The position numbers and the translations under genes were made by a program. Source: Acidobacteriota bacterium (lineage in GTDB: Bacteria > Acidobacteriota > Blastocatellia > Chloracidobacteriales > JADJPF01). From it: a stretch of DNA of 64,000 nt. Positions 1 through 64,000 of this stretch are shown here, piece after piece. The notes under the pieces were generated by a model, which was not told the DNA's origin, did not search any database, and was given only the letters and a program-made list of their open reading frames with translations. The stretch lies in NCBI GenBank assembly GCA_016213785.1, contig JACQZQ010000129.1, positions 1 to 64,000 on the forward strand, in the 5' to 3' direction. Every line of letters begins with the position of its first letter. Positions within the stretch are counted from its first letter, which is position 1.

Positions 1-350
1 AACCTAGGCTTACGATAACGAGTCTTTCTACTACGTCTACCTCGTCTTACACCACGACGGTTATCTAAGCTAGCGTTTATTGCTTGCCCTCTATGCTCTA
101 CCAGAGCAGCAAATACTACTTGTGCTGTCGCTTGGTTAACTATAGCTAGTCCTGTTTTCTTACTTCCTGGGTCTAGCTTTACTTGATATGGTTGTAACTG
201 AGGGTCTGCTACAACTCGTTTTAGTATTATTGTGAATGGAAATTGGCGATAAACTGCCGCTTGTCCTGCTTTTAACAACCTGCGAGCTTGTCCAGGGTGG
301 CACATATCTAATGCTTGTTTATTTGTGTCTAGTACAAATACTTTTGACAT
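1..350 (-). CDS. iscB: IscB-like RNA-guided nuclease, N-terminal part (cut by window edge)
   Basis: An open frame starts with ATG at 350-348 and runs off the left edge after 116 codons without a stop. The translation has the order expected of IscB. First comes a short N-terminal PLMP-like domain (FVLDTNKQALDMCHPGQARR, then LLKAGQAAVYRQFPFTI). Next is a RuvC-I strand with the catalytic Asp in KLDPGSKKTGLAIV at about residues 58-71. An Arg-rich bridge helix follows (NRRGVRRGRRSRKTRYR, about 98-114). A GAGGT ribosome site lies about 9 nt upstream. IscB proteins are transposon-encoded nucleases, ancestors of Cas9, guided by an omega-RNA. HNH and RuvC-II/III would lie outside the window, so IscB cannot be separated from the HNH-less IsrB. 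No transposase is visible on this side. Confidence 0.88.
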   Translation of the reverse strand, partial: MSKVFVLDTNKQALDMCHPGQARRLLKAGQAAVYRQFPFTIILKRVVADPQLQPYQVKLDPGSKKTGLAIVNQATAQVVFAALVEHRGQAINASLDNRRGVRRGRRSRKTRYRKPR

Positions 351-600
351 AGTAAAGTTTACCTCACATTTCTGTGGTTATGTGTGCCTCGAGAAGGTTA
401 TTTGTCAGCATATTTACTAGGCACTACTTTTATACCCTTACAGTTGTTTAACCTAGTAATTCTAGTGCATGGGACTGGCTCGCATCCCAAGGTAGGTCTT
501 TTAACTTTACAAATAACGTAGCTACTTTTCAGTAACTTACTCCGCTCAACTGGGCTTAATGCTTTCACATCAAGCCAGCCTCTTTAGTGGCTGGTAGTTG
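351..600 (-). ncRNA. Probable omega-RNA of the IscB-like element
   Basis: This 300-bp gap between the IscB start and the receptor stop has no open frame but strong secondary structure on the minus strand, where omega-RNA sits 5' of iscB. Reading from the distal end there are two stacked hairpins: CCAGCC (594-589 side) with GGCTGG (580-575 side), then GGCTTGATG with CATTAAGCC (576-568 and 561-553, one G-U pair). A third hairpin, TGGGA/TCCCA (489-485 and 474-470), resembles the GGGA...TCCC arm I recall from known IscB omega-RNAs. A possible long-range pairing joins TAGTGC (463-468) to GCACTA (421-426). The guide should lie just beyond about 595-615. The exact 5' end and guide boundary cannot be fixed from one copy. 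Confidence 0.68.
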
Positions 601-650
601 ACAAATTATATTTAGATAAAATTATGTGTTTTGTCAAACATTGATTAAAT

Positions 651-3600
651 CTAAAAAGAGTACCGCACTGCTATTTGTAAAATTCTAGCAGGAAGCGATG
701 TAGCAACCGAGGATCCAAAACTAGGTGCTTCTAAAACCCTTACAGGAATAGCAAAATGTGTGCGATTAAATAAATTAAATGCTTCTAGGCGTAGCTTTAA
801 GTTTGTTTCTTTAATAATAAATTTTCTCTCAAGCGCTAAATCTAAAGAAGCTATGCCTGCTCCTCTAAAAGTATTACGTCCAACCCCTCCATTTTGAGGG
901 TTTGAAATAATTGGCCTTGCTAGTAGATTAATAAAGCTTGTTCCTTGAGCAAGATTAATTCTAGAACGACCTTTATCAGATAAAATAAGCCCTTGGAGAG
1001 TGTTTAAGCGATCTGTGCGATTGCCATCTAGGTTTATATCTAGACTGGTGTTAACCGTAAAGGGCTGTCCAGTTTGTAAGGTAAGAATAGTTGAAAGCTG
1101 AAAGTTTTTTAAGAGTTTTATCTTAGATGGGATTTCATATTGCCCTGCAAAAGTAAATCTATGGCGAACATCAAAATTAGCATTACCTCGTTCGGCTTTT
1201 AATCCTTCTTTTCGGCCTATTTCATCTTGGGCAAAAATAGGGCTTCCAGAAATATCAAAAAGGTCTGAAACATCATCAATTGCATGTGAATAGCTATAAG
1301 CTAGTTGAAAACCAAAACCACCATTAAACCGCCTTAAAAAAGAGGCTTGTAAGGATTGAAAATCTGACTTGGCAGAGTTATCAAAAATGCTAATTGCTCC
1401 TAATCCAGTAATTGGCCTTTGAGTATTTCTAAGTAAGGAAAGTAGAGTTCCGACATTACCAGCACTAACTATAGTTAGCGGAATAAATTGGCCTCCATTA
1501 GGGCTGCGAAACCTAAGTAAATCATCTCCTTTTGTACCAACATAAGCAAGTGAAACTATATAACGATCAGCAAAAGTACGCTCAAGCGAAACAGAATATT
1601 GATGAACATAAGGAGTTTTTAATTCTTTACTAGGCAAAGTAAAAGCTAGGGCAAATGGGCTATTTAATGCAAAAAGTGACCCCAAAACTGAACCAAGTTG
1701 ATTTGTTGTCCCATTAAGAGTGTTAGTAGTATTAGGACTAATTAAAAATTGTTGACCACTTCCTGGAAAACTAAAAAACACAAAAGCAGGATTAGCAACT
1801 AAAATAGTGTTTTGAATATTTGTAATACCAAAATTAACTGGTGCAAATTGAGGAAATAAGTTTCTAGATTGACTAACTATATTACCTAGTATTTGATCAT
1901 AAAAAAGTCCATAACCTGCGCGCAAAGAAGTGCGTCCATCGCCTGTTAAATCCCAAGCAATTCCAATTCTTGGAGCTAGATTGTTTTTATCAAGTGAGTA
2001 AATTTTATTTCTCCCAGCAAAAAATCTAGCTTGTGCATCAAAAGTAGCAAAAAAAGATGACTGGGCAAAACCATTAGCAAAACCTACGGGTAAGTTGTTT
2101 CTATCTTGTTTAAGTGCTCGCTCAATTTTTCCTGTAGCATCTGTAGGGACAGTATTAACCTCATAACGTAAACCAAAATTTAGGTTTAACCTTTTACTAA
2201 CTTGCAAATTATCGTGTAAAAAAAAGTTTGCTTCTAAAAACCTAAGCGCAATAGTTGAGTCAGGAGTTATAGCCAAGGCTTGAGAAATGTCTGAAGGAGC
2301 ACCAAGAGCAGCAAAGTCTGCTCCTGAATTAAAAGATACTATTCCTCGTCTAGCGTCTACAAAAGTGTTTGAGCTAAAAGTAAGCTGTGCTCTATAGCCA
2401 CGATCTAAAAAGCTATTAAGCTGGACTCGACGAATATCAGTACCAAATTTTATAGTATTTCTGCTAGTAGAAGTAATAAAACTATCTGCAAATTGAAAAG
2501 TATTATTAGCTCTTCCTTGAGGAAAAGTTAAAGTATCAACCCCTATTGGACTAAATGGAGAAAGATTTAATCTACCTATAGGGCCGCTACGACCATCTGC
2601 ACGACCATCTGAATTAATATCCATTATTGGATTAGTTTGAAAAATAAATGGGCTTCCTAGAACTTCTTTAAAGCTTAATGAAGTTCTACCATAAGAAAAT
2701 CTAATTTGATTAGAAATATTTTGGCTAAGTTCTGTATTAAGTGTTAATGCCAGGTTTTGAGTACGAGTTTTAGCATCAAGGCTTGAATTTATCGCCTCTG
2801 CAACCGCAGGTATACGGCTATCATCATCAGTAAAGTTATAGCGAATAGTAAAAGTGCTATTTTTTCCAAATAAGCCCAATTGATTATCAATTCTTAGAGA
2901 AAAAACGGTTCCCTGCCCACTTGCATCAACAATTTTAGAGAAAGTGTTGTTTCCATAAGCCCCACCAGGATTATTGGCTAAAGGGTAGAGAGCTAATACA
3001 TCTTGTCCTAGTAAACTAACTGAGTCTATAAAATCTTGGGCATTTCTAAAGGCTTGATTGCGTTCTAGCACAGTAGGAACGGCAAAATCTAGTTGTTGAT
3101 TGCGCTTAAGGTCTTGATGTTCAAATGCAGCAAAAAAAGCAAGTCTATTTTTTATTATTGGTAGACCCAAATTTCCCCCAAATTGATTTCGAGTAAAAGC
3201 ATTTTTGCTATCCTGAGTTCCACCTAAAAATTTTGTCTCAAAAAAATCTCTTGCATTAAGAGAAGAGTCTGTAAAAAAGTTATAAAACTCACCATGAAGC
3301 TTGCTTTCACCAGTACGAGAGACTACATTTACTTGGCCTGCGGTGTTTCGGCCTGCCTCAGCATCAGCAAGTAAAGTAGTAATTTGAAACTCTGTAATAC
3401 TTTCAATTGTTTGAGGACTTGTAGAAGTAAAGCCTTGACGACGTATTCCTATATCTTGATCATTATTATCCGACCCATCAATAGTAAAATTATTATTTCT
3501 AGCACGTTGACCATTAACAGAAAATTGGCCTGCGCTACCTACGCCTGCGCCGATGCCTGGGCCGTTACTGCCTGAGTTTTGAGGTGCTGGAACTACACCT

Positions 3601-4151
3601 GGAATAAGCAAAGCAAACCTATCAAAACTACGTATACCAGGAATAGGTAAAGCAGTAAGAAATTCACTAGTAGCACTGCCTCTTAAGGTTGGGTCTGCAA
3701 TATTTGCTTGTAGGAAAATATTTTGTGGGAGGTTAGCAGTTTGAGGTAAATTAGTTATTTGAGGTGAAGCAATTGGAGTTAACACAATTGGAGGGGGCTT
3801 AATTATTTTCTCTCTATTAACTTCCACTAGGAATTGAGGAAGCGAATTAGGTAAATAGCCATCGGCTTGAGCAGTAATATCATAAGTACCTGCTGGAAGA
3901 AAATCTATTCTATAAGTACCATCTGTACTTGTACGTCGTCCATAGCTAAAACCATTTGCAAGATTAATAACTTTTACTAGCACCCCTGGGATGGGTTGAA
4001 GTTGTTCATTTATAACCATTCCAACTAAAGTGCCTGTTGTAGTTTGTGAAGTGACAGGAAGAAAATATTTCTTAGAGTTTATAATAGCTTTGCAAGGTAT
4101 TGGCAATAAAAATAAAAGGATTAAAGCCAAAGAGATTTTATAAGTTCTCAT
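651..4151 (-). CDS. TonB-dependent receptor, Oar-like, with N-terminal carboxypeptidase-regulatory domain
   Basis: The protein is 1166 aa with a clear signal peptide (MRTYKISLALILLFLLPIPC then KA). Residues about 38-110 form a carboxypeptidase-D regulatory-like beta sandwich (GTLVGMVINEQLQPIPGVLV, then GTYDITAQADGYLP). A plug region follows (FSVNGQRARNNNFTIDGSDN) and then a long beta-barrel ending in aromatic RYSF, the usual C-terminal outer-membrane insertion signal. Receptors with this architecture are expanded in Acidobacteriota and import large or oligomeric substrates such as glycans or peptides. No substrate is indicated. The gene stands alone. It is divergent from the RRM gene across a 125-bp AT-rich gap and its stop is only about 50 bp from the omega-RNA-like region. 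Confidence 0.9.
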   Translation of the reverse strand: MRTYKISLALILLFLLPIPCKAIINSKKYFLPVTSQTTTGTLVGMVINEQLQPIPGVLVKVINLANGFSYGRRTSTDGTYRIDFLPAGTYDITAQADGYLPNSLPQFLVEVNREKIIKPPPIVLTPIASPQITNLPQTANLPQNIFLQANIADPTLRGSATSEFLTALPIPGIRSFDRFALLIPGVVPAPQNSGSNGPGIGAGVGSAGQFSVNGQRARNNNFTIDGSDNNDQDIGIRRQGFTSTSPQTIESITEFQITTLLADAEAGRNTAGQVNVVSRTGESKLHGEFYNFFTDSSLNARDFFETKFLGGTQDSKNAFTRNQFGGNLGLPIIKNRLAFFAAFEHQDLKRNQQLDFAVPTVLERNQAFRNAQDFIDSVSLLGQDVLALYPLANNPGGAYGNNTFSKIVDASGQGTVFSLRIDNQLGLFGKNSTFTIRYNFTDDDSRIPAVAEAINSSLDAKTRTQNLALTLNTELSQNISNQIRFSYGRTSLSFKEVLGSPFIFQTNPIMDINSDGRADGRSGPIGRLNLSPFSPIGVDTLTFPQGRANNTFQFADSFITSTSRNTIKFGTDIRRVQLNSFLDRGYRAQLTFSSNTFVDARRGIVSFNSGADFAALGAPSDISQALAITPDSTIALRFLEANFFLHDNLQVSKRLNLNFGLRYEVNTVPTDATGKIERALKQDRNNLPVGFANGFAQSSFFATFDAQARFFAGRNKIYSLDKNNLAPRIGIAWDLTGDGRTSLRAGYGLFYDQILGNIVSQSRNLFPQFAPVNFGITNIQNTILVANPAFVFFSFPGSGQQFLISPNTTNTLNGTTNQLGSVLGSLFALNSPFALAFTLPSKELKTPYVHQYSVSLERTFADRYIVSLAYVGTKGDDLLRFRSPNGGQFIPLTIVSAGNVGTLLSLLRNTQRPITGLGAISIFDNSAKSDFQSLQASFLRRFNGGFGFQLAYSYSHAIDDVSDLFDISGSPIFAQDEIGRKEGLKAERGNANFDVRHRFTFAGQYEIPSKIKLLKNFQLSTILTLQTGQPFTVNTSLDINLDGNRTDRLNTLQGLILSDKGRSRINLAQGTSFINLLARPIISNPQNGGVGRNTFRGAGIASLDLALERKFIIKETNLKLRLEAFNLFNRTHFAIPVRVLEAPSFGSSVATSLPARILQIAVRYSF

Positions 4152-4276
4152 AATTGTTATTTTTTTAGATTAAATAGTAGCTTAAAATTTTTATTAAAAT
4201 AAAACTACTAAAAGTACTATAAAATATTTAATAATTAGACTCAAAATTTATTTTAACTTTTTGGCGATTAACTATC

Positions 4277-4984
4277 ATGAGTGAACAGCGTAAAACCTTA
4301 GTTTTTGAAAATCTCCCTTTGGGAATAACTTCTTCAGAACTTCAAGATCTATTAGTCCCGCTTGGAAAAGTAAGTTGGGCTTATATAAAAGCACCTGAAG
4401 ATGGTAGGCATAATCATACAGGCTATGTTGAAATGGATACAGAAAAAGAGGCTACTAAAGTTATAGTTAAATGGAATGGTTTGGAGTTAAAAAACCATGT
4501 TGTTAGGGTTAAGTTTGTCCCTTCAAACTTTGATCGTTCATCAATGGGAGAACCTTGGCGAAATGCTAAACCACCTTCTTTAAGTAACGCTAGTGGAAAA
4601 GCTAAATTAGTTAAAGAAAAACGTTCTGAAAATGATACTGACAGGTTAATGGCAACATCCTCTTTAACTCGTAGTGAAAGCAGTCCAAACAAAACAGTTC
4701 AATATAGTAGGAGAGACTTAATAGAATTTAAGCCTGGTTTAGATAGAAATTCTAACTATGATGATTTTCCTAGTCAAGAACCTAGTCAAGAACTCAGTCA
4801 AGAACTCAGTCAAGAACTCAGTCAAGAGACTAAAACATTATCTGCTTTATCCTCTCAAGTAAAAGTTAAAACACAAGAGACTAAAAAAACACTTAAGAGT
4901 TTTACTGGTCTTATGGTTATTTTTGTTTTGCTAGCTTTAGCAGGCTTAAGTTATGCTATTTACTTTTTCTGGAGCAAAACATAA
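4277..4984 (+). CDS. RRM-domain RNA-binding protein with C-terminal membrane anchor
   Basis: The 235-aa protein begins with one RNA recognition motif at about residues 6-85: RNP2-like TLVFENLP and RNP1-like HTGYVEM, ending VVRVKFVPSN. RNP1 is atypical, with Tyr-Val-Glu in place of the usual Phe-x-Phe core. A polar linker of about 120 residues follows, containing a five-fold SQE-type repeat. The chain closes with one hydrophobic segment at about 209-231 (LMVIFVLLALAGLSYAIYFF) and a short SKT tail, so the RRM would face the cytoplasm from a tail-anchored membrane protein. Bacterial RRM proteins are usually short and soluble. The next gene follows after 27 bp. No strong Shine-Dalgarno is visible. 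Function unknown beyond likely single-stranded nucleic acid binding. Confidence 0.8.
   Translation: MSEQRKTLVFENLPLGITSSELQDLLVPLGKVSWAYIKAPEDGRHNHTGYVEMDTEKEATKVIVKWNGLELKNHVVRVKFVPSNFDRSSMGEPWRNAKPPSLSNASGKAKLVKEKRSENDTDRLMATSSLTRSESSPNKTVQYSRRDLIEFKPGLDRNSNYDDFPSQEPSQELSQELSQELSQETKTLSALSSQVKVKTQETKKTLKSFTGLMVIFVLLALAGLSYAIYFFWSKT
4771..4830 (+). repeat. 12-bp tandem repeat, five copies, inside the RRM gene
   Basis: The unit is close to TAGTCAAGAACT / CAGTCAAGAACT, repeated five times with one or two changes. It encodes the Ser-Gln-Glu-Leu/Pro repeats in the linker between RRM and membrane anchor. Such a repeat can expand or contract in frame and change linker length. Confidence 0.9.
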
Positions 4985-5011
4985 AACTCTAGTACAGGAG
5001 CAGATTTTATA

Positions 5012-5260
5012 ATGATCAAAATGTATAATGCTGAAAGTAGGGAGCTTATAGGAATTATCAATGAAGAACAACTAGAGCTTTTATTTGATCAGCTAGAAGA
5101 AGAGAGTAGTAAAAGTGATAGTTATTATATAGATACTCACACTATTGAATATCTAACTGATTTTGGGGCTGATGAAGAGCTAATAGAATTACTTAAGAAA
5201 GGATTAGGCGATGATGATGGAATTGAAATATATATCAAAGAAGAATCGCTTATAAAATAA
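5012..5260 (+). CDS. Small acidic protein of unknown function
   Basis: This 82-aa protein is strongly acidic, with no signal peptide or membrane segment. It starts MIKMYNAESRELIGIINEEQ and contains the runs QLEEESSKSDSYYID and LLKKGLGDDDGIEIYIKEE. GGAG lies about 12 nt upstream of the ATG, and the gene sits 27 bp after the RRM gene, so the two are probably co-transcribed. I recognise the general look (a beta-hairpin followed by an EEQLxxLxxQLEEE helix) from uncharacterised small proteins, but I cannot name a family or function. Confidence 0.65.
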   Translation: MIKMYNAESRELIGIINEEQLELLFDQLEEESSKSDSYYIDTHTIEYLTDFGADEELIELLKKGLGDDDGIEIYIKEESLIK

Positions 5261-5289
5261 AACTTGCAATTTAATGTATTAGAAAGGGT

Positions 5290-6036
5290 TTAATTATTTT
5301 CCAGCCAAGTATTGGCAACGGGATCTAAATTAGTCCTTTCTGGTAAATAAATTCCGTCCTCTTTATCTGGACGAACATATTTAGCAAGAAAATCTACAGT
5401 TACTCGTCTTTCTGTTGAGCTTGAATTAATAAGCTCATTGCGCTCAACACGCCAAACTGCACCCTCTACAGGATCAAGCGCACCATGAAAACCAAATGGA
5501 TTAAGTATTTTCATAGCATCTTCAATACTCAAGGAAGTGCCTTGATGTAAAAGTTTTGGGCTAATAAACTCACCTAAGGAGATACGGTTAATAAATTCAT
5601 TATAAGGTGTTCTAGTACTTCCTATCATTAAATCAAAAACTACTAAAGGTTCGTGTGGTAGGTTATAACGAGTGCCGTGTGCTTGAATTAGCCATTCTCC
5701 ACAAAGACGTTCACCTTCTTTAAGAACAGCTTTAAATCTAGATTGATTTTTTATTACCCAGGTTTCAAAGAGGTGGTGTTGTTTAAAGGGTGAGGTGTTG
5801 GCTAAGTAACCTGCTCTAGTTAGGGCAAGGGGTTTTCCTTCAACAAGTGCTACGGCCACATTTGAGCCATCTAATTTTTCTTGAACAATTATTTTGTCAT
5901 GGCGGTCGCGAGCTTTTTCTGTAGCAATACGTTTTTGGCCTTCATGACACTTATGATCTGCTGGCCCCATACGGCTTCCAGGCAAATGAGCAATATGACC
6001 ATAGCTTTTAATTTTTAATGGCTTATAAGATACCAT
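5290..6036 (-). CDS. RNA ligase family nucleotidyltransferase
   Basis: The 248-aa protein carries the covalent nucleotidyltransferase motifs. Motif I is KLDGSN at about residues 54-59 (Lys is the AMP-accepting residue). GERLCGEWL is motif III, LVVFDLM motif IIIa, VEGAVWRVER motif IV-like, and VDFLAKYVRPDKEDG resembles motif V. It matches the Rnl2-like RNA_ligase fold rather than DNA ligase, as there is no OB-fold or zinc domain and it is short. Such enzymes seal nicks in RNA or repair tRNA; the substrate cannot be read from sequence. The start is taken at ATG 6036 rather than a TTG one codon earlier. It converges on the RRM and small acidic genes. Confidence 0.8.
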   Translation of the reverse strand: MVSYKPLKIKSYGHIAHLPGSRMGPADHKCHEGQKRIATEKARDRHDKIIVQEKLDGSNVAVALVEGKPLALTRAGYLANTSPFKQHHLFETWVIKNQSRFKAVLKEGERLCGEWLIQAHGTRYNLPHEPLVVFDLMIGSTRTPYNEFINRISLGEFISPKLLHQGTSLSIEDAMKILNPFGFHGALDPVEGAVWRVERNELINSSSTERRVTVDFLAKYVRPDKEDGIYLPERTNLDPVANTWLENN

Positions 6037-6103
6037 CAAAATAATAACTAGCCCTAGAAAATAATTTTATTTACTTAATAAATAAAGCTTTTAAAACTTA
6101 ATA

Positions 6104-8263
6104 TTAATTAGGTAAGTCTGCGGCTAGTCTAAATCCTAATCTTTCATTTTTATAGTCATTAGGTTGCCAAACACGACTAACAGAACTAAGATACTCTTTT
6201 TTCTTAGTTTGATAGTTTCCACCTCTAATAACTTTACAACCTGCATCTGATTCTTTAAGTTGATATCTAGTATTTTGATATGGTTTAAAATCTGAGTTAG
6301 TCCATTCTGCAACGTTACCAGACATACCAATAACTCCAAATGGGCTACGATCTCCAGATAGTTGGGGGTTATTTACTGCTTTTGCTGCTGCTCCACTGTT
6401 ATCACCAAAAATAGTTTTATTAGCGTCCCATTCTTCGCCCCAAGGATAAAATCTATTATCTGTTCCTCTAGCAGCATATTCCCATTCTGCTTCTGTAGGC
6501 ATACGAAAACGCATCCCTGATACAGAAGAAAGCCAGGCGCAATAAGCGTTAGCTTCATCCCAAGTAATATTACTTACAGGAAAATCATCTTGTCCTGTTG
6601 GGTATTCTGTGCCCGTCCAACCTAGAGGACTAGGCCGATTAGTGGCTCTAATATACTCTCTATATTCTCTATTTGTTACTTCATATCTACCTATTACAAA
6701 AGCTGGAACTTTAACCGAATGAGCAGGAGTTGCATCGTCAGCAGCACCTTTATCAGCCCCCATCATAAACGTTCCCATTGGTAATGTTACCATCTGCAAT
6801 TTTTCTATCCAAGCCTTTGGATTATTACTAGTATTTACTGGGGTATCGTTTCCTCCATCAGGTCTATTAAAAAAGAAAAAGTAGATAGTTAAGCCTACAA
6901 CTAAAGCAAATAAAGCTCCTCCAACTATAACTATAAGTCGTTTTACACCATCAGGTTTTACTTCTATTAGAGATTCTTGGCCTTGAACCATATTAGGACT
7001 AGAACTAACAAAAGGTGAAATAGACCTATTACCATTTTGTGGCCTATTTATTGAGTTAGGAACCTTTGACGGCCCACGACTAGGATCTAATGAGTAATCA
7101 CCGCTATAATCTAATGCACCTGAAGTGCTACCAATATTTGGTAAATTACTATCAACAGGCATCTTTAGAGGAGCAGTTGCACCTGAATATGAAGCAGCAC
7201 CTACAACTGGTTGAGTAGATTTAGGTATATTAGATTTTCCTAAAGCGCTCATTGAATCACCCGTTGGGCGTACTACAACAGGAGTTGTGTCGGATCTAGT
7301 AGGAATATGTTGTTGATGAAGGGCTTCTTCTAATTGATCAGCTAATTGCGCTGCTGATTGTGGTCGATCCTCTCGTTTTTTTGCTAATGTACGTAAAACG
7401 ACAGCTTCTAGGGCAGGAGAAATATCATCTTTTAATTCTCTTAGCGGCCTAGGTAAAGCATGAATATGTTTAAGGATTAAAGCCATAGGTGTAGTGGCCT
7501 TAAAGGGCAAATCGCCTGTAAGCATTTCATATACAATCACACCTAAGCTATATAAATCAGAGCGAATATCAAGCTCTTGACCTTCGGCTTGTTCAGGAGA
7601 CATATATTGAGGAGTACCAACCACCATACCTTGTTGGGTAAGATTAACTGGCCCTTCAGTAGCTACTTTTAGTTTAGCAATAGAGAAGTCTAAAACTTTT
7701 ATTTGTTCGTTAGGTGTACCACAATCAAGAATTACTATATTATCTGGTTTTAGATCGCGGTGAATAATATTTTTAATATGCGCAGCCTCAACAGCAGCAC
7801 AAACTTGTTTAATTACATTTATAGCCCTATCTGGGGCCATATATTTATCCGTTTCTAAAATCTTACGTAAGCTAACTCCCTCTAGAAACTCCATTACTAA
7901 ATAAACTGTTTTATCACCAGTTACTCCAAAATCCATTACATGAATTGCATTAGGGTGATTAACAGTTATTGCTGCTCTAGCTTCTCTTCTAAATCTTTCT
8001 ACAGTAGTTTGGTCAGATACTAAATGAGGGTGTAAGATTTTTACTGCCACCATTGTATCCATGTGAACATGTTTAGCTTTATAAACGTTGCCCATTCCAC
8101 CTTGACCAATTTTAGATTCAACACAATACTTGCCATCTAAAACCATGCCAAGAAATTTATCTACTTCTGTTGCAACTTCTGGAGAGTCTAACTTTTTTCC
8201 ATCAAAAGGACAGAAAGTAGTCTGTTCCTGAAACTCTCGCCCACATGAAGAACACTTTTTCAT
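6104..8263 (-). CDS. Ser/Thr protein kinase with N-terminal zinc ribbon and C-terminal formylglycine-enzyme-like domain
   Basis: The protein is 719 aa. A zinc ribbon opens the chain (CSSCGREFQEQTTFCPFDGK). A Hanks-type kinase follows at about 45-310, with GQGGMGNVYKA, HRDLKPDN, DFS in place of the usual DFG, and a VGTPQYMSPEQAEG activation segment. Then come a low-complexity linker, one membrane helix at about 440-466, and an extracytoplasmic FGE-sulfatase/SUMF1-like domain at about 485-715 (PMGTFMMGADKG, then EVTNREYREY, GNVAEW, RGGNY, RLGFRLA). The last domain may sense or bind a ligand rather than make formylglycine, since no sulfatase is nearby. The gene is monocistronic, with an AT-rich 357-bp gap upstream. 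Confidence 0.9.
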   Translation of the reverse strand: MKKCSSCGREFQEQTTFCPFDGKKLDSPEVATEVDKFLGMVLDGKYCVESKIGQGGMGNVYKAKHVHMDTMVAVKILHPHLVSDQTTVERFRREARAAITVNHPNAIHVMDFGVTGDKTVYLVMEFLEGVSLRKILETDKYMAPDRAINVIKQVCAAVEAAHIKNIIHRDLKPDNIVILDCGTPNEQIKVLDFSIAKLKVATEGPVNLTQQGMVVGTPQYMSPEQAEGQELDIRSDLYSLGVIVYEMLTGDLPFKATTPMALILKHIHALPRPLRELKDDISPALEAVVLRTLAKKREDRPQSAAQLADQLEEALHQQHIPTRSDTTPVVVRPTGDSMSALGKSNIPKSTQPVVGAASYSGATAPLKMPVDSNLPNIGSTSGALDYSGDYSLDPSRGPSKVPNSINRPQNGNRSISPFVSSSPNMVQGQESLIEVKPDGVKRLIVIVGGALFALVVGLTIYFFFFNRPDGGNDTPVNTSNNPKAWIEKLQMVTLPMGTFMMGADKGAADDATPAHSVKVPAFVIGRYEVTNREYREYIRATNRPSPLGWTGTEYPTGQDDFPVSNITWDEANAYCAWLSSVSGMRFRMPTEAEWEYAARGTDNRFYPWGEEWDANKTIFGDNSGAAAKAVNNPQLSGDRSPFGVIGMSGNVAEWTNSDFKPYQNTRYQLKESDAGCKVIRGGNYQTKKKEYLSSVSRVWQPNDYKNERLGFRLAADLPN

Positions 8264-8620
8264 GATTTGATCCCAGATTGAGGATTTAATTTATTACAAT
8301 TTAGGTAATATTCCTAAAATATTTAACGATAAGCCCGAAACTATGTATTTATAAATTTGTGGAATATAGAATAAAAATATTTTTTTGATTTGTAAAATTA
8401 TTATTTAAAATTTATTAAACAAGAAAAAAGACAGCAAATAAAATTATAGCTTAAGCAATCTGTCTCAACAACAATTTAATCAAAATATACGCACCATTTC
8501 GCCTAAAAACCTCCGTTAGAATATTTATTAAGCAATATTTTATTTTGTTTTTAGTACTATATTTATTACTATAATTACTATTAGCTTTTATCTTACAACT
8601 AGATAAAGGCTTATGTTTAT
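8264..8620. other. AT-rich intergenic region, no gene seen
   Basis: This 357-bp gap lies between two minus-strand genes. It contains no credible open frame or known RNA. Its left part should hold the kinase promoter, but no convincing -35/-10 pair stands out from the AT background. Its right end holds the weak terminator-like hairpin listed at 8583-8611. Confidence 0.6.
8583..8611 (-). terminator. Weak terminator-like hairpin after the 604-aa gene
   Basis: On the minus strand AGCCTTTATC pairs with GATAAAAGCT across a 9-nt loop with one mismatch. It lies 10 bp beyond the stop of the 604-aa gene. There is no good uridine run after it, so termination is only possible, not clear. Confidence 0.35.
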
Positions 8621-10435
8621 TTAGCCCCGAATTTCTTTAGCAAACCATTCAAGCATTTCTGAGCTTACTTTATAAGAACGAAAGTATTGTTGTTCTAGCT
8701 CTTCAGTGCGAAATCTATCTAAATCACTGTTTTCTAAAAAGTCATCTCTTAGCTGTCGATCTCGATTATTTACAATTTGAGGTAGTAAATCATTTAAGTA
8801 AAGATACTCTTCTCTTAAAGCAAATATCGCTGTAGCAAAAAGATCTGAGTTAATTAAATCATTTATTAAGCCTTGTTTTTGCAACTTACCGCTTATTTCT
8901 TTTCTTAAAGCTTCTTGTTCAACCTTAGTTAAAGGTTCTTTATAAATATCACGTACAGATTCACGTAAATGACCATCTATCAAACGTCTAAGTCTTGCTT
9001 CAGAATTAATTTTTTCTATAGCCTTAATTATTTCACTAGGCATCACTTCGCCAATAATAATTTCTTGCAAGCTATTTTTAAGTCTAGACAAACGCTCCTG
9101 CCCATATCTATTAAGGTATTGACGTGCTATATTACGAAAGATTAACTCATCAAAAAAACCTATTTTAATATTATCAATAACATCTTGGGTACGAGCTAAA
9201 AGATATAATTGCTCTTCTATTAATTTATAGTCATCAATAAAAGCAACACTGTTAATAATCTCATAGGCAGATTGGAAGCGTTCTAGATGAGCAACAATAA
9301 TACTAAAAAGCTGTGCTTTTTCCCCACCATAGCCTTTTCCTAGCTCCATTAATATATCGTCAAATTTTGCATAATGTTGCAAAAGCGCTTTTGCTCTGGC
9401 CTGAAGCAGTTGTCTTAAATCAGATTCGGTTAGTTGGTTGGTACTACTGTCTGAAAGTAAATTTTTAACATGCTCTTGCATCTCAGAAACAAAATCTGGT
9501 AATACAACATTTTCAGCCTGATGATTAAGCATTTGTTCTAGATTATCAAAAAGCTGTGCTGGAATTTGTTGGCATGAGGCTAAGGTTCTTATGCGATTAC
9601 GTTTAAATAAAAGCGTTTCTTCGTTAGGTTTGCGGGAATATAGAGCTAAAACTTCTTTATAATTATTAACTAAACTTACATTGTCTGGATGCTTTTGAAT
9701 TACATCTAGCTCTAGGCGAGTTCTCTCACTTTGACTGAGTTTATATTGCTTAGCAAGTATTTCTAGGCTTTCTCTATTTTCCGATAGGTTTGATTTTCTT
9801 TTCTGATAAATATCAGAAAACTTATTATAGTAATCTAGCGCATAGCGATCTATAAGTTTAATAATAAAAACAGTCCAACGAGAAATACCTATTTCTTGAT
9901 AAAGTTTTTTAGCAATTAAAAATCCATCTAGATCGCTTGATAGATCAACTCGCTTTAATATTTTCCCAGTAAAACGTAGGAGAGTTTCTTGAACGGTTTT
10001 TCCATCTCCTTGAATATCCCCAGCAATAAAGAAATAATAATTGGCAAAAGCATGCCCTTCTTCAAAAATCCGGCTAATTGTATCTTGGCCTGTTGTATTA
10101 TTAGTAAAAATTATTCTCTCTCCACGCTCATCATACTTTGCCCCATACATAACTAAACGATTGTGTATATCAGGCTTTAAGACATCTTTAATAGGTAAGT
10201 CCATCCCCAACATATATTCACAAAATGTCCCACCATTACCTTGATGGTAAATACGATCTGAGTAAATAATGATTTCATTACCACTTAAAAAAAATCTATC
10301 ATTTGTCCCTCGATTATCTTTACCTTGTTCATAAAAAAAATGTGTATAGACTCCAGGGCCAACTATATTAGTAAAATACTCGTAGCGTTCATTACTAGCA
10401 ATAACATATCCATGTAAGCGAATATCTTGAATCAT
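8621..10435 (-). CDS. Conserved-looking 604-aa cytoplasmic protein of unknown function
   Basis: There is no signal peptide or membrane segment. The N-terminal 150 residues are rich in beta strands and aromatic residues, with a distinctive GNGGTFCEYMLGMDLPIKD stretch. From about 170 onward the chain is helical and charged, with coiled-coil-like segments around 215-260 and 430-520. It starts 2 bp after the stop of the HTH gene, so the two are translationally coupled. From memory it resembles an uncharacterised family sometimes labelled TIGR04442; I cannot verify this. No catalytic motif is recognisable. The coupling to an excisionase-type HTH protein suggests a regulatory or DNA-linked role, which is inference only. 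Confidence 0.7.
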   Translation of the reverse strand: MIQDIRLHGYVIASNERYEYFTNIVGPGVYTHFFYEQGKDNRGTNDRFFLSGNEIIIYSDRIYHQGNGGTFCEYMLGMDLPIKDVLKPDIHNRLVMYGAKYDERGERIIFTNNTTGQDTISRIFEEGHAFANYYFFIAGDIQGDGKTVQETLLRFTGKILKRVDLSSDLDGFLIAKKLYQEIGISRWTVFIIKLIDRYALDYYNKFSDIYQKRKSNLSENRESLEILAKQYKLSQSERTRLELDVIQKHPDNVSLVNNYKEVLALYSRKPNEETLLFKRNRIRTLASCQQIPAQLFDNLEQMLNHQAENVVLPDFVSEMQEHVKNLLSDSSTNQLTESDLRQLLQARAKALLQHYAKFDDILMELGKGYGGEKAQLFSIIVAHLERFQSAYEIINSVAFIDDYKLIEEQLYLLARTQDVIDNIKIGFFDELIFRNIARQYLNRYGQERLSRLKNSLQEIIIGEVMPSEIIKAIEKINSEARLRRLIDGHLRESVRDIYKEPLTKVEQEALRKEISGKLQKQGLINDLINSDLFATAIFALREEYLYLNDLLPQIVNNRDRQLRDDFLENSDLDRFRTEELEQQYFRSYKVSSEMLEWFAKEIRG

Positions 10436-10437
10436 AA

Positions 10438-10731
10438 TTAATCAAAAGTCTCTGTAAAAAGGTCTTCAAAAGCAAGCTGTTGTCCTAGTTTACTTGTAAG
10501 TGGAGTGGTATTAGTATTGGTATTAGTATTTGAGGAATTATTTTGTTGTGTAGCAAGAGCATTACGAACATCACGTAGATTAAATCTAATAAGTCTTGAA
10601 GTAACCATAACAGCGGGTATACGCCCTTGTCGTCTTAGGCGATGTACTGTTGAAAGGCTTATTTGCAAAACATCTGCAAGTTGGCGGGCAGTGAGAAAAT
10701 CTTTTTGTTTATTCTGATTTTGTTCACTCAT
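10438..10731 (-). CDS. Excisionase/MerR-type helix-turn-helix protein
   Basis: The 97-aa protein has one HTH_17-like winged helix at about residues 12-60: FLTARQLADVLQISLSTVHR then LRRQGRIPAVMV, RLIRFNLRDV. The C-terminal third has a Ser/Asn/Thr run (NNSSNTNTNTNTTP) made by an imperfect 6-bp DNA repeat. AGGTGG is placed well before the ATG. It sits 10 bp after the carboxypeptidase-regulatory-like gene and 2 bp before the 604-aa gene, so it is the middle gene of a three-gene operon. Proteins of this type bind DNA as small architectural or regulatory factors. No integrase is nearby, so an excisionase role is unlikely. Confidence 0.82.
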   Translation of the reverse strand: MSEQNQNKQKDFLTARQLADVLQISLSTVHRLRRQGRIPAVMVTSRLIRFNLRDVRNALATQQNNSSNTNTNTNTTPLTSKLGQQLAFEDLFTETFD

Positions 10732-10741
10732 AAAATGCCAC

Positions 10742-11353
10742 CTATTTTTTTTCAGGTATTAAGGAAAAAGCTAAATTTCTTGCTTCTCCTAAATTTACTT
10801 CTATTTTCTTTGACTCAGTGATATATCCTTTTGCTGAAGCAGTTAAAAGATATTCTCCTGTATTTGGTAATCTAAAAGCAAATTCTCCTGATTGATTTGT
10901 AGTATATTGTTTAATAAATTTCTTTCTATTATTACTATTAATAGCTTCTACTAAGACTAAAGCATTAGGAAAAGAAAAACCTCTTTCTGTAAAAACCGTT
11001 CCTCTGACTAAAGCAAATGCTTCTGCTAAAACTAACTCAACATTTGTTTTCTTACCGCTCTCTGACTCAGAAGATAGTCTAGCAGATTGATAGCCATCAG
11101 CCTCAACAGATATAGTATATTCTTTTAGCTCAATAGAAAGGCTGAACTCACCTTTATTATTTGTTGTAGTCGTTGCAATTACTTTTCCTGTTTCCTCTAT
11201 CTGAACTTTAGCACCGCTAATGGCTTTTCCATTTTCATTTTTTATCTTACCTTGTATCTTAGTTAACTCTACTGCAAGTGGAAAACTTACTCCAAATACA
11301 AGTAAAAAACTTAGTAAAAAAAATATTTTTCCACTAAAACCCTTAAAACCCAT
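10742..11353 (-). CDS. Secreted protein with two carboxypeptidase-regulatory-like domains
   Basis: The 203-aa protein has a hydrophobic N-terminal signal (about residues 9-27, FFLLSFLLVFGVSFPLAV). Two beta-sandwich repeats follow, at about 31-110 (IQGKIKNENGKAISGAKVQI, then YTISVEADGYQSA) and 115-200 (VRGTVFTERGFSFPNALVLV, then GEYLLTASAKGYI). Such domains occur as stalks or accessory modules in surface proteins. There is no catalytic part. It is the first gene of the operon that continues with the HTH protein and the 604-aa protein. Confidence 0.78.
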   Translation of the reverse strand: MGFKGFSGKIFFLLSFLLVFGVSFPLAVELTKIQGKIKNENGKAISGAKVQIEETGKVIATTTTNNKGEFSLSIELKEYTISVEADGYQSARLSSESESGKKTNVELVLAEAFALVRGTVFTERGFSFPNALVLVEAINSNNRKKFIKQYTTNQSGEFAFRLPNTGEYLLTASAKGYITESKKIEVNLGEARNLAFSLIPEKK

Positions 11354-11457
11354 ATTAAATTTAATCCTTTACTAAAGCTAATTTAATCAAGAGTAACACG
11401 GTTAAAGAAAAAAATGATATTAAAAATTTGTCTTTTAATTGAAGGGCTACTATAAAA

Positions 11458-13221
11458 TTAGTAACCTGCTGAACGCGCATCTGCACCACGAGAATCGCTA
11501 CCACCTAACCTAAAATTTGTTTGTGGATCTATCATAACCCCTTGAGCATTACCAATATAGCCAGCTTTACTAGAAAAAATATGTCCTTTATTTTTCAGTA
11601 AATCAACTAGGTCTAAAGAAAACCCATAAGGCTCAAAAACTACTATATCTGGCAGCCATTGATGATGAAAACGGGGAGCATCTATTGCTTGTTGGACGTT
11701 CATATTATGATCTATTACATTTAAGATAACTTGAAGAACTGTATTAATTATAGTTGGGCCTCCTGGGCTACCAATAACTAAAAATAACTTTCCATCTTTT
11801 AAGACAATTGTAGGTGTCATAGAAGAAAGAGGTCTTTTTCCAGCAGTTATTGAATTAGCATCACCTTGGATTAAGCCATAATCATTAGGTACTCCTATTT
11901 TAGCTGTAAAATCATCCATTTCATTATTTAATAAAAACCCTGCTCCTGTTACAGTTGCTCCACTTCCATAACTACCATTTAACGTATAGGTATTAGCCAC
12001 TGCATTACCCATAGAATCTACTATAGAAAAATGTGTTGTAGAATCTGATTCATAGCTAAATGCTTGACCTGGCTTTATTTCTTGGCTTTGAGTAGCTTTA
12101 TTTAGATTGATAGATTTACTAATTTGGCTAGCATAGTTTTTTGAAATTAAGCCTTTAATAGGAACTTTAACAAAACCAGGATCACCTAGAAATTCTGCTC
12201 TATCAGCAAAAGCCCTTCGCATTGTTTCTATAATTAAATGATTTCTTTGAGAAGAATTAAAACCCAAAGATTTTAAGTCATACTGTTCTAAGATATTTAG
12301 CATTTCAATTAAAGCTATTCCTCCTGAACTAGGCGGAGGCATAGTAATTATCTCATATCCTCTATAATCCCCTCTTAATGCTTCACGAACAACAGGTTTA
12401 TAGCCTTTTAGATCTTCTAAGGTGATAATACCACCATGTTTTTTCATATCCTTAACAATAAGTTGTGCAGTAGTCCCTTGATAAAACTCATCTGGGCCTT
12501 CTTTTTGTAAACGCTCTAAGGTTTGAGCTAATTCTGGCTGTTTTAGGATTTCTCCTACTTTGTAATAATTTCCATCTCTAAGAAAAATCCGTTTACTTTC
12601 TGGAAATTTACTTAATAGCTCTCTTGGGCCTGAAACTCCACGAGGAAATCTATCAACTAAATCAGTATTAGTGCTAAGTGTATGAGCTAGCCAATAGCTT
12701 ACTGGAAAACCGTCTTTTGCTAGTCTATAAGCAGGTTCAACTAGATCTTGCCATTTCATTGTTCCATATTTTTCTAAAGCTAATTTTAGACCTGCAACTG
12801 TACCAGGAATACCTACAGCTAAATACCCTATGCTAGAGGAACTAGGAATTACTTTCCCTTCCCTATCTAAATACATATCACGACTAGCTTTTGCTGGAGC
12901 AGTTTCTCTATAATCAATGGCCGTAGTTTTGCCATCAGCCATTCTAATTAGCATAAACCCACCACCACCTAAGTTACCTGCCGTAGGGTAAGTAACGGCT
13001 AAAGCTAAAGCAACAGCAATGGCAGCATCAACGGCATTTCCGCCTTTTTTAAGGATTTCTACTCCTACCTCTGAAGCAATACGATCAGATGAACTAACCA
13101 CACCATTTTTAGCATAAACAGGGTATAAAGATGCAGCTTGAGGTTTAGAGTAAGGTATATAACTTATAAAATAAAATATAAGCAAAAATATAAGAAAAAA
13201 TGCTCTATTTCTAAAAAACAT
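11458..13221 (-). CDS. ggt: Gamma-glutamyltransferase
   Basis: The 587-aa length is typical for the family. The N-terminus is a signal or anchor segment (FFLIFLLIFYFISYI). Ntn-hydrolase hallmarks are present: GGNAVDAAIAVALALAVTYP and GGGGFMLIR in the large subunit. The self-processing Thr lies in DSTTHFSIVD at about residue 395, and NEMDDF and GSPGGPTI follow in the small subunit. The enzyme cleaves glutathione and other gamma-glutamyl peptides in the periplasm or at the surface. GAGGA precedes the ATG. It is preceded on its own strand by a strong terminator, so it is expressed separately. Confidence 0.93.
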   Translation of the reverse strand: MFFRNRAFFLIFLLIFYFISYIPYSKPQAASLYPVYAKNGVVSSSDRIASEVGVEILKKGGNAVDAAIAVALALAVTYPTAGNLGGGGFMLIRMADGKTTAIDYRETAPAKASRDMYLDREGKVIPSSSSIGYLAVGIPGTVAGLKLALEKYGTMKWQDLVEPAYRLAKDGFPVSYWLAHTLSTNTDLVDRFPRGVSGPRELLSKFPESKRIFLRDGNYYKVGEILKQPELAQTLERLQKEGPDEFYQGTTAQLIVKDMKKHGGIITLEDLKGYKPVVREALRGDYRGYEIITMPPPSSGGIALIEMLNILEQYDLKSLGFNSSQRNHLIIETMRRAFADRAEFLGDPGFVKVPIKGLISKNYASQISKSINLNKATQSQEIKPGQAFSYESDSTTHFSIVDSMGNAVANTYTLNGSYGSGATVTGAGFLLNNEMDDFTAKIGVPNDYGLIQGDANSITAGKRPLSSMTPTIVLKDGKLFLVIGSPGGPTIINTVLQVILNVIDHNMNVQQAIDAPRFHHQWLPDIVVFEPYGFSLDLVDLLKNKGHIFSSKAGYIGNAQGVMIDPQTNFRLGGSDSRGADARSAGY

Positions 13222-13256
13222 ATAATCCTCAAAATATTAAATATATAAGCAAAAGA

Positions 13257-13287
13257 AAAAAGACAAAGGAAAATCCTTTGTCTTTTT
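13257..13287 (-). terminator. Intrinsic terminator, perfect 14-bp stem
   Basis: AAAAAGACAAAGGA (13257-13270) and TCCTTTGTCTTTTT (13274-13287) are exact reverse complements with a 3-nt loop. It lies 25 bp after the stop of the minus-strand gene at 13313 and is followed on that strand by a T-rich tract. The A/T flanks let it work in both directions. Confidence 0.85.
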
Positions 13288-13312
13288 CTTAAAACTTTCT
13301 TTTTGGGCTAGC

Positions 13313-14266
13313 TTATTGTAGTTCGATATTATCGCCAATAAAAACTTCACTACCTTGATTACGAGTAATTATAGCTACTGCGGTATTACCTTCTACACGG
13401 GTGACTACTAATTCACCTACAATGGTTCTAGGCAATGTTTTATTGGGATATTCTTTACGTAATTTCTCTTTTTGAATACTAGGATGTTCTATTGAAAGAC
13501 TACTACCCCTATAGCGATCACTTCCGCCCTCAGTCTTCTTAAATGAAACTTCATCATCACGGAATTTTTGTATTAACTCGCTACCATTTTCACGAAAGAT
13601 AGTAAAATAGTCTCCAACTTTTACACCAGCCTTTTGACCAACATCTAAAAGAACTACATCAGAAATAGTTAAAAATTCTCTTGTTCCTTTAGCTCCAACT
13701 ATTTGTCCTTTAGTTTTATCATTGGCAGGAGCCACTGGATCTATAGGTGCATAAGCTTTAAGTTCTGGTAATTGAGGCTTTTCATATTTAACCAAGGCAT
13801 CGCCAAAACGAACTTCTGAGCAAGCTTCAGTAACTTCTACAGTAGCAGTTTTATCTTGAACACCAATAACTTTAACAAACCCTATTTCTTCAGTAAAATA
13901 GCCTAGTAATTCGCCTCGTCTAGTAAAAGTTTTTACATTCTTAAAAGGGTGATAAAATGGGCCTCTAGGGCGTATAACTTGATAAGTATCACCTACTTGT
14001 ATACCATCAGCACGACCTTTATTTATAAAAGTACGCATTCCATTGGTATAAATAGATCTTTCTGCTTCTCTTTCGCTGCCGATTATACGCATATCATAGT
14101 TGATTTTAGTGTCGCTAATAAAACCTGCACAATAAACTCTATCGCCATTAGCAATTGGAATTGGTCTACGTTCACCTTCTTGAGCAGAAACTAAATTCCC
14201 TGATGTTGAAATAATAAGAGTTAGTGCTAAACTTGAAAAAAGTATTGCGTTTTTTAACTTACGCAT
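13313..14266 (-). CDS. Secreted SH3-like protein of unknown function
   Basis: The start is set at 14266 (MRKLKNAILFSSLALTLIIS) because GGAGG lies 8 nt upstream. A longer frame from 14281 would begin inside that ribosome site. The 317-aa product has a signal peptide cleaved near VSAQEG. It has at least two small beta-barrel segments with the pattern DGIQVGDTYQVIRPRG and AGVKVGDYFTIFREN, each followed by a VKVIGVQDKTATVEV-type strand pair. This recalls the C-terminal barrels of FlgT-like periplasmic proteins, but no flagellar genes are nearby. Likely periplasmic or surface-associated; function unknown. Confidence 0.72.
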   Translation of the reverse strand: MRKLKNAILFSSLALTLIISTSGNLVSAQEGERRPIPIANGDRVYCAGFISDTKINYDMRIIGSEREAERSIYTNGMRTFINKGRADGIQVGDTYQVIRPRGPFYHPFKNVKTFTRRGELLGYFTEEIGFVKVIGVQDKTATVEVTEACSEVRFGDALVKYEKPQLPELKAYAPIDPVAPANDKTKGQIVGAKGTREFLTISDVVLLDVGQKAGVKVGDYFTIFRENGSELIQKFRDDEVSFKKTEGGSDRYRGSSLSIEHPSIQKEKLRKEYPNKTLPRTIVGELVVTRVEGNTAVAIITRNQGSEVFIGDNIELQ

Positions 14267-14619
14267 TAGAGTAGCCTCCATTAAAGAGATTTTATTTATT
14301 AAAGAGAAGTAGCGTTTTTAAAGCGTTTTTTAATTTGATTATTGAAAGAAAATTTCTGAAACCTAATGGCAAAACTAACAAACTTAAAGCCTTGAGTCAA
14401 TAAGAAATTTCTTACTTAGAGCTTTAAGCAACTAGACTAAAACCTATCAAATAAACCTTAACTTAAAATATAGCTTATAAACTAGTTAGGATTCTTACAA
14501 TAAGCTGAAAAGAATTGTTTTCCTTTAATAATTAAAATAACATTGCTCTTTTAATTAAATCAAGTTTCTATACTCCAAACTTAATTGATCTTAATTACTC
14601 ATAGGAGCTTTCATACATA
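14267..14619. promoter_or_regulatory. Divergent intergenic region with small palindromes
   Basis: This 353-bp AT-rich gap separates a minus-strand secreted protein from the plus-strand isocitrate dehydrogenase, so it must hold both promoters. A perfect 14-bp palindrome TAAGAAATTTCTTA lies at 14401-14414, and a related shorter one AGAAAATTTCT near 14348. They could be operator half-sites, but AT-rich palindromes arise easily by chance. No RNA gene is seen. Confidence 0.4.
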
Positions 14620-15618
14620 ATGCATAAAATTACTTTAATCCCTGGAGATGGTATAGGGCCAGAGGTTACTAATGCTACGGTACGTGTTATTGAAGCAAGT
14701 GGAATAAAAGTTCAGTGGGAAAGCTTTTTAATAGGTGCTGCGGCAATTGCTGAATATGGCGATCCTTTGCCACAGGCTTTAATTGAATCTGTTAAAAATA
14801 ACCAAATTGCATTAAAAGGCCCTGTAGGAACACCCATTGGTGGCGGTTTTGCAAGTGTAAATGTTGGACTACGTAAGAAACTAGATTTATATGCTAATCT
14901 ACGCCCTGTCAAAAATTTACCTAGTATAAAAACTCGTTTTGATAATGTTGATCTAGTTATTGTTAGAGAAAATACTGAAGACTTATACTCAGGCTTAGAA
15001 CATGAAGTTGTTCCAGGAGTAGTAGAAAGCTTAAAAATTATTACAGAAAAAGCTAGTCATCGTATTGCTCGTTTTGCTTATGAATATGCACGTAAAAATG
15101 GACGTAAACGTGTTACAGCTATTCACAAAGCTAATATTATGAAACTCTCTGATGGCCTATTTCTTAAGTGTGTTCGTGATATAGCAAAAGATTATCCTGA
15201 AATCGAGAGCGATGACAAAATAGTAGACAATGCTTGTATGCAACTAGTAATCCATCCTGAAAAATATGATGTGCTTCTACTTGAAAACCTTTATGGAGAT
15301 ATAGTTTCAGACCTTGGAGCAGGATTAGTAGGAGGGCTTGGTGTAGTCCCTGGAGCTAATATTGGCGAAGAGGTTGCAATATTTGAAGCAGTCCATGGCT
15401 CAGCACCAGATATTGCAGGTAAAAATGTTGCTAATCCTACTGCATTATTACAAACTGCTATTTTAATGCTTAAGTATATTAATGAGACAGAAGCAGCTGA
15501 ACGTATTAGTAAAGCAATTAATAATGTTTTATTAGAAGGAAAAGTTCGTACTCCTGATTTAGGTGGCACATCCAACACTACAGAATTTACTTATGCAATT
15601 ATCGAAAAATTAGGCTAA
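14620..15618 (+). CDS. NAD-type isocitrate dehydrogenase
   Basis: The 332-aa member of the isocitrate/isopropylmalate dehydrogenase family shows ITLIPGDGIGPEV at the N-terminus, the substrate Arg region NLRPVKNLP, VIVRENTEDLYSGLEH, the catalytic Lys region AIHKANIMKLSDG, and the metal-binding segment ENLYGDIVSDLGAGLVGGLG. The NTEDLYSG loop and short length fit the NAD-dependent isocitrate dehydrogenase group related to the eukaryotic IDH3 subunits rather than isopropylmalate dehydrogenase, whose loop differs. It would convert isocitrate to 2-oxoglutarate in the TCA cycle. AGGAG is 12 nt upstream. It heads a plus-strand run with leucyl aminopeptidase. Confidence 0.85.
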   Translation: MHKITLIPGDGIGPEVTNATVRVIEASGIKVQWESFLIGAAAIAEYGDPLPQALIESVKNNQIALKGPVGTPIGGGFASVNVGLRKKLDLYANLRPVKNLPSIKTRFDNVDLVIVRENTEDLYSGLEHEVVPGVVESLKIITEKASHRIARFAYEYARKNGRKRVTAIHKANIMKLSDGLFLKCVRDIAKDYPEIESDDKIVDNACMQLVIHPEKYDVLLLENLYGDIVSDLGAGLVGGLGVVPGANIGEEVAIFEAVHGSAPDIAGKNVANPTALLQTAILMLKYINETEAAERISKAINNVLLEGKVRTPDLGGTSNTTEFTYAIIEKLG

Positions 15619-15696
15619 AAATTTTTATTTCAACTAGAAGTTATTAAAATTATTAAAGTTAGTTAGGTTTTATTTGAAAGGATCGACTAAAGGAAA

Positions 15697-17199
15697 ATGA
15701 GAATTGAGTTAGAGCTTAAAGCATTAGAAGAAATTAAAGCAGATACTTTAATAGTACCTATTTTTAAAGAAGACAGTCTTGAAGAAGGATTGCTGCAAAA
15801 GATTAATGAATATAGTGGCGGTGGACTGTCACTACTTTTAGAAACAGAAGAACTAAAAACTAAGAAAAAAGAAATTAATTATCTTTATGCTACAAAAGAA
15901 TCTCCAACACCACGTTTAATTTTGGTAGGAGCAGGGGAAGCAAGTAAAACTACCCCTCATTTATTTGGTCAACTTGCTGCTACTGCTGTGCGTTTTATGG
16001 TTAGTAAAAAATTAACTAGTGGCGTAATGCTAGTAAGAAACCTAAATAACTTAGATTTAGCTCTAACTGCTCGTCATATTACAGAATGCTCTTTACTTGC
16101 ACCTCACGAACAAAATAAATATCAAAAGAAAGAAGAAAATGATGTTCAGATAGAACAACTTAGCATCTCTTTTCATAATAGCCCAGTAGAAAATAGTCTT
16201 ATTAAAGAAGCTATATCTCGTGGTAGAGCAGTAGCAGAGGCAGCTAATTTTGCTCGGGATTTAACTTTAGAACCAGGTAATAAACTTACTCCCAAGGAGT
16301 TTGCCCGTCGCGCAACAGAAATGGGAATTGCCTTAGGCTTAGAAGCTCAAGCAATTGACGAAGAAGAGCTTAAAAAAATGGGAATGGGGGCACTTCTAGC
16401 CGTTTCTCAAGGCTCAGAAGAACCTGCACAATTAATTGTACTTCGTTATCGTGGAACTAAATCAAATGATAGCCAACCTATTGCACTTGTAGGTAAAGGT
16501 ATTACATTTGACTCAGGAGGAATTTCTATAAAACCCCGCGAAGGTATGTGGGAAATGAAAAATGATATGGCTGGTGGAGCTACAGTCATAGCGACTCTTT
16601 GCGCTATTGCCAACCTTAAACCAGAAATCGATGTTATAGGAGTTGTAGCAGCATCAGAAAACCTTCCATCAGGAAAAGCTTATAAACCTGGAGATGTAAT
16701 AAAGACTTACTCAGGAAAAAACATTGAAATTATTGATACAGATGCCGAAGGGCGAGTAGTTTTAGCTGACGCACTACATTATGCAGTAGAGCAAAAGCCA
16801 TCTTGTATAATTGACCTGGCAACCCTAACCGGCGCATGTATCATCGCTTTAGGTAATCATCGTGCTGCAATGATTGGTACAGATGAAAATTTAATGAAAG
16901 AAATCCGTCAAGCAAGTGAACAAGCAGGTGAAAAGCTTTGGCCTTTACCTCTTAATAAAGATTACCAAGATATGATTAAAAGCGATATAGCTGACATTAA
17001 AAACCTAGGAGGCCGTTATGCAGGAGCAATTACGGCTGCTGCTTTTCTACGTGCATTTGTTGGTGATACTCCTTGGACACATCTTGATATTGCTGGAACT
17101 GCTTGGTTAGAAGAAAATCAGCCAGAAATGGCTAAAGGCCCAACAGGTTATGGGGTTCGTACTTTAGTAGAGTTTATTCTCTGCCGCGCAAAAAAATAA
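15697..17199 (+). CDS. pepA: Leucyl aminopeptidase (M17 family)
   Basis: The 500-aa protein has an N-terminal macro-like domain at about residues 1-150 and a C-terminal catalytic domain. The two-metal site is clear: VGKGITFDSGG, KNDMAGGA, and the family signature DTDAEGRVVLADAL at about residues 348-361. IIDLATLTGACI and the C-terminal TPWTHLDIAGTAW are also typical. It removes N-terminal residues from peptides in the cytoplasm and can have DNA-binding side roles in some bacteria. AAAGGA lies just before the start. It follows isocitrate dehydrogenase after a 78-bp gap. Confidence 0.94.
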   Translation: MRIELELKALEEIKADTLIVPIFKEDSLEEGLLQKINEYSGGGLSLLLETEELKTKKKEINYLYATKESPTPRLILVGAGEASKTTPHLFGQLAATAVRFMVSKKLTSGVMLVRNLNNLDLALTARHITECSLLAPHEQNKYQKKEENDVQIEQLSISFHNSPVENSLIKEAISRGRAVAEAANFARDLTLEPGNKLTPKEFARRATEMGIALGLEAQAIDEEELKKMGMGALLAVSQGSEEPAQLIVLRYRGTKSNDSQPIALVGKGITFDSGGISIKPREGMWEMKNDMAGGATVIATLCAIANLKPEIDVIGVVAASENLPSGKAYKPGDVIKTYSGKNIEIIDTDAEGRVVLADALHYAVEQKPSCIIDLATLTGACIIALGNHRAAMIGTDENLMKEIRQASEQAGEKLWPLPLNKDYQDMIKSDIADIKNLGGRYAGAITAAAFLRAFVGDTPWTHLDIAGTAWLEENQPEMAKGPTGYGVRTLVEFILCRAKK

Positions 17200-17222
17200 A
17201 TTTAGGTCGAAAGGGTAGCCTT

Positions 17223-17726
17223 ATGAAAAGAAGAATTTTTTTAATAACATTAATAGCAAGTCTAGTTAGTTTATTTATAATGCCAACCGCTTATATGCAA
17301 TCTCGCAAAGCTCCTAACTTTAGCTTTGCCGATCTTACTGGTAAACAACTCTCTTTAGGTTCCTTAAAAGGCAAAGTAGTTTTAGTTGATCAATGGGCTA
17401 CTTGGTGTGGGCCTTGCAAAAAAGAAATACCTGCTTTTGCTGAACTACAAAAAAAACACGCTGATAAACTAGTCATAATTGGGATTTCCTATGATGATGA
17501 TCAAAGCACTTTAGACGCTTTTTTAAGAAAAGACCAAGTAGGTCAAAAAATAAATTATCCTATAGTCTTTGGCTCAAACTTAAAACAACAACCTTTTGGA
17601 CATCCTGAAGCTTTACCAACTCTCTTTGTAATCGATAAAAAAGGTACTATTCGCAAAGAACATGTTGGTTTTATGCCTGCTGAAGAATTAAATTCCTTAG
17701 TAGAAAAATTATTGGTAGAAAATTAA
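17223..17726 (+). CDS. TlpA-like thioredoxin-fold protein
   Basis: The 167-aa protein has an N-terminal signal or anchor (IFLITLIASLVSLFIMP). Its thioredoxin fold carries the redox motif WATWCGPCKKE at about residues 58-68 and the cis-Pro region ALPTLFVIDKKG. It belongs to the AhpC-TSA/Redoxin group of extracytoplasmic thiol-disulfide reductases. Substrates may be cytochrome c maturation or general envelope disulfides; no partner is adjacent. It starts 23 bp after pepA with AAGGG upstream and ends before a strong terminator, so it closes the operon. Confidence 0.88.
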   Translation: MKRRIFLITLIASLVSLFIMPTAYMQSRKAPNFSFADLTGKQLSLGSLKGKVVLVDQWATWCGPCKKEIPAFAELQKKHADKLVIIGISYDDDQSTLDAFLRKDQVGQKINYPIVFGSNLKQQPFGHPEALPTLFVIDKKGTIRKEHVGFMPAEELNSLVEKLLVEN

Positions 17727-17765
17727 TTTTTCAACCTCTTTTATTATTTTATAGTTTAACTAAGT

Positions 17766-17790
17766 AAAAGCCCTGTGATTCAGGGCTTTT
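17766..17790 (+). terminator. Intrinsic terminator
   Basis: AAAAGCCCTG and CAGGGCTTTT pair perfectly across a 5-nt loop (TGATT), followed by ATTTTATT. It lies 40 bp after the stop of the thioredoxin gene and 30 bp before the glycosyltransferase start. Confidence 0.9.
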
Positions 17791-17819
17791 ATTTTATTAA
17801 CTAAAGGTGTTTTTCTAAA

Positions 17820-19721
17820 ATGGAGCAATTAAAAAAATTTCTAGATTGTTTAAATAGTCAATTAGGTACAACAAATCAAACCATAGAAAAAAAGCGATTA
17901 TTTCTTTATTGTTTGATTATTTTTTTGATTGCCCTATCAGTAAAATCACTCTATTGGCATGATTATGCAAGCGCTTCTGTAAATAACTTAAATGCCTTAG
18001 CTTATGACACAGAAGCAGAAAGGATTTTAGAAGGTAAAGGAATTTTATTTCCTAGCCAAGAACCTCGTCCAGGTGATGCAAGGCTATTAGTCCACCCTCC
18101 AGGTTACTCTATTTTAGTAGCAATTTCTTTTACTTTATTTGGAAATTCTTTATTACCTTTGACTGCTATTCATCAAATCTTTGACTCACTTGCTATAATC
18201 ATTATTTTCTTGATTAGTTTAGAGTTATTACCTATGGGCATTGCTATTATTGGAGCTTTTCTAGCTATTTTCTCACCACATTTTATTTATTATAGCTTAA
18301 ATGTTTCGCCTGAATCCCCATCTAATTTATTACTTTTATTAGCTGCTTTTTTTCTAATAAAAACCATTAAAAACTTCCAATTAAAATATGTAATTTTTGC
18401 AGGTTTATTAATAGGTTTATCCTGTTGGCTAAGACCAAATGCATTAATGTTAGCTCCTTTTTTATCAATTGCCCTTTTGCCTTTTTTGGCTGCTAAAGAC
18501 CGTCTTCGCTATTTAGTAACATTAATTGCAATTACCATAGTCGTAATTTTACCTATAACAATTCGTAATTTTATTCTGTTTAAGCAGTTTATTCCTATTT
18601 CCATAGGCGTAGGAGCAAATTTACTTGAAGGAATAGCTGATTATGATTTAGAAAATAAATTTGGTTTTCCTCTTGATGATCAAGCCGTAGCACAGGCTGA
18701 TGTAAAAATTTATAATCGTCCTGATTATGCTGGAAATCAATGGTCGCCAGATGGCTTAATGAGAGAGAAAAACCGTGTTAAAAGGGCTACAGATGCAATT
18801 AAAAGTGACCCTATTTGGTTTTTTACAGTAATACTTAAACGAGTAGGTTTTATGCTTAGCTATAATGATAAAGGCGCTACTCGTTGGCCTCTTAGCACTG
18901 CAATTGTGCCTATTCTTCTAGCAGAACCTAGTTTTGGTCATTCAATAGATAATTTAGATAAAGAGGGAAAAATTGTTTGGTCAACTACCCCATTAAATTT
19001 AGCTAAGGAAGGAAAAACTCTTACAACTCAAGCTAAAGTTTCTCTAGAAAACGAAAATACCGAGTTAGTAATTATTGGAGATGAGTCTAATTATGGAGAG
19101 CAATTTCTTAGCCCAACAATTTCTGTTAAAGCTAACACAGACTATGTTCTTAGCCTAAAAATCCTTCAACAAGGCCAATCAGCAATAAAAATAACTAGCC
19201 CTGATCAGCGTAATATTATTGCAACTCAAATTATTCGCAACTCAAAAACTACTATTGATGATACAAATAATATTACAAAAATCCCTTTTGCTAGCGGACT
19301 TAGGAATGAAGTAAAAATTATTTTAAGTAATGATGGGACAAGTTCACCGAAAACAACCATTAAACAAATAGAGCTAAAACAACTAGGTGCAACACCTTAT
19401 ACTTGGACTAAACCCTTTAGGACAATAATTCGAGCTATACAAAAAAATATTTATAACACTAAACAAATGTTGCCTTTATTATTTTTAGGAACATTTTTGC
19501 TAATTTTAGCCAAGAGAAAGCAAATCTTAATTTTATTATTAGCTATCCCTATTTATTATTTTTGTTTTCAATCTATTTTACATACAGAATATCGTTATAT
19601 TTATTTAATACATTATTTCTTATTTTTAATATCAAGCGTAAGTATTTATTTAATAGCTAAAATCTTAAAAATTATTTTTCTAACTCTTAAAGATAAAATC
19701 TATCTTAAGAAATTTTTATGA
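17820..19721 (+). CDS. GT39/ArnT-type polytopic glycosyltransferase
   Basis: The 633-aa membrane protein has its first helix at about residues 22-41 and some nine or more helices by about 265. An acidic residue pair in the first loop (YDTEAERILEGKG) and HPPGYSILVA fit the GT-C fold of dolichol/undecaprenyl-phosphate-dependent mannosyl or aminoarabinosyl transferases. A soluble insertion at about 370-525 looks like a beta-sandwich (TTLTTQAKVSLENEN-like and TPYTW). Two to three more helices close the chain. Likely role: transfer of a sugar from a lipid carrier on the outer face of the inner membrane. Acceptor unknown. It converges with spoVR, with 2 bp between. Confidence 0.75.
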   Translation: MEQLKKFLDCLNSQLGTTNQTIEKKRLFLYCLIIFLIALSVKSLYWHDYASASVNNLNALAYDTEAERILEGKGILFPSQEPRPGDARLLVHPPGYSILVAISFTLFGNSLLPLTAIHQIFDSLAIIIIFLISLELLPMGIAIIGAFLAIFSPHFIYYSLNVSPESPSNLLLLLAAFFLIKTIKNFQLKYVIFAGLLIGLSCWLRPNALMLAPFLSIALLPFLAAKDRLRYLVTLIAITIVVILPITIRNFILFKQFIPISIGVGANLLEGIADYDLENKFGFPLDDQAVAQADVKIYNRPDYAGNQWSPDGLMREKNRVKRATDAIKSDPIWFFTVILKRVGFMLSYNDKGATRWPLSTAIVPILLAEPSFGHSIDNLDKEGKIVWSTTPLNLAKEGKTLTTQAKVSLENENTELVIIGDESNYGEQFLSPTISVKANTDYVLSLKILQQGQSAIKITSPDQRNIIATQIIRNSKTTIDDTNNITKIPFASGLRNEVKIILSNDGTSSPKTTIKQIELKQLGATPYTWTKPFRTIIRAIQKNIYNTKQMLPLLFLGTFLLILAKRKQILILLLAIPIYYFCFQSILHTEYRYIYLIHYFLFLISSVSIYLIAKILKIIFLTLKDKIYLKKFL

Positions 19722-19723
19722 TT

Positions 19724-21166
19724 TTAATCTTCTTTATGTTCTTCGCCATCATAATGTAAGATCTTGCTATCATCGTCGTTTACAGTTTCTAAATGTACGG
19801 TTCTGCCCCAAAGTTGTTGAACATATTCTAAAACCTTGCGAGCGTATTTAAGATCTAATTCTACGCCTTCATAACGATGATTAAGATAGAGTTCTCGATT
19901 ACCATTATAATCATCATCTGTTACTTCAATGTATGGACAACCAAAATTTGTCATATTAGCAACTAGAGTATCTCTAACTTTTTCCCATTTTTTCTCTGAA
20001 ATTGTCCATTCATCATCTTGAAGTTCAAAAACAAAAAGATCTAATTCTTCACAAAGCTCTCTAGTTAAATAGTTGCGTAAAAAGGAAATATCATTATCTA
20101 ATTCTCTAACTTCAAAAATCTTTGCCCTTCCTTCACCGCCCTTTCTACCAAAAACTCTTTTTTCTTCTTCTGTAGGGCTATCCCAACGTTTTTCTATATC
20201 TTCAAAAATCTTATAACCTAAATAATATGGATTAAGTTGATTTTTATGAGGAGAGACTACTGAAGAATGAAGGTTAGCAAATTCTATATGTTCATCATCT
20301 GAAAGGTCTAGTTCACGCATAATTCTAGCATGCCAAAATGATGCCCATCCTTCATTCATAATTTTAGTTTGCATTTGAGGAACAAAATATTCCATTTCTT
20401 GATGAATCATTGACATAATATCACGTTGCCAAGGTTCAAGAGTTGGAGAGTTTTTCATTATAAAATAAAGTAAATCTTTTTCTGGAAGCAGTGGATTTTT
20501 CTCTCTTTTTTTATCTTTTTTTCCTTTGTCTTTATTTTTCTCCTTATTTTTTTCATCTATTTTAGCTTTTGCTTGTTGTTCTAAGTTAAATAAATCATCA
20601 TAGCGTCCTGGTTTAGCAGATTTATTATTTCCTTTATTTGTTTTTTCATCTTCATACTTTTTAATAAAGAAATTAGGATCAATGTGTTCTTCAATAGAGA
20701 GCACTGCATCAAGAAAATGTTCTACGGTTTTTCGGCCATACTGAAATTCATACTCAGAAATTCTTTGAGAATGTGCTGATACTTCATCAATCATTCGACG
20801 ATTAGTTTTTGAAAAATAGGCATTGTTTTTAAAGAAATCTGCATGTCCAAGTACATGAGCAATAACTAGTTTATTTTGTAGTAGTGAGTTTGTTTCTAAT
20901 AAAAAAGCATAAGAAGGGTTTGTATTAATTACTACTTCATAGATTTTAGAGAGGCCAAAATCATACATTGTTTTCATTTTGTGGTAGGCTTTTCCAAAAG
21001 TCCAATGAGAGTAGCGCCCTGGTAAAGCATATGATCCTACCTCATACATTACAGTCGCAGGCACAATTTCAAAGCGTACAGGAAAAGGATCTAAGCCATT
21101 ATAAAGGGCTATTTCCCAGATTTTTTCTAATGCTTCTTCCAATGCTTTTACTTCTCGATCAACCAT
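19724..21166 (-). CDS. spoVR: SpoVR family protein
   Basis: The 480-aa protein matches the SpoVR/YcgB family: [79 protein letters not shown] lysine-rich insertion (about residues 196-220, [19 protein letters not shown]) is unusual. GGAGGT precedes the ATG. In enterobacteria ycgB is co-regulated with yeaG (PrkA) and yeaH under stress; in Bacillus SpoVR affects the spore cortex. Here it is the last gene of the prkA-hydrolase-yeaH-spoVR cluster. Its biochemical activity is unknown. Confidence 0.93.
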
Positions 21167-21196
21167 AAGGCACTACCTCCTAAAGCTCTCTCACTA

Positions 21197-22360
21197 TTAG
21201 ACTTTTTCACCACGTTTCCCAAAAAATTCTTTTAATGCTGGATAAACATCTTCTTTATCATCTATACGAACACCTATAAAACGATCCTTATTTTTTAGAT
21301 GATCTTTATAAAGAGAAAGTAATGCACCACTAGAACGACGATAACTAGAAGCACCTTCTTCGCCTATCTCTCCATACCCAAATAGGTTACAAGTTTTTAT
21401 TAATTCATCAGCTAGCCTTACAGCCTCATCATTATCAGAATAATAGTTATCACCATCAGAGAAATGGAATGGATAAATATTCCAATCTTTAGGAGGAAAA
21501 CGTTCCTTTATAATTTCTAAAGCTAGTTTATAAGCAGAACTTACAACCGTTCCACCTGACTCGCCCTGAGTAAAAAATTGTTCTTCATTAACTTCTTTTG
21601 CTTCTGTATGATGACTAATAAAAACTATTTTGACGTTATCGTATTTGGTTTTTAAGAACCTTACCATCCAAAAATAAAAGCTACGAGCAATATATTTCTT
21701 AAATTCTCCCATACTACCGGAAACATCCATCATTGATATTACTACAGCATTTGACTCGTAGCGAATATCCTCTTCCCAAGTCTTAAAACGAAGGTCTTCT
21801 TTTTTGAAATTACCAATTTTAGCCGATCCAGCTTCGCGAGCATTACGACGAATATTTTCTAGAATTGAGCGGCGTTTATCTAGATTAGACATTACTCCAG
21901 AACGACGAATTTCTGTAAACTTAGTAGTTTTTGCAGGGACTTCTTGTTTAGCCTTTTCTTTTAAGTAAGGAAGGCTTAAATCTTCAAAAATAAGTGCTGC
22001 GATTTCATCAATATCTACTTCTGTTTCATAAAAATCTTGTCCACTGTTATTTCCTGCCTGACCTTTTCCTTGACCTTGGCCTTGTTTGCTGCCTTCACGG
22101 GCTATAACATCGCCTACTTTGCTATTGCCATCACCTTGACCGACTTGTTTCTTTTTTTGATGATCATAGCGAAACTTATATTCATCAAGTGAGCGCATAG
22201 GGACTTTTACAGTCTTTTTCCCATCTGAAAGAATTATTGACTCATTAGAAACAATTGAGCCTAAATTTTTCTTAATAGCATCTCGAACACGCTCTTTATG
22301 ACGCTCTTGATCGATAATCCCTTTGCGCTGTAAGCTCCAATCATTTCTTTGTACACTCAT
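21197..22360 (-). CDS. yeaH: YeaH/YhbH family protein (DUF444) with von Willebrand A-like fold
   Basis: The 387-aa protein begins with a basic segment and KVPMRSLDEYKFRYD. A Gly/Gln-rich linker follows (GQGKGQAGNNSGQ). The C-terminal half carries a MIDAS-like motif DVSGSMGEFKKY at about residues 213-224 and further vWA strands (VKIVFISHHTEAKEV, GGTVVSSAY, IYPFHFSDGDNYYSDN). DUF444 proteins are constant partners of PrkA and SpoVR. GAGGTGG lies just before the start, and spoVR follows after 30 bp. Probably cytoplasmic; a metal-dependent scaffold or adaptor role is inferred from the fold. Confidence 0.93.
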   Translation of the reverse strand: MSVQRNDWSLQRKGIIDQERHKERVRDAIKKNLGSIVSNESIILSDGKKTVKVPMRSLDEYKFRYDHQKKKQVGQGDGNSKVGDVIAREGSKQGQGQGKGQAGNNSGQDFYETEVDIDEIAALIFEDLSLPYLKEKAKQEVPAKTTKFTEIRRSGVMSNLDKRRSILENIRRNAREAGSAKIGNFKKEDLRFKTWEEDIRYESNAVVISMMDVSGSMGEFKKYIARSFYFWMVRFLKTKYDNVKIVFISHHTEAKEVNEEQFFTQGESGGTVVSSAYKLALEIIKERFPPKDWNIYPFHFSDGDNYYSDNDEAVRLADELIKTCNLFGYGEIGEEGASSYRRSSGALLSLYKDHLKNKDRFIGVRIDDKEDVYPALKEFFGKRGEKV

Positions 22361-22406
22361 AAACCACCTCTAAATTTACCTATCTTGGAAAACTTTTAAT
22401 TATTAT

Positions 22407-23423
22407 TTAATATTTTTCTTTACTACAAAAATCAAGAATTAATTTACAAGTATCATGTGGTAATTCTTCTTGAGGCAAATGACCACAATTAGGAATAACA
22501 ATAAACTGAGATCTAGCAATAGCAAAATGAATTTCTGCACCCCATTCTACGGGCAATGCCCAATCTTGTTCTCCCCAAATTATTAAAGTTGGAAAGTTAA
22601 TTAAATTCATTTCTTCAGCAATCCATTCTAATTGCCATTGACGTAGCGTAGTAATAGCAGCCATTTGACAATTAGCTGTTGTAAGGGGTCTTAAATAAGC
22701 ATTATATCTTTCTGATGTAACTAGAGATTTATCATAAAACATTTTATTCATAAAATAGCGTAATAAATTAGTGGAGCCAACTAGTAAAGGTGCTATTAAA
22801 TCAGAACCTCCGCTATTTATCATCCAATTAATATTTTTTAAGAATCGTCTTGAAATAGCAGCATTATTATGAGCAGGAGCAATTAAAACTAGTTTTTTAA
22901 CTCTATCAGGATGTTTTAAGGCACAAGCCATTGAAATTGCACCACCATAAGAATTTCCTACAAGTGTAGCTTGTTTAATTCCTAAACTATCCATAAAACG
23001 AATTATTATATTAATTTGATCTTTGATGTTATAGCGTAAATCAGGGGGTTTTTCACTAAAGCCAAAGCCTTTAAGATCTAAGGCAATTACTCTATAACCT
23101 GCTTCTACTAAAGGAGTAAAACAATCTTTCCAAGTATAAGTTGAAGAACAAAATCCATGTAATAAAATTACCACTTCGCTGTTTCTATTAATAAATTGCT
23201 CTTGATAGTGAATTCTTATTCCATCAACAACCCGAAAATTGCTAGTAGTAGGATGTGGAAGGACATGAACATGGTCAAGCCATCTTAAATCCTTTGGACG
23301 GCGTATATGTTGTTGAGCAGTAAAACCTACAGCAGCAACACCCATTAGAGCAGCAACTACACTAGAATATTTTGTCAACTGCCTAACATTTTCTGGAAAA
23401 ATTTGCCTTTTTGGTACTCTCAT
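22407..23423 (-). CDS. Alpha/beta hydrolase inside the prkA cluster
   Basis: The start is placed at 23423 (MRVPKRQIFPENVRQ) because GGAG lies 9 nt upstream; a frame 12 codons longer has no ribosome site. The 338-aa product has an N-terminal hydrophobic stretch (about residues 22-36), then an alpha/beta-hydrolase fold. VVILLHGFCSSTYTW contains the oxyanion HG, GNSYGGAIS carries the nucleophile Ser, LIIWGEQDWALP the Asp region, and NCGHLPQEE the His. Substrate unknown; the fold covers esterases, lipases and C-C hydrolases. Its place between prkA and yeaH is not the textbook order. Confidence 0.85.
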   Translation of the reverse strand: MRVPKRQIFPENVRQLTKYSSVVAALMGVAAVGFTAQQHIRRPKDLRWLDHVHVLPHPTTSNFRVVDGIRIHYQEQFINRNSEVVILLHGFCSSTYTWKDCFTPLVEAGYRVIALDLKGFGFSEKPPDLRYNIKDQINIIIRFMDSLGIKQATLVGNSYGGAISMACALKHPDRVKKLVLIAPAHNNAAISRRFLKNINWMINSGGSDLIAPLLVGSTNLLRYFMNKMFYDKSLVTSERYNAYLRPLTTANCQMAAITTLRQWQLEWIAEEMNLINFPTLIIWGEQDWALPVEWGAEIHFAIARSQFIVIPNCGHLPQEELPHDTCKLILDFCSKEKY

Positions 23424-23461
23424 AAGCCATTCTCCAACAAAATCTAACCTTTTAAGCAAAA

Positions 23462-23502
23462 TTTTAGGCCCGCCTTTGTATCTAACAAATGCGGACCTAA
23501 AA
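23462..23502 (-). terminator. Long hairpin between prkA and the hydrolase gene
   Basis: On the minus strand TTTTAGGTCCGC (23502-23491) pairs with GCGGGCCTAAAA (23473-23462) through one G-U pair that exists only in the minus transcript. An inner TTTGT/ACAAA extends the stem. It is followed by TTTTGC. It starts 24 bp after the prkA stop, so it can terminate or attenuate transcription and make downstream genes less abundant than prkA. Confidence 0.7.
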
Positions 23503-23525
23503 CTATACTGTTTAAAACCTATCTC

Positions 23526-25460
23526 TTAGCGTGATAATAATGTGCCAACATAACTTAACAGTTCGTTAGCGCAAGAAGTACAGTAACCATGTTCTCTCTC
23601 TAATCTTCCTATCACTTCATTAATACGCTTGAGTTGATCAGGATCTGGTGTTTTAACAGAAGTAGTAATTTTTACAACATCTTTTAAGTCCGCAAAAATT
23701 TTCTTTTCTATAGCTTCTTTTAAGCGTTCGTGTGTGTTGTACTCAAAGGCTTTTCCTTTACGTGCATAAGAGGAAATTCTAATTAATATTTCTTGTCTAA
23801 AAGTATTTTTAGCATTTTCAGAAATACCAATTTGTTCCTCAATTGAGCGCATTAGTTTTTCATCTGGATCAAGTTCTTCTTCTGTAATTGGGTCTTTGAG
23901 TTTTTCCTTATTGCAATAGGCTTCTACATTATCTAGATAGTTATTACATAAGGATTTCGCCATTTCTTCAAATGAGTAAACAAAAGCTCTTTGTACTTCA
24001 ACTTTTGCTAACTCATCATATTCTTTACGGGCAACTGAGATAAGATTCATATAGCGCTCTCTTTCCTCAGCATTAATGCCTGTATGTTGCTCAAATCCGT
24101 CTTTAATGGCTCTTAGTGAGTCAATTGGATTAATACACTTAACCCCATCTTTAACTAAAGCACCTGAAAGACGGTTAATAATATAGCGAGGACTAATTCC
24201 GTCCATTCCTTCGCGTTGTGCTTCTTCGTGAAGTTCTCTAACATCCTTAGTCTTAAAGCCGTCAATATCCTCACCATCATAGAGTTTCATTTTCTTAACT
24301 ATATCAACATTTGCGCGTTTAGGTGTTTCTAACCTAGTCATTACTGCAAACATTGCGGCTACTTTTAGGGTGTTAGGGGCAATATGAACATTTTTTAGAA
24401 CACTAGATTGTTCTAAAAGTTTTCTATAAATTCTTTCTTCTTCCGAGATTTTTAGATTATAAGGCACTTTAATCATAATAATACGGTCTTGAAGTGCTTC
24501 ACTCTTTTTATTGCCTACAAAGCTTCTATATTCATTTTCATTTGTATGAGAGGCTATTACTTCATCAGCATAAATCATTGCAAAACGGCCTGTTTTAATA
24601 GATTGTTCTTGTGAAAGAGTAAGTAGTGAATAAAGGAATTTTTCATCTACCTTTAACATTTCTACAAATTCCATTAAACCACGATTTGCAATATTTAATT
24701 CTCCATCAAAGCGATATGCTCTTGGGTCAGATTCAACTCCAATTTCACCAATGGTAGAAAGGTCTATAGAGCCTGTTAATTCCGTAATATCTTGAGATTT
24801 TGGATCAGATGGAGCAAAAGTTCCTATTCCAATACGATCTTTTTCTGAAAAAACGATTCGTTTAACTAACATGTCCTCGTGTCGGCCATTATAAACATGT
24901 TCAAGGTTATATCTACATTGTGGACATAAATCACCTTCAATATAGATTCCATAGCGTTTTTCTATTTCAGATCTTAGGATTTCTGGAACTAAATGTAGTG
25001 GCTCTTCTTGCATTGGACAGTCTTTGATCGCATAAACAGCGCCTTTTTCCGTAGCTGTCCAAGCCTCTAAGCCTCGCTTAAGTAAAGCGACTATTGTGCT
25101 TTTACCACCACCAACAGGCCCCATAAGTAGTAAAATACGTTTTCTAACTTCTAGGCGCTGAGCAGCAGACTTAAAGTATTCTACTAAACGGGTAATGGGT
25201 TCTTCGATTCCGTATAAATCTTTACTAAAAAAGTTATAACGTGCTATTTCGTCGCGAGCGCCTTCGTTAGTGCGTTCTACGCCATGGCTTAAGATCATTT
25301 CGCAGACTCTAGCGTGTGAAAGTTGTGCTAGATTTGGATTAGCTGACACAAGTTCAAAGTAATCTCGAAATGTGCCTTCCCAATGTAATTGTTCTCTTTC
25401 TCGACGATGCGACTGTAAAAGTTTAGCAATGTCGAACTTGTCCTCATCCCTCTGTGTCAT
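23526..25460 (-). CDS. prkA: PrkA serine protein kinase / AAA+ family protein
   Basis: The start is taken at ATG 25460, with AGGTGG just upstream; a GTG three codons earlier lies inside that site. The 644-aa product has the PrkA AAA domain with Walker A GPVGGGKSTIVALLKRGLE at about residues 113-131. It also has CPMQEEPLHLVPEILR, a CxxC pair (LCPQCRYN), and GLMEFVEMLKVDEKFLYSLL with the FAMIYADEVIASHTNENE segment. The C-terminal kinase-like part begins around 440. PrkA/YeaG homologues respond to starvation and act as kinase or AAA+ protease-like ATPase depending on species. It is the first gene of the cluster. Confidence 0.94.
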   Translation of the reverse strand: MTQRDEDKFDIAKLLQSHRREREQLHWEGTFRDYFELVSANPNLAQLSHARVCEMILSHGVERTNEGARDEIARYNFFSKDLYGIEEPITRLVEYFKSAAQRLEVRKRILLLMGPVGGGKSTIVALLKRGLEAWTATEKGAVYAIKDCPMQEEPLHLVPEILRSEIEKRYGIYIEGDLCPQCRYNLEHVYNGRHEDMLVKRIVFSEKDRIGIGTFAPSDPKSQDITELTGSIDLSTIGEIGVESDPRAYRFDGELNIANRGLMEFVEMLKVDEKFLYSLLTLSQEQSIKTGRFAMIYADEVIASHTNENEYRSFVGNKKSEALQDRIIMIKVPYNLKISEEERIYRKLLEQSSVLKNVHIAPNTLKVAAMFAVMTRLETPKRANVDIVKKMKLYDGEDIDGFKTKDVRELHEEAQREGMDGISPRYIINRLSGALVKDGVKCINPIDSLRAIKDGFEQHTGINAEERERYMNLISVARKEYDELAKVEVQRAFVYSFEEMAKSLCNNYLDNVEAYCNKEKLKDPITEEELDPDEKLMRSIEEQIGISENAKNTFRQEILIRISSYARKGKAFEYNTHERLKEAIEKKIFADLKDVVKITTSVKTPDPDQLKRINEVIGRLEREHGYCTSCANELLSYVGTLLSR

Positions 25461-25716
25461 GGCTACCACCTTTTTTTACACTAGTTAAATAAAATTTTTA
25501 TTAACTAGTAACAACTAAATGTTTAAACCCTTAAATGGCTGTCTACAACTATATGAAAAAACTACTTAAAATGCTTTTTTGGACAAATTGAGTATACCAT
25601 ATACTGCAACACCATTAATAGATTGGAAATAAAGTTTTACTTTCATTTATTATTTCTAACCTTTTTAGAAAAAGAAGTTAACCGAATTAGTCATTATTAA
25701 TCAATTATTAATCATA

Positions 25717-26673
25717 TTAATCAATTAATAAAATTCTTGGTTGGATTTTTCTTTTTCCATCTTCTTCAACCATTTGTGCCATAGCAATTAATTTTTCTTC
25801 ACTGTCTAAAAGCCCTATCCAAGCGCCTATAACCCAATCTCTTAATTCAGTAAATAGATTTGCATTCTGTGCTTTCCCATTACGTATATTAGGGATTTCT
25901 TCTAGTGGTAATTTCACTTTTGGTAAATCTCTTATTAATTGCGCAGGTGTTAAAATAGGGAGTTTTTGTTTGTCACCGCTATAGATTTCGCTTATTTCTT
26001 CTAATGTTTTAGCTTCTGACAATAAAAATTTTCCTACAGATGTTCTACGCAAGGAAATTAAATGAGCACCATAGCCTAATCTATTACCTAGATCCTCTGC
26101 TAAAGTTCTTATATAAGTGCCAGCAGAGCATTTAACTCTTATAGCTATATCGCAAGTTCCATCAGGATTAAAATGTAAATTCTCTCCTGTTAACATCATT
26201 AACTCCAAATTATAAATAAAAATTTTTACTGCTTTTCGTTCAACTTCTTGCCCTTTGCGGGCTAGATGGTGAAGTGTTTCACCACCAATTTTTTTAGCTG
26301 AAAACATTGGCGGAATTTGCTCTTGTTCTCCTAAAAACTCTAGAAAAACTTTATCCAAATCAACATCCTTCAAACCATAAGATGTCATAATAGGGCTATT
26401 AGGTTTTCCAGTATAATCTTGTGTATTTGTAGAAAAACCAAATCTAATCACTGCTTCGTACTCTTTTTCCTCACTAGTAAGAAATTGTACTAGCCTAGTT
26501 GCTTTTCCTAGACAAATTAACAAAAGCCCTGTAGCAAAAGGATCTAATGTTCCAGTATGGCCTATACGTTGTTGCTTAAGTAAATATCTTAGTTTGCCAA
26601 CAACATCATGTGAAGTAATGCCAGCAGGTTTATCTACGAGTATTGCACCTATAAAGTTATTTTTTTCTTTCAT
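25717..26673 (-). CDS. truB: tRNA pseudouridine(55) synthase
   Basis: The 318-aa protein shows the TruB signatures: GAILVDKPAGITSHDVVGKL, GHTGTLDPFATGLLLICLGK with the catalytic Asp at about residue 43, the Tyr loop EYEAVIRFGFST, and CSAGTYIRTLAEDLG. A short C-terminal PUA-like extension follows. It makes pseudouridine 55 in the T-arm of tRNA. The final codons and the stop overlap an AT-rich ATTAATCAATTA repeat at about 25695-25735. A 163-bp gap separates it from ispA. Confidence 0.95.
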   Translation of the reverse strand: MKEKNNFIGAILVDKPAGITSHDVVGKLRYLLKQQRIGHTGTLDPFATGLLLICLGKATRLVQFLTSEEKEYEAVIRFGFSTNTQDYTGKPNSPIMTSYGLKDVDLDKVFLEFLGEQEQIPPMFSAKKIGGETLHHLARKGQEVERKAVKIFIYNLELMMLTGENLHFNPDGTCDIAIRVKCSAGTYIRTLAEDLGNRLGYGAHLISLRRTSVGKFLLSEAKTLEEISEIYSGDKQKLPILTPAQLIRDLPKVKLPLEEIPNIRNGKAQNANLFTELRDWVIGAWIGLLDSEEKLIAMAQMVEEDGKRKIQPRILLID

Positions 26674-26836
26674 AATTTTCTTTTGAGTTTTGCTAATTAA
26701 AAATAGCAGAAAAATAGAAATGTGGGGAATATCGGAAAATACTTAGTTAAAGCCATTTTTTTTGGCTTTATAAAACAAAACTAAATAAATATATGAAAAT
26801 AGACGACTTAAGAAGAGTTGTAAATTTTTATAAATT

Positions 26837-27727
26837 TTAAGAAGCCCGTTCAATAAAAAACTTAGCTATTTCTTCTAAAGCCCAAGAGGGTTTTGATAAA
26901 GATTGTACAGCTTCAATTGCTGATTTTGCTAGCTCATTAGCACGTTTTCTTGATTCTTCTATACCATGTAATGCTACATAGGTAGCTTTTTGTACATTGG
27001 CATCTTTACCAGCAGTTTTACCTAATTGTTCGCTAGTAGCCAAGACATCTAGTAGGTCATCTGTTATTTGAAAAGCTAGACCAGCCATATTTCCATATTT
27101 AGTTATAAGCTCTAGCTCATCAGGGTTAGCGCCCCCCATAATTGCTCCTACTCTTACACTAGCAGTAATTAAGGCTCCTGTTTTTGCGCTATGAATATAG
27201 TCTAGGGTTTCTGCACTAACTGGTTTGCCTTCAGAAAGGATATCTACAGCTTGGCCTCCAATAAGCGCATTTACTGTACCAGCAGCACTAGCAATTTCAG
27301 TAATAATTTCTATTTTATTTAATTGTTTATCAGACGGAACCGAAAGTTTAGCTACAACTTCAAAAGCTCTAGTAAGAAGTGCATCACCAGCTAAAATAGC
27401 CATAGCTTCACCAAAAACTTTATGGCAAGTTGGTCTTCCTCGTCTTAGGTCATCGTTATCCATAGCTGGTAAATCATCATGGATTAAGGAATAGGTATGA
27501 ATCATTTCTATTGCACTGGCAATAGGATAAAGTAGTTCTGGAACAACAGAAAAAGCTTCTCCAGCAGCAACAACTAAAATGGGTCTTAAGCGTTTACCAC
27601 CAGCAAACATACTATAACGCATTGCTTTATGAATTTCTGAAGGGGTGGTTTCTTCTGATGGTAATAGTTTATCTAGCCAGCGATCTACTTCTTGTCCGCG
27701 ATCGCGTAAATACTCTTCTAATGTCAT
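26837..27727 (-). CDS. ispA: Short-chain polyprenyl diphosphate synthase (farnesyl or geranylgeranyl)
   Basis: The 296-aa protein has both Asp-rich motifs: DDLPAMDNDDLRRGRPTCHK (first, DDxxxxD type) and FQITDDLLD (second, DDxxD), plus GGKRLRPILVVAAGEA and GQAVDI. This fits bacterial IspA, which condenses IPP with DMAPP/GPP to give FPP for undecaprenyl phosphate and quinones. It lies downstream of xseB, as in many genomes where xseB-ispA-dxs cluster, but here an FHA gene sits between and dxs is absent. The gap to the FHA gene is 34 bp. Confidence 0.93.
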   Translation of the reverse strand: MTLEEYLRDRGQEVDRWLDKLLPSEETTPSEIHKAMRYSMFAGGKRLRPILVVAAGEAFSVVPELLYPIASAIEMIHTYSLIHDDLPAMDNDDLRRGRPTCHKVFGEAMAILAGDALLTRAFEVVAKLSVPSDKQLNKIEIITEIASAAGTVNALIGGQAVDILSEGKPVSAETLDYIHSAKTGALITASVRVGAIMGGANPDELELITKYGNMAGLAFQITDDLLDVLATSEQLGKTAGKDANVQKATYVALHGIEESRKRANELAKSAIEAVQSLSKPSWALEEIAKFFIERAS

Positions 27728-27761
27728 GGAAAAAGCCTCGAAGTTGTTAATAGATCTGATT

Positions 27762-28700
27762 TTACCAAGCTAAGCGGCTGCGTCGAGCAATTAAATTAGC
27801 AAGCTCTAAGCCATCTTGATAATCCTCAATGGAAAAAACAATTGTGCTATTATTGCGACTCCTAACTACATAAACAAGGTCTGTTAGCAGGCGAGTACGA
27901 CTGCGGAAGGCTTTTAGCTCAGTAACCTCATCCCAACGAATTGCTATTGATCGTAATATCCCTTGGTAATGAATACCTTCAGCACTAGCAGTAATATTAA
28001 TACGAGAGCAACTCCAGCCCATAATTACTAAAAATAGTCCTATTAGCCCTGATGGAACAGTCCAAATCAAGATTTGTTTAACAAGTAGAACTATTGATGC
28101 GATTAATAAAAGCCCACCTAATGCAAATAAGACATACTTAAAGCGGTTGCGAAAAGGAAATTCTCTTTCCTCTATTAACATTCTAGAAGTAGAGTTTTTA
28201 CTATTAGAGATATAATCAGGAGTAGGTTTTTCTGAAGAAGTTATTACATCTCCCATAGTAGGAGAAATGGCTAAAGGCGCAATTCTTGGATTAGAAGCTT
28301 CTTTTAGTCTAACTGGGACTGATTTAGGTGGAGGGGGAATAAATGGCTCTACTAAAGGAGAATCTTTTACAGTAATAGGAACTTCTTGAGCAATAAAATC
28401 AAAACGAAGTTTTGGCCCTCCTATACCAAATTCAACAACATCGCCATTAACTAACTTAACTTGATCTATTCGTCTTCCACTTACATAAGTACCATTAGTA
28501 GATTTTAAGTCTTTTAAGATAAGATTTTTTCCATCTTGTATTACTTCAGCATGTCTAGTAGAAGCTCTAGTATCATTAGCAGCAAGCCGTACATTTGAAT
28601 TAGGTGCCCGACCAATAGATATAGGAAACGAGCTAAAAACTTCCCGCTCATTTTGTTTTAAGCCAGAAAGGTGTGTCAAAGTAAGTTGCACACTAATCAT
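27762..28700 (-). CDS. FHA-domain membrane protein with PH-like tail
   Basis: The start is ATG 28700, which overlaps the xseB stop by 8 nt (ATGATTAG), implying coupled translation; a TTG 4 codons earlier is less likely. The 312-aa product has an FHA domain at about residues 20-95: SIGRAPNSNVRL, TRASTRHAEVIQDG, LKDLKSTNGTYVSGRRI. A Pro-rich linker follows, then two membrane helices at about 180-230. The C-terminal domain (YQGILRSIAIRWDEVTELKA) resembles a bacterial PH-like fold. FHA binds phospho-Thr, so this may read the output of the Ser/Thr kinases in the window. Confidence 0.85.
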   Translation of the reverse strand: MISVQLTLTHLSGLKQNEREVFSSFPISIGRAPNSNVRLAANDTRASTRHAEVIQDGKNLILKDLKSTNGTYVSGRRIDQVKLVNGDVVEFGIGGPKLRFDFIAQEVPITVKDSPLVEPFIPPPPKSVPVRLKEASNPRIAPLAISPTMGDVITSSEKPTPDYISNSKNSTSRMLIEEREFPFRNRFKYVLFALGGLLLIASIVLLVKQILIWTVPSGLIGLFLVIMGWSCSRINITASAEGIHYQGILRSIAIRWDEVTELKAFRSRTRLLTDLVYVVRSRNNSTIVFSIEDYQDGLELANLIARRSRLAW

Positions 28701-28920
28701 TTTCTTTATCAAATGAGGTTGTTAATATAGTTCCATCTTGCCCTTTAACTAATAATTCAACTTTGCGTTCAGCATCATTGAGTTGTTGTTGACAATAACG
28801 CGAAAGGTGTATACCGCGTTCAAAAAGTTCTAGTGCATGTTGGAGAGGTAGATCGCCTGTTTCCATTTCAGTAACAATTTTTTCTAGTTCAGCTAAAGAA
28901 CCCTCGAAGGTTTGTGTCAT
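28693..28920 (-). CDS. xseB: Exodeoxyribonuclease VII small subunit
   Basis: The 75-aa helical protein has the XseB pattern FEGSLAELEKIVTEMETGDL followed by LQHALELFERGIHLSRYCQQ and LNDAERKVELL. It forms the regulatory stalk of exonuclease VII, which degrades single-stranded DNA. The large subunit gene xseA is not in this window. GAGG precedes the ATG. The last 8 nt overlap the FHA gene. Confidence 0.93.
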   Translation of the reverse strand: MTQTFEGSLAELEKIVTEMETGDLPLQHALELFERGIHLSRYCQQQLNDAERKVELLVKGQDGTILTTSFDKEND

Positions 28921-28997
28921 TATATTCCTCTTTAAATAATGGCAAAATTTTTAATATTGTACCTTGAAAAATAATGATTAGCACCTAGATATTTTGT

Positions 28998-29771
28998 TTA
29001 TTTAATTACCCCTCGTTCAGAAGACTCTATAAATTTTATTAAGTAATCTATCTCTGAAACAGCACCTAACTCTTCTTTAATCTTTTCTAAGGCTTGAGAA
29101 GTGTTTAGTTTAGAAGTCAGTAACAACTTAAAGGCATGTCCAATTTGTTTTAATAACTCATCAGAAAAACCTCGGCGTTTTAAGCCAATAGTATTTGGCC
29201 CATAACACTTAGCATGATTACCAACTGAACGAGCATAGGGAAGAGCATTTTTTACTACTACAGAATAAGCACCTATAAAAGCATGTTTACCAATTCTACA
29301 AAATTGATGGATCCCGCTATAAGCGCCTATAGTAACACAGTCATCTACAATTACATGACCTGCTAAGGATGCTCCATTAGCAAAAATTACTTGATCCCCA
29401 ACAATACAATCATGAGCAATATGAGACTGGGCCATAAAAAAATTATCATTACCTACACGAGTTATTCCACCACCACCAAGAGTTCCTCGATGAACTGTAA
29501 CAAACTCACGAAAGACATTTCTTTCTCCAACTATAAGCTTAGTATATTCCCCCTTAAATTTTAAATCTTGAGGAATCTGACCTAAGCAAGCATAGGGAAA
29601 AAGTCTTGTAGCGCGGCCTATTTCACAAGGGCCATCAACACAAGCATGAGCACCTATCTCTATATCATCATGTAGTATTACATCATCGCCGATAATGGCA
29701 TAAGGCCCAATATTTACTGTATTTGCGATTTCTGCTTTAGGGCTAACTATCGCACTAGGATGTATTGGCAA
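28998..29771 (-). CDS. lpxA: UDP-N-acetylglucosamine acyltransferase
   Basis: The 257-aa left-handed beta-helix protein has many hexapeptide repeats and the LpxA catalytic His in AQSHIAHDCIVGDQVIFAN. YACLGQIPQDLKFKGE and the C-terminal helical domain NTIGLKRRGFSDELLKQIG are also typical. It starts with TTG (codon at 29771), supported by AGGAGG seven nt upstream. It performs the first step of lipid A synthesis, so the organism makes LPS. It lies directly downstream of fabZ. Confidence 0.95.
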   Translation of the reverse strand: MPIHPSAIVSPKAEIANTVNIGPYAIIGDDVILHDDIEIGAHACVDGPCEIGRATRLFPYACLGQIPQDLKFKGEYTKLIVGERNVFREFVTVHRGTLGGGGITRVGNDNFFMAQSHIAHDCIVGDQVIFANGASLAGHVIVDDCVTIGAYSGIHQFCRIGKHAFIGAYSVVVKNALPYARSVGNHAKCYGPNTIGLKRRGFSDELLKQIGHAFKLLLTSKLNTSQALEKIKEELGAVSEIDYLIKFIESSERGVIK

Positions 29772-29833
29772 AGTAAAACCTCCTAATATTATTAAACCTT
29801 AACAATAAATAGGTTAATACCTTTTATAATTAT

Positions 29834-30328
29834 TTAGTTAGTTTTTTTAGTTAATTGATTTATATCTAGTGGTTTAGATTCAAGTGAGTTACGCTCCACA
29901 ATAATAGAGCTTACTTCGGCTTCTGCAACTAATTTGCCTTCTACATAAGCCTCACCCCAAAGTCTACATAGTCTACTTTTTAGTTTTAGGAGAGTCATTT
30001 TTATTCTTAAAGTATCTCCTGGAACTACTGGACGACGGAATTTTGCTTTATCAATTCCAGTAAAAAGCATTATTTTTGTTTGAGGATCATCTATTGTACC
30101 TAAGAGAACCAATCCTCCAGCTTGAGCCATTGCTTCAATAATTAATACACCTGGCATAACAGGAGCACCTGGAAAATGTCCTTGGAAAAAGGGTTCGTTA
30201 AAAGTGACATTTTTTATTGCTGTAATACTTTTACCTGGCTCAAACTCTACTACTCGATCAATAAGAAGAAAAGGATAACGGTGCGGTAATATTTGTTGAA
30301 TTTGTGTTGAGTCTAATATTATTTCCAT
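29834..30328 (-). CDS. fabZ: 3-hydroxyacyl-ACP dehydratase FabZ
   Basis: The start is set at 30328 (MEIILDSTQIQQILPHRYPF), six nt after AAAGGT; a 16-codon longer frame has no ribosome site and no homology-like sequence. The 164-aa hot-dog-fold protein carries the active-site His in HRYPFLLIDRV... and the helix GHFPGAPVMPGVLIIEAMAQ with the catalytic Glu. It dehydrates hydroxyacyl-ACP in fatty acid synthesis and competes with lipid A synthesis for hydroxymyristoyl-ACP, matching its place next to lpxA. Confidence 0.95.
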   Translation of the reverse strand: MEIILDSTQIQQILPHRYPFLLIDRVVEFEPGKSITAIKNVTFNEPFFQGHFPGAPVMPGVLIIEAMAQAGGLVLLGTIDDPQTKIMLFTGIDKAKFRRPVVPGDTLRIKMTLLKLKSRLCRLWGEAYVEGKLVAEAEVSSIIVERNSLESKPLDINQLTKKTN

Positions 30329-30434
30329 AAGTACCTTTGGTAAGTTTACTAAACAGTGATAACTTTTAAGCCACAATAAGATCTAATTAAATCTTATTGT
30401 GGCTTAATAGCTTAAAATTTAGAGTGTTTATTTG

Positions 30435-31067
30435 CTATTTCTTTGCTGGCTCAGGAGGTGCGCTAGCGACAGGATTTAGCTTGTTATATTCCTTAATAAA
30501 GTCTTCTGTAACGTTTATTGCAGGATTCATAAAGACCAGACCGCCTTGAGCAGCAGCAGGAAGGTCAAAAATAACAATTATTTGGCGTTGGCTAGCATAG
30601 CCTTCTAAGAACTTAGAAAGTTTTTCTTGTACTGGGCCTAGAACTTGTTCAGAACGCTTTTGTATATCTTGTTGATAGTCTTCTTTATCGCGGTCAAACT
30701 CTTTTTTAAGTCCATTAAATTGTTCTAGTTTTTGGCTATAGACTTCTGGTTTAATATTTCCACCAGAAGCTTTTAACTCTTCATCTAGTTTAACTAGTTG
30801 ATTTTGTATGTCTTCTATTTTTTTGCGGCGTGGTTGAAATTCAGCTTCAAGTTTATCTATTTGCTTTTTCATTTCTCCAATTCCTTCAGAAAAAGCACGA
30901 GAGTCAATAACAGCAACTTTACCTTCAGAGAGTGGAGCTATTGCACCACCACCACTACCACCAGATTTATTAGATTGTGCAGTAGATTTTACTGCCGATC
31001 CTTGAGCAAAAATACTTACTGTAAATGTGAGTAAGATTAAAGTAGTTAATAAAAACTTTTTTAACAT
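30435..31067 (-). CDS. OmpH/Skp family periplasmic chaperone (copy 2)
   Basis: The 210-aa protein has a signal peptide (KKFLLTTLILLTFTVSIFAQ) and a Gly/Ser-rich spacer. The Skp-like body starts with KVAVIDSRAFSEGIGEMKKQ, then long charged helices forming the coiled-coil arms (about residues 70-150), and ends with QIIVIFDLPAAAQGGLVF. It would carry unfolded outer-membrane proteins across the periplasm. It is a tandem paralogue of the next gene (31132-31725). It is followed by fabZ and lpxA, but lpxD, usual in this cluster, is absent. Confidence 0.9.
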   Translation of the reverse strand: MLKKFLLTTLILLTFTVSIFAQGSAVKSTAQSNKSGGSGGGAIAPLSEGKVAVIDSRAFSEGIGEMKKQIDKLEAEFQPRRKKIEDIQNQLVKLDEELKASGGNIKPEVYSQKLEQFNGLKKEFDRDKEDYQQDIQKRSEQVLGPVQEKLSKFLEGYASQRQIIVIFDLPAAAQGGLVFMNPAINVTEDFIKEYNKLNPVASAPPEPAKK

Positions 31068-31131
31068 AGCACCTCTTAAGAATAAATAAGAATAAAATTT
31101 ATTTTAAAATCCCACTTAAAACTAAACAATA

Positions 31132-31725
31132 TTATTTCTTTACTGCTGGTTCAGGTGGAGCGCCTGCTGAGTTTTGCTTGTTGTATTCTTTAATAAAATC
31201 TTCTGTAATATTTGTCCCAGGATTAAGAAATACAAGTCCTGATTGTGCAGCGGGGGCAAGATCAAAAACTACTACAATATCTCGTGAAGCAGCATAACTT
31301 TCTAAGAACTTTAGTACTTTATCGCGTATTGGGCCTAGTGCAACTTCAGAGCGTTTTTGATAATCTTGTTGGAAATCTTCGCGTTTACGTTCAAAATCTC
31401 TTTTTGTTGTTTGGAGTTTATCTGCTTTTTGTTGTTGAAGTCTAAGGTCTTTTTCTTTCTTTATATCATCATCTAAAGCAACTAGTTGTTGTTGGAGTCC
31501 TTCTAGTTCCTTAAATCTTGGTTGAAAATCAACTTCAAGCTTATCTAGCTGCTTTTTCATCTCTCCAATTCCATCACCAAAAGCACGAGAATCTATTATA
31601 GCAACTTTACCTGTGGGTATTGCTCCACTACCTTGAGCAGTACTTTTAACAGCAGAGCCTTGGGCATAAGTCATTACTGTCAAAGCAAAAATCATTAACA
31701 TAACCGCAAATAGACGCTTAAACAT
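31132..31725 (-). CDS. OmpH/Skp family periplasmic chaperone (copy 1)
   Basis: The 197-aa protein has a signal peptide (FKRLFAVMLMIFALTVMTYA). The body, GKVAIIDSRAFGDGIGEMKK... to DIVVVFDLAPAAQSGLVFLN, aligns end to end with the neighbouring copy. Charged helices at about residues 60-140 form the expected coiled coil. It is first in the ompH-ompH-fabZ-lpxA run, with 223 bp of AT-rich upstream DNA that should hold the operon promoter. Two tandem copies suggest duplication with possible subunit mixing in the Skp trimer. Confidence 0.9.
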   Translation of the reverse strand: MFKRLFAVMLMIFALTVMTYAQGSAVKSTAQGSGAIPTGKVAIIDSRAFGDGIGEMKKQLDKLEVDFQPRFKELEGLQQQLVALDDDIKKEKDLRLQQQKADKLQTTKRDFERKREDFQQDYQKRSEVALGPIRDKVLKFLESYAASRDIVVVFDLAPAAQSGLVFLNPGTNITEDFIKEYNKQNSAGAPPEPAVKK

Positions 31726-31948
31726 AAATCTTATTAAAAACTCCCTTTCTAATTTGTGTTATTTGGATTTACTTACTTTGTACTTTGTTTAATGTGATTT
31801 TAGTAGGCAATACAGGCAAGCAAGTAAATAGCCATTATAACCAAGTGACATTTCTAGCGCAACCTAAGCAAAAAGGAAAAATCTTTATATTTCTTTTTAT
31901 TCGCTTATTTAGGCTAAAAAGAGCTTAGTTTTCTAACCATAACTATAA

Positions 31949-33502
31949 CTAAATAATACCTAAACTTATTGCCGTTGGATAATCAATTAAACCTGTTGGA
32001 CGCAATTGATTATCATTTTGATAACTTATTATAGCTCGTTTTACTGATGGGCTAATTCGCCCGTTTGCTACTGAGCGTAAATAACCTAGTTCTTGTAATT
32101 TTACTTGTGCTGCATAAATAGTTCTTGAATCAGAAAATATTTTCTCCTGCTCTTCTTCAGTAAATTTACTTTTAGATTTACTAACAGAAATTGCATTAGG
32201 GATTCTTAAAGGTTGAGTAAGTAAAAGTCCAAACTCTGTACCAGGTTCTACTAATGCCTCTTGACCATTTGTAAGCAGTACCCCTAGTATACCTGCGCCT
32301 GCTCCAATAGCGGCACCAATACCTGCACCCTTTCCACCTCCAGCAATAGCACCTATTACAGCACCTCCAGCAGCACCTCCTCCAATAAAGACGACTGATC
32401 GTTTGCTAGAAGATGTTTCTACATGACCTTCCTTATCAATTTTAGTATTCTGTTCTTTACTTAAGCCACTTAAATCGCCAACAACATTTACCGATCGATT
32501 AGAAGGGAGTATTAAACGATCAAAATTTATTCCTATTGTCCCAGATTTATTACCTTTACGCGCTTTTTCAACAGAAATAACTCTACCTTCTACCCTACAA
32601 CCAGCAGGCAAAACCGATAACTGATCAACTTTTACATCCTCAAAAAGTCTAGCCTCAAATTTATCTCCAACCCTAGCTGTTGCAGAGGTTAACCGAGTTT
32701 CCATTTTTAGTTTTAATATTGTGTCAGGAAAAATTACTATCTCTTGCTTATTAACAGAAATTTTATTAGAAGTATTTGCAGTAGAATTTCTAGATTTTGA
32801 GTTATTTGGCTCAGTTTCAATAGGAGTTGGAGGTGTGTCTGAATTATTTCTAGCTTGGCTACTATTATCAGTACTACGCTCATCATAGCCTTTATAATCA
32901 GGGTTTTGGACACTAGTTAAACTACTATCACAAGCACAAGGAACTTCAATTTCTCCTATATCTGAGCTTTGATCTCCAACTACAGCCCATTGTCCGCTTG
33001 TAGGAGCACATTTGCTAATAAAAGAAAAACCAAAAACCTTATCGCCTTTTGTTGAGCTATCACCATTAGGTGTAATTTGATAACTAGGAATAAATTGCAG
33101 TCCCCAAAGCTTAGTTTTCCCTATTGCAGGCTCAAAGAAACTTCCCCCAGAATTTAGTTGCCAGCCATCAGATTGTAAATTTTTTACCAAATGATATGCC
33201 CCTTCTCCACAAGGAAAAATAATCTCAAACCGATTAACCAAATCATAACTTAATTTTCCATAGTCTAACTGCTCCAAAGTATAGTTATAAAGATAACCAT
33301 CCTTACCACCATTTACTAAAACACTTACCTTAAAACGAAAAGATGATCGCTCATTACTAGTAGGATTTTTACGTGATAGTTTTGGTCTTTCTTGAGCAAA
33401 GATTAAAAAATTATTGGATAGGATAAACGATAGTAGGGTAAGTACACTAAGTATTAAGTTTTTAGCACTTAATTTAGATTTTAATAAAGGGGCTTGAGAC
33501 AT
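31949..33502 (-). CDS. Secreted protein with glycine-zipper and peptidoglycan-binding-like domain
   Basis: The 517-aa protein has a signal peptide (LILSVLTLLSFILSNNFLIF). The N-terminal half has two Cys-containing strands (IIFPCGEGAYHLVKN and GEIEVPCACDS) and no recognised fold. The middle holds a beta domain (TRLTSATARVGDKFEARLFE, SVLPAGCRVEGRVI) of the kind seen in TrbI/conjugal-like or membrane-anchored barrels. A glycine-zipper follows (GGGAAGGAVIGAIAGGGKG). The C-terminal 60 residues form a PG_binding_1-like motif (QVKLQELGYLRSVANGRISP). Likely located in the envelope. Function unknown. Confidence 0.72.
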   Translation of the reverse strand: MSQAPLLKSKLSAKNLILSVLTLLSFILSNNFLIFAQERPKLSRKNPTSNERSSFRFKVSVLVNGGKDGYLYNYTLEQLDYGKLSYDLVNRFEIIFPCGEGAYHLVKNLQSDGWQLNSGGSFFEPAIGKTKLWGLQFIPSYQITPNGDSSTKGDKVFGFSFISKCAPTSGQWAVVGDQSSDIGEIEVPCACDSSLTSVQNPDYKGYDERSTDNSSQARNNSDTPPTPIETEPNNSKSRNSTANTSNKISVNKQEIVIFPDTILKLKMETRLTSATARVGDKFEARLFEDVKVDQLSVLPAGCRVEGRVISVEKARKGNKSGTIGINFDRLILPSNRSVNVVGDLSGLSKEQNTKIDKEGHVETSSSKRSVVFIGGGAAGGAVIGAIAGGGKGAGIGAAIGAGAGILGVLLTNGQEALVEPGTEFGLLLTQPLRIPNAISVSKSKSKFTEEEQEKIFSDSRTIYAAQVKLQELGYLRSVANGRISPSVKRAIISYQNDNQLRPTGLIDYPTAISLGII

Positions 33503-33660
33503 TCTTTTCTCCTCAAACTAACCAGGTTTGTAATATAAGTTTATTGGTTTATCGCTTAAATAGATTGGCAATGTAGAGTCTTGTAGTCTTAGACGAACAC
33601 TTGTTAAAAAGCGTTGGCTAAGCAAGAAAAAAGCATTATTTCTAAAACTTATTTCTAAAA

Positions 33661-34503
33661 CTACTTGCCTACTAAAAACTCATAGAAAACCTTTGTTAGC
33701 TGTGCAAACTCTTGACAACTTAATGTTTCTGCACGTCTTTGAGGATCAATTAATGCTGAATTTAGTAGCTTGCTTATTTCATCGCTTGATAGTTTTGGGT
33801 TTATTAGATCAGCAGAAGACTTTAAGTTATTTAATATAGTCTTACGTCTTTGAGAAAAAGCACCTTGCAGAATTTTTACTAGCATTTCATCATCTACAAC
33901 CTCAGCAATTGGTTCTTTGTAAACATCTAAATGTAAAATAGCAGAATCTACTTTAGGAATAGGTCGAAATGAGCCTGGTTTTACTAAAAAAAGTATTCTT
34001 GTTTTAGCATAAAGCTGTGCTATTACAGAAAGTATTCCATAGTCTTTACTTCCTGGAGGATTTGCAATTCTTTCAGCAACTTCTCTTTGAAGCATTAAGG
34101 TCATATCTTGAACTATATGACGTACTTTTATTAACTTAGTTAATATTGCTGTAGAAATATAGTAGGGTAAATTTGCGACTACACGAATTTTTTTATTTAA
34201 CTCAGGGTGTAAATTTAGTTGATCACTTATTAAATATTCAATACTTACATCAAGAATATCTTCATGCACAACACTTAAGTTTTTTTCAGAGAATTTATTT
34301 TTTAGTTCTTCTGATAGCTCATCATCTAGTTCAACAGCAACAACTAATCCTGCTTGTTTTATAAGTATTTCCGTTAATGCACCATGTCCTGGGCCTATTT
34401 CTAAAATAAGTTCGTTATTTTTTGGTGAGACACTACTAACAATACGAGAAATTATATTGTGATCAATAAGGAAATTTTGCCCTAAACTCTTTTTAGCTTT
34501 CAA
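33661..34503 (-). CDS. rsmA: 16S rRNA (adenine1518/1519-N6)-dimethyltransferase
   Basis: The 280-aa protein opens with the RsmA/KsgA signature KKSLGQNFLIDHNIISRIV. It has SAM-binding ILEIGPGHGALTEILI, the acidic VAVELDDELS and the catalytic NLPYYIST (NLPY motif). The start is TTG at 34503, needed to keep the KAKKSLGQNF end. It dimethylates two adjacent adenines in helix 45 of 16S rRNA. It follows ribD and glmU on the same strand. Confidence 0.95.
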   Translation of the reverse strand: MKAKKSLGQNFLIDHNIISRIVSSVSPKNNELILEIGPGHGALTEILIKQAGLVVAVELDDELSEELKNKFSEKNLSVVHEDILDVSIEYLISDQLNLHPELNKKIRVVANLPYYISTAILTKLIKVRHIVQDMTLMLQREVAERIANPPGSKDYGILSVIAQLYAKTRILFLVKPGSFRPIPKVDSAILHLDVYKEPIAEVVDDEMLVKILQGAFSQRRKTILNNLKSSADLINPKLSSDEISKLLNSALIDPQRRAETLSCQEFAQLTKVFYEFLVGK

Positions 34504-34527
34504 AATATTCTTTCTAATTTTAACCTA

Positions 34528-35679
34528 TTAGTTTTCTAGAGTTACTTTACTTACTAGTTTTGGATAGCCTGTTACTTGAATATCTTGTTGATGTCTAGTG
34601 ATTTCAATATTTTCTAATTCTACAGCTTGATCTAGAGTAGAAAACCCTTCCCCACCAACGGCAGAAATTGCACGACTTCCGCCTATTAGTTTAGGGGCAA
34701 TAAAAAACGTGGCTTTATCAAATAGCTTTTCAGTAAGAAATTGCCCTGTAATATTTGCACCACCTTCAACAATTAAGCTAGTGATTTTTCTACGGGTTAG
34801 CTCTGCTAACATTCCTGAAAGTGAGACTTGCCCATCAATTCCTGCCTCAAAAATAACTTGTGCTCCTCTAGCTTCATATTCTTTTACTCTAGCTTGAAGG
34901 GCTAATATTCCTCCATGTGCTTTTGATGCAGCCATTTCATCTGCAAAAATTAGTACTGGGTTAATATCTGCTGTAGTAAGTATTTTTGCTGTTAGTGGAG
35001 TGCTTAGCCGTCCATCAACTATTACCCTAATTAAAGCACGATGTCGTCTAGCTTCAATACGTAGGGTTAATTCTGGGTCGTCATCTACTATAGTTCCTGC
35101 ACCAGCTAAAATTGCATCATATTCAGCACGAAGTAGTTGTGAGGCTTGTCTAGAAGCTTCGCTTGTAATCCATTTTGAATGTCTAGTATGTGTAGCAATT
35201 TTTCCATCAAGAGTCATTGCAGTTTTTAGTAAAACAAAAGGGCGATTATTAGTAATAAATGTAATAAATTTTTCATTAAGTAATTTAGCTTCTTTTTCAC
35301 ATACCCCTACAACTACTTCTATTCCATTAAGTTGTAAAATATGCAAGCCTTTACCACCAACTAAGGGATTAGGATCTGTAATAGCAACTACGACCTTATG
35401 TACTCCACTACGTAAAATAGCGTCAGTACAAGGAGGAGTACGCCCATGATGGCAACATGGCTCAAGGTTTACATAAAGCGTAGCACCTATAGCAAGACTA
35501 CCAGCTTCTCTAAGCGCATTTATTTCAGCATGATCAAGGGTTTCATAACGGTGATAACCCCGCCCAAGCACTACATCGCTTTTAACTACTAGTGCACCTA
35601 CCATTGGATTAGGGCTTACTTGTCCTTGCCCTTTAGCAGCAAGTTTTAAGACTTGTTGCATATATTTAACATCATCCAT
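34528..35679 (-). CDS. ribD: Bifunctional riboflavin biosynthesis deaminase/reductase
   Basis: The 383-aa length fits RibD. The N-terminal deaminase domain has zinc ligands HAEINALREAG and the PCC motif in EPCCHHGRTPPCTDAI. The C-terminal reductase domain begins near LLKTAMTLDGKIATHTRHSK and has LIVEGGANITGQFL. It catalyses the second and third steps from the GTP cyclohydrolase II product. Other rib genes are not in this window, so the pathway is scattered. It is 17 bp from glmU and 24 bp from rsmA, so the three are probably an operon. Confidence 0.95.
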   Translation of the reverse strand: MDDVKYMQQVLKLAAKGQGQVSPNPMVGALVVKSDVVLGRGYHRYETLDHAEINALREAGSLAIGATLYVNLEPCCHHGRTPPCTDAILRSGVHKVVVAITDPNPLVGGKGLHILQLNGIEVVVGVCEKEAKLLNEKFITFITNNRPFVLLKTAMTLDGKIATHTRHSKWITSEASRQASQLLRAEYDAILAGAGTIVDDDPELTLRIEARRHRALIRVIVDGRLSTPLTAKILTTADINPVLIFADEMAASKAHGGILALQARVKEYEARGAQVIFEAGIDGQVSLSGMLAELTRRKITSLIVEGGANITGQFLTEKLFDKATFFIAPKLIGGSRAISAVGGEGFSTLDQAVELENIEITRHQQDIQVTGYPKLVSKVTLEN

Positions 35680-35695
35680 AAATTACCCTTTTGTT

Positions 35696-37102
35696 TTAAG
35701 TTTTTGTTAATGTTCTTTTTACTATAGCTGGAATCCCTATGGCTAGAGAATTTTCTGGAATATCTTTTGTAACAACTGATCCTGCGCCAGTCATAGAACC
35801 CTGTCCAACACGTACAGGAGCCACAAGCATTGTATCACTACCTATTTTTACATTATCATCAATAATTGTTGCATGCTTATTTTTACCATCATAGTTACAA
35901 GTAATAGTACCAGCACCAATATTTACACTAGCGCCTATAGTAGCGTCACCTAAATAAGACAAGTGCATTGCTTTAGTATGTTGCCCTATTCTAGATTTTT
36001 TAACCTCTACAAAATTACCTATTGTAGAACCATTTTCTAAATGAGTTCCCATTCTTAAATGGGCAAATGGCCCAACTGTAGTTTGGTCAGCTAAAAACGA
36101 ATCTGCTATTAAAGAATAATCCCTAATAAATACATTGTTAGCTAAATGTGAATTTATTAAGTGAGCGCCTGTACTAATAGTACAATTTGCTCCTATAGTT
36201 GTTTCCCCTTCAATAATTGTATTTGGATAAATTACCGTATCCATACCTATTTTTACATCAAGGTCAATAAAAGTACTTGCAGGGTCAATAAGTGTAACTC
36301 CTTCTAACATCAAGCTTTCTAGCTTAGTCGTCCTCATTCTATGTTCAGCGCTAGCTAATTCAATACGATTGTTAATACCTAATACTTCTTCTGGATTCAT
36401 ATGCTGATAAACAGCAACTTTTTTATTTTGGCTACTAATTGCTGATAAAACATCTGTCAAATAATACTCACCTTGAGCATTGTTAGGAGAAATTCTCTCT
36501 AGTGCAGAAAATAAGGCTTGAGATTCAAAACAATAAATTCCTGAGTTAATTTCATCTATTTCTAGTTCTTTAGCATTAGCATCACGGTGTTCAACAATAT
36601 GGCTAAAGTTATTTTCTTCATTGCGAATAATACGACCATAACCTGCTGGGTTAGCTACCTTAGTAGATAGCACAGTAGCCGTAACATTAAGTTCTTTATG
36701 ATTGCTAAATAAGGATTTTAAGGTGTTACTAGTAATTAGCGGAACATCTCCAGATAAGACCAAAATAGGAGTACTATCTTTAGCTAAAAGCTCTTTAGCC
36801 ATCATTACAGCATGTCCTGTTCCTTTTTGTTCAATTTGTGAGACAAATTCTGGTGGAGTAGGTCTAGAGTTATTGTGTTCTTCTTTTTTTGATAATTTGT
36901 TGTGAAAATGTTTTAGCACTTGTTCAACATCGCTTGCTTGATGTCCAACAATAAAAACAACACGTTTGGGGCTTAAACCTAAAGCTGCTTGGTAGACGTG
37001 GTTAATTAAGGGCTGACCAACCAGTTTATGAAGCACTTTAGCTTTTTGTGACTTCATACGTGTACCTAGCCCTGCGGCCATTATTAAAATATTCAAATCC
37101 AT
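35696..37102 (-). CDS. glmU: Bifunctional GlmU (UDP-GlcNAc synthesis)
   Basis: The 468-aa protein has the N-terminal uridyltransferase with LIMAAGLGTRMKSQKAKVLH and LVLSGDVPLI. A left-handed beta-helix acetyltransferase follows from about residue 255, with hexapeptide repeats and GNFVEVKKSRIGQHTKAMHL plus LGDATIGASVNIGAGTITCN. It makes UDP-N-acetylglucosamine for peptidoglycan, lipid A (via lpxA here) and bacillithiol (via bshA here). First gene of the glmU-ribD-rsmA run, divergent from guaB. Confidence 0.96.
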   Translation of the reverse strand: MDLNILIMAAGLGTRMKSQKAKVLHKLVGQPLINHVYQAALGLSPKRVVFIVGHQASDVEQVLKHFHNKLSKKEEHNNSRPTPPEFVSQIEQKGTGHAVMMAKELLAKDSTPILVLSGDVPLITSNTLKSLFSNHKELNVTATVLSTKVANPAGYGRIIRNEENNFSHIVEHRDANAKELEIDEINSGIYCFESQALFSALERISPNNAQGEYYLTDVLSAISSQNKKVAVYQHMNPEEVLGINNRIELASAEHRMRTTKLESLMLEGVTLIDPASTFIDLDVKIGMDTVIYPNTIIEGETTIGANCTISTGAHLINSHLANNVFIRDYSLIADSFLADQTTVGPFAHLRMGTHLENGSTIGNFVEVKKSRIGQHTKAMHLSYLGDATIGASVNIGAGTITCNYDGKNKHATIIDDNVKIGSDTMLVAPVRVGQGSMTGAGSVVTKDIPENSLAIGIPAIVKRTLTKT

Positions 37103-37441
37103 AGTTTTATTAGCATTTCCTAAATTATTTTTTGATAAAGTTTTTAGTGGGAAAGATTTTATAGCTCTAGGAAAAAAAAGTTAACCTTACAATCCGATTT
37201 AATACATTCTTAAAAAAGCACAATCGTTAATTTGCCTATTAATTCTAGCTTCTGCCTGTTTAAGAAAAGAAACTTAAAAGCTATTCTAAGCCTAAGAGGA
37301 TAAGAATCTAGTTTGTTTATACGCAAACTAGATTCTTATCCTCATTGCTGCATAATAAAAAAAGCTGTTATCATTACTGTTTTTATAAGTTTACTCATTC
37401 TAACTACTTAGGTAAATTTTTATATCTAAAACAGGAATTTT
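37103..37441. promoter_or_regulatory. Divergent glmU/guaB intergenic region
   Basis: This 339-bp gap holds the promoters of two divergent genes. Apart from the long inverted repeat at 37296-37343 listed separately, I see no RNA gene or open frame. An AT-rich stretch runs from 37103 to about 37200. Confidence 0.5.
37296..37343 (+). repeat. Perfect 20-bp inverted repeat in the guaB upstream region
   Basis: The arms at 37296-37315 and 37324-37343 are exact reverse complements (first arm GAGGATAAGAATCTAGTTTG) with an 8-nt loop. The repeat lies about 100 bp before guaB, between divergent genes, and has no uridine tail, so it is not an ordinary terminator. It could be a leader hairpin of guaB, a protein-binding site or a small mobile intergenic repeat. 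Confidence 0.9.
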
Positions 37442-38905
37442 ATGGAAAAAGAAATATTTGATGCATTAACTTTTGATGACATATTGCTTAAACCTGCCTA
37501 TAGCGAAGTTTTACCAGCAGAAACAGACACTACAACTAAATTTACTCGTAATATCACACTTCATATTCCTATTGTTAGCTCGGCAATGGATACTGTAACA
37601 GAAGGGTCTTTAGCAATTGCTCTAGCCCAACAAGGAGGAATAGGCGTAGTTCATCGTAATCTTTCAATAGAGGCTCAAAGAGATGAAGTCGATAAAGTAA
37701 AGCGTTCTGAAAGTGGAATGATAGTTGACCCTGTTACTATGTTTCCTGAACAAAAAATTTCTGAAGCATTAAAAGTAATGGCACGATATAGAATTTCAGG
37801 CGTTCCCGTTGTGAATGAAGAGAAAAAACTTGTTGGTATACTTACTAACCGCGATCTTCGCTTTGAAAATAGGCATGATTTGCCAATCTCAGAAGTTATG
37901 AGAAAAGAAAACCTTATAACTGTAAGCGTTGGAACAACTTTACAAGAAGCTCGTGGTATCTTGCAAAAACACCGAGTAGAAAAATTATTAGTAGTTGATG
38001 ATGAATATCACTTAAAGGGTTTGATTACTGTAAAGGATATACAAAAAGCTATTAAATATCCTTTAGCAACCAAAGATAGCTTAGGACGACTTAGAGTTGC
38101 TGCCGCAGTTGGAGCAACTGGTGATTTTTTTGAGCGGGCACAAGAATTAATTGCGGCTCGTGTTGATGCAATTGTTGTAGATACAGCACATGGACATTCT
38201 AAACGTGTACTTGAAGCTGTACATAAAATTAAACAAAGCTATCCAACAATTGATTTAGTAGCTGGTAATATTGCTACATTTGAAGCAACTAAAGACTTAA
38301 TAGCAGCAGGAGTTGATGCAATTAAAGTAGGAATTGGGCCAGGAAGTATTTGTACTACTAGAGTAGTTACTGGTTGCGGCGTTCCACAAATTAGCGCAGT
38401 TATGGAATGTGCTAAAGCAACACGTCTTTCAGGAGTTCCAATAATTGCAGATGGTGGAATTAAGTTCTCTGGCGATATAACAAAAGCTATTGCCGCAGGT
38501 GCAGATACAGCAATGATAGGCTCTCTCTTTGCTGGTACAGATGAAAGTCCTGGAGAAATAATTTTACTTCAAGGCCGTAGCTTTAAGTCTTATCGTGGAA
38601 TGGGTTCACTTGGGGCAATGAAGGAAGGAAGCCGTGACCGCTATGCCCAAGAAAATGAAATAGAAGCTAAACTTGTCCCTGAAGGTATTGAAGGCCGTGT
38701 TCCTTATAAAGGCTCAATTGCTGCAATGGTTACACAACTTGTAGGGGGGTTAAGAGCAGGTATGGGTTATTGTGGTTGTGCCACCATTAAAGAACTACAA
38801 GAAAATTCTAAGTTTATTAGAATTACAAGTGCAGGATTAAAAGAAAGCCATGTTCATGATGTGATAATTACTAAAGAAGCGCCTAATTACCGTTTAGATC
38901 AATAA
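37442..38905 (+). CDS. guaB: IMP dehydrogenase
   Basis: The 487-aa protein contains [40 protein letters not shown], a pair of CBS domains at about residues 95-205, and the active-site loop [18 protein letters not shown] with catalytic Cys at about 305. [16 protein letters not shown] and the flap Arg-Tyr (RDRYAQ) follow. It oxidises IMP to XMP, the committed step of GMP synthesis; CBS domains bind adenine or guanine nucleotides for control. AGGA is 6 nt upstream. It is monocistronic. Confidence 0.96.
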
Positions 38906-38926
38906 CTTAATCTAAAAAATACAAAA

Positions 38927-38956
38927 AGAGGGTAGCAGTTTTACCTACTACTCTCT
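38927..38956 (+). terminator. Possible guaB terminator
   Basis: AGAGGGTAG and CTACTCTCT form a 9-bp stem with one G-U pair and a 12-nt loop, 22 bp after the guaB stop. No uridine run follows, so strength is doubtful. Confidence 0.4.
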
Positions 38957-39101
38957 CTACAGACACAAGCTCATTTTAATCGAGCCTAAACTACTCCTTA
39001 AAATAGCAAAAATATTGCTTTGCTTCTAGTCTTTATAAAAAAAAGATATTTCTAACGAGTTTCACCTTAAAGTGATAGCCTTACTTCTATAAGTTAAATA
39101 A

Positions 39102-39536
39102 TTATATATACTTACTTAATTTACGGTTTGTAGCATTTAAGGTGGCTCTAGCTACATTAAATTTTGCTTCTTCTTCAATATGCAAAGCTTCTATTTGAGC
39201 CATTGATGAGCCTGAAACAAAATTTTCTTCTTCTTTTTCAATAGTTTCTATCACAACTAAAAAAACTACTTGGTTAATATTTGCTAATACTAAAGTCTTA
39301 AAATCAACTAACTTTATTAAAATACTTTGGCTTTGGCCTAGGCTATGTAAAAGCCCATTAAGAGCTTGTATTGTTACATGTGCTACAGAGCGTAAGAGGT
39401 GATGTTGTTGGCTAGAAGAAATTACCTTACTAATTTGGGTAAGATTTTTATAACCTATTATTACTTCTATTTCTACTTCATCTTCTCCATACTTTTTTAC
39501 CCAAATGCTATTAAGCACTACACGATTTTCCTTCAT
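39102..39536 (-). CDS. Small protein of unknown function, paralogue of 42383-42820
   Basis: The start is set at ATG 39536 with AAGGT 8 nt upstream; a TTG two codons earlier is too close to the ribosome site. The 144-aa protein has alternating strands and helices (VVLNSIWVKKYGEDEVEIEV, then HHLLRSVAHVTIQALNGLL, then LVLANINQVVFLVVIETI). It ends with NVARATLNATNRKLSKYI. The same end, GVARATLDSTNRIVDYL, closes the gene at 42383, and the internal strand-helix order matches, so they are diverged paralogues. No known family or catalytic residue recognised. Confidence 0.65.
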   Translation of the reverse strand: MKENRVVLNSIWVKKYGEDEVEIEVIIGYKNLTQISKVISSSQQHHLLRSVAHVTIQALNGLLHSLGQSQSILIKLVDFKTLVLANINQVVFLVVIETIEKEEENFVSGSSMAQIEALHIEEEAKFNVARATLNATNRKLSKYI

Positions 39537-39542
39537 TGGCAA

Positions 39543-39864
39543 TGACCTTCTTTTAAGAAATTATCCCTGCTATTTTCACTTAGTCGCTAACTCAAAATAT
39601 ATCAATAAGAGAAGCATTATTACAAATAAATATATTATTTAGTTCGGTTATAAAAAAATGGCTCTAAATGAGTAGCGAGATTTTAACTAAGAAATTAAAT
39701 GAAAAAAATATTTTTCCATTTAAAATTAATTAAATATTAACAAAATATTATAAAGGTAGGAATAAGCTAGTTCTAGCCTTATGTTTACTTAATAGCGTGA
39801 TTTTGCAACTAAATAAAGATTAAGTATAAAAAATTATAACTAAAAATCAAAAACTAAATTTTAT
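39543..39864. other. AT-rich intergenic region
   Basis: This gap of about 320 bp between two minus-strand genes has no credible frame or RNA gene. An imperfect hairpin (ATAAGGCTAG with CTAGCTTAT on the minus strand, near 39761-39781) could end the lptFG transcript. A near-palindromic A/T run lies near 39697-39722. Confidence 0.45.
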
Positions 39865-42255
39865 TTAGGTCTTAGTTGTAAAGAGCATATAGATTCCGCT
39901 AGTTGCAAACAGTAGGTTTGGCCCCCAGGCAGAAAGCATTGGAGGAAGCAGTTCATAACGACCTAGTTGATTAAAGAGTTCAAGTGACCCCCAAAAAGCT
40001 ATTGCAATAAAAATACTTACCCCTACACCTGCAAGTGCTCCTCGTTTACCAATAGCAAAGGCAAAAGGAATACCCATTAATGCCATAACTAAACAAGTAA
40101 AAGGGTTAGCAATTTTTGTATGTAGTGCAATTTGTAGGCTTAAGATATCAACTCCACTTTCCCCAAGATCTTTAATTTGTGCAAGAAGTTGTTCAATACT
40201 CATTTTACTTGATTCTGGAGTTTGCTGCTTAAAATATTCAGGTGTTTCACCTAACTTAAGCTTCATATCTCTAATACGTTCAATAGATTTTACTGAACCC
40301 TCTTCATAAGTACGAATAAAACCACCATTTAAGACCCATTCTTGTGTATTAGTATCCCAAGAGGCTTCTTTAGAAGATATACGACGAAGCAGACTCCCGC
40401 TCTCTGTATCAAGCTCATAAATTGAAAGACCAGCAAATTTATTAAGCTTAGTATCAAAATATTGGAAATTAATTAAACGGTTGTCTTTTGCTAAAAACCA
40501 TTTGCGACGATTTTGATAAAAGGTTTGTGCTTGTAATTGTCCACCTTTAATTACATAACGTAAGTATTCTTGACGACGGTTAGCAAAAGGCAATACATAT
40601 TCTTGGGAAACAAATAAAAAGCCTCCAGCAATTAATGAGTATAAAAGCACTGGCAAGGCTAAACGATAAAGGCTCTGTCCGCTAGCGTTAAGTGCAACTA
40701 ATTGGCTAGATTTACCAAATAACCCAAAAGTTACTAGCACTGCAACTAGTACAGAAAAAGGTGCCGCATAATGAAAAATTTGCGGGGTTAAAAATAATAA
40801 ATAATTGGCTACAGTAATAAACCCTATTTTGTTTTCAACAATATTATTAGTTAATTCAAAAAGTGTAAATACTAGAAAAACACTGGTTAAGCCTAAAAGC
40901 ACTACCAGAAAATGTCTAAGCATATCACTTAAAATCATTCTATCAATAATACGAGGAAAGCCAAAAGTAACTTTATTAGAATTTGTTTTTCTACCCTCTG
41001 TTTGAAAAAGCTTTTCTACCCTTTTTAAGACTGGATAAAAACTCTCAACAATACCTATAACTCTATCTCTTACCCATTGGTAACGAGCAAGCATTAATAA
41101 ACCAAAAATAGAGAGCGAAATATTAGCTATCCATACACCAATAAAAGCAGGAACAACCCCTTGTCTAGCAATATCTTCACCTAAAATAAAAAGTAAATAG
41201 TAAGATAGTGTTACCCCAATACCAATTATTAAGCCTGAAGAACGCCCCCCTCTAGAAACTACCATCCCTAAAGCAACACCTGTAAGAGCAAAAACTAAAC
41301 ATGCCATTGGTAAAGCAAAACGCTTATGTTTTTCCACACTTAATAATAATTGCTGCTTTCTATCTGTTGGGATGGAAGAGCGGAAAAGCTCTGGTAGGGT
41401 TTGTGCCTCTGGCCCTTCGCTCAATACATTTATCTCACTTCTAGCTTTTGTTTCGGCTTGGGTATTAATTCCAGCTTGATTATCAGATGCAGTGGTTTTA
41501 TTTGATGATAGATTTAATCTTAAAGAAGTATTAGTAAAAGAGTAAGTAGCGGCTTTTTCTTGGTCTTTGCGTTTAAGTTGATAGCCTTCATAAATATAGC
41601 CATTATAGAGTTGTAGTTCTGAAAGCTCTAAACTCTCGCCTATTTGAAGTGCGCCTTCACGAGCAATTAAAATTTTAGGTTCAGTGTCAGCACCTTCTTG
41701 AATAGCAACAAAAACCTGTTTCCATTTAGCTTGTTCTCTATCAATATCGCGAATAAAAATAAGTTTTCCTGGAATACTTTCTTCAAAAACCCCTGGTTTA
41801 ACTTGATCTGTTAGCCCTTTAAGCAAAAGTTGAGAATGTGTTTTCTTAAGTACATTAAGGGATTTCATTGCATGAGGAAGTAGATAAGCAGTGTTATAAG
41901 CAGTAAAACCACTAACAAATATGGCTAAAAGCAGTACAGGTAGTAGTAAGCGCCAGCGCCCTAAACCTCCTGCGCGTAGAACAACTAGTTCGCTATCACT
42001 AGCCATCCGCCCAAGACCCATTAAAATACCTAATAATAAAGAGATGGGTAGAGTAAAAACTAGAATACTTGGAAGAAGTGAAATGACTAAGGCAAGTAAA
42101 GGACGACTACTTAGCCCACGTCTAGAAAAGATTACAAATAGCTCAGAAAAGCGATTAGCCTCATGAACAAAGATTATTGCTGTAAGCAATAATAAACTAA
42201 GGAAGAAATAAGGTAATATTTCTTTAATTATGTAACGATCAATAATGCGGAACAT
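39865..42255 (-). CDS. Fused LptF-LptG lipopolysaccharide export permease
   Basis: The start is ATG 42255 (MFRIIDRYIIKEILPYFFLS), with AGG upstream. The 796-aa protein contains two complete YjgP/YjgQ-type permease units in one chain. The first runs about residues 1-400: DRYIIKEILPYFF, three helices, a periplasmic beta-jellyroll with AREGALQIGESL, then three helices. The second begins at about 435 with FPRIIDRMILSDMLRHFLVV and repeats that order. In most bacteria LptF and LptG are separate proteins that, with LptB2C, lift LPS from the inner membrane. The fusion fixes a 1:1 ratio. Paralogous small genes flank it. Confidence 0.9.
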   Translation of the reverse strand: MFRIIDRYIIKEILPYFFLSLLLLTAIIFVHEANRFSELFVIFSRRGLSSRPLLALVISLLPSILVFTLPISLLLGILMGLGRMASDSELVVLRAGGLGRWRLLLPVLLLAIFVSGFTAYNTAYLLPHAMKSLNVLKKTHSQLLLKGLTDQVKPGVFEESIPGKLIFIRDIDREQAKWKQVFVAIQEGADTEPKILIAREGALQIGESLELSELQLYNGYIYEGYQLKRKDQEKAATYSFTNTSLRLNLSSNKTTASDNQAGINTQAETKARSEINVLSEGPEAQTLPELFRSSIPTDRKQQLLLSVEKHKRFALPMACLVFALTGVALGMVVSRGGRSSGLIIGIGVTLSYYLLFILGEDIARQGVVPAFIGVWIANISLSIFGLLMLARYQWVRDRVIGIVESFYPVLKRVEKLFQTEGRKTNSNKVTFGFPRIIDRMILSDMLRHFLVVLLGLTSVFLVFTLFELTNNIVENKIGFITVANYLLFLTPQIFHYAAPFSVLVAVLVTFGLFGKSSQLVALNASGQSLYRLALPVLLYSLIAGGFLFVSQEYVLPFANRRQEYLRYVIKGGQLQAQTFYQNRRKWFLAKDNRLINFQYFDTKLNKFAGLSIYELDTESGSLLRRISSKEASWDTNTQEWVLNGGFIRTYEEGSVKSIERIRDMKLKLGETPEYFKQQTPESSKMSIEQLLAQIKDLGESGVDILSLQIALHTKIANPFTCLVMALMGIPFAFAIGKRGALAGVGVSIFIAIAFWGSLELFNQLGRYELLPPMLSAWGPNLLFATSGIYMLFTTKT

Positions 42256-42382
42256 AGCCAACCTAACCCCAAAAGTGCTGTAGAGTTTAACACAGTGTTT
42301 AAGACTGAACTATTTATTTGAACAGTTATTTTGGAAAAAAGTTTGGTATGTTTAAAATTTAAAGAAAATAATAAACAAATTC

Positions 42383-42820
42383 TTAGGTTTTTGTTTTAGC
42401 TCTAGGACTTTGTCTAGAAAGCAGATAATCAACAATCCGATTAGTAGAATCTAGTGTTGCCCGAGCAACGCCATAATATAGGTCTTTATCGGTACATACA
42501 CAACAACCAGTTAATTCTAACTTACGTAAATCAACATACATATCTACTATTACTACTAATAAATTATCGCTAAGAAAAGCAGGATTCATTTTCAAGGCTT
42601 TACGCAGATAAACGTCTACAGGGATAGGAAGAGCCTCTTTAAGTGCCTCAACAGTTGCTTTAGCAAGAGAGTCTATTTGTGCTTGCTCGTTATCATCAGT
42701 AAATTGTGTTATACCAAGATAGTTTTTTTCTTGAAAGCGAAGTTTTACAGCGGCTTCATATCCACCTTCTTCGCGTTCAATAATTTCTGCATCTAAAAGC
42801 TTTAATCTGCGTACAGCCAT
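42383..42820 (-). CDS. Small protein of unknown function, paralogue of 39102-39536
   Basis: The 145-aa protein starts MAVRRLKLLDAEIIEREEGG, continues YEAAVKLRFQEKNYLGITQF and a helix DSLAKATVEALKEALPI, and ends GVARATLDSTNRIVDYLLS. It contains a Cys pair (TGCCVCTDKDLYYG). No signal peptide. It is 127 bp upstream of lptFG on the same strand and shares its fold pattern and C-terminal motif with the gene on the other side of lptFG. The ATLDxTNR ending is distinctive, but I cannot name the family. Confidence 0.68.
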   Translation of the reverse strand: MAVRRLKLLDAEIIEREEGGYEAAVKLRFQEKNYLGITQFTDDNEQAQIDSLAKATVEALKEALPIPVDVYLRKALKMNPAFLSDNLLVVIVDMYVDLRKLELTGCCVCTDKDLYYGVARATLDSTNRIVDYLLSRQSPRAKTKT

Positions 42821-42868
42821 AATAATGTCTTCCCTGTATAAAATTTATTTTTAATATTTTTAGGCTGT

Positions 42869-44062
42869 TTATTTTTCTAGTAATACAGCTTGAACTTGTT
42901 CTAATACCCAATCAATTTGCTCGCGAGTGATGACTAAAGGAGGAGCAAAGCGAATTACTTGCTCGTGAGTTTCTTTTGCAAGAATTCCTCGTTTGCTTAA
43001 AGCTTCACAAAATGGACGTGCTGGGCCAGATTCTTTATTAATCTCTAAACCAATAAGTAAACCCTTTCCTCTAACTTCTTTAACATGTGGACTATCAATA
43101 TTTCGTAATTTAGTTAAAAAATATTCTCCTAGCTCGTTAGCATGTTCTGGTAAATGTTCATTAACAAGCACTTCTAAAGCAGCTTTACCACAAGCACAAG
43201 CTAGGGGGTTGCCTCCAAAAGTACTTCCATGATCGCCTGGACGAAAGAGATCCATAATTTCTTTACTTGCTAAAATCCCTGAAACAGGGTAAAGACCTCC
43301 GCCTAAAGCCTTTCCAACAACTAAAATATCAGGTTTTACACCTTCATGTTCACAAGCAAACATTTTTCCCGTACGGCCTAAACCTGTTTGGATTTCATCG
43401 GCAATAAGTAAAACTCTGTTTTCGCTACAAATACGCCTAGCTTCGCTAAGAAAACCTGTTTGTGGGAGTAATATCCCTCCCTCGCCTTGAATTGGTTCAA
43501 AAAGAAAAGCTACAGTATTTTCATTAATTTGAGCAGCTAATGCATCAGCATCACCATATTTAATTGTAACAAAGCCTGGTGTAAAGGGGCCAAAATCCTC
43601 TTTATATTGTTCTTCAGAAGAAAACCCGACTATTGTAGTAGTCCTACCATGAAAATTATTTTCACAAACAATGATTTCTGCTTTTTCCTTAGCAACACCT
43701 TTTACACGATAGCCCCATTTTCTAGCTGCTTTAATCGCAGTTTCAACGGCTTCTGCACCGCTATTCATTAATAAAGCTTTGTCCATTTGTGAAACTTCAC
43801 AAAGAAGTTTCATAAAACTACCCATCTGGTCATTATGAAAAGCACGAGAAGTTAGAGTAACTCTATCAAGTTGCTCTTTCATTGCTTGAACTATCTTTGG
43901 GTGGCGGTGTCCTTGATTAAGGGCTGAGTAGCTACTAAGCATATCCAAGTAGCGATTTCCTTCTATATCCCAAACCCAAACACCTTCGGCTTTTGAAATT
44001 ACAACCGGTAGTGGGTGGTAGTTATGAGCACCATATTGTTCGGCTAATTCAATGTGTAACAT
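42869..44062 (-). CDS. rocD: Ornithine aminotransferase
   Basis: The 397-aa class III PLP aminotransferase has AEQYGAHNYHPLPVVISKAE, the strong ornithine aminotransferase N-terminus. NSGAEAVETAIKAARKWGY follows, then LIADEIQTGLGRTGK, the PLP Lys in VVGKALGGGLYPVSG (about residue 254) and GSTFGGNPLACA. It converts ornithine and 2-oxoglutarate to glutamate semialdehyde and glutamate, linking arginine and proline metabolism. It lies downstream of bshA across 166 bp of duplicated repeat sequence, so it may be expressed separately. Confidence 0.92.
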   Translation of the reverse strand: MLHIELAEQYGAHNYHPLPVVISKAEGVWVWDIEGNRYLDMLSSYSALNQGHRHPKIVQAMKEQLDRVTLTSRAFHNDQMGSFMKLLCEVSQMDKALLMNSGAEAVETAIKAARKWGYRVKGVAKEKAEIIVCENNFHGRTTTIVGFSSEEQYKEDFGPFTPGFVTIKYGDADALAAQINENTVAFLFEPIQGEGGILLPQTGFLSEARRICSENRVLLIADEIQTGLGRTGKMFACEHEGVKPDILVVGKALGGGLYPVSGILASKEIMDLFRPGDHGSTFGGNPLACACGKAALEVLVNEHLPEHANELGEYFLTKLRNIDSPHVKEVRGKGLLIGLEINKESGPARPFCEALSKRGILAKETHEQVIRFAPPLVITREQIDWVLEQVQAVLLEK

Positions 44063-44121
44063 AAACGTCCTTTAATTCTAAATAAGCAAAAGACATAGCT
44101 TTGCCTTATTTATTTAGATTT

Positions 44122-44229
44122 TTTGAAACCTTTGTGATTTTAATAAGGAGTTAGAGATCTAGCCCTAACTGTTAAAACTCTTTGAAACCTTTGTGGATTT
44201 GATGGGGGTTAGAGGCATAGTTCTAACCC
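44122..44229. repeat. Two imperfect tandem copies of a hairpin-bearing intergenic repeat
   Basis: TTTGAAACCTTTGTG recurs at 44122 and 44181 with the sequence after it also similar (period 59 bp). Each copy holds an inverted repeat: AGTTAG/CTAACT (44149-44154, 44165-44170) and GGGTTAGA/TCTAACCC (44206-44213, 44222-44229). The second hairpin abuts the bshA stop and could act as its terminator. It may be a small dispersed repeat that duplicated here. Confidence 0.7.
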
Positions 44230-45368
44230 TACAAAGCTTTTTCTAAAATTTTATTGTAATAATCTAAATAGAGCGGCATGATTTTTTCTGTTGAAAAATT
44301 TTCTATTGCAATTTGCCTAGCAAACTGCCCCATTTTGCGTTGAAGGTTATCACTAGATAAAATTTTAATTGCATATTTAGCCATTCCTTCAATATCACCT
44401 ACTTCGGCTAAATAACCGCTTTCCCCATCTGCAACAACTTCTGGGAGTCCTCCAACATTGCTAGCAATAACAGGAACTTCACAAGCCATTGCTTCAAGGG
44501 CTGAAAGCCCAAATGACTCTGTTTCACTTGTTAAAAGCAAAAGATCAGCAACAGATAAATAATCAACTATACCTGGTTGTTTTCCTACAAAACAAATATT
44601 TTTACTAACACCCATTTGACGCGCTAACCATTCGCCTTGAGCCTTTTCTGGCCCATCTCCAACCATTATAAGACGCGCTTTTACTTTATTTTGAATTGCT
44701 GCAAAAATACGAATACAGTCTGTAATTCGTTTAACAGGCCGGAAATTTGAAACATGGACTACAAGTTTTTCTCCATTTGGAGCAAGTTTATTACGTAACT
44801 GTTCATTTTGACGACGGTAATAATAATTAGGGTCTATAAAGTTAGGGATTACAGAAATTTTATCACACCCTATATCAAATACTTGGCAAGTTTCTTTAAG
44901 AAGATATGAAGAAACGGCTGTAACACCATCTGATTTTAATATCCCAAACCTAGTAATTGGTAAGTATGAACGGTCAGCACCTACAAGAGTAATATCTGTA
45001 CCATGTAGAGTTGTTACAATAGGAAGGTAGCTTAAGTCATTATTAAGTTCACGTGCTAGAAAAGCGCTAATGGAATGAGGGATAGCATAATGAACATGTA
45101 ATAAGTCTAGTTTTACTTCAGTAGCAACTTCGCTCATTTTTACAGCTAAAGCAAGGTCATAGGGCGGGTATTCAAATAAGGGGTAATGCGTAGGCTCTAC
45201 TTCATGAAAAAGAATATTTTCGCCTAATTCTGTTAGTCTAGTAGGTAGAGCAGAGCAAATAAAATGGACTGTATGGCCTCGTTTAGCAAGCTCTCGACCT
45301 AGTTCTGATCCAACTATGCCACTACCGCCATAAGTTGAGTAACAAGTAATACCAATATTTAATCCCAC
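44229..45368 (-). CDS. bshA: N-acetyl-alpha-D-glucosaminyl L-malate synthase (bacillithiol)
   Basis: The 379-aa GT4 glycosyltransferase has the BshA N-terminus [58 protein letters not shown] and the GT-B donor motif [20 protein letters not shown]. It starts with GTG at 45368; GAGGAAC lies about 9 nt upstream. It joins UDP-GlcNAc to L-malate, the first step of bacillithiol. bshB and bshC are not in the window. The presence of BshA in a diderm fits Acidobacteriota and a few other phyla. The small gene before it ends 2 bp away. Confidence 0.92.
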
Positions 45369-45370
45369 TA

Positions 45371-45703
45371 TTATAGTTCCTCATCTAAGTCTAGAAAGTA
45401 GTCTGGTTCTACTAACTCAAAATATTCATCGAAAGTTTCTATCGTTCGTGGAAAATCAACATCATATTCACGGCAAGCAAATTCTAAGAAGCGCTCTTTA
45501 ACTTGGATTGTATCATCGGGTGATACATCTTGACCAAATCCCCCTTGAGTAATAGCAATTAAAAGGCGTTCTAGTTGTGGTTCATCCATCTCTATCACTA
45601 AAGGGTTTTTATTTGTTTTAAGCAAGTTAAAAAAAGACTCTCGCCAAGTAATTAGGTAATAGCTTTTTTCCATTGGTGCCATAATCTTCATTTTACATGC
45701 CAT
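45371..45703 (-). CDS. Small acidic protein of unknown function, upstream of bshA
   Basis: The product is about 110 aa, depending on start; in-frame ATGs at 45703, 45691, 45682 and 45673 all lack a clear ribosome site. The body contains [20 protein letters not shown], then [20 protein letters not shown] and an acidic tail ([15 protein letters not shown]). No signal peptide or known motif. The 2-bp spacing to bshA suggests co-expression. Divergent from the oxidoreductase at 45792. Function unknown. Confidence 0.6.
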
Positions 45704-45791
45704 AAGCAAACATAGAAAGCTATCTTAGTTGATGATAAAGAGTAACTCTATTAGAATGTTTTGCACTTAAAATATTTTTCGAGGAAATAGA

Positions 45792-47132
45792 ATGCCAGAT
45801 CGCTTGCTTATTATTGGCGGAAATGCTGCTGGAATGACAGCAGCAACTTGGGCACGTCGTCAAAACTCTAGTGCAGAAATCATTGTAGTCGAAAAAACCC
45901 CTTTTATTAGCTACTCTGAATGTGGCATTCCTTATGTCTTTAGCGGTCAAATCAATAGCTTAGATACCCTTATTCGTTATCAGCCTCAGGAACTCTTAGA
46001 AAAATATCAGATCAAAGTATTAATTCAAAATACTGTGGAGTCGCTTAATTTATCCTCTCAATTTGCTGAAGTAAAAAACCTAGCTGAGAATAAAATATCA
46101 AAGATTAATTTTGATTACTTAGTGATAGCTACTGGAGCAAAAGCTAAAGTGCCAAATATTGAAGGGCTAAATTTAGCAGGAGTTTTTACTTTAAGACATA
46201 TGCCAGAAGCTAAAGCCATAGATGAATACTTAAAGAAAAATAAACCTCGTAATGCAGTAATTTTAGGTGCTGGTTATATAGGTTTAGAAATGGCTGAAGC
46301 ACTAAGAGCCTGCTCAATAGATGTAACTATAATAGAAAGTTCAAAAAAATTACTTGGAAATTTTGATGGGCAGTTAAAAGCTCAGATTATAAATGAATTA
46401 AATAAACAAAAAGTAAAGCTCTTATTAGATGAAACAATACATGGAATTTTAGGTAGCCAAAAAGTTGAATATGTAAGCGCTTCTTCTGGTGTAATTAATA
46501 CAGACCTAGTAATAATTGCTATAGGAATTAGCCCTGAAGTTTCACTAGCACGCTCAAGTAATATCCGTTTAGGTGCAAGTGGTGCAATAGCTGTAAAAGA
46601 AACGCTCCAAACCAATTTTCCTAATGTTTATGCTGCTGGAGATTGTGCAGAAGTAAATCATATAGTTTTAGATAAACCCTATTATTTTCCATTAGGGACA
46701 ACAGCTAATAAACAAGGCCGTGTAGCAGGAATTAATATAGCAGGTGGAAGAGCAAAATTTACGGGAATCGTTGGAACTCAAGCGGTAAAGGTCTTTGATT
46801 TAGAAATTGCAACTACAGGGCTATCTATTGATGAAGCTAAGGCGGCTGGTTTCTGGGTTAAGGAACTTTCATCGCATTCAGTTTCTCGTGCTGGTTATTA
46901 TCCAGGTAGTGAGCCTATCTTTACATCTTTACTCTATGATGAACGGACAGGAAAAGTTTTAGGCGGACAAATGATAGGTTATGAAGGTGTGGCTAAACGT
47001 ATTGATGTTATTGCAACAGCACTGTTTAACAAAATGAAGGTAGAAGACTTACTACAACTAGATTTAAGTTATGCTCCGCCATTTGCTCCTGTTTGGGATC
47101 CAATTCTTTATACTGTGCGAAAATTAAAATAA
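45792..47132 (+). CDS. CoA-disulfide-reductase-like FAD/NAD(P)H oxidoreductase
   Basis: The 446-aa class III disulfide reductase has the FAD motif LLIIGGNAAGMTAA at the N-terminus, a single active-site Cys in YSECGIPYVFSG at about residue 45, and NAD(P)H motif AVILGAGYIGLEMAEAL at about 155-171. FAD-binding NVYAAGDCAEV and a C-terminal dimer domain with QLDLSYAPPFAPVWDP follow. Family members reduce CoA-disulfide or polysulfide, or act as NADH oxidases. The divergent neighbour bshA suggests a possible link to low-molecular-weight thiol redox, but bacillithiol-disulfide reductase (YpdA) is a different family, so this is only inference. Confidence 0.87.
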   Translation: MPDRLLIIGGNAAGMTAATWARRQNSSAEIIVVEKTPFISYSECGIPYVFSGQINSLDTLIRYQPQELLEKYQIKVLIQNTVESLNLSSQFAEVKNLAENKISKINFDYLVIATGAKAKVPNIEGLNLAGVFTLRHMPEAKAIDEYLKKNKPRNAVILGAGYIGLEMAEALRACSIDVTIIESSKKLLGNFDGQLKAQIINELNKQKVKLLLDETIHGILGSQKVEYVSASSGVINTDLVIIAIGISPEVSLARSSNIRLGASGAIAVKETLQTNFPNVYAAGDCAEVNHIVLDKPYYFPLGTTANKQGRVAGINIAGGRAKFTGIVGTQAVKVFDLEIATTGLSIDEAKAAGFWVKELSSHSVSRAGYYPGSEPIFTSLLYDERTGKVLGGQMIGYEGVAKRIDVIATALFNKMKVEDLLQLDLSYAPPFAPVWDPILYTVRKLK

Positions 47133-47149
47133 AAGCCTTGGTCAAAAAT

Positions 47150-47641
47150 ATGAAAAAGCTACTTATAATCCCTGGAATTTTAATTACATTGTTTAGTTCT
47201 TTTTTTGTTTTTGCGGCAATAGGAGATTTAATCACTGGAGATAAACAAGGAACTGGTACAGGTGTCTTATTAGGTCTTCTAGTTTTTTTCTTAGGCACTG
47301 CTTTTTCAGGCATACTACTAGCGCGTTATGGTCTGGGTAAAAAGAAAAGTAATTTATCTGAATTTGACCAAGAACAACGTGTACTGGCTTTAGCAAAAAC
47401 AACTGGAGGCAAGCTTACTGTAGCAGATGTGGCACTTCATTGCAGATTAACTATTGATGAAAGCAAAGATATTTTAGATAAAATTGCTGCTCAAGGTGTA
47501 GCTGAGATGCAATTTACCAATGATGGCAATTTTTTTTATTTATTTCCTAGCTTTTTAATAAACTCTGAAGCTAACCAACCACTTAGACAGATACCCTTAA
47601 ATTCAACAAGTTATCAACATAGGGAACGAGAGCGAGAATAA
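47150..47641 (+). CDS. Membrane protein with winged-helix-like C-terminal domain
   Basis: The start is set at 47150 (MKKLLIIPGILITLFSSFFV). A longer frame from 47093 would overlap the upstream gene by 40 bp and add a non-hydrophobic end. The 163-aa product has two membrane helices at about residues 4-22 and 38-60. A cytoplasmic domain follows (VLALAKTTGGKLTVADVALH, then RLTIDESKDILDKIAAQG) that looks like a small winged helix. It follows the oxidoreductase by 17 bp. Function unknown; possibly a membrane-bound regulator. Confidence 0.65.
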   Translation: MKKLLIIPGILITLFSSFFVFAAIGDLITGDKQGTGTGVLLGLLVFFLGTAFSGILLARYGLGKKKSNLSEFDQEQRVLALAKTTGGKLTVADVALHCRLTIDESKDILDKIAAQGVAEMQFTNDGNFFYLFPSFLINSEANQPLRQIPLNSTSYQHRERERE

Positions 47642-47661
47642 ACTAACTACAAACTACTAAG

Positions 47662-48627
47662 TTACTGTCTCATTGCCATTACAACATCATAAGCCATCAT
47701 TGCAGCACCAATCACTCCTGCATCATTACCAAGTCCCCCTGTAACAATCTTACAGTCTGCTAGCAATGGGTCAAAACAGTATTTTGTGGCTGATTCGCCA
47801 ATAGCATTTAATAGAAATTCACCAGCAGCCATAACAGGGCCACCTAAAACCACTAGCTCTAGATTAAGTAAGTTAACTACATTAGCAATAGTTAGTCCTA
47901 AATAATCAGCAGTCTCTAATAAAATAGTTCTAGCAAATTTATCACCTTTGCAAGCAGCTTCTACAATATCTTCACAAGTTAATCTGTTTTTCATTTTAGG
48001 AGCTAGTAAAGACTCAGTAAAACAAGGATCTATAAAAAGCTGTTCTCTGGTTCGTCTTACAATATTTGGGCCTGAGGCAATGGTTTCTAAACAGCCCTGA
48101 GAGCCACAGCTACAATCAAGAGGCTCTCCGCCTACTTTCATATGCCCAAATTCACCAGCAAAACCTCTTGAACCATGTTGTAGTTGGCCGTTTAAGACAA
48201 GTCCCCCACCAATACCTGTACCTAAATAAATGTAAATAATATTATTTAAGTTTAGAGCGGCTCCACAGCGCCACTCACCATAAGTTGCTGCATTTGCATC
48301 ATTATCAATAATTACAGGTAATGAGACGGCTTGAACAAGTTCATGGTGAATATTTATAAAAGAAACATCAGGTAAATTAGGTAAGACTTTAACTTGTTGG
48401 GATTGATAATCAACTAGCCCAGATACGGCTAGACCAATAGCAGCTATTGGTAAGGGGGCACTTGAACGCATTTCCTTAACTAAATTTATAAGTTTATCAA
48501 CTAAAGCACGCCCGTTAATTAGTTCTGTAGGAGTGCGGTCTTGTCTTATTATATTTCCTGAAGTATCTACCATAGCTATACGGGTAGATCGACCTAGATC
48601 AACGCCTATATATAAAACATTATCCAT
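47662..48627 (-). CDS. ROK family sugar kinase (glucokinase-like)
   Basis: The 321-aa protein has ATP motif YIGVDLGRSTRIAMVD, the acid/base region VIIDNDANAATYGEW, GTGIGGGLVLNGQL, and the ROK zinc site CSCGSQGCLETIASG (Cys-x-Cys-x4-Cys). It lacks an N-terminal HTH, so it is a kinase rather than a ROK repressor. The best guess is glucokinase or N-acetylsugar kinase. It is 20 bp downstream of the Ser/Thr kinase gene on the same strand. Confidence 0.9.
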   Translation of the reverse strand: MDNVLYIGVDLGRSTRIAMVDTSGNIIRQDRTPTELINGRALVDKLINLVKEMRSSAPLPIAAIGLAVSGLVDYQSQQVKVLPNLPDVSFINIHHELVQAVSLPVIIDNDANAATYGEWRCGAALNLNNIIYIYLGTGIGGGLVLNGQLQHGSRGFAGEFGHMKVGGEPLDCSCGSQGCLETIASGPNIVRRTREQLFIDPCFTESLLAPKMKNRLTCEDIVEAACKGDKFARTILLETADYLGLTIANVVNLLNLELVVLGGPVMAAGEFLLNAIGESATKYCFDPLLADCKIVTGGLGNDAGVIGAAMMAYDVVMAMRQ

Positions 48628-48646
48628 AATTATGCCTAAGCCCTTT

Positions 48647-50779
48647 TTATTTTTCTATTTTTTTTGGATTTGTTTTTTGAATATGTTTTATAGCCCAAAA
48701 AGCTTTTGCTCTAACACCTTCATCCTCATCCTTGCGCAAGCGGTCTTCTAGAGCAGGCAGTGCTTGAGAGTCTGTAAGTTCTCCTAAAGCTTGAGCAGAG
48801 GCAAATCTTATATTAGCATCTGGCCTAGATAATGCTTCTAGAAGTTCTGGACAAGCACGCGTATCTTTTAAGTGCCCTAGGGCTAATGCAGCTTCGCTTG
48901 CAAGCAAACTTGAATCGCTAATAAGTGCTTCTAAGAGCATTGGAACAAGTTCCACGCTACCTAAACGCCCAGCAGCAGCAGCAGCAAATCTAGCAGTATC
49001 AAAATCATAAGTCCGCATTGATTTTTCTAGCTCTAGCTGTACAGCAGAGGTTGCAGCACGACCAAATCTAGAAAGAGCTTTAACACAAGCTGATTTTACT
49101 TGAGGGCTTTTATCTTTTAAGCTTTGTGCTATTGCCTCTATTGCTTGTAAATCAGCCGAATATTTAAGCTTAGAAATAGCATCTATTCTAATTTCCTCAT
49201 TTGGGTCTTGTAGTAACTCAAAAGGATTGCCTTTTTCTTTTAATTGAAGAACTAGAGTTTGACAAATACTATTATGTGTAACTGAATTATCACTGCTAAG
49301 CTCTGTGTCTACTTTCTTTGACCAAACAATTATTCCTGTATTTGTATCAAAAAGCTGTGCCATAACATAAAGCTTATCTTCTAAGGAAAGAAAGCTAGTC
49401 ACAAGTATTGCATCTACACCTAGCTCATGGCCTACTTCTGTTGGGTTAAATTCTTTATTATGATATTTAGCAACTTGGCTAGAAGGCCGTACAGATAAAG
49501 ACTTAAACTTAGTAAATTCCTCAATTAATGTCTCTTGCAGTTCTAGTCCCCAACTTTCATCATAAGCACCGCTAATTCTTTTAGATGGCATAATGGCTAA
49601 AGTCTTGTGTTGACCAGCAATCCAAGGAAAATCATCTAAAAGAGATTGGCTTGTTTCAGCCTCCATATTAGCAGGAGAATCTACAGTTGATTTAATATTA
49701 AACTCATATTTTTGTGTAACAGCTTCAGAATAATTAATATCTTTAGATAAAGAAGGCTCTTTTGCGCTACTAGTATTACTAGGAAGAGATACGCCTAATA
49801 AGCCGCCTGGCGTAGTAGGAACAGCATTTGGTTTAGGTGTTTTACGAAGTGATTTAGGTAATAATCTCTCTAGCCAACTTAATCTAACCCTTTCAACAGG
49901 AGCAAAAGGCTTAATAATTCCATCAGGAACATCTTTACTAGAAGAAGCTTCTGAACCAATATATTTTAAGTCTGCAATCATTTCAGGCATTGATTGATAA
50001 CGCTTTTCAGCATCTTTAGCCATTGCTCTTTCTAACACTTCTTGAAAGCCTGATAAAATGCCTGAGTTTATTTCTGGGACTGGCCTAGGAGTTTCATTAC
50101 AAACAGCTTTAACAATTTCCATAGGGTTTTTACCATTAAAAGCTTTTAGCCCTGTTGCCATTTCATAAAGTACAGTCCCAAAGGAAAAAATATCACTTCG
50201 TCTATCAATACGATCACGCCGAGATTGCTCTGGTGACATATAGGCAGGCGTTCCAGGGGTTTCTATTATCCCCATCATATCTAACTGACGAGTTAAAGAA
50301 TTTTTTTCATAAATATTTTTTGCTAAACCAAAATCTAGTACTTTAGCCTGACCTCGGGGTGTAATCATTATATTTTGCGGTTTAATATCTCTATGTACAA
50401 TTCCGTGATCATGGGCTGAAGAAAGAGCATCAGCTATTTGTAGTGCAACAGAAATTAAAGTGTTATTTCCAAGCGGTTGACCATTAATAGTCTGTTTTAG
50501 GGTTTGACCTTCAATATATTGCATTACAATAAAAAACTGGCTATCAGCCTCTTTAATTTCATAGATCATACAAATATTAGGGTGGTCAAGAACCGAAGCT
50601 AGGCGGGCTTCACGTGAAAAGCGTTTTCGAGCAGTATCATTTGTAAGTAAGTCACTAGAAAGCAGTTTTAGCACTACAGTTCTATCTAACTGTTCATCCT
50701 GAGCTTTATAGACTTGCCCCATACCGCCTTTACCTAGCTCTTCTTGAATCTTATATTGAGCAATAGTTTTTCCTATCAT
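48647..50779 (-). CDS. Ser/Thr protein kinase with FlgO/TolB-like and HEAT-repeat domains
   Basis: The start is ATG 50779; the preceding TTG is less likely. The 710-aa protein has a Hanks kinase at about residues 9-275: GKGGMGQVYKA, HRDIKPQN, DFGLAK, GTPAYMSPEQSRRD. A middle alpha/beta domain at about 395-510 (LAIMPSKRISGAYDES... GVDAILVTSFLSLEDKLYVM) resembles FlgO/TolB N-terminal domains often found after acidobacterial kinases. At least five HEAT-like repeats fill 525-705 (ALGHLKDTRACPELLEALS type). There is no membrane helix, so it is likely cytoplasmic. ROK kinase follows after 20 bp. Confidence 0.9.
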   Translation of the reverse strand: MIGKTIAQYKIQEELGKGGMGQVYKAQDEQLDRTVVLKLLSSDLLTNDTARKRFSREARLASVLDHPNICMIYEIKEADSQFFIVMQYIEGQTLKQTINGQPLGNNTLISVALQIADALSSAHDHGIVHRDIKPQNIMITPRGQAKVLDFGLAKNIYEKNSLTRQLDMMGIIETPGTPAYMSPEQSRRDRIDRRSDIFSFGTVLYEMATGLKAFNGKNPMEIVKAVCNETPRPVPEINSGILSGFQEVLERAMAKDAEKRYQSMPEMIADLKYIGSEASSSKDVPDGIIKPFAPVERVRLSWLERLLPKSLRKTPKPNAVPTTPGGLLGVSLPSNTSSAKEPSLSKDINYSEAVTQKYEFNIKSTVDSPANMEAETSQSLLDDFPWIAGQHKTLAIMPSKRISGAYDESWGLELQETLIEEFTKFKSLSVRPSSQVAKYHNKEFNPTEVGHELGVDAILVTSFLSLEDKLYVMAQLFDTNTGIIVWSKKVDTELSSDNSVTHNSICQTLVLQLKEKGNPFELLQDPNEEIRIDAISKLKYSADLQAIEAIAQSLKDKSPQVKSACVKALSRFGRAATSAVQLELEKSMRTYDFDTARFAAAAAGRLGSVELVPMLLEALISDSSLLASEAALALGHLKDTRACPELLEALSRPDANIRFASAQALGELTDSQALPALEDRLRKDEDEGVRAKAFWAIKHIQKTNPKKIEK

Positions 50780-50909
50780 CAAACACCGCCCTAAATAAAG
50801 TTATTAAGTTATACTGAATTTTTGTTGAAGAGAAATATAGAGATATTGATAATGCTTTATTTTATGCTGAATTAATAGAAAAACAACTAAAGTTACTATA
50901 GAAAAAGCT

Positions 50910-53900
50910 TTATTTTACTAATTTTTCATATTTATATCTTATTAAAGGTTTTTCTCTTAATGCTTCGTAAAATAGCTTATTAGATTCACCTATAGTTTTT
51001 TCTTTTTCTAAACCTGTTCTAAAATTAGTAGTTAGTGAAAGCAAAGCAGCTTTTAACATCTTTGCTTCTAATAATTTAGGATTAAGTGTAATCGCTTTTT
51101 CCACCTTAGAAATAGCTTTTATTGTTATTGGCTCTAACTCTAGAAAATTTAATTTAGATTGTGAGATTTTCCAATCAATTAAATAGTAATAATATTCTGC
51201 CATTTTTAAGTTATTTTCTGCACTCTCTGGATTTAATTCTATAGCTTTTTTTAAGTTTATCTCTGTATTATTAAAATAATCTTGTGGAGAGAGTTTTTTT
51301 GCTATTGAATTGCGTGCTGAAAGTAACTCTGTTTCAGCAAGTCTTAAGTATAATTCTGTATTATTTTGGTTAAGTCTAATACCTTCTTCTAGAGTTTTTC
51401 TTGTTTGATTTAGCTCTTCACTAGCATCTCTACCTTGATTAATAGCAAATTCGCTACCAACAAGCAAAGCTTCTCCAAAGAAACGATAGCCATCAGCAAA
51501 TGGGCCTAAGGAAAGTCCTTTTTCAAAATTTTCTTTAGCTAGTTTTACTGAGTCACTTGGGTCTTTTCCTTCGGCTAGTTCATATCTAGCCCTTGTCCTA
51601 TAGCTAATTCCAGCATTAGTATGAGGAAAAGCCTGATTAGCATTTATTGTTATAGCTTTTTTATAACTCTCTATTGCTCTATCTAACCAAATATTAGGGT
51701 TTGAGCCACATAAAAGCTCATATTCTCCTCGTATTTCATAAGCATTACCTAGGCCATTATAATAGAACATATTTTCTGGATTAATCTTTATAGCTTCTTG
51801 ATAATTTTTTATAGATAAGTCTAATGAATTAACAGCATCAATGCCTTTGCTCATTTCATAACGAGCTATTCCCCAATAAGCATCGCCTAGATTTTTATAA
51901 ATAAGATCATAAAGTACACTCATCTGAAGTGCGCTATTAAAAGCAGCTATAGCTTTTTCAAAAGTAGGTCGAGCATCTAAACCCTTGCCAAGTTCGTAAA
52001 GCCCTTTTCTATAGTAAGATGCACCTATATAATTATAAGGAACTCCTGCTAAGCCTTTATCTACAATTAAATTAGCTGCCCTTTCAGATTCAACAAATTT
52101 GGCTGCCTTTTCACCTGCTTCAATTGATTTATCAAGTTCTAAAGGCTCAAGCCCAACCCTTATTTGATATTGGCCTAAAATATTATAAGCAATAGCTTTA
52201 TTAATATAAGCTATTTTACTCTCTGGATTAACAATTAATGCCTGATCACAGGCTTTTAATGCTGCTTTAGCCGACTCCTCAGGAGATTTACTTTTTTCAA
52301 ATAATGAAGTCATTAAATTTATATTTCGATTAGCTTCTAGCTCATATAAACTTCCATCACTACGACCTATATCGACTGCCTGGTCATAAGCTTTTTTAGC
52401 CCAGTCAAACTCATTTATTGCTTTTTCATAATCACCTGTTCTAAGGCTTTTTGCTCCTAATTCTTTATAGACTTTGCTTTCTAATTTTTTGGCTTCATAA
52501 AGCCAAGGTGACTGATTAAAAGCTTGACTAGTTTTTTCTAAAGCTCTTGTGTGCTCATCTAGATAAAAAGCTATAAGCGCTTCAATATAAAGCCTATCAC
52601 TACTTACTTGAGTACTAAAAGCTAGGTAATTTAAAGCAGGGTCTCTATATAGTTTTTTAAGCTCAATAAGCTGTTTATCTTGAGCCTGTTTATCAGGTAT
52701 AAACCTAAGCTGTTCTCTTAGGTATTGATATAGCTCGCCTTTTGCATAGCCTAAAGAATAAGCTGTATCAGTTGTCTTATAATCGCTCTCCCAAGCTTTT
52801 TCTAAGTACCAATTAGCTTTTTCATAGTCTTGTAAAGTAAGATAACCCCTTCCTATAGAATAATAAGCAGGCCCTTTAGCAGGACTTGTAGAAGTTTTTA
52901 GTTTTTCTTGAAGAGATTTAATACGCTCTTCTATTAAAATTCTTGCTGCTTTATTGTCGTGAATGGGTAAAGTGCTAGAATAATGCCAAATTTTTTCTAT
53001 TTCCTTTACTTCCTGTCCAAAAACCTTTTCTGCTCTTTCTCTTTGACTAGTTGCCCAAATTGTATAAAGTCCTGTTGTTATTGAGCTAATTACTAAAATA
53101 AAAGCTATGCTTAATAATGTTACTTTTAATTTATGTTTTTTAACTAATTTCTTAAGCCGATAGATTTTTGAAGGTCTAGCATTTATTGGTTCTCCATCTA
53201 AATAAAGACCTATATCTTCTGCTAAAGCTTTTGCTGATTGATAGCGTTCTTTAGGATCTTTTTCTAAACATTTTAATACTATTATTTCTATATCTTCTGG
53301 AATAGAATCATTTAATTCTCGTAATTTAATAGGAGGTTCATCGCTAATTTTCATTACTATTTCAAAATAGTTTTTTGCCCTAAAAGGCGGAACCCCTGTT
53401 AAAAGCTCATATAAAGTAGCACCCATGCTATAGACATCACTACGACGGTCTAAAAGATTTATTTTCCCTTTTGCTTGTTCTGGAGACATATAAGAAGGTG
53501 TTCCAAGTATTGCACCCGCAGCAGTTGTTCCTGCCTCTCCAACCTCACGAGCTAAACCAAAATCAAGTATATAAGGCCATAAACCCTGTTCATCACTTCT
53601 TTCAATTAATATATTTGAAGGTTTAATATCTCTATGAATAAGCCCTTGTTTATGAGCTACATGTAAAGCTTCGGAGATTTCTTTAATAATCTTAAGCTTT
53701 TGTTCTAAACTTAGTTCCTCTTTAGCTCTATCTAGAGAAATCCCTTTAATATACTGCATGGAAATATAAGGTCTATTAAAGTACTCACCTATTTCATAGA
53801 TTTTACAAATATGCGCATGCTCAATTCTAGCTTGAAGCCTAGCTTCTCTAATAAAGCGCTCTACTAAGTCTTGATCTTTAGTATTTATAACAAATTTTAA

Positions 53901-54542
53901 TGCAACAGTTCGATTTAGCTTTGGATCAATACCCCTAAATACACGTCCCATACCTCCAATACCTATTAATTTAAGATGTTTATATTTATCCCAATTAATA
54001 AGATCTCTTTCCTCCACATCACTATCTTCTGAAAATAAAGATGTAGCTGAAAACCTATTTGTAGGCTGAGCTTCGGCTTGATTAGCAGTCCTTCTTGCAC
54101 TTTCATCAATTTTTAATGTTGTATCTTCTGAAAGAACTTTCCTTAGTGTGAAAATCTTACTTGCCTCATCTGATAGGGCAGGTTGAATTAATGTGGTTTT
54201 TCCAGAGGGTTCATCCTTATCATAATTTAATTCATCATAATCTAAAGGCTCAAATTCACTTATTTCTATAATCTCATCATTAATACTTGTACTTGTACTT
54301 GTACTTGTACTAAAGGTAATTTCTTTATTTGAATCAGATATAATTTCTTTAGAAATCAAAGATAAGGTTTTTTCATCTATTAACCCAGCTTGAATAAGTT
54401 GGGCAAGTTGAAAGCCCCACTTTAAGCATTCTTTAGAATCTGGATCTAGCTTAAGTGTAAAGTTTTGAAAGCAGTCTTCTTCCAGTAATAAACCTTTTTC
54501 AATAGCTTTTTTAATAATACGGTTCTCTTGGTCTTGTGTCAT
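50910..54542 (-). CDS. Large Ser/Thr protein kinase with membrane helix and TPR array
   Basis: The 1210-aa protein has an acidic N-terminal region of about 170 residues with a Thr/Ser run (TSTSTSTS) from a short DNA repeat. A kinase domain follows at about 185-455: [53 protein letters not shown]. One membrane helix lies at about 470-495 ([20 protein letters not shown]). About 700 residues of TPR-like helical repeats follow, probably extracytoplasmic ([33 protein letters not shown]). This form is common in Acidobacteriota and Planctomycetes. Divergent from the FHA gene at 54756. Confidence 0.9.
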
Positions 54543-54708
54543 ATCTATAACTTATGTTTTGCTATCTAAATAAGTTTTTTGCTTAATATTTTTGCTATAG
54601 CAAAAATTATTCTAACCTATTGCACTTGGCTTAGCTAAATATTATATTGCAATACTTTCTAACATATTAAATCTTTTACTTTCTTATCTTCTTAAGTCAA
54701 AAAATTCT

Positions 54709-54758
54709 GGAGGTAGCCTAAAATCAAAAACCCTTTAATTTTAGGCTAAAACGGTATG
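54709..54758 (+). promoter_or_regulatory. Ribosome site separated from start codon by a perfect hairpin
   Basis: GGAGG (54709-54713) is followed directly by TAGCCTAAAA (54714-54723) and its exact reverse complement TTTTAGGCTA (54739-54748), loop 15 nt, then AAACGGT and the ATG at 54756. Unfolded, GGAGG is 42 nt from the start, too far to work. With the stem folded the spacing becomes 7 nt, ideal for initiation. Confidence 0.65.
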
Positions 54759-55460
54759 AAAGAATATATTATTATTAATCACTTAATTGGATCAAAATCT
54801 GGTCAAGTAGAAGGGTTTTTAATCAGCAATTTTTCAGAAATCACTATTGGCCGCTCTTCTTCATCAACGCTTAAGTTTGATAAGCAAAAAGATTCTATGG
54901 TATCAACCCACCAAGCTAAAATCCTTATTTCTACAACTAAACCCTATCAGTTTTCTTTGCTTGATCTTAATAGTCGTAACGGAACTTTTCTTAATAAACG
55001 TAGAGCTATTGGAGCAGTCACACTTAAAGTAGGCGATATTATACAAGCAGGTTTAGATGGCCCAGCCTTTGAATTTGACTTAAACCCTCGCCCTAGCGCT
55101 CTTTCAAGCCATATACCCAGCATAGGCACTATTAAACGCCTTGTTCTAGAACATATAGCTGGTTCAAAAACAGGTCAATTAGAATTTATTTCACTAAATG
55201 ATTTCCGAGAGCTAATTATAGGTCGCGGTGAAACTTCTATGATTAAATATGATATTTATCAAGATTATATGCTCTCAAGAGAACACGCTAAAATAACCGT
55301 AGACTCTAAAAACCCTCAAAAATTTACCATTACTGATTTAGATAGCCGCAATGGAACTTTTCTTAATAAGGCTAAATTACTTGGCTCAGCACCATTAAAT
55401 TTTGGGGATATAGTTCAGTTTGGTGTAGAAGGCCCTGCCTTTAGATTTGATCTTCAATAA
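54756..55460 (+). CDS. Double FHA-domain protein
   Basis: The 234-aa protein consists almost only of two FHA domains, at about residues 1-110 and 128-234. Each has the phospho-Thr-binding signature: ITIGRSSSSTLKFDKQKDSM, STHQAKILI, DLNSRNGTFLN, then IIGRGETSMIKYDIYQDYM, SREHAKITV, DLDSRNGTFLN. The two halves are internal duplicates. There is no signal peptide or membrane segment. It is divergent from the TPR kinase, an obvious candidate for making its phospho-Thr ligand. Translation is probably controlled by the hairpin described at 54709-54758. The SDR gene begins 13 bp later. Confidence 0.92.
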   Translation: MKEYIIINHLIGSKSGQVEGFLISNFSEITIGRSSSSTLKFDKQKDSMVSTHQAKILISTTKPYQFSLLDLNSRNGTFLNKRRAIGAVTLKVGDIIQAGLDGPAFEFDLNPRPSALSSHIPSIGTIKRLVLEHIAGSKTGQLEFISLNDFRELIIGRGETSMIKYDIYQDYMLSREHAKITVDSKNPQKFTITDLDSRNGTFLNKAKLLGSAPLNFGDIVQFGVEGPAFRFDLQ

Positions 55461-55473
55461 ATTAGGAGGAAAA

Positions 55474-56301
55474 ATGAGATTAAAAAATAAAGTTGCTCTA
55501 GTTACTGGTGGAGGTTCAGGTATAGGGAGAGAAATCTCTATGCTTTTTGCAAAAGAAGGTGCTTACGTAGGTATAAATGATATTGTTTCTGAATCAATTG
55601 AAAAAACTATTCAAGATATGGGTGAACTTGGCTCTCAAGCCTTAGCCCTAAGTGCAGATGTTTCTGATAGCAGCCAAGTACAAAAAATGTTTGCTAACCT
55701 AATAGCAAAATATGGAACCATCGATATATTAGTAAATAATGCAGGTATTGGCGAAGTCAGTAATAATAAAGAAACCTCTCTAAATCAAGTTATGGAAGCC
55801 CAGTTAGGAGAAATGTTTCAAGGTAAAATAAAAACCCATTGGGCAGTAACTGAAAACTTATCAGATGCAGATTGGGATAAAATGCTTCGTGTTCACCTTT
55901 ATGGTACTTTTTATTGTACTAGAGAAGCGCTAAAAATTATGTCTAAGAAAAACTATGGTCGTATTATAAATATGGCCTCTGTTGCCGCAACCCTTGGATT
56001 AGAAACTTCTCCACATTATTCAGCAGCTAAAGCAGGTATTTTAGGTCTAACTCGTGCTGTTTCCAGAGAAGTTGGCTCAAGGTCAATTACAGTAAATGCA
56101 ATTGCTCCTGGGCTTATAGAAACCCCTATGACAGATGTAATCTCGCCAATGGTAAAACAAGCTTGGGTAATGGGAACACCTATTAAAAGAGCAGGAAAAC
56201 CTTATGAAGTGGCAACAGCTGCGCTTTTTTTAGCCAGCGATGAAAGTAGCTTTTTTACTGGTCAAATCCTTAGTCCTAGTGGTGGAAGTTGGATGCCATA
56301 A
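55474..56301 (+). CDS. Short-chain dehydrogenase/reductase
   Basis: The start is ATG 55474 with AGGAGG 5 nt upstream; a TTG 9 codons earlier overlaps the FHA gene and that ribosome site. The 275-aa SDR has VALVTGGGSGIGREI at the N-terminus, NNAGIG, the catalytic Ser region INMASVAATLG and Tyr-x3-Lys in HYSAAKAGILGL, and PGLIETPMT. An insertion of about 25 residues after NNAGIG (SNNKETSLNQVMEAQLGEMF) is unusual. It resembles FabG-type ketoacyl reductases and related alcohol dehydrogenases. Substrate unknown. Confidence 0.88.
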   Translation: MRLKNKVALVTGGGSGIGREISMLFAKEGAYVGINDIVSESIEKTIQDMGELGSQALALSADVSDSSQVQKMFANLIAKYGTIDILVNNAGIGEVSNNKETSLNQVMEAQLGEMFQGKIKTHWAVTENLSDADWDKMLRVHLYGTFYCTREALKIMSKKNYGRIINMASVAATLGLETSPHYSAAKAGILGLTRAVSREVGSRSITVNAIAPGLIETPMTDVISPMVKQAWVMGTPIKRAGKPYEVATAALFLASDESSFFTGQILSPSGGSWMP

Positions 56302-56408
56302 GCTTTTCTTCATATCTCCTAACCTTGGAAGAGCTATTGATAAAAATAATAAAAATAGCCTCTCAAGGTTGGGATTATGCTAGCTCTAAGAGTTTAGCAA
56401 AACTTTTT

Positions 56409-56530
56409 GATCTGTTTTTCTCTTTTTGATCTTTAATTTTTCTCCTTACCAATGTGTTTTTTCCTTTTGATCTCTAATTTTGCTCTTTACCGATCTGTTT
56501 TCTCCATTTTGATCTCTAAAAGCAGATCCC
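56409..56530 (+). repeat. About 41-bp direct repeats centred on GATCT, possible iterons
   Basis: Two full copies and partial ones begin at GATC 56428, 56469 and 56511 (spacing 41 and 42 bp). The half-unit GATCTGTTTTTCTC at 56409 matches GATCTGTTTTCTCC at 56492. Six GATC sites lie within 120 bp. GATCTCTA recurs inside the initiator-like gene downstream. The repeats lie about 210-330 bp before the HTH gene. Confidence 0.75.
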
Positions 56531-56649
56531 TCTAAAAACCATTTACCCTAACTAACCTATTTTATAAAGAAAAACTTAGCATAAAAGAGTTTTTTTGTTT
56601 GTTAAAAATCGCTTTTTTTGATATTTAAAAACAAGCAAAAAAATTTATT

Positions 56650-56679
56650 AATAACTATTCTCACCATTAAATAGTTATT
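56650..56679 (+). promoter_or_regulatory. Inverted repeat, possible operator of the HTH-ParA module
   Basis: AATAACTATT (56650-56659) and AATAGTTATT (56670-56679) are exact reverse complements separated by 10 nt, about 58 bp upstream of the HTH start. The site is well placed for autoregulation by the MerR-type protein. A centromere-like site for ParA partition is an alternative. Confidence 0.5.
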
Positions 56680-56737
56680 CGGCTTTTCAAATAAATAATC
56701 CTTGCCAAAATGTTAAATATGTTTGGAGTTAAAAATT

Positions 56738-57211
56738 ATGAGAACAATCACTAAAGAAGGAAAGTTGCGTTCTGCTCGCTTTATTCTTCCAGCACGAACT
56801 TATACAGTCTTTGAACTAATGAATATAACTGGAATGACCCGTCAACAAGTTAGCTACTGGTCAAAGCTAGGTATTGTTACCCCTGGTATTTCCCAGCAAT
56901 CTGAAAGTACTGGCCCAGGCTATAAGTCTCTTTATGCTGTTACTGATGTAATAGAAGGTTTAATAGTATCAGAACTTAGACGCTCTGGTTTTTCCTTACA
57001 AGCAATCCGTAAAGTAGTTGCAAGGCTTAAAGCCGAAGGGATTGAGCTTTATGAATCAGCCCCTTTTCTACTTACTGATGGTCGCTCTGTTTATTATGCC
57101 TATAGCGATAAAGAGGTAGTAGACCTACTTCGTGCTCATCGCCAGCAACTCCTACTTTTATCTCTAGAAGAACAACTAGGAAAAGTGCCAGATATTCGCA
57201 AAGCAGCTTAA
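56738..57211 (+). CDS. MerR-type helix-turn-helix regulator
   Basis: The start is ATG 56738 with GGAG 10 nt upstream; a TTG at 56723 overlaps that site. The 157-aa product has a MerR-like winged helix at about residues 22-90 (YTVFELMNITGMTRQQVSYW, SKLGIVTPG, YKSLYAVTDVIEGLIVSELR, then SGFSLQAIRKVVARLK). The C-terminal part (FLLTDGRSVYYAYSDKEVVD) is not a known effector domain. It is the first gene of a co-directional run with parA 40 bp downstream. HTH proteins of this kind often sit with ParA in plasmids and phage-like plasmids. Confidence 0.85.
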   Translation: MRTITKEGKLRSARFILPARTYTVFELMNITGMTRQQVSYWSKLGIVTPGISQQSESTGPGYKSLYAVTDVIEGLIVSELRRSGFSLQAIRKVVARLKAEGIELYESAPFLLTDGRSVYYAYSDKEVVDLLRAHRQQLLLLSLEEQLGKVPDIRKAA

Positions 57212-57251
57212 TTAGTACTAAACACTTGCTTTATTTTAAGGAGAAACCCGT

Positions 57252-58052
57252 ATGTCCACCGTTATTGCTATTGCTAACCAAAAAGGTGGTGTTGGTAAGA
57301 CTACTACGGCTGTAAATCTTGCCTCTTTTCTAGCTCAACCGCAATCAAATAAAAAAACTGCTCGAGTATTGGTAGTTGACTGTGATCCTCAAGGTCATAT
57401 AGGTCGTTCTTTTGCTATTGATTCTAATGCTTTAGAAAAAACCCTTTACTCTGCTCTATTAGGGCGATGTGAGCCTGTTGAAGCTATCAGAGAAGTCCGT
57501 GCTAATCTTGATATTTTGCCAGCAAACCGTGAATTAGCAATTGGTGAAATTGAACTACGTGAAGTAATTAACCGTGAGCGTCGCCTTCGCCAAATGCTTT
57601 CTAAACTCTCAGTCTATGACTATATAATTATTGACTGTCCCCCAGGATTAAACCTCTTAACCATTAATGCCTTAGCTGCGGCTCAAATTGTACTAATACC
57701 TGTTTCTACTTGGCTTGCACTAACTGGTATTGGAGATTTAGCCGAAGTACTAGCAGAACTTGTCCGTGAATTTAACTTAAATGTTACTATTTATGCAGTA
57801 CAAACATTTTTCCGCTCAGGTGTTAGAGAGTCAGAATCTCTTAGAGAACGCTTAAAATCAGATTTTGGAAGTAATCTACTTAATTCAACAATAAATCTTA
57901 ATACGGCAATTTCTACAGCTACAGCAGAAGGCCGCCCAATTATTGACTATCCAAATACGGCAGGCTATGTAGATTATGCTCGCCTAGCCAAGGAGGTCGC
58001 TACACGTGTCGCAAAAGAAGACAAAGCCTCGCGTAAAATCCGCAAAGGCTGA
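57252..58052 (+). CDS. parA: ParA family ATPase
   Basis: The 266-aa protein has deviant Walker A NQKGGVGKTTTAVNLA at about residues 9-24, Walker A' VLVVDCDPQGHIGRS, and Walker B YIIIDCPPGLNLLTINALAA. It is short, with no N-terminal HTH, so it is type Ib or chromosomal-like ParA. AAGGAG precedes the ATG. No ParB gene follows; instead the 3' end overlaps an initiator-like gene by 47 bp. ParA proteins position DNA or protein cargo using nucleoid-bound ATP dimers. The cargo here is unclear. Confidence 0.93.
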   Translation: MSTVIAIANQKGGVGKTTTAVNLASFLAQPQSNKKTARVLVVDCDPQGHIGRSFAIDSNALEKTLYSALLGRCEPVEAIREVRANLDILPANRELAIGEIELREVINRERRLRQMLSKLSVYDYIIIDCPPGLNLLTINALAAAQIVLIPVSTWLALTGIGDLAEVLAELVREFNLNVTIYAVQTFFRSGVRESESLRERLKSDFGSNLLNSTINLNTAISTATAEGRPIIDYPNTAGYVDYARLAKEVATRVAKEDKASRKIRKG

Positions 58053-59475
58053 AGTACAAATAACAGAAAATGCTCCTGGACCTCAATCAACCATTCGTAG
58101 TACTCCTGCTACGCGTGCTTTGCGCTTTCTTTTAGGAAAAGACCCTTTTTCTGATACTGGTGAGCTAGATCAAGAAATTGCCTTAGAGTCTTCTGATCAA
58201 ACTGAAAACCTGATCTCTACTGAAAATGATCAAGCTTCTAGCCTGATCTCTACCGTGATCAACCCGATCTCTACTGCGATCAACCCGATCTCTACCGTGA
58301 TCGAAGCACCAAAAAATGATCTACCCTTGATCGAAAACCCTCGATCTGACTCTGAGATCAACATGATCGGCAGCCCTAGTAGAGCTAGCTCAAATATAGA
58401 TGGCTCTCAGAGCCAGCTCACAAAACAATCTTCTACTTCTGAAAAGCTCACACAGAGCCAGCTAAATCTGAGCCAGCTCACACAGAGCCAGCTCTTAGCG
58501 AGCCACCAAGAAAATTTACCTATTTCCCTAGAACCTCTAACTCTTCCTAAAAATGATTTAATTATTGAAATACCCCTGCCATCGCGAGCAACTCCTTTAG
58601 GTAAAAAAGAAGCTTCTCCAATCACACTTAATTGGCGAGCAATTGAACATACTAGAATCCCACAAGTTGTTTTTGATGAAATACTTCCTCAACTTCCTCC
58701 AATGGCACAAACTCCTTATTTACAATTACTACGTCTAACTCTAGGGTTTCAACGTAGTAGCTGCCATATTAGTTTAGAGTCTTGGGCAGCACGTTGTAAC
58801 CAATCTCTTGCATCCATCAAGCGTCAAGCTGCTATTTTGCAACAAAGAGGGCTTCTTAAAAAGGAAAGCGTAGTTTTTGGAGGCTCAGCACGTGGTTCAT
58901 ATTTTTGCCCTGTAATTCCAGGGGTACTTAATGATGATTCTATTACTCCTAAAAAAGTATCTGTAGAGGGTAAAGAAAAACCTAGCCAGCTCACACAGAG
59001 CCGGCTCTCAGCAAGCCAGCTCTCACAGAGCCAGCTCCCACAGAACTACATGAAAGAGATCGATCATGATCATGAAAATAAAATAGATCATCATGAAAGA
59101 GAGGTGATGATGATTTATCAAGATTTAACCGGAAACCAACCAACCCTTGCAGATCTTACAGCATATCGTAAAATCTCTTACTTAGGAGCAGAAGCAGTAA
59201 TTTTTTATATGAGACAAGTTTTTGAAAGAAGTATTGAGCCTATAGGCTCCTTTGCTTACTTTACCAAAGCCGTAGAAAAAGCGACCCAAGAGCAACAACG
59301 CTCACGTGCTGCCCAAAAACGTAACCTAGAAAAAATCGTTGAACGTATCCGCCAAAGCCGTATTGGCTCACGTATATCAGTTTCAGAGATGGTAGAAGAA
59401 ATTAAACGGGCTTGTATTCGGGAGAATGTAAGTTACAATAACGATTTAGTTAATGAAATATTAAACCTTCCCTAA
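58006..59475 (+). CDS. Winged-helix replication-initiator-like protein with embedded DNA repeats
   Basis: The 489-aa protein starts at GTG 58006; the ribosome site AGGAGG at 57991-57996 lies inside parA, so translation is coupled. The basic N-terminus (KKTKPRVKSAK) is followed by low-complexity sequence full of Ser/Ile/Thr/Asp, then SQL repeats. A helix-turn-helix unit lies at about residues 225-300 (LQLLRLTLGFQRSSCHISLE, CNQSLASIKRQAAILQQRGL). A second SQL repeat follows, and the helical C-terminus (DLTGNQPTLADLTAYRKISY) resembles domains found after wHTH in phage or plasmid replication proteins. Identity as an initiator is inferred from domain order and context. Confidence 0.65.
   Translation: MSQKKTKPRVKSAKAEVQITENAPGPQSTIRSTPATRALRFLLGKDPFSDTGELDQEIALESSDQTENLISTENDQASSLISTVINPISTAINPISTVIEAPKNDLPLIENPRSDSEINMIGSPSRASSNIDGSQSQLTKQSSTSEKLTQSQLNLSQLTQSQLLASHQENLPISLEPLTLPKNDLIIEIPLPSRATPLGKKEASPITLNWRAIEHTRIPQVVFDEILPQLPPMAQTPYLQLLRLTLGFQRSSCHISLESWAARCNQSLASIKRQAAILQQRGLLKKESVVFGGSARGSYFCPVIPGVLNDDSITPKKVSVEGKEKPSQLTQSRLSASQLSQSQLPQNYMKEIDHDHENKIDHHEREVMMIYQDLTGNQPTLADLTAYRKISYLGAEAVIFYMRQVFERSIEPIGSFAYFTKAVEKATQEQQRSRAAQKRNLEKIVERIRQSRIGSRISVSEMVEEIKRACIRENVSYNNDLVNEILNLP
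58168..58369 (+). repeat. Dense GATC cluster inside the initiator-like gene
   Basis: I count 15 GATC sites in about 200 bp, where about one is expected. Several are in a repeated frame GATCTCTAC/YGTGATC or GATCAACCC. The encoded peptide is a Thr/Ile/Ser/Asn repeat (LISTVINPISTAINPISTVI). GATCTCTA also occurs in the intergenic repeats upstream of the HTH gene. Four more GATC sites lie at 59058-59089. Confidence 0.9.
58382..58494 (+). repeat. AGCCAGCTC repeat cluster, first block
   Basis: The imperfect palindrome GAGCCAGCTC or close variants occurs at 58382, 58410, 58455, 58470 and 58485. The longer unit GCTCACACAGAGCCAGCT is exact at 58446-58463 and 58476-58493 (30-bp period). In frame it encodes Ser-Gln-Leu repeats before the HTH domain. 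Confidence 0.9.
58984..59037 (+). repeat. AGCCAGCTC repeat cluster, second block
   Basis: The same unit recurs at 58984, 58998, 59013 and 59028, after the HTH domain. The 18-bp unit appears at 58989-59006 and 59019-59036 with one or two changes from the first block. Matching blocks thus bracket the DNA-binding domain code. Confidence 0.88.
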
Positions 59476-59500
59476 CTCTCTTAAAACCAATAGGATTTTT

Positions 59501-59707
59501 ATGGATAAGAAAAGTGATGATTTCAAGAACCAATTTTTTACCAATCTGTTAAAAGAATATAATCAAGTTCCAGGATATGAATCAGCTTATGAAAAATGCC
59601 CAGAGTGTGAGAGGCTCGTTCCACGTTCAGAGATAGAAGCTTTTGTAGGCATTTGTGGATGGTGCCGAGGTTATTACTTAAAAGAAGAATTAAGATTTGA
59701 TAGATAA
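59501..59707 (+). CDS. Small zinc-ribbon-like protein
   Basis: The 68-aa protein has two Cys pairs, KCPECERL and ICGWCRGYY, spaced about 20 residues apart, as in a zinc ribbon. AGGA lies just before the ATG, 26 bp after the initiator-like gene, so it is the fourth gene of the module. There are no other motifs. It could be a DNA- or protein-binding accessory factor. Function unknown. Confidence 0.7.
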   Translation: MDKKSDDFKNQFFTNLLKEYNQVPGYESAYEKCPECERLVPRSEIEAFVGICGWCRGYYLKEELRFDR

Positions 59708-59843
59708 AACAAAATTAAAAATGCCAAGAACCTTCAAAAAAACCTTTTTATATAGTTCAACCCTTTTTTCTTAAACTTGTCGGCTAAAATCGCCTTCTAT
59801 AACTTTATAGAGGGTGTTCTAAAGAATGATTACAAGCAAAAAA

Positions 59844-60242
59844 TTATCGACCATTCACCATAACGCTTAAAAGAAACAAAACAGTGCTTAAAATAATAAG
59901 GAAAGAAACAAAGTTTACCAATAAACTAACCTTCATTTTGCTTTTAGATAGCTCTATTTTAGCCTCATCCAAATCAGTTGATTTGTAAAAAGCCACTAGA
60001 CCAGAAATAATTCCTATTATAGATAAAACAAAACCAATAAGCACAATTACGGGTATAGGACTTATCGTGTTTGCCTTTATAAGCAAAACTGATAAAACAA
60101 TTGATGAAAATGAAAGAGTTCCTAAAATGGAGCTAGTTTTAGTTAGTTTAAGAAACTGGTCTTTTTTTAACTCTTCAAATGGATAAGCTCTATTAGGGTT
60201 ATCTAGGTTTAGCTGTGAGTATTTATTGGACGACTTTTCCAT
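59844..60242 (-). CDS. Small membrane protein of unknown function
   Basis: The 132-aa protein has three or so hydrophobic segments at about residues 36-52, 58-86 and 107-127 (TISPIPVIVLIGFVLSIIGI is the clearest). The N-terminus, KYSQLNLDNPNRAYPFEELK, is polar. The arrangement recalls DUF4190-type proteins, but I cannot assign it. It lies convergent to the zinc-ribbon gene with 136 bp between. Confidence 0.6.
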   Translation of the reverse strand: MEKSSNKYSQLNLDNPNRAYPFEELKKDQFLKLTKTSSILGTLSFSSIVLSVLLIKANTISPIPVIVLIGFVLSIIGIISGLVAFYKSTDLDEAKIELSKSKMKVSLLVNFVSFLIILSTVLFLLSVMVNGR

Positions 60243-60312
60243 AACACCTCCAACACTAGCTAGCTTAAGGTTCTAAAAATTAAAAAAATTAGAAAACTCA
60301 AAATAAACTTTT

Positions 60313-60630
60313 CTATAAAGATTTTGCTCCGCCTAATAAGATGTTTTTCGGTCTAGCACCTTTAAGCACCTCTGTTTGAGGGTCAAGCTGAAGAAATTTA
60401 GCTCCCGAAGCCTTACAGCCATCAGAAAAAGTTGTTAGTTGAGTAGGAGCAATCATTGCTACCCCATAACCTCTCATACGGGAAAATTCTATAAATCCTC
60501 GGGCTAGTTCCATAGAACTAAAAATAGGAACAGTTAACCCTTCTGAAGTATCAAAAGCATAAACTGCTTCTCCAAGATCTCGTTTAATATAATAAAAAAT
60601 TTGGCTTCCAATTAGATTTGGATTACTCAT
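60313..60630 (-). CDS. Small soluble protein of unknown function
   Basis: The 105-aa protein (IGSQIFYYIKRDLGEAVYAF, then MELARGFIEFSRMRGYGVAM) has an alpha/beta pattern with no signal or membrane segment and no motif I can name. GAGGAT lies upstream of the ATG. It is 70 bp before the small membrane protein on the same strand and could be co-expressed with it. Confidence 0.6.
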   Translation of the reverse strand: MSNPNLIGSQIFYYIKRDLGEAVYAFDTSEGLTVPIFSSMELARGFIEFSRMRGYGVAMIAPTQLTTFSDGCKASGAKFLQLDPQTEVLKGARPKNILLGGAKSL

Positions 60631-60770
60631 TTTTAGATCCTCTTGGCTATTTTATTAAGTATTTATTTTTATATAAAGATAAAATTTAGTTGATAGTACA
60701 GCACCTTTATAAATTTGGTAAAGGGTGCTTTTACATCTTTTTAAAATTAGAGCAAAATAAAAAGCAAAAT

Positions 60771-60797
60771 GCCAGTTGCTTGAGTTTAGCAACTGGC
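60771..60797 (-). terminator. Intrinsic terminator of the PLD gene
   Basis: GCCAGTTGCT and AGCAACTGGC pair perfectly over 10 bp with a 7-nt loop, followed on the minus strand by ATTTTGCTTTTTATTTT. It lies 45 bp beyond the PLD gene stop. A second, tail-less hairpin TGTCTAG/CTAGACA is at 60815-60838. Confidence 0.85.
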
Positions 60798-60841
60798 ACA
60801 GATAGACATATTTTTGTCTAGATGCTATGGGCTAGACAGTT

Positions 60842-63800
60842 TTAAGCTTTTGCCCAAGCCTTAGCAAAAGCCTTAGCAAAATCTGCTCTAGAAGAAGTTT
60901 TATTATTTGCCCAGAAATCAGCAAATATAGTATTAAATTTTTGCTCGTTTACACTACCAGGAGTAATACGGAGTTTTTGATAAGCGTCTCCATATTTACC
61001 AAGAAAATCAACTACATCAGAGGCTTTATTTCCATTTTTTGCTACAAATTCGGGTACTAGCCCCCTAATTTTAGCTCCTGAAATTACTGCATCAGGATTT
61101 TCGCCTGCTCTAATTTGTAGTAAGCCTGTCATTAAACCTGAGCGATATTTACTAGTGCTACTATCATGAACATAAACACCATTAGAGCTATTGGGAGCAG
61201 CTTTTTGAGCGGTATTAGCACGATCAATTACAGAGAAAAATTGATTAATTTGTTCACCGCTTGGTGTTGCTGTATCGGGAATAGAAATATTTACATATTG
61301 TAGGCCAGCAGCATTTCTAGATGCTGTTTCGCTAGCTGGTACTTCACTAGGATCACGAAAATCTACTTCAATCCCAATTTTACGGTTAGTCTTTAACCAG
61401 TTAAAAGGATCTTTTAAGTCTTTAGGATTGGCAGGAGTTAAATTAATTTCTGGTGCTGCACCTCGGTAAACACCAGATTGAATTTCAAAAAAGCTTTTAG
61501 CTCCATTAGTTTCTGCTTCTAAGTCAACGGCTGTTCGGGCTACTTCATCGCCTAAGAAAGACTGTGCCATTTGTTGGGCAAGTTTTGGATCATCAAAAAT
61601 CTGACCTACTTCGCGATTTCTTATAAGCCCTCCACCAGTAAAGTTTTGTGAACCAATGAATGTCTTATTATCAGCTACAATACCTTTAGCATGTAGATAA
61701 TTACGGTTCATATAATCAGCCTTGATTCCTGCTGCTTGGAGCAGATCTAAAGCACGTTTATTAGGTTCAACTTGATTTGGGTTATCAGGAGATGGCTCTC
61801 TCTTGCCCACAAGAACATGAACATCTACACCACGTTGTTTAGCTGATATAAGCTTATCAATTATACCTTGATCACTTAAGCTTTGGTTATAGACATATAA
61901 TCTTTCCTTAGCTCCATCAATCATTTCGCCAATTCTTGAGTTTGCATTATCTGGAGTTAAGACTAAGTACTTAAAGTTAATATCAGAAGTACTTTGACGG
62001 TTCCAATCGCGATCAAATAATTGAGCGCCTTCTTTAACGGCTGCTGTACGAGTATCTTCTACCCAAAAATCAATATTATTGTATTCAGGTCTTGACCCTT
62101 CACCTAGTCCGCCTTTGGTTAAGTTTCCTGTACCAAAAAGCATGTCACGACCATCAATAATCATAAACTTAGCATGGTCAACATTACTATTTGAGTTAAA
62201 TTCTGGAGGAGTTTCTTTTACCTGAACACCTGCGGCTTGAAGTTCAGCAGCTTTTTCAGCATAGTTATTAAATTCACCTACTGGTTTAGGCTCAAGCATT
62301 ACACGAACTTGAACACCGCGTTTAGCAGCAGCTTTTAAGGCTTCTGTTACTCCAATATCAGTGAGTTGATAAACTTCTAAGTCAACTGTTTTACTAGCAC
62401 TATTAATTGCATCAACAATAGGTTTACTAGTAGAGTCTGGCATCTTATGGATACGGACTTTTTCAGCTTCTTGAGTAATATCGCCAGTGATAATACCTGT
62501 AGTCTTAAGATCGCTCATAAATATATTAGTTAGATCTTTTACTACACCAGGACTATCTGTAATTTCACCAAATTCTCTATTATTATAAAGCCCGCCACTA
62601 GTAAAGTTTTGTGAGCCAATATAGGCTTTATTATCAGCAATCATTGCTTTAGCATGTAAGGTTTCATACTTACGATAATAAGCAACATCAATACCTGCTG
62701 CTTCAAGCTTAGCTTTAGTTTGAATTGCTTTATCTGTACTACTACGAGGGGCATTAATCATTATTTTAACGTCTACACCTCGTTGTTTAGCGGCAATTAG
62801 ACGATCAATCATTGGTTGATCAGAAATACTTTGGTTATAGACATAAAGTTTTTCTTTAGCGCTATCAATAAAGTTAAATATTTTCTGACTTGCATTATCA
62901 GGAGTTACTACTAAATTCTTAAAGTCAATACCTGTAGTATCACGACGTTCCCAATCGGCATCAAAAAGAGATGTTGCTTCGCTAACAGATTGGGCACGAG
63001 TATCTCTTACCCAAAAATCACGATTAGGAGTATCATTTTCCCCTAATCCGCTTCTAACTAAATTTCCTGTACCAAATAATAATTCCTTTTTGTCTACAAC
63101 CATAAATTTAGCATGGTCAACTTTATTACCTTCGCTATAAATTTCAGGAGTAGTTTTTACTTCAATACCAGCAGCACGCAAAGCTTCTTCAGCAGGCTTA
63201 TTAGCATCCTTAATACCAACTACTTGAGGTTCAAGCATTACACGAACCTTAACACCACGAGCAGCAGCTTGTTTTAATGCTTCCATTATTTTAGGTTCAG
63301 TGAAAAGATAAATAGAGACATCAACACTATCAGTTGCTCTATTGATTGAGTCAACTATTGGAGCAGCAGTAGATTCAGGCATTGGAAATAGCTTAACCTC
63401 TTCTATTCCAGGAGGATCTACTGGAGGTCTAGTAGTTTTAGTTAGCTCTTTTAAGAGATTATCATAGCTAAGGGAAGTAAGACGGGTTTGTTCTGCTCCA
63501 TCAAAAGCTTTTAATTTATCAAAAGCTTCAGCAGGAAGATCGCCAATCTTTTTGGCAAACTCTTGCTCAATGGTCATATTCTTTTTACCAGTTTCTCTAA
63601 TTAAACCTTCATCAAGTTTTGTAAGTCTAATAGCTGTATTATCTGGTAACTTTTTAATTGTAGTTTGAGAAAACCCTAATTCTTGTAAACGGCTACGGGC
63701 TGCGGCTGCTTCTGTGCTTGGAGTTGGAGTTGGAATAGGAGTTGGATTTTTTAACTCTATTATCATTTCCTCCAAGCTAAGATTAGTGACTCTAGTTTGC

Positions 63801-64000
63801 TCAGTTCCAGCTAAGCTCTTTAATTTATCGTAAGCATCTTGTGGTAAGGCATTAATTTTAGCAGCAAATTCTTGCTCAATTGTAAGGTTCTTTTTACCTA
63901 CACTTTGTAAAACACTGCTATCTAAACCTGCAAGCTTTGTAGCAGATTCATCAGAAAGTTTCTTTGTAGTTGTTTGAGAAAACCCCATATCTAGTAAACG
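60842..64000 (-). CDS. Very large tandem phospholipase-D-like protein with degenerate phosphatase-like tail (5' end outside window)
   Basis: The frame stays open to 64000 (Arg-Leu-Leu-Asp before MGFSQ), so the N-terminus is missing. From the first visible Met, two helical repeats of about 95 residues lie at 1-185 (GFSQTTxKKLxD, then KKNxTIEQEFAxKI). Four PLD units follow, each with a full HxKxxxxD motif: HAKFMVVD at 292, HAKAMIAD at 445, HAKFMIID at 605, HAKGIVAD at 766. They form two tandem pairs of the two-HKD enzyme. Residues about 835-1005 resemble a dual-specificity phosphatase (VYRGAAPE, GIEVDFRDPSE), but the P-loop reads VHDSSTSKYRSG, with no catalytic Cys. Substrate (phospholipid or nucleic acid) is unknown. 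Confidence 0.88.
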   Translation of the reverse strand, partial: RLLDMGFSQTTTKKLSDESATKLAGLDSSVLQSVGKKNLTIEQEFAAKINALPQDAYDKLKSLAGTEQTRVTNLSLEEMIIELKNPTPIPTPTPSTEAAAARSRLQELGFSQTTIKKLPDNTAIRLTKLDEGLIRETGKKNMTIEQEFAKKIGDLPAEAFDKLKAFDGAEQTRLTSLSYDNLLKELTKTTRPPVDPPGIEEVKLFPMPESTAAPIVDSINRATDSVDVSIYLFTEPKIMEALKQAAARGVKVRVMLEPQVVGIKDANKPAEEALRAAGIEVKTTPEIYSEGNKVDHAKFMVVDKKELLFGTGNLVRSGLGENDTPNRDFWVRDTRAQSVSEATSLFDADWERRDTTGIDFKNLVVTPDNASQKIFNFIDSAKEKLYVYNQSISDQPMIDRLIAAKQRGVDVKIMINAPRSSTDKAIQTKAKLEAAGIDVAYYRKYETLHAKAMIADNKAYIGSQNFTSGGLYNNREFGEITDSPGVVKDLTNIFMSDLKTTGIITGDITQEAEKVRIHKMPDSTSKPIVDAINSASKTVDLEVYQLTDIGVTEALKAAAKRGVQVRVMLEPKPVGEFNNYAEKAAELQAAGVQVKETPPEFNSNSNVDHAKFMIIDGRDMLFGTGNLTKGGLGEGSRPEYNNIDFWVEDTRTAAVKEGAQLFDRDWNRQSTSDINFKYLVLTPDNANSRIGEMIDGAKERLYVYNQSLSDQGIIDKLISAKQRGVDVHVLVGKREPSPDNPNQVEPNKRALDLLQAAGIKADYMNRNYLHAKGIVADNKTFIGSQNFTGGGLIRNREVGQIFDDPKLAQQMAQSFLGDEVARTAVDLEAETNGAKSFFEIQSGVYRGAAPEINLTPANPKDLKDPFNWLKTNRKIGIEVDFRDPSEVPASETASRNAAGLQYVNISIPDTATPSGEQINQFFSVIDRANTAQKAAPNSSNGVYVHDSSTSKYRSGLMTGLLQIRAGENPDAVISGAKIRGLVPEFVAKNGNKASDVVDFLGKYGDAYQKLRITPGSVNEQKFNTIFADFWANNKTSSRADFAKAFAKAWAKA

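What the first reader, a model, noticed from the sequence alone, without database searches (positions are those of the whole stretch)
1..350. IscB-like RNA-guided nuclease at the window edge
A truncated open frame contains the PLMP-like N-terminus, RuvC-I Asp motif and Arg-rich bridge helix of IscB. It lies in a chromosome otherwise free of visible transposases here, so it may be a stand-alone or domesticated copy. Whether HNH is present cannot be seen.
Basis: partly seen in the sequence, partly recalled or inferred. Interest (0 to 1): 0.72.

Follow-up and report, generated by a model that had tools for sequence, protein, structure and literature searches.

The report
Mobile IscB element cut by contig end
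The window edge carries the first quarter of a genuine IscB RNA-guided nuclease gene and its guide RNA, part of a jumping element that looks truncated only because the assembly breaks there; the element sits exactly in front of a neighbouring gene's start codon, a landing habit that turns out to be common among IscB elements.

Summary
Window 350->3 (minus strand) encodes the first 116 residues of IscB, and a full-length HEARO (omega) RNA lies just upstream at 602->377. The frame stops because window base 1 is also the first base of contig C112.

The other side is contig C65 of the same genome, which starts inside iscB (RuvC-III plus C-terminal domain) and continues into a kinase gene. A same-genus genome has the two flanking genes side by side with nothing between them, which shows both the linkage and an insertion. 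About 490 bp, covering RuvC-II and HNH, are not assembled; full-length copies in the same-genus genome, 72-80% identical over the two visible pieces, have HNH.

So this is a mobile ISC/IscB-omegaRNA element, not a domesticated or lone copy. The genome holds several more, including HEARO-only copies with exact empty sites in the relative and no target duplication.

One less obvious property emerged. The elements insert just before RTGA, often a host start codon (32 of 60 elements in other genomes, against 5-6% of background RTGA sites), and many carry a Shine-Dalgarno at that end. The element is a new member of a known kind; start-codon docking may be under-described.

The parts
1..350 (-). 5' part of iscB (116 codons, ATG at 350-348): PLMP-type domain, RuvC-I, start of bridge helix; cut by the contig end. 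Continues on G000:C65:2-460 after a gap of about 490 bp.
377..602 (-). HEARO / omega RNA (RF02033), full length; its 5' end coincides with the left end of the element (GTCAACTACC...)
   Evidence: 116 bits, model 1-211; element end shown exactly on the C57 and C109 copies
603..622 (-). left flank = predicted guide segment of the omega RNA (5'-ATTTTATCTAAATATAATTT-3'); exact guide length not determined
   Evidence: position directly 5' of the HEARO RNA; guide at the 5' end of HEARO RNAs per PMC9755519
651..4151 (-). flanking host gene (1166 aa, outer-membrane-type protein); its orthologue lies beside the kinase gene in G001, marking the empty site

Best explanation
This is an ISC-type mobile element: omega RNA (HEARO) followed by iscB between two transposon ends, inserted between a kinase gene and an outer-membrane-type protein gene of a Blastocatellia (Acidobacteriota) chromosome. 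Shown here: identity of gene and RNA, both ends, both flanks, an empty orthologous site, further copies in the genome, and insertion immediately 5' of the kinase start codon (ATGA). Inferred from the characterised family: IscB binds the omega RNA, whose 5' guide is copied from the left flank, and cuts DNA carrying guide + RTGA, i.e. the allele left empty when the element is excised; repair from a sister chromosome then restores the element. Movement is probably by an IS200/IS605 TnpA acting in trans. Landing just before start codons, often with an element-borne Shine-Dalgarno, would make insertions nearly silent for the host gene.
For: IscB and HEARO matches; contig end; C65 continuation with RuvC-III; empty site in G001; exact empty sites of the HEARO-only copies C57 and C109, and a second iscB element C25+C100 with an empty site; repeated iscB 3' ends C107/C100/C76; left junction reads guide|GTCA, not RTGA, and no better target occurs in the genome; IS605 copy with a near-identical end hairpin next to ATGA.
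Against: RuvC-II and HNH of this copy are not in the assembly, so an internal deletion or frameshift cannot be excluded. No tnpA in the visible element. Nuclease activity, guide length and TAM were not tested. The intergenic DNA next to the left end has diverged from G001, so this left junction rests on comparison with sibling copies.
Confidence: 0.9

Rival explanations
1. A domesticated or stand-alone IscB kept for a host function.
For: No transposase gene in the visible part of the element.
Against: Empty orthologous site in the same genus; several copies in the genome; intact element ends; sibling elements inserted at unrelated sites.
Confidence: 0.03
2. A decaying remnant: an iscB with its middle (RuvC-II/HNH) deleted or broken, mobilised, if at all, by other copies.
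For: About 490 bp between C112 and C65 are unseen; HEARO-only copies and broken iscB fragments (C99, C125) exist in the genome.
Against: Both visible parts (116 and 152 codons) are open; the missing length is set by alignment to intact copies only, but an assembly break there is what several near-identical copies would cause.
Confidence: 0.15
3. For the docking pattern: insertion at start codons is merely survivorship of RTGA insertions that do not break genes, with no contribution from the element's own end.
For: 9 of 35 curated junctions do lie inside called genes, so gene-disrupting insertions occur; RTGA by itself coincides with some start codons; the tail of the focal copy is a poor ribosome binding site.
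Against: Even among non-disruptive RTGA sites only 15.9% are gene starts, against 18 of 26 elements (p=1.8e-9); held-out set 14 of 25 against 6.0% of all RTGA. Element tails pair with the anti-SD better than their shuffles, also at insertions not at gene starts.
Confidence: 0.4

Closest known systems
IscB / HEARO (OMEGA) RNA-guided nucleases, e.g. OgeuIscB (PDB 7XHT, 7UTN), HEARO MG35-1 (PMC9755519)
   Same: RRXRR/PLMP N-terminus, RuvC-I, bridge helix, RuvC-III, C-terminal domain; HEARO RNA directly upstream; same-genus copies have HNH.
   Different: Distant in sequence from the solved ones (best PDB match of the same-genus homologue TbaIscB, E=2.3e-42); HNH not visible in this copy; PLMP position reads ALDM.
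IsrB (OMEGA nickase, PMC9581776)
   Same: PLMP, RuvC, bridge helix, omega RNA; published TAM NTGA agrees with the RTGA at these right ends.
   Different: IsrB lacks HNH; the closest relatives here have it.
IS200/IS605 elements
   Same: Subterminal hairpin, fixed tetranucleotide at one end, no target duplication; the genome's own IS605 copy at C76:84.8 kb has an end hairpin sharing 28 of 29 aligned bases and also abuts ATGA.
   Different: No tnpA in the visible element; iscB in place of tnpB, with the guide taken from the flank on the omega RNA side.

Membership tests
IscB | PLMP-type N-terminus, RuvC-I Asp and Arg-rich bridge helix | tested here: met
IscB | RuvC-III and C-terminal domain | tested here: met
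   on contig C65, linked by the empty site in G001; no Pfam family was hit there, NF040563 positions 284-314 were
IscB | RuvC-II and HNH domain | tested here: inconclusive
   falls in the assembly gap; present in same-genus full-length homologues
IscB | omega (HEARO) RNA directly upstream | tested here: met
   RF02033 at 602..377, 116 bits
IscB | RNA-guided DNA cleavage | not testable with these tools
   needs an assay
IS200/IS605-type (ISC) mobile element | precise insertion without target duplication at a fixed short motif | tested here: met
   exact empty sites for C57 and C109; focal and C25+C100 sites consistent
IS200/IS605-type (ISC) mobile element | TnpA transposase in the element | tested here: not met
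   none in the visible parts; TnpA genes elsewhere in the genome. Published HEARO/IscB loci rarely carry it either (PMC9755519)
IsrB | no HNH domain | tested here: inconclusive
   not visible in this copy; relatives have HNH
Cas9 | match to Cas9 family models above cut-off | tested here: not met
   same-genus homologue scores 446.9 bits to IscB and 34.3 to Cas9 (cut-off 100)

The most novel reading that the evidence does not exclude
IscB-omegaRNA elements as a class dock at start codons. Their target/TAM (RTGA) is a start codon plus one base. They insert seamlessly in front of it, and many carry their own Shine-Dalgarno at that end (e.g. AGGAGGTTTGT|GTGA, AAGGAGGTAGAAAG|ATGA). In some copies iscB ends in an ATGA stop/start overlap with the host gene. 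The host gene would then be translated from, or coupled to, the element, making insertion nearly neutral and excision scar-free.
Probability: 0.5. Interest if true: 0.6.

Novelty: new member of a known kind. Interest (0 to 1): 0.42.

Why it matters
The element itself adds one more Acidobacteriota lineage to the IscB record. The more useful result is the landing pattern. If the TAM is a start codon and the element supplies a ribosome binding site, that would explain how these elements spread without silencing genes, and it predicts which host genes are expressed from an omegaRNA/iscB transcript. Both can be tested with ordinary reporters. The exact empty sites also give native guide+TAM targets for a cleavage assay.

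Tried and rejected
NF040563 hits at profile positions ~183-243 on C2, C21 and C39 and in all relatives look like ordinary HNH endonucleases, not IscB: the match covers only that stretch, and 9 of 14 control genomes also gave sub-cut-off hits to this model. The missing ~490 bp were sought with the same-genus protein and are not in the assembly. A domesticated or lone IscB was rejected (empty site, many copies). Weinberg 2009, Kapitonov 2016, Altae-Tran 2021 and Meers 2023 are not in the library; from memory, HEARO integration next to ATGA/GTGA and stand-alone omega RNAs were already reported there. In the docking test five curated loci had no recognisable right end and were left out (L111, L113, L119, L128, L156), and four of the 35 curated junctions read ATGG rather than RTGA. 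An automatic right-end rule agreed with the curated ends in 20 of 35 cases (ten not found, five shifted), so the curated and the automatic held-out tests are reported separately.

Full report
What is in the window. The minus-strand frame 350->3 is open for 116 codons and runs into window base 1. It matches Pfam RRXRR (E=1.4e-38) and the NCBIfam IscB model from its first position (E=2.5e-41). The RuvC-I motif KLDPGSK and an Arg-rich bridge helix are present; the PLMP position reads ALDM, as in its nearest relatives. Immediately upstream on the same strand, 602->377, lies a full-length HEARO RNA (RF02033, 116 bits, gathering score 83).

Why it is cut. The window is G000:C112:1-64000, so base 1 is the end of a contig. 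Contig C65 of the same genome starts inside an iscB: 152 residues in one open frame that begins just before the RuvC-III motif AHWIDAACVG and ends in a normal stop. A same-genus genome (G001; its IscB contig is deposited as Blastocatellia bacterium nzgw73) has on one contig the orthologue of the kinase gene that follows iscB on C65, directly beside the orthologue of the window's gene 651-4151, with no element between them. C65 and C112 are therefore the two sides of one element. Residues ~117-280 (about 490 bp: rest of the bridge helix, RuvC-II, HNH) are not assembled. Both complete same-genus IscBs (444 aa), 72-80% identical to the two visible pieces, carry the HNH region, and the one scanned matches Pfam HNH. 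A break inside iscB is what several near-identical copies would cause: contigs C107, C100 and C76 end in the same last ~140 bp of a second iscB lineage, with a single base changed in the C76 copy.

It is a mobile element, not a domesticated gene. The genome has six HEARO matches by covariance model (four above the gathering score) and further fragments by DNA similarity. Two HEARO-only copies were checked to the base. The 369-bp copy on C57 is absent from G001:C506, where bases 8641 and 8642 align to the last base before and the first base after the element. The 384-bp copy on C109 is absent from G001:C259. A second iscB element is recovered by joining the left flank on C25 to the right flank on C100; the joined flanks align continuously to G001:C413. 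None of these shows a target duplication. For the focal element the immediate junction agrees (ATAATTT|ATGAAATC here, ATTATTT|ATGAAATC in G001), while the intergenic DNA further left has diverged.

Ends and likely mechanism. Left ends read GTCA or GTAA; right ends follow a subterminal hairpin and stop before RTGA in most copies. The published IsrB TAM is NTGA, with cutting shown at TTGA and ATGA (PMC9581776), and the guide lies at the 5' end of HEARO RNAs (PMC9755519). By homology, the focal omega RNA carries the left flank (...TATCTAAATATAATTT) as guide and would cut guide+RTGA, i.e. the empty allele. At the occupied site the guide is followed by GTCA, and a scan of the genome with up to three mismatches finds no closer match than the element's own junction. 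Cleavage and retention are inferred, not tested. No tnpA lies in the visible element, but four full-length IS200/IS605 TnpA genes exist in the genome (three of them scored by the IS200/IS605 model). The IS605 copy at C76:84.8 kb ends in a hairpin sharing 28 of 29 aligned bases with the right end of the second iscB lineage, and it also abuts ATGA, so it is a plausible mobiliser in trans (inference).

Docking at start codons. In this genome the right junction is the start codon of an 801-codon kinase frame (focal), another kinase gene (C107), a response-regulator gene (C100), a 123-codon gene (C57) and a kinase gene (C109); C76 and C125 are not at gene starts. In G001 one copy sits at the start of a histidinol-dehydrogenase-like gene and one at a GTGA of unclear status. 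To test whether this is general, 80 IscB loci were taken from genome contigs and 80 from viral contigs. All 40 genome loci scanned have HEARO directly upstream. For 35 both ends could be set by eye, and joining the flanks gives the empty site. In 18 of 35 the junction codon starts an ORF of at least 80 codons with an upstream stop within 30 codons, against 4.9% of other RTGA sites in the same flanks (p=6e-15). Restricted to sites that do not break a called gene it is 18 of 26 against 15.9% (p=1.8e-9). An automatic rule on held-out loci gives 14 of 25 against 6.0% (p=1.7e-11). Copies from one genome are not independent, and gene calls are simple ORFs, so the p-values are indicative only.

Element-borne Shine-Dalgarno. 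The last 20 nt of the 35 curated elements pair with the anti-SD sequence better than their own shuffles (mean -6.1 against -3.4 kcal/mol, p=6e-5), also when the insertion is not at a gene start (p=0.017), so the motif belongs to the element. Clear cases are cyanobacterial: AGGAGGTTTGT|GTGA, GGAGGAGGTTTAG|ATGA, AAGGAGGTAGAAAG|ATGA. In C107, C100 and G001:C82 the tail is GGAGATTT|ATGA, and the iscB stop codon TGA is supplied by the target, giving a 4-base stop/start overlap with the host gene. The focal copy is weaker: TAAGAAGG directly against ATG. Translation of host genes from these ends is a hypothesis.

Comparison with the known. The nuclease, the omega RNA, HEARO-only copies and the ATGA/GTGA neighbourhood are known for this family (the last two from memory; those papers were not held). 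No held paper was found that describes start-codon docking or an element-borne ribosome binding site, but the library is incomplete. Verdict: a real, ordinary IscB element at a contig edge, a new member of a known kind, with a quantified insertion habit worth a specialist's look.

Noticed in passing
G000:C51:39234-40937 (locus L014): A weak HEARO match (29 bits, below gathering) lies shortly after a CRISPR array (repeat GTTGAATGGCTTATCGAACCTATGAGGAATTGAAAC) and a cas6-like frame.
   Followed up: no
G000:C75:158838-158902, C76:45334-45442, C33 end, C95 start: Further HEARO 5' pieces; those on C33 and C95 are cut by contig ends and may belong to complete elements, the other two look like remnants.
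   Followed up: partly
L058 (G001:C225), about 585-866: This iscB copy is interrupted near its 3' end by a stretch of roughly 150 bp, after which the usual element end resumes.
   Followed up: no
window 4277-4984: Small protein with an RRM-like N-terminus and a C-terminal hydrophobic helix (read from the sequence only).
   Followed up: no
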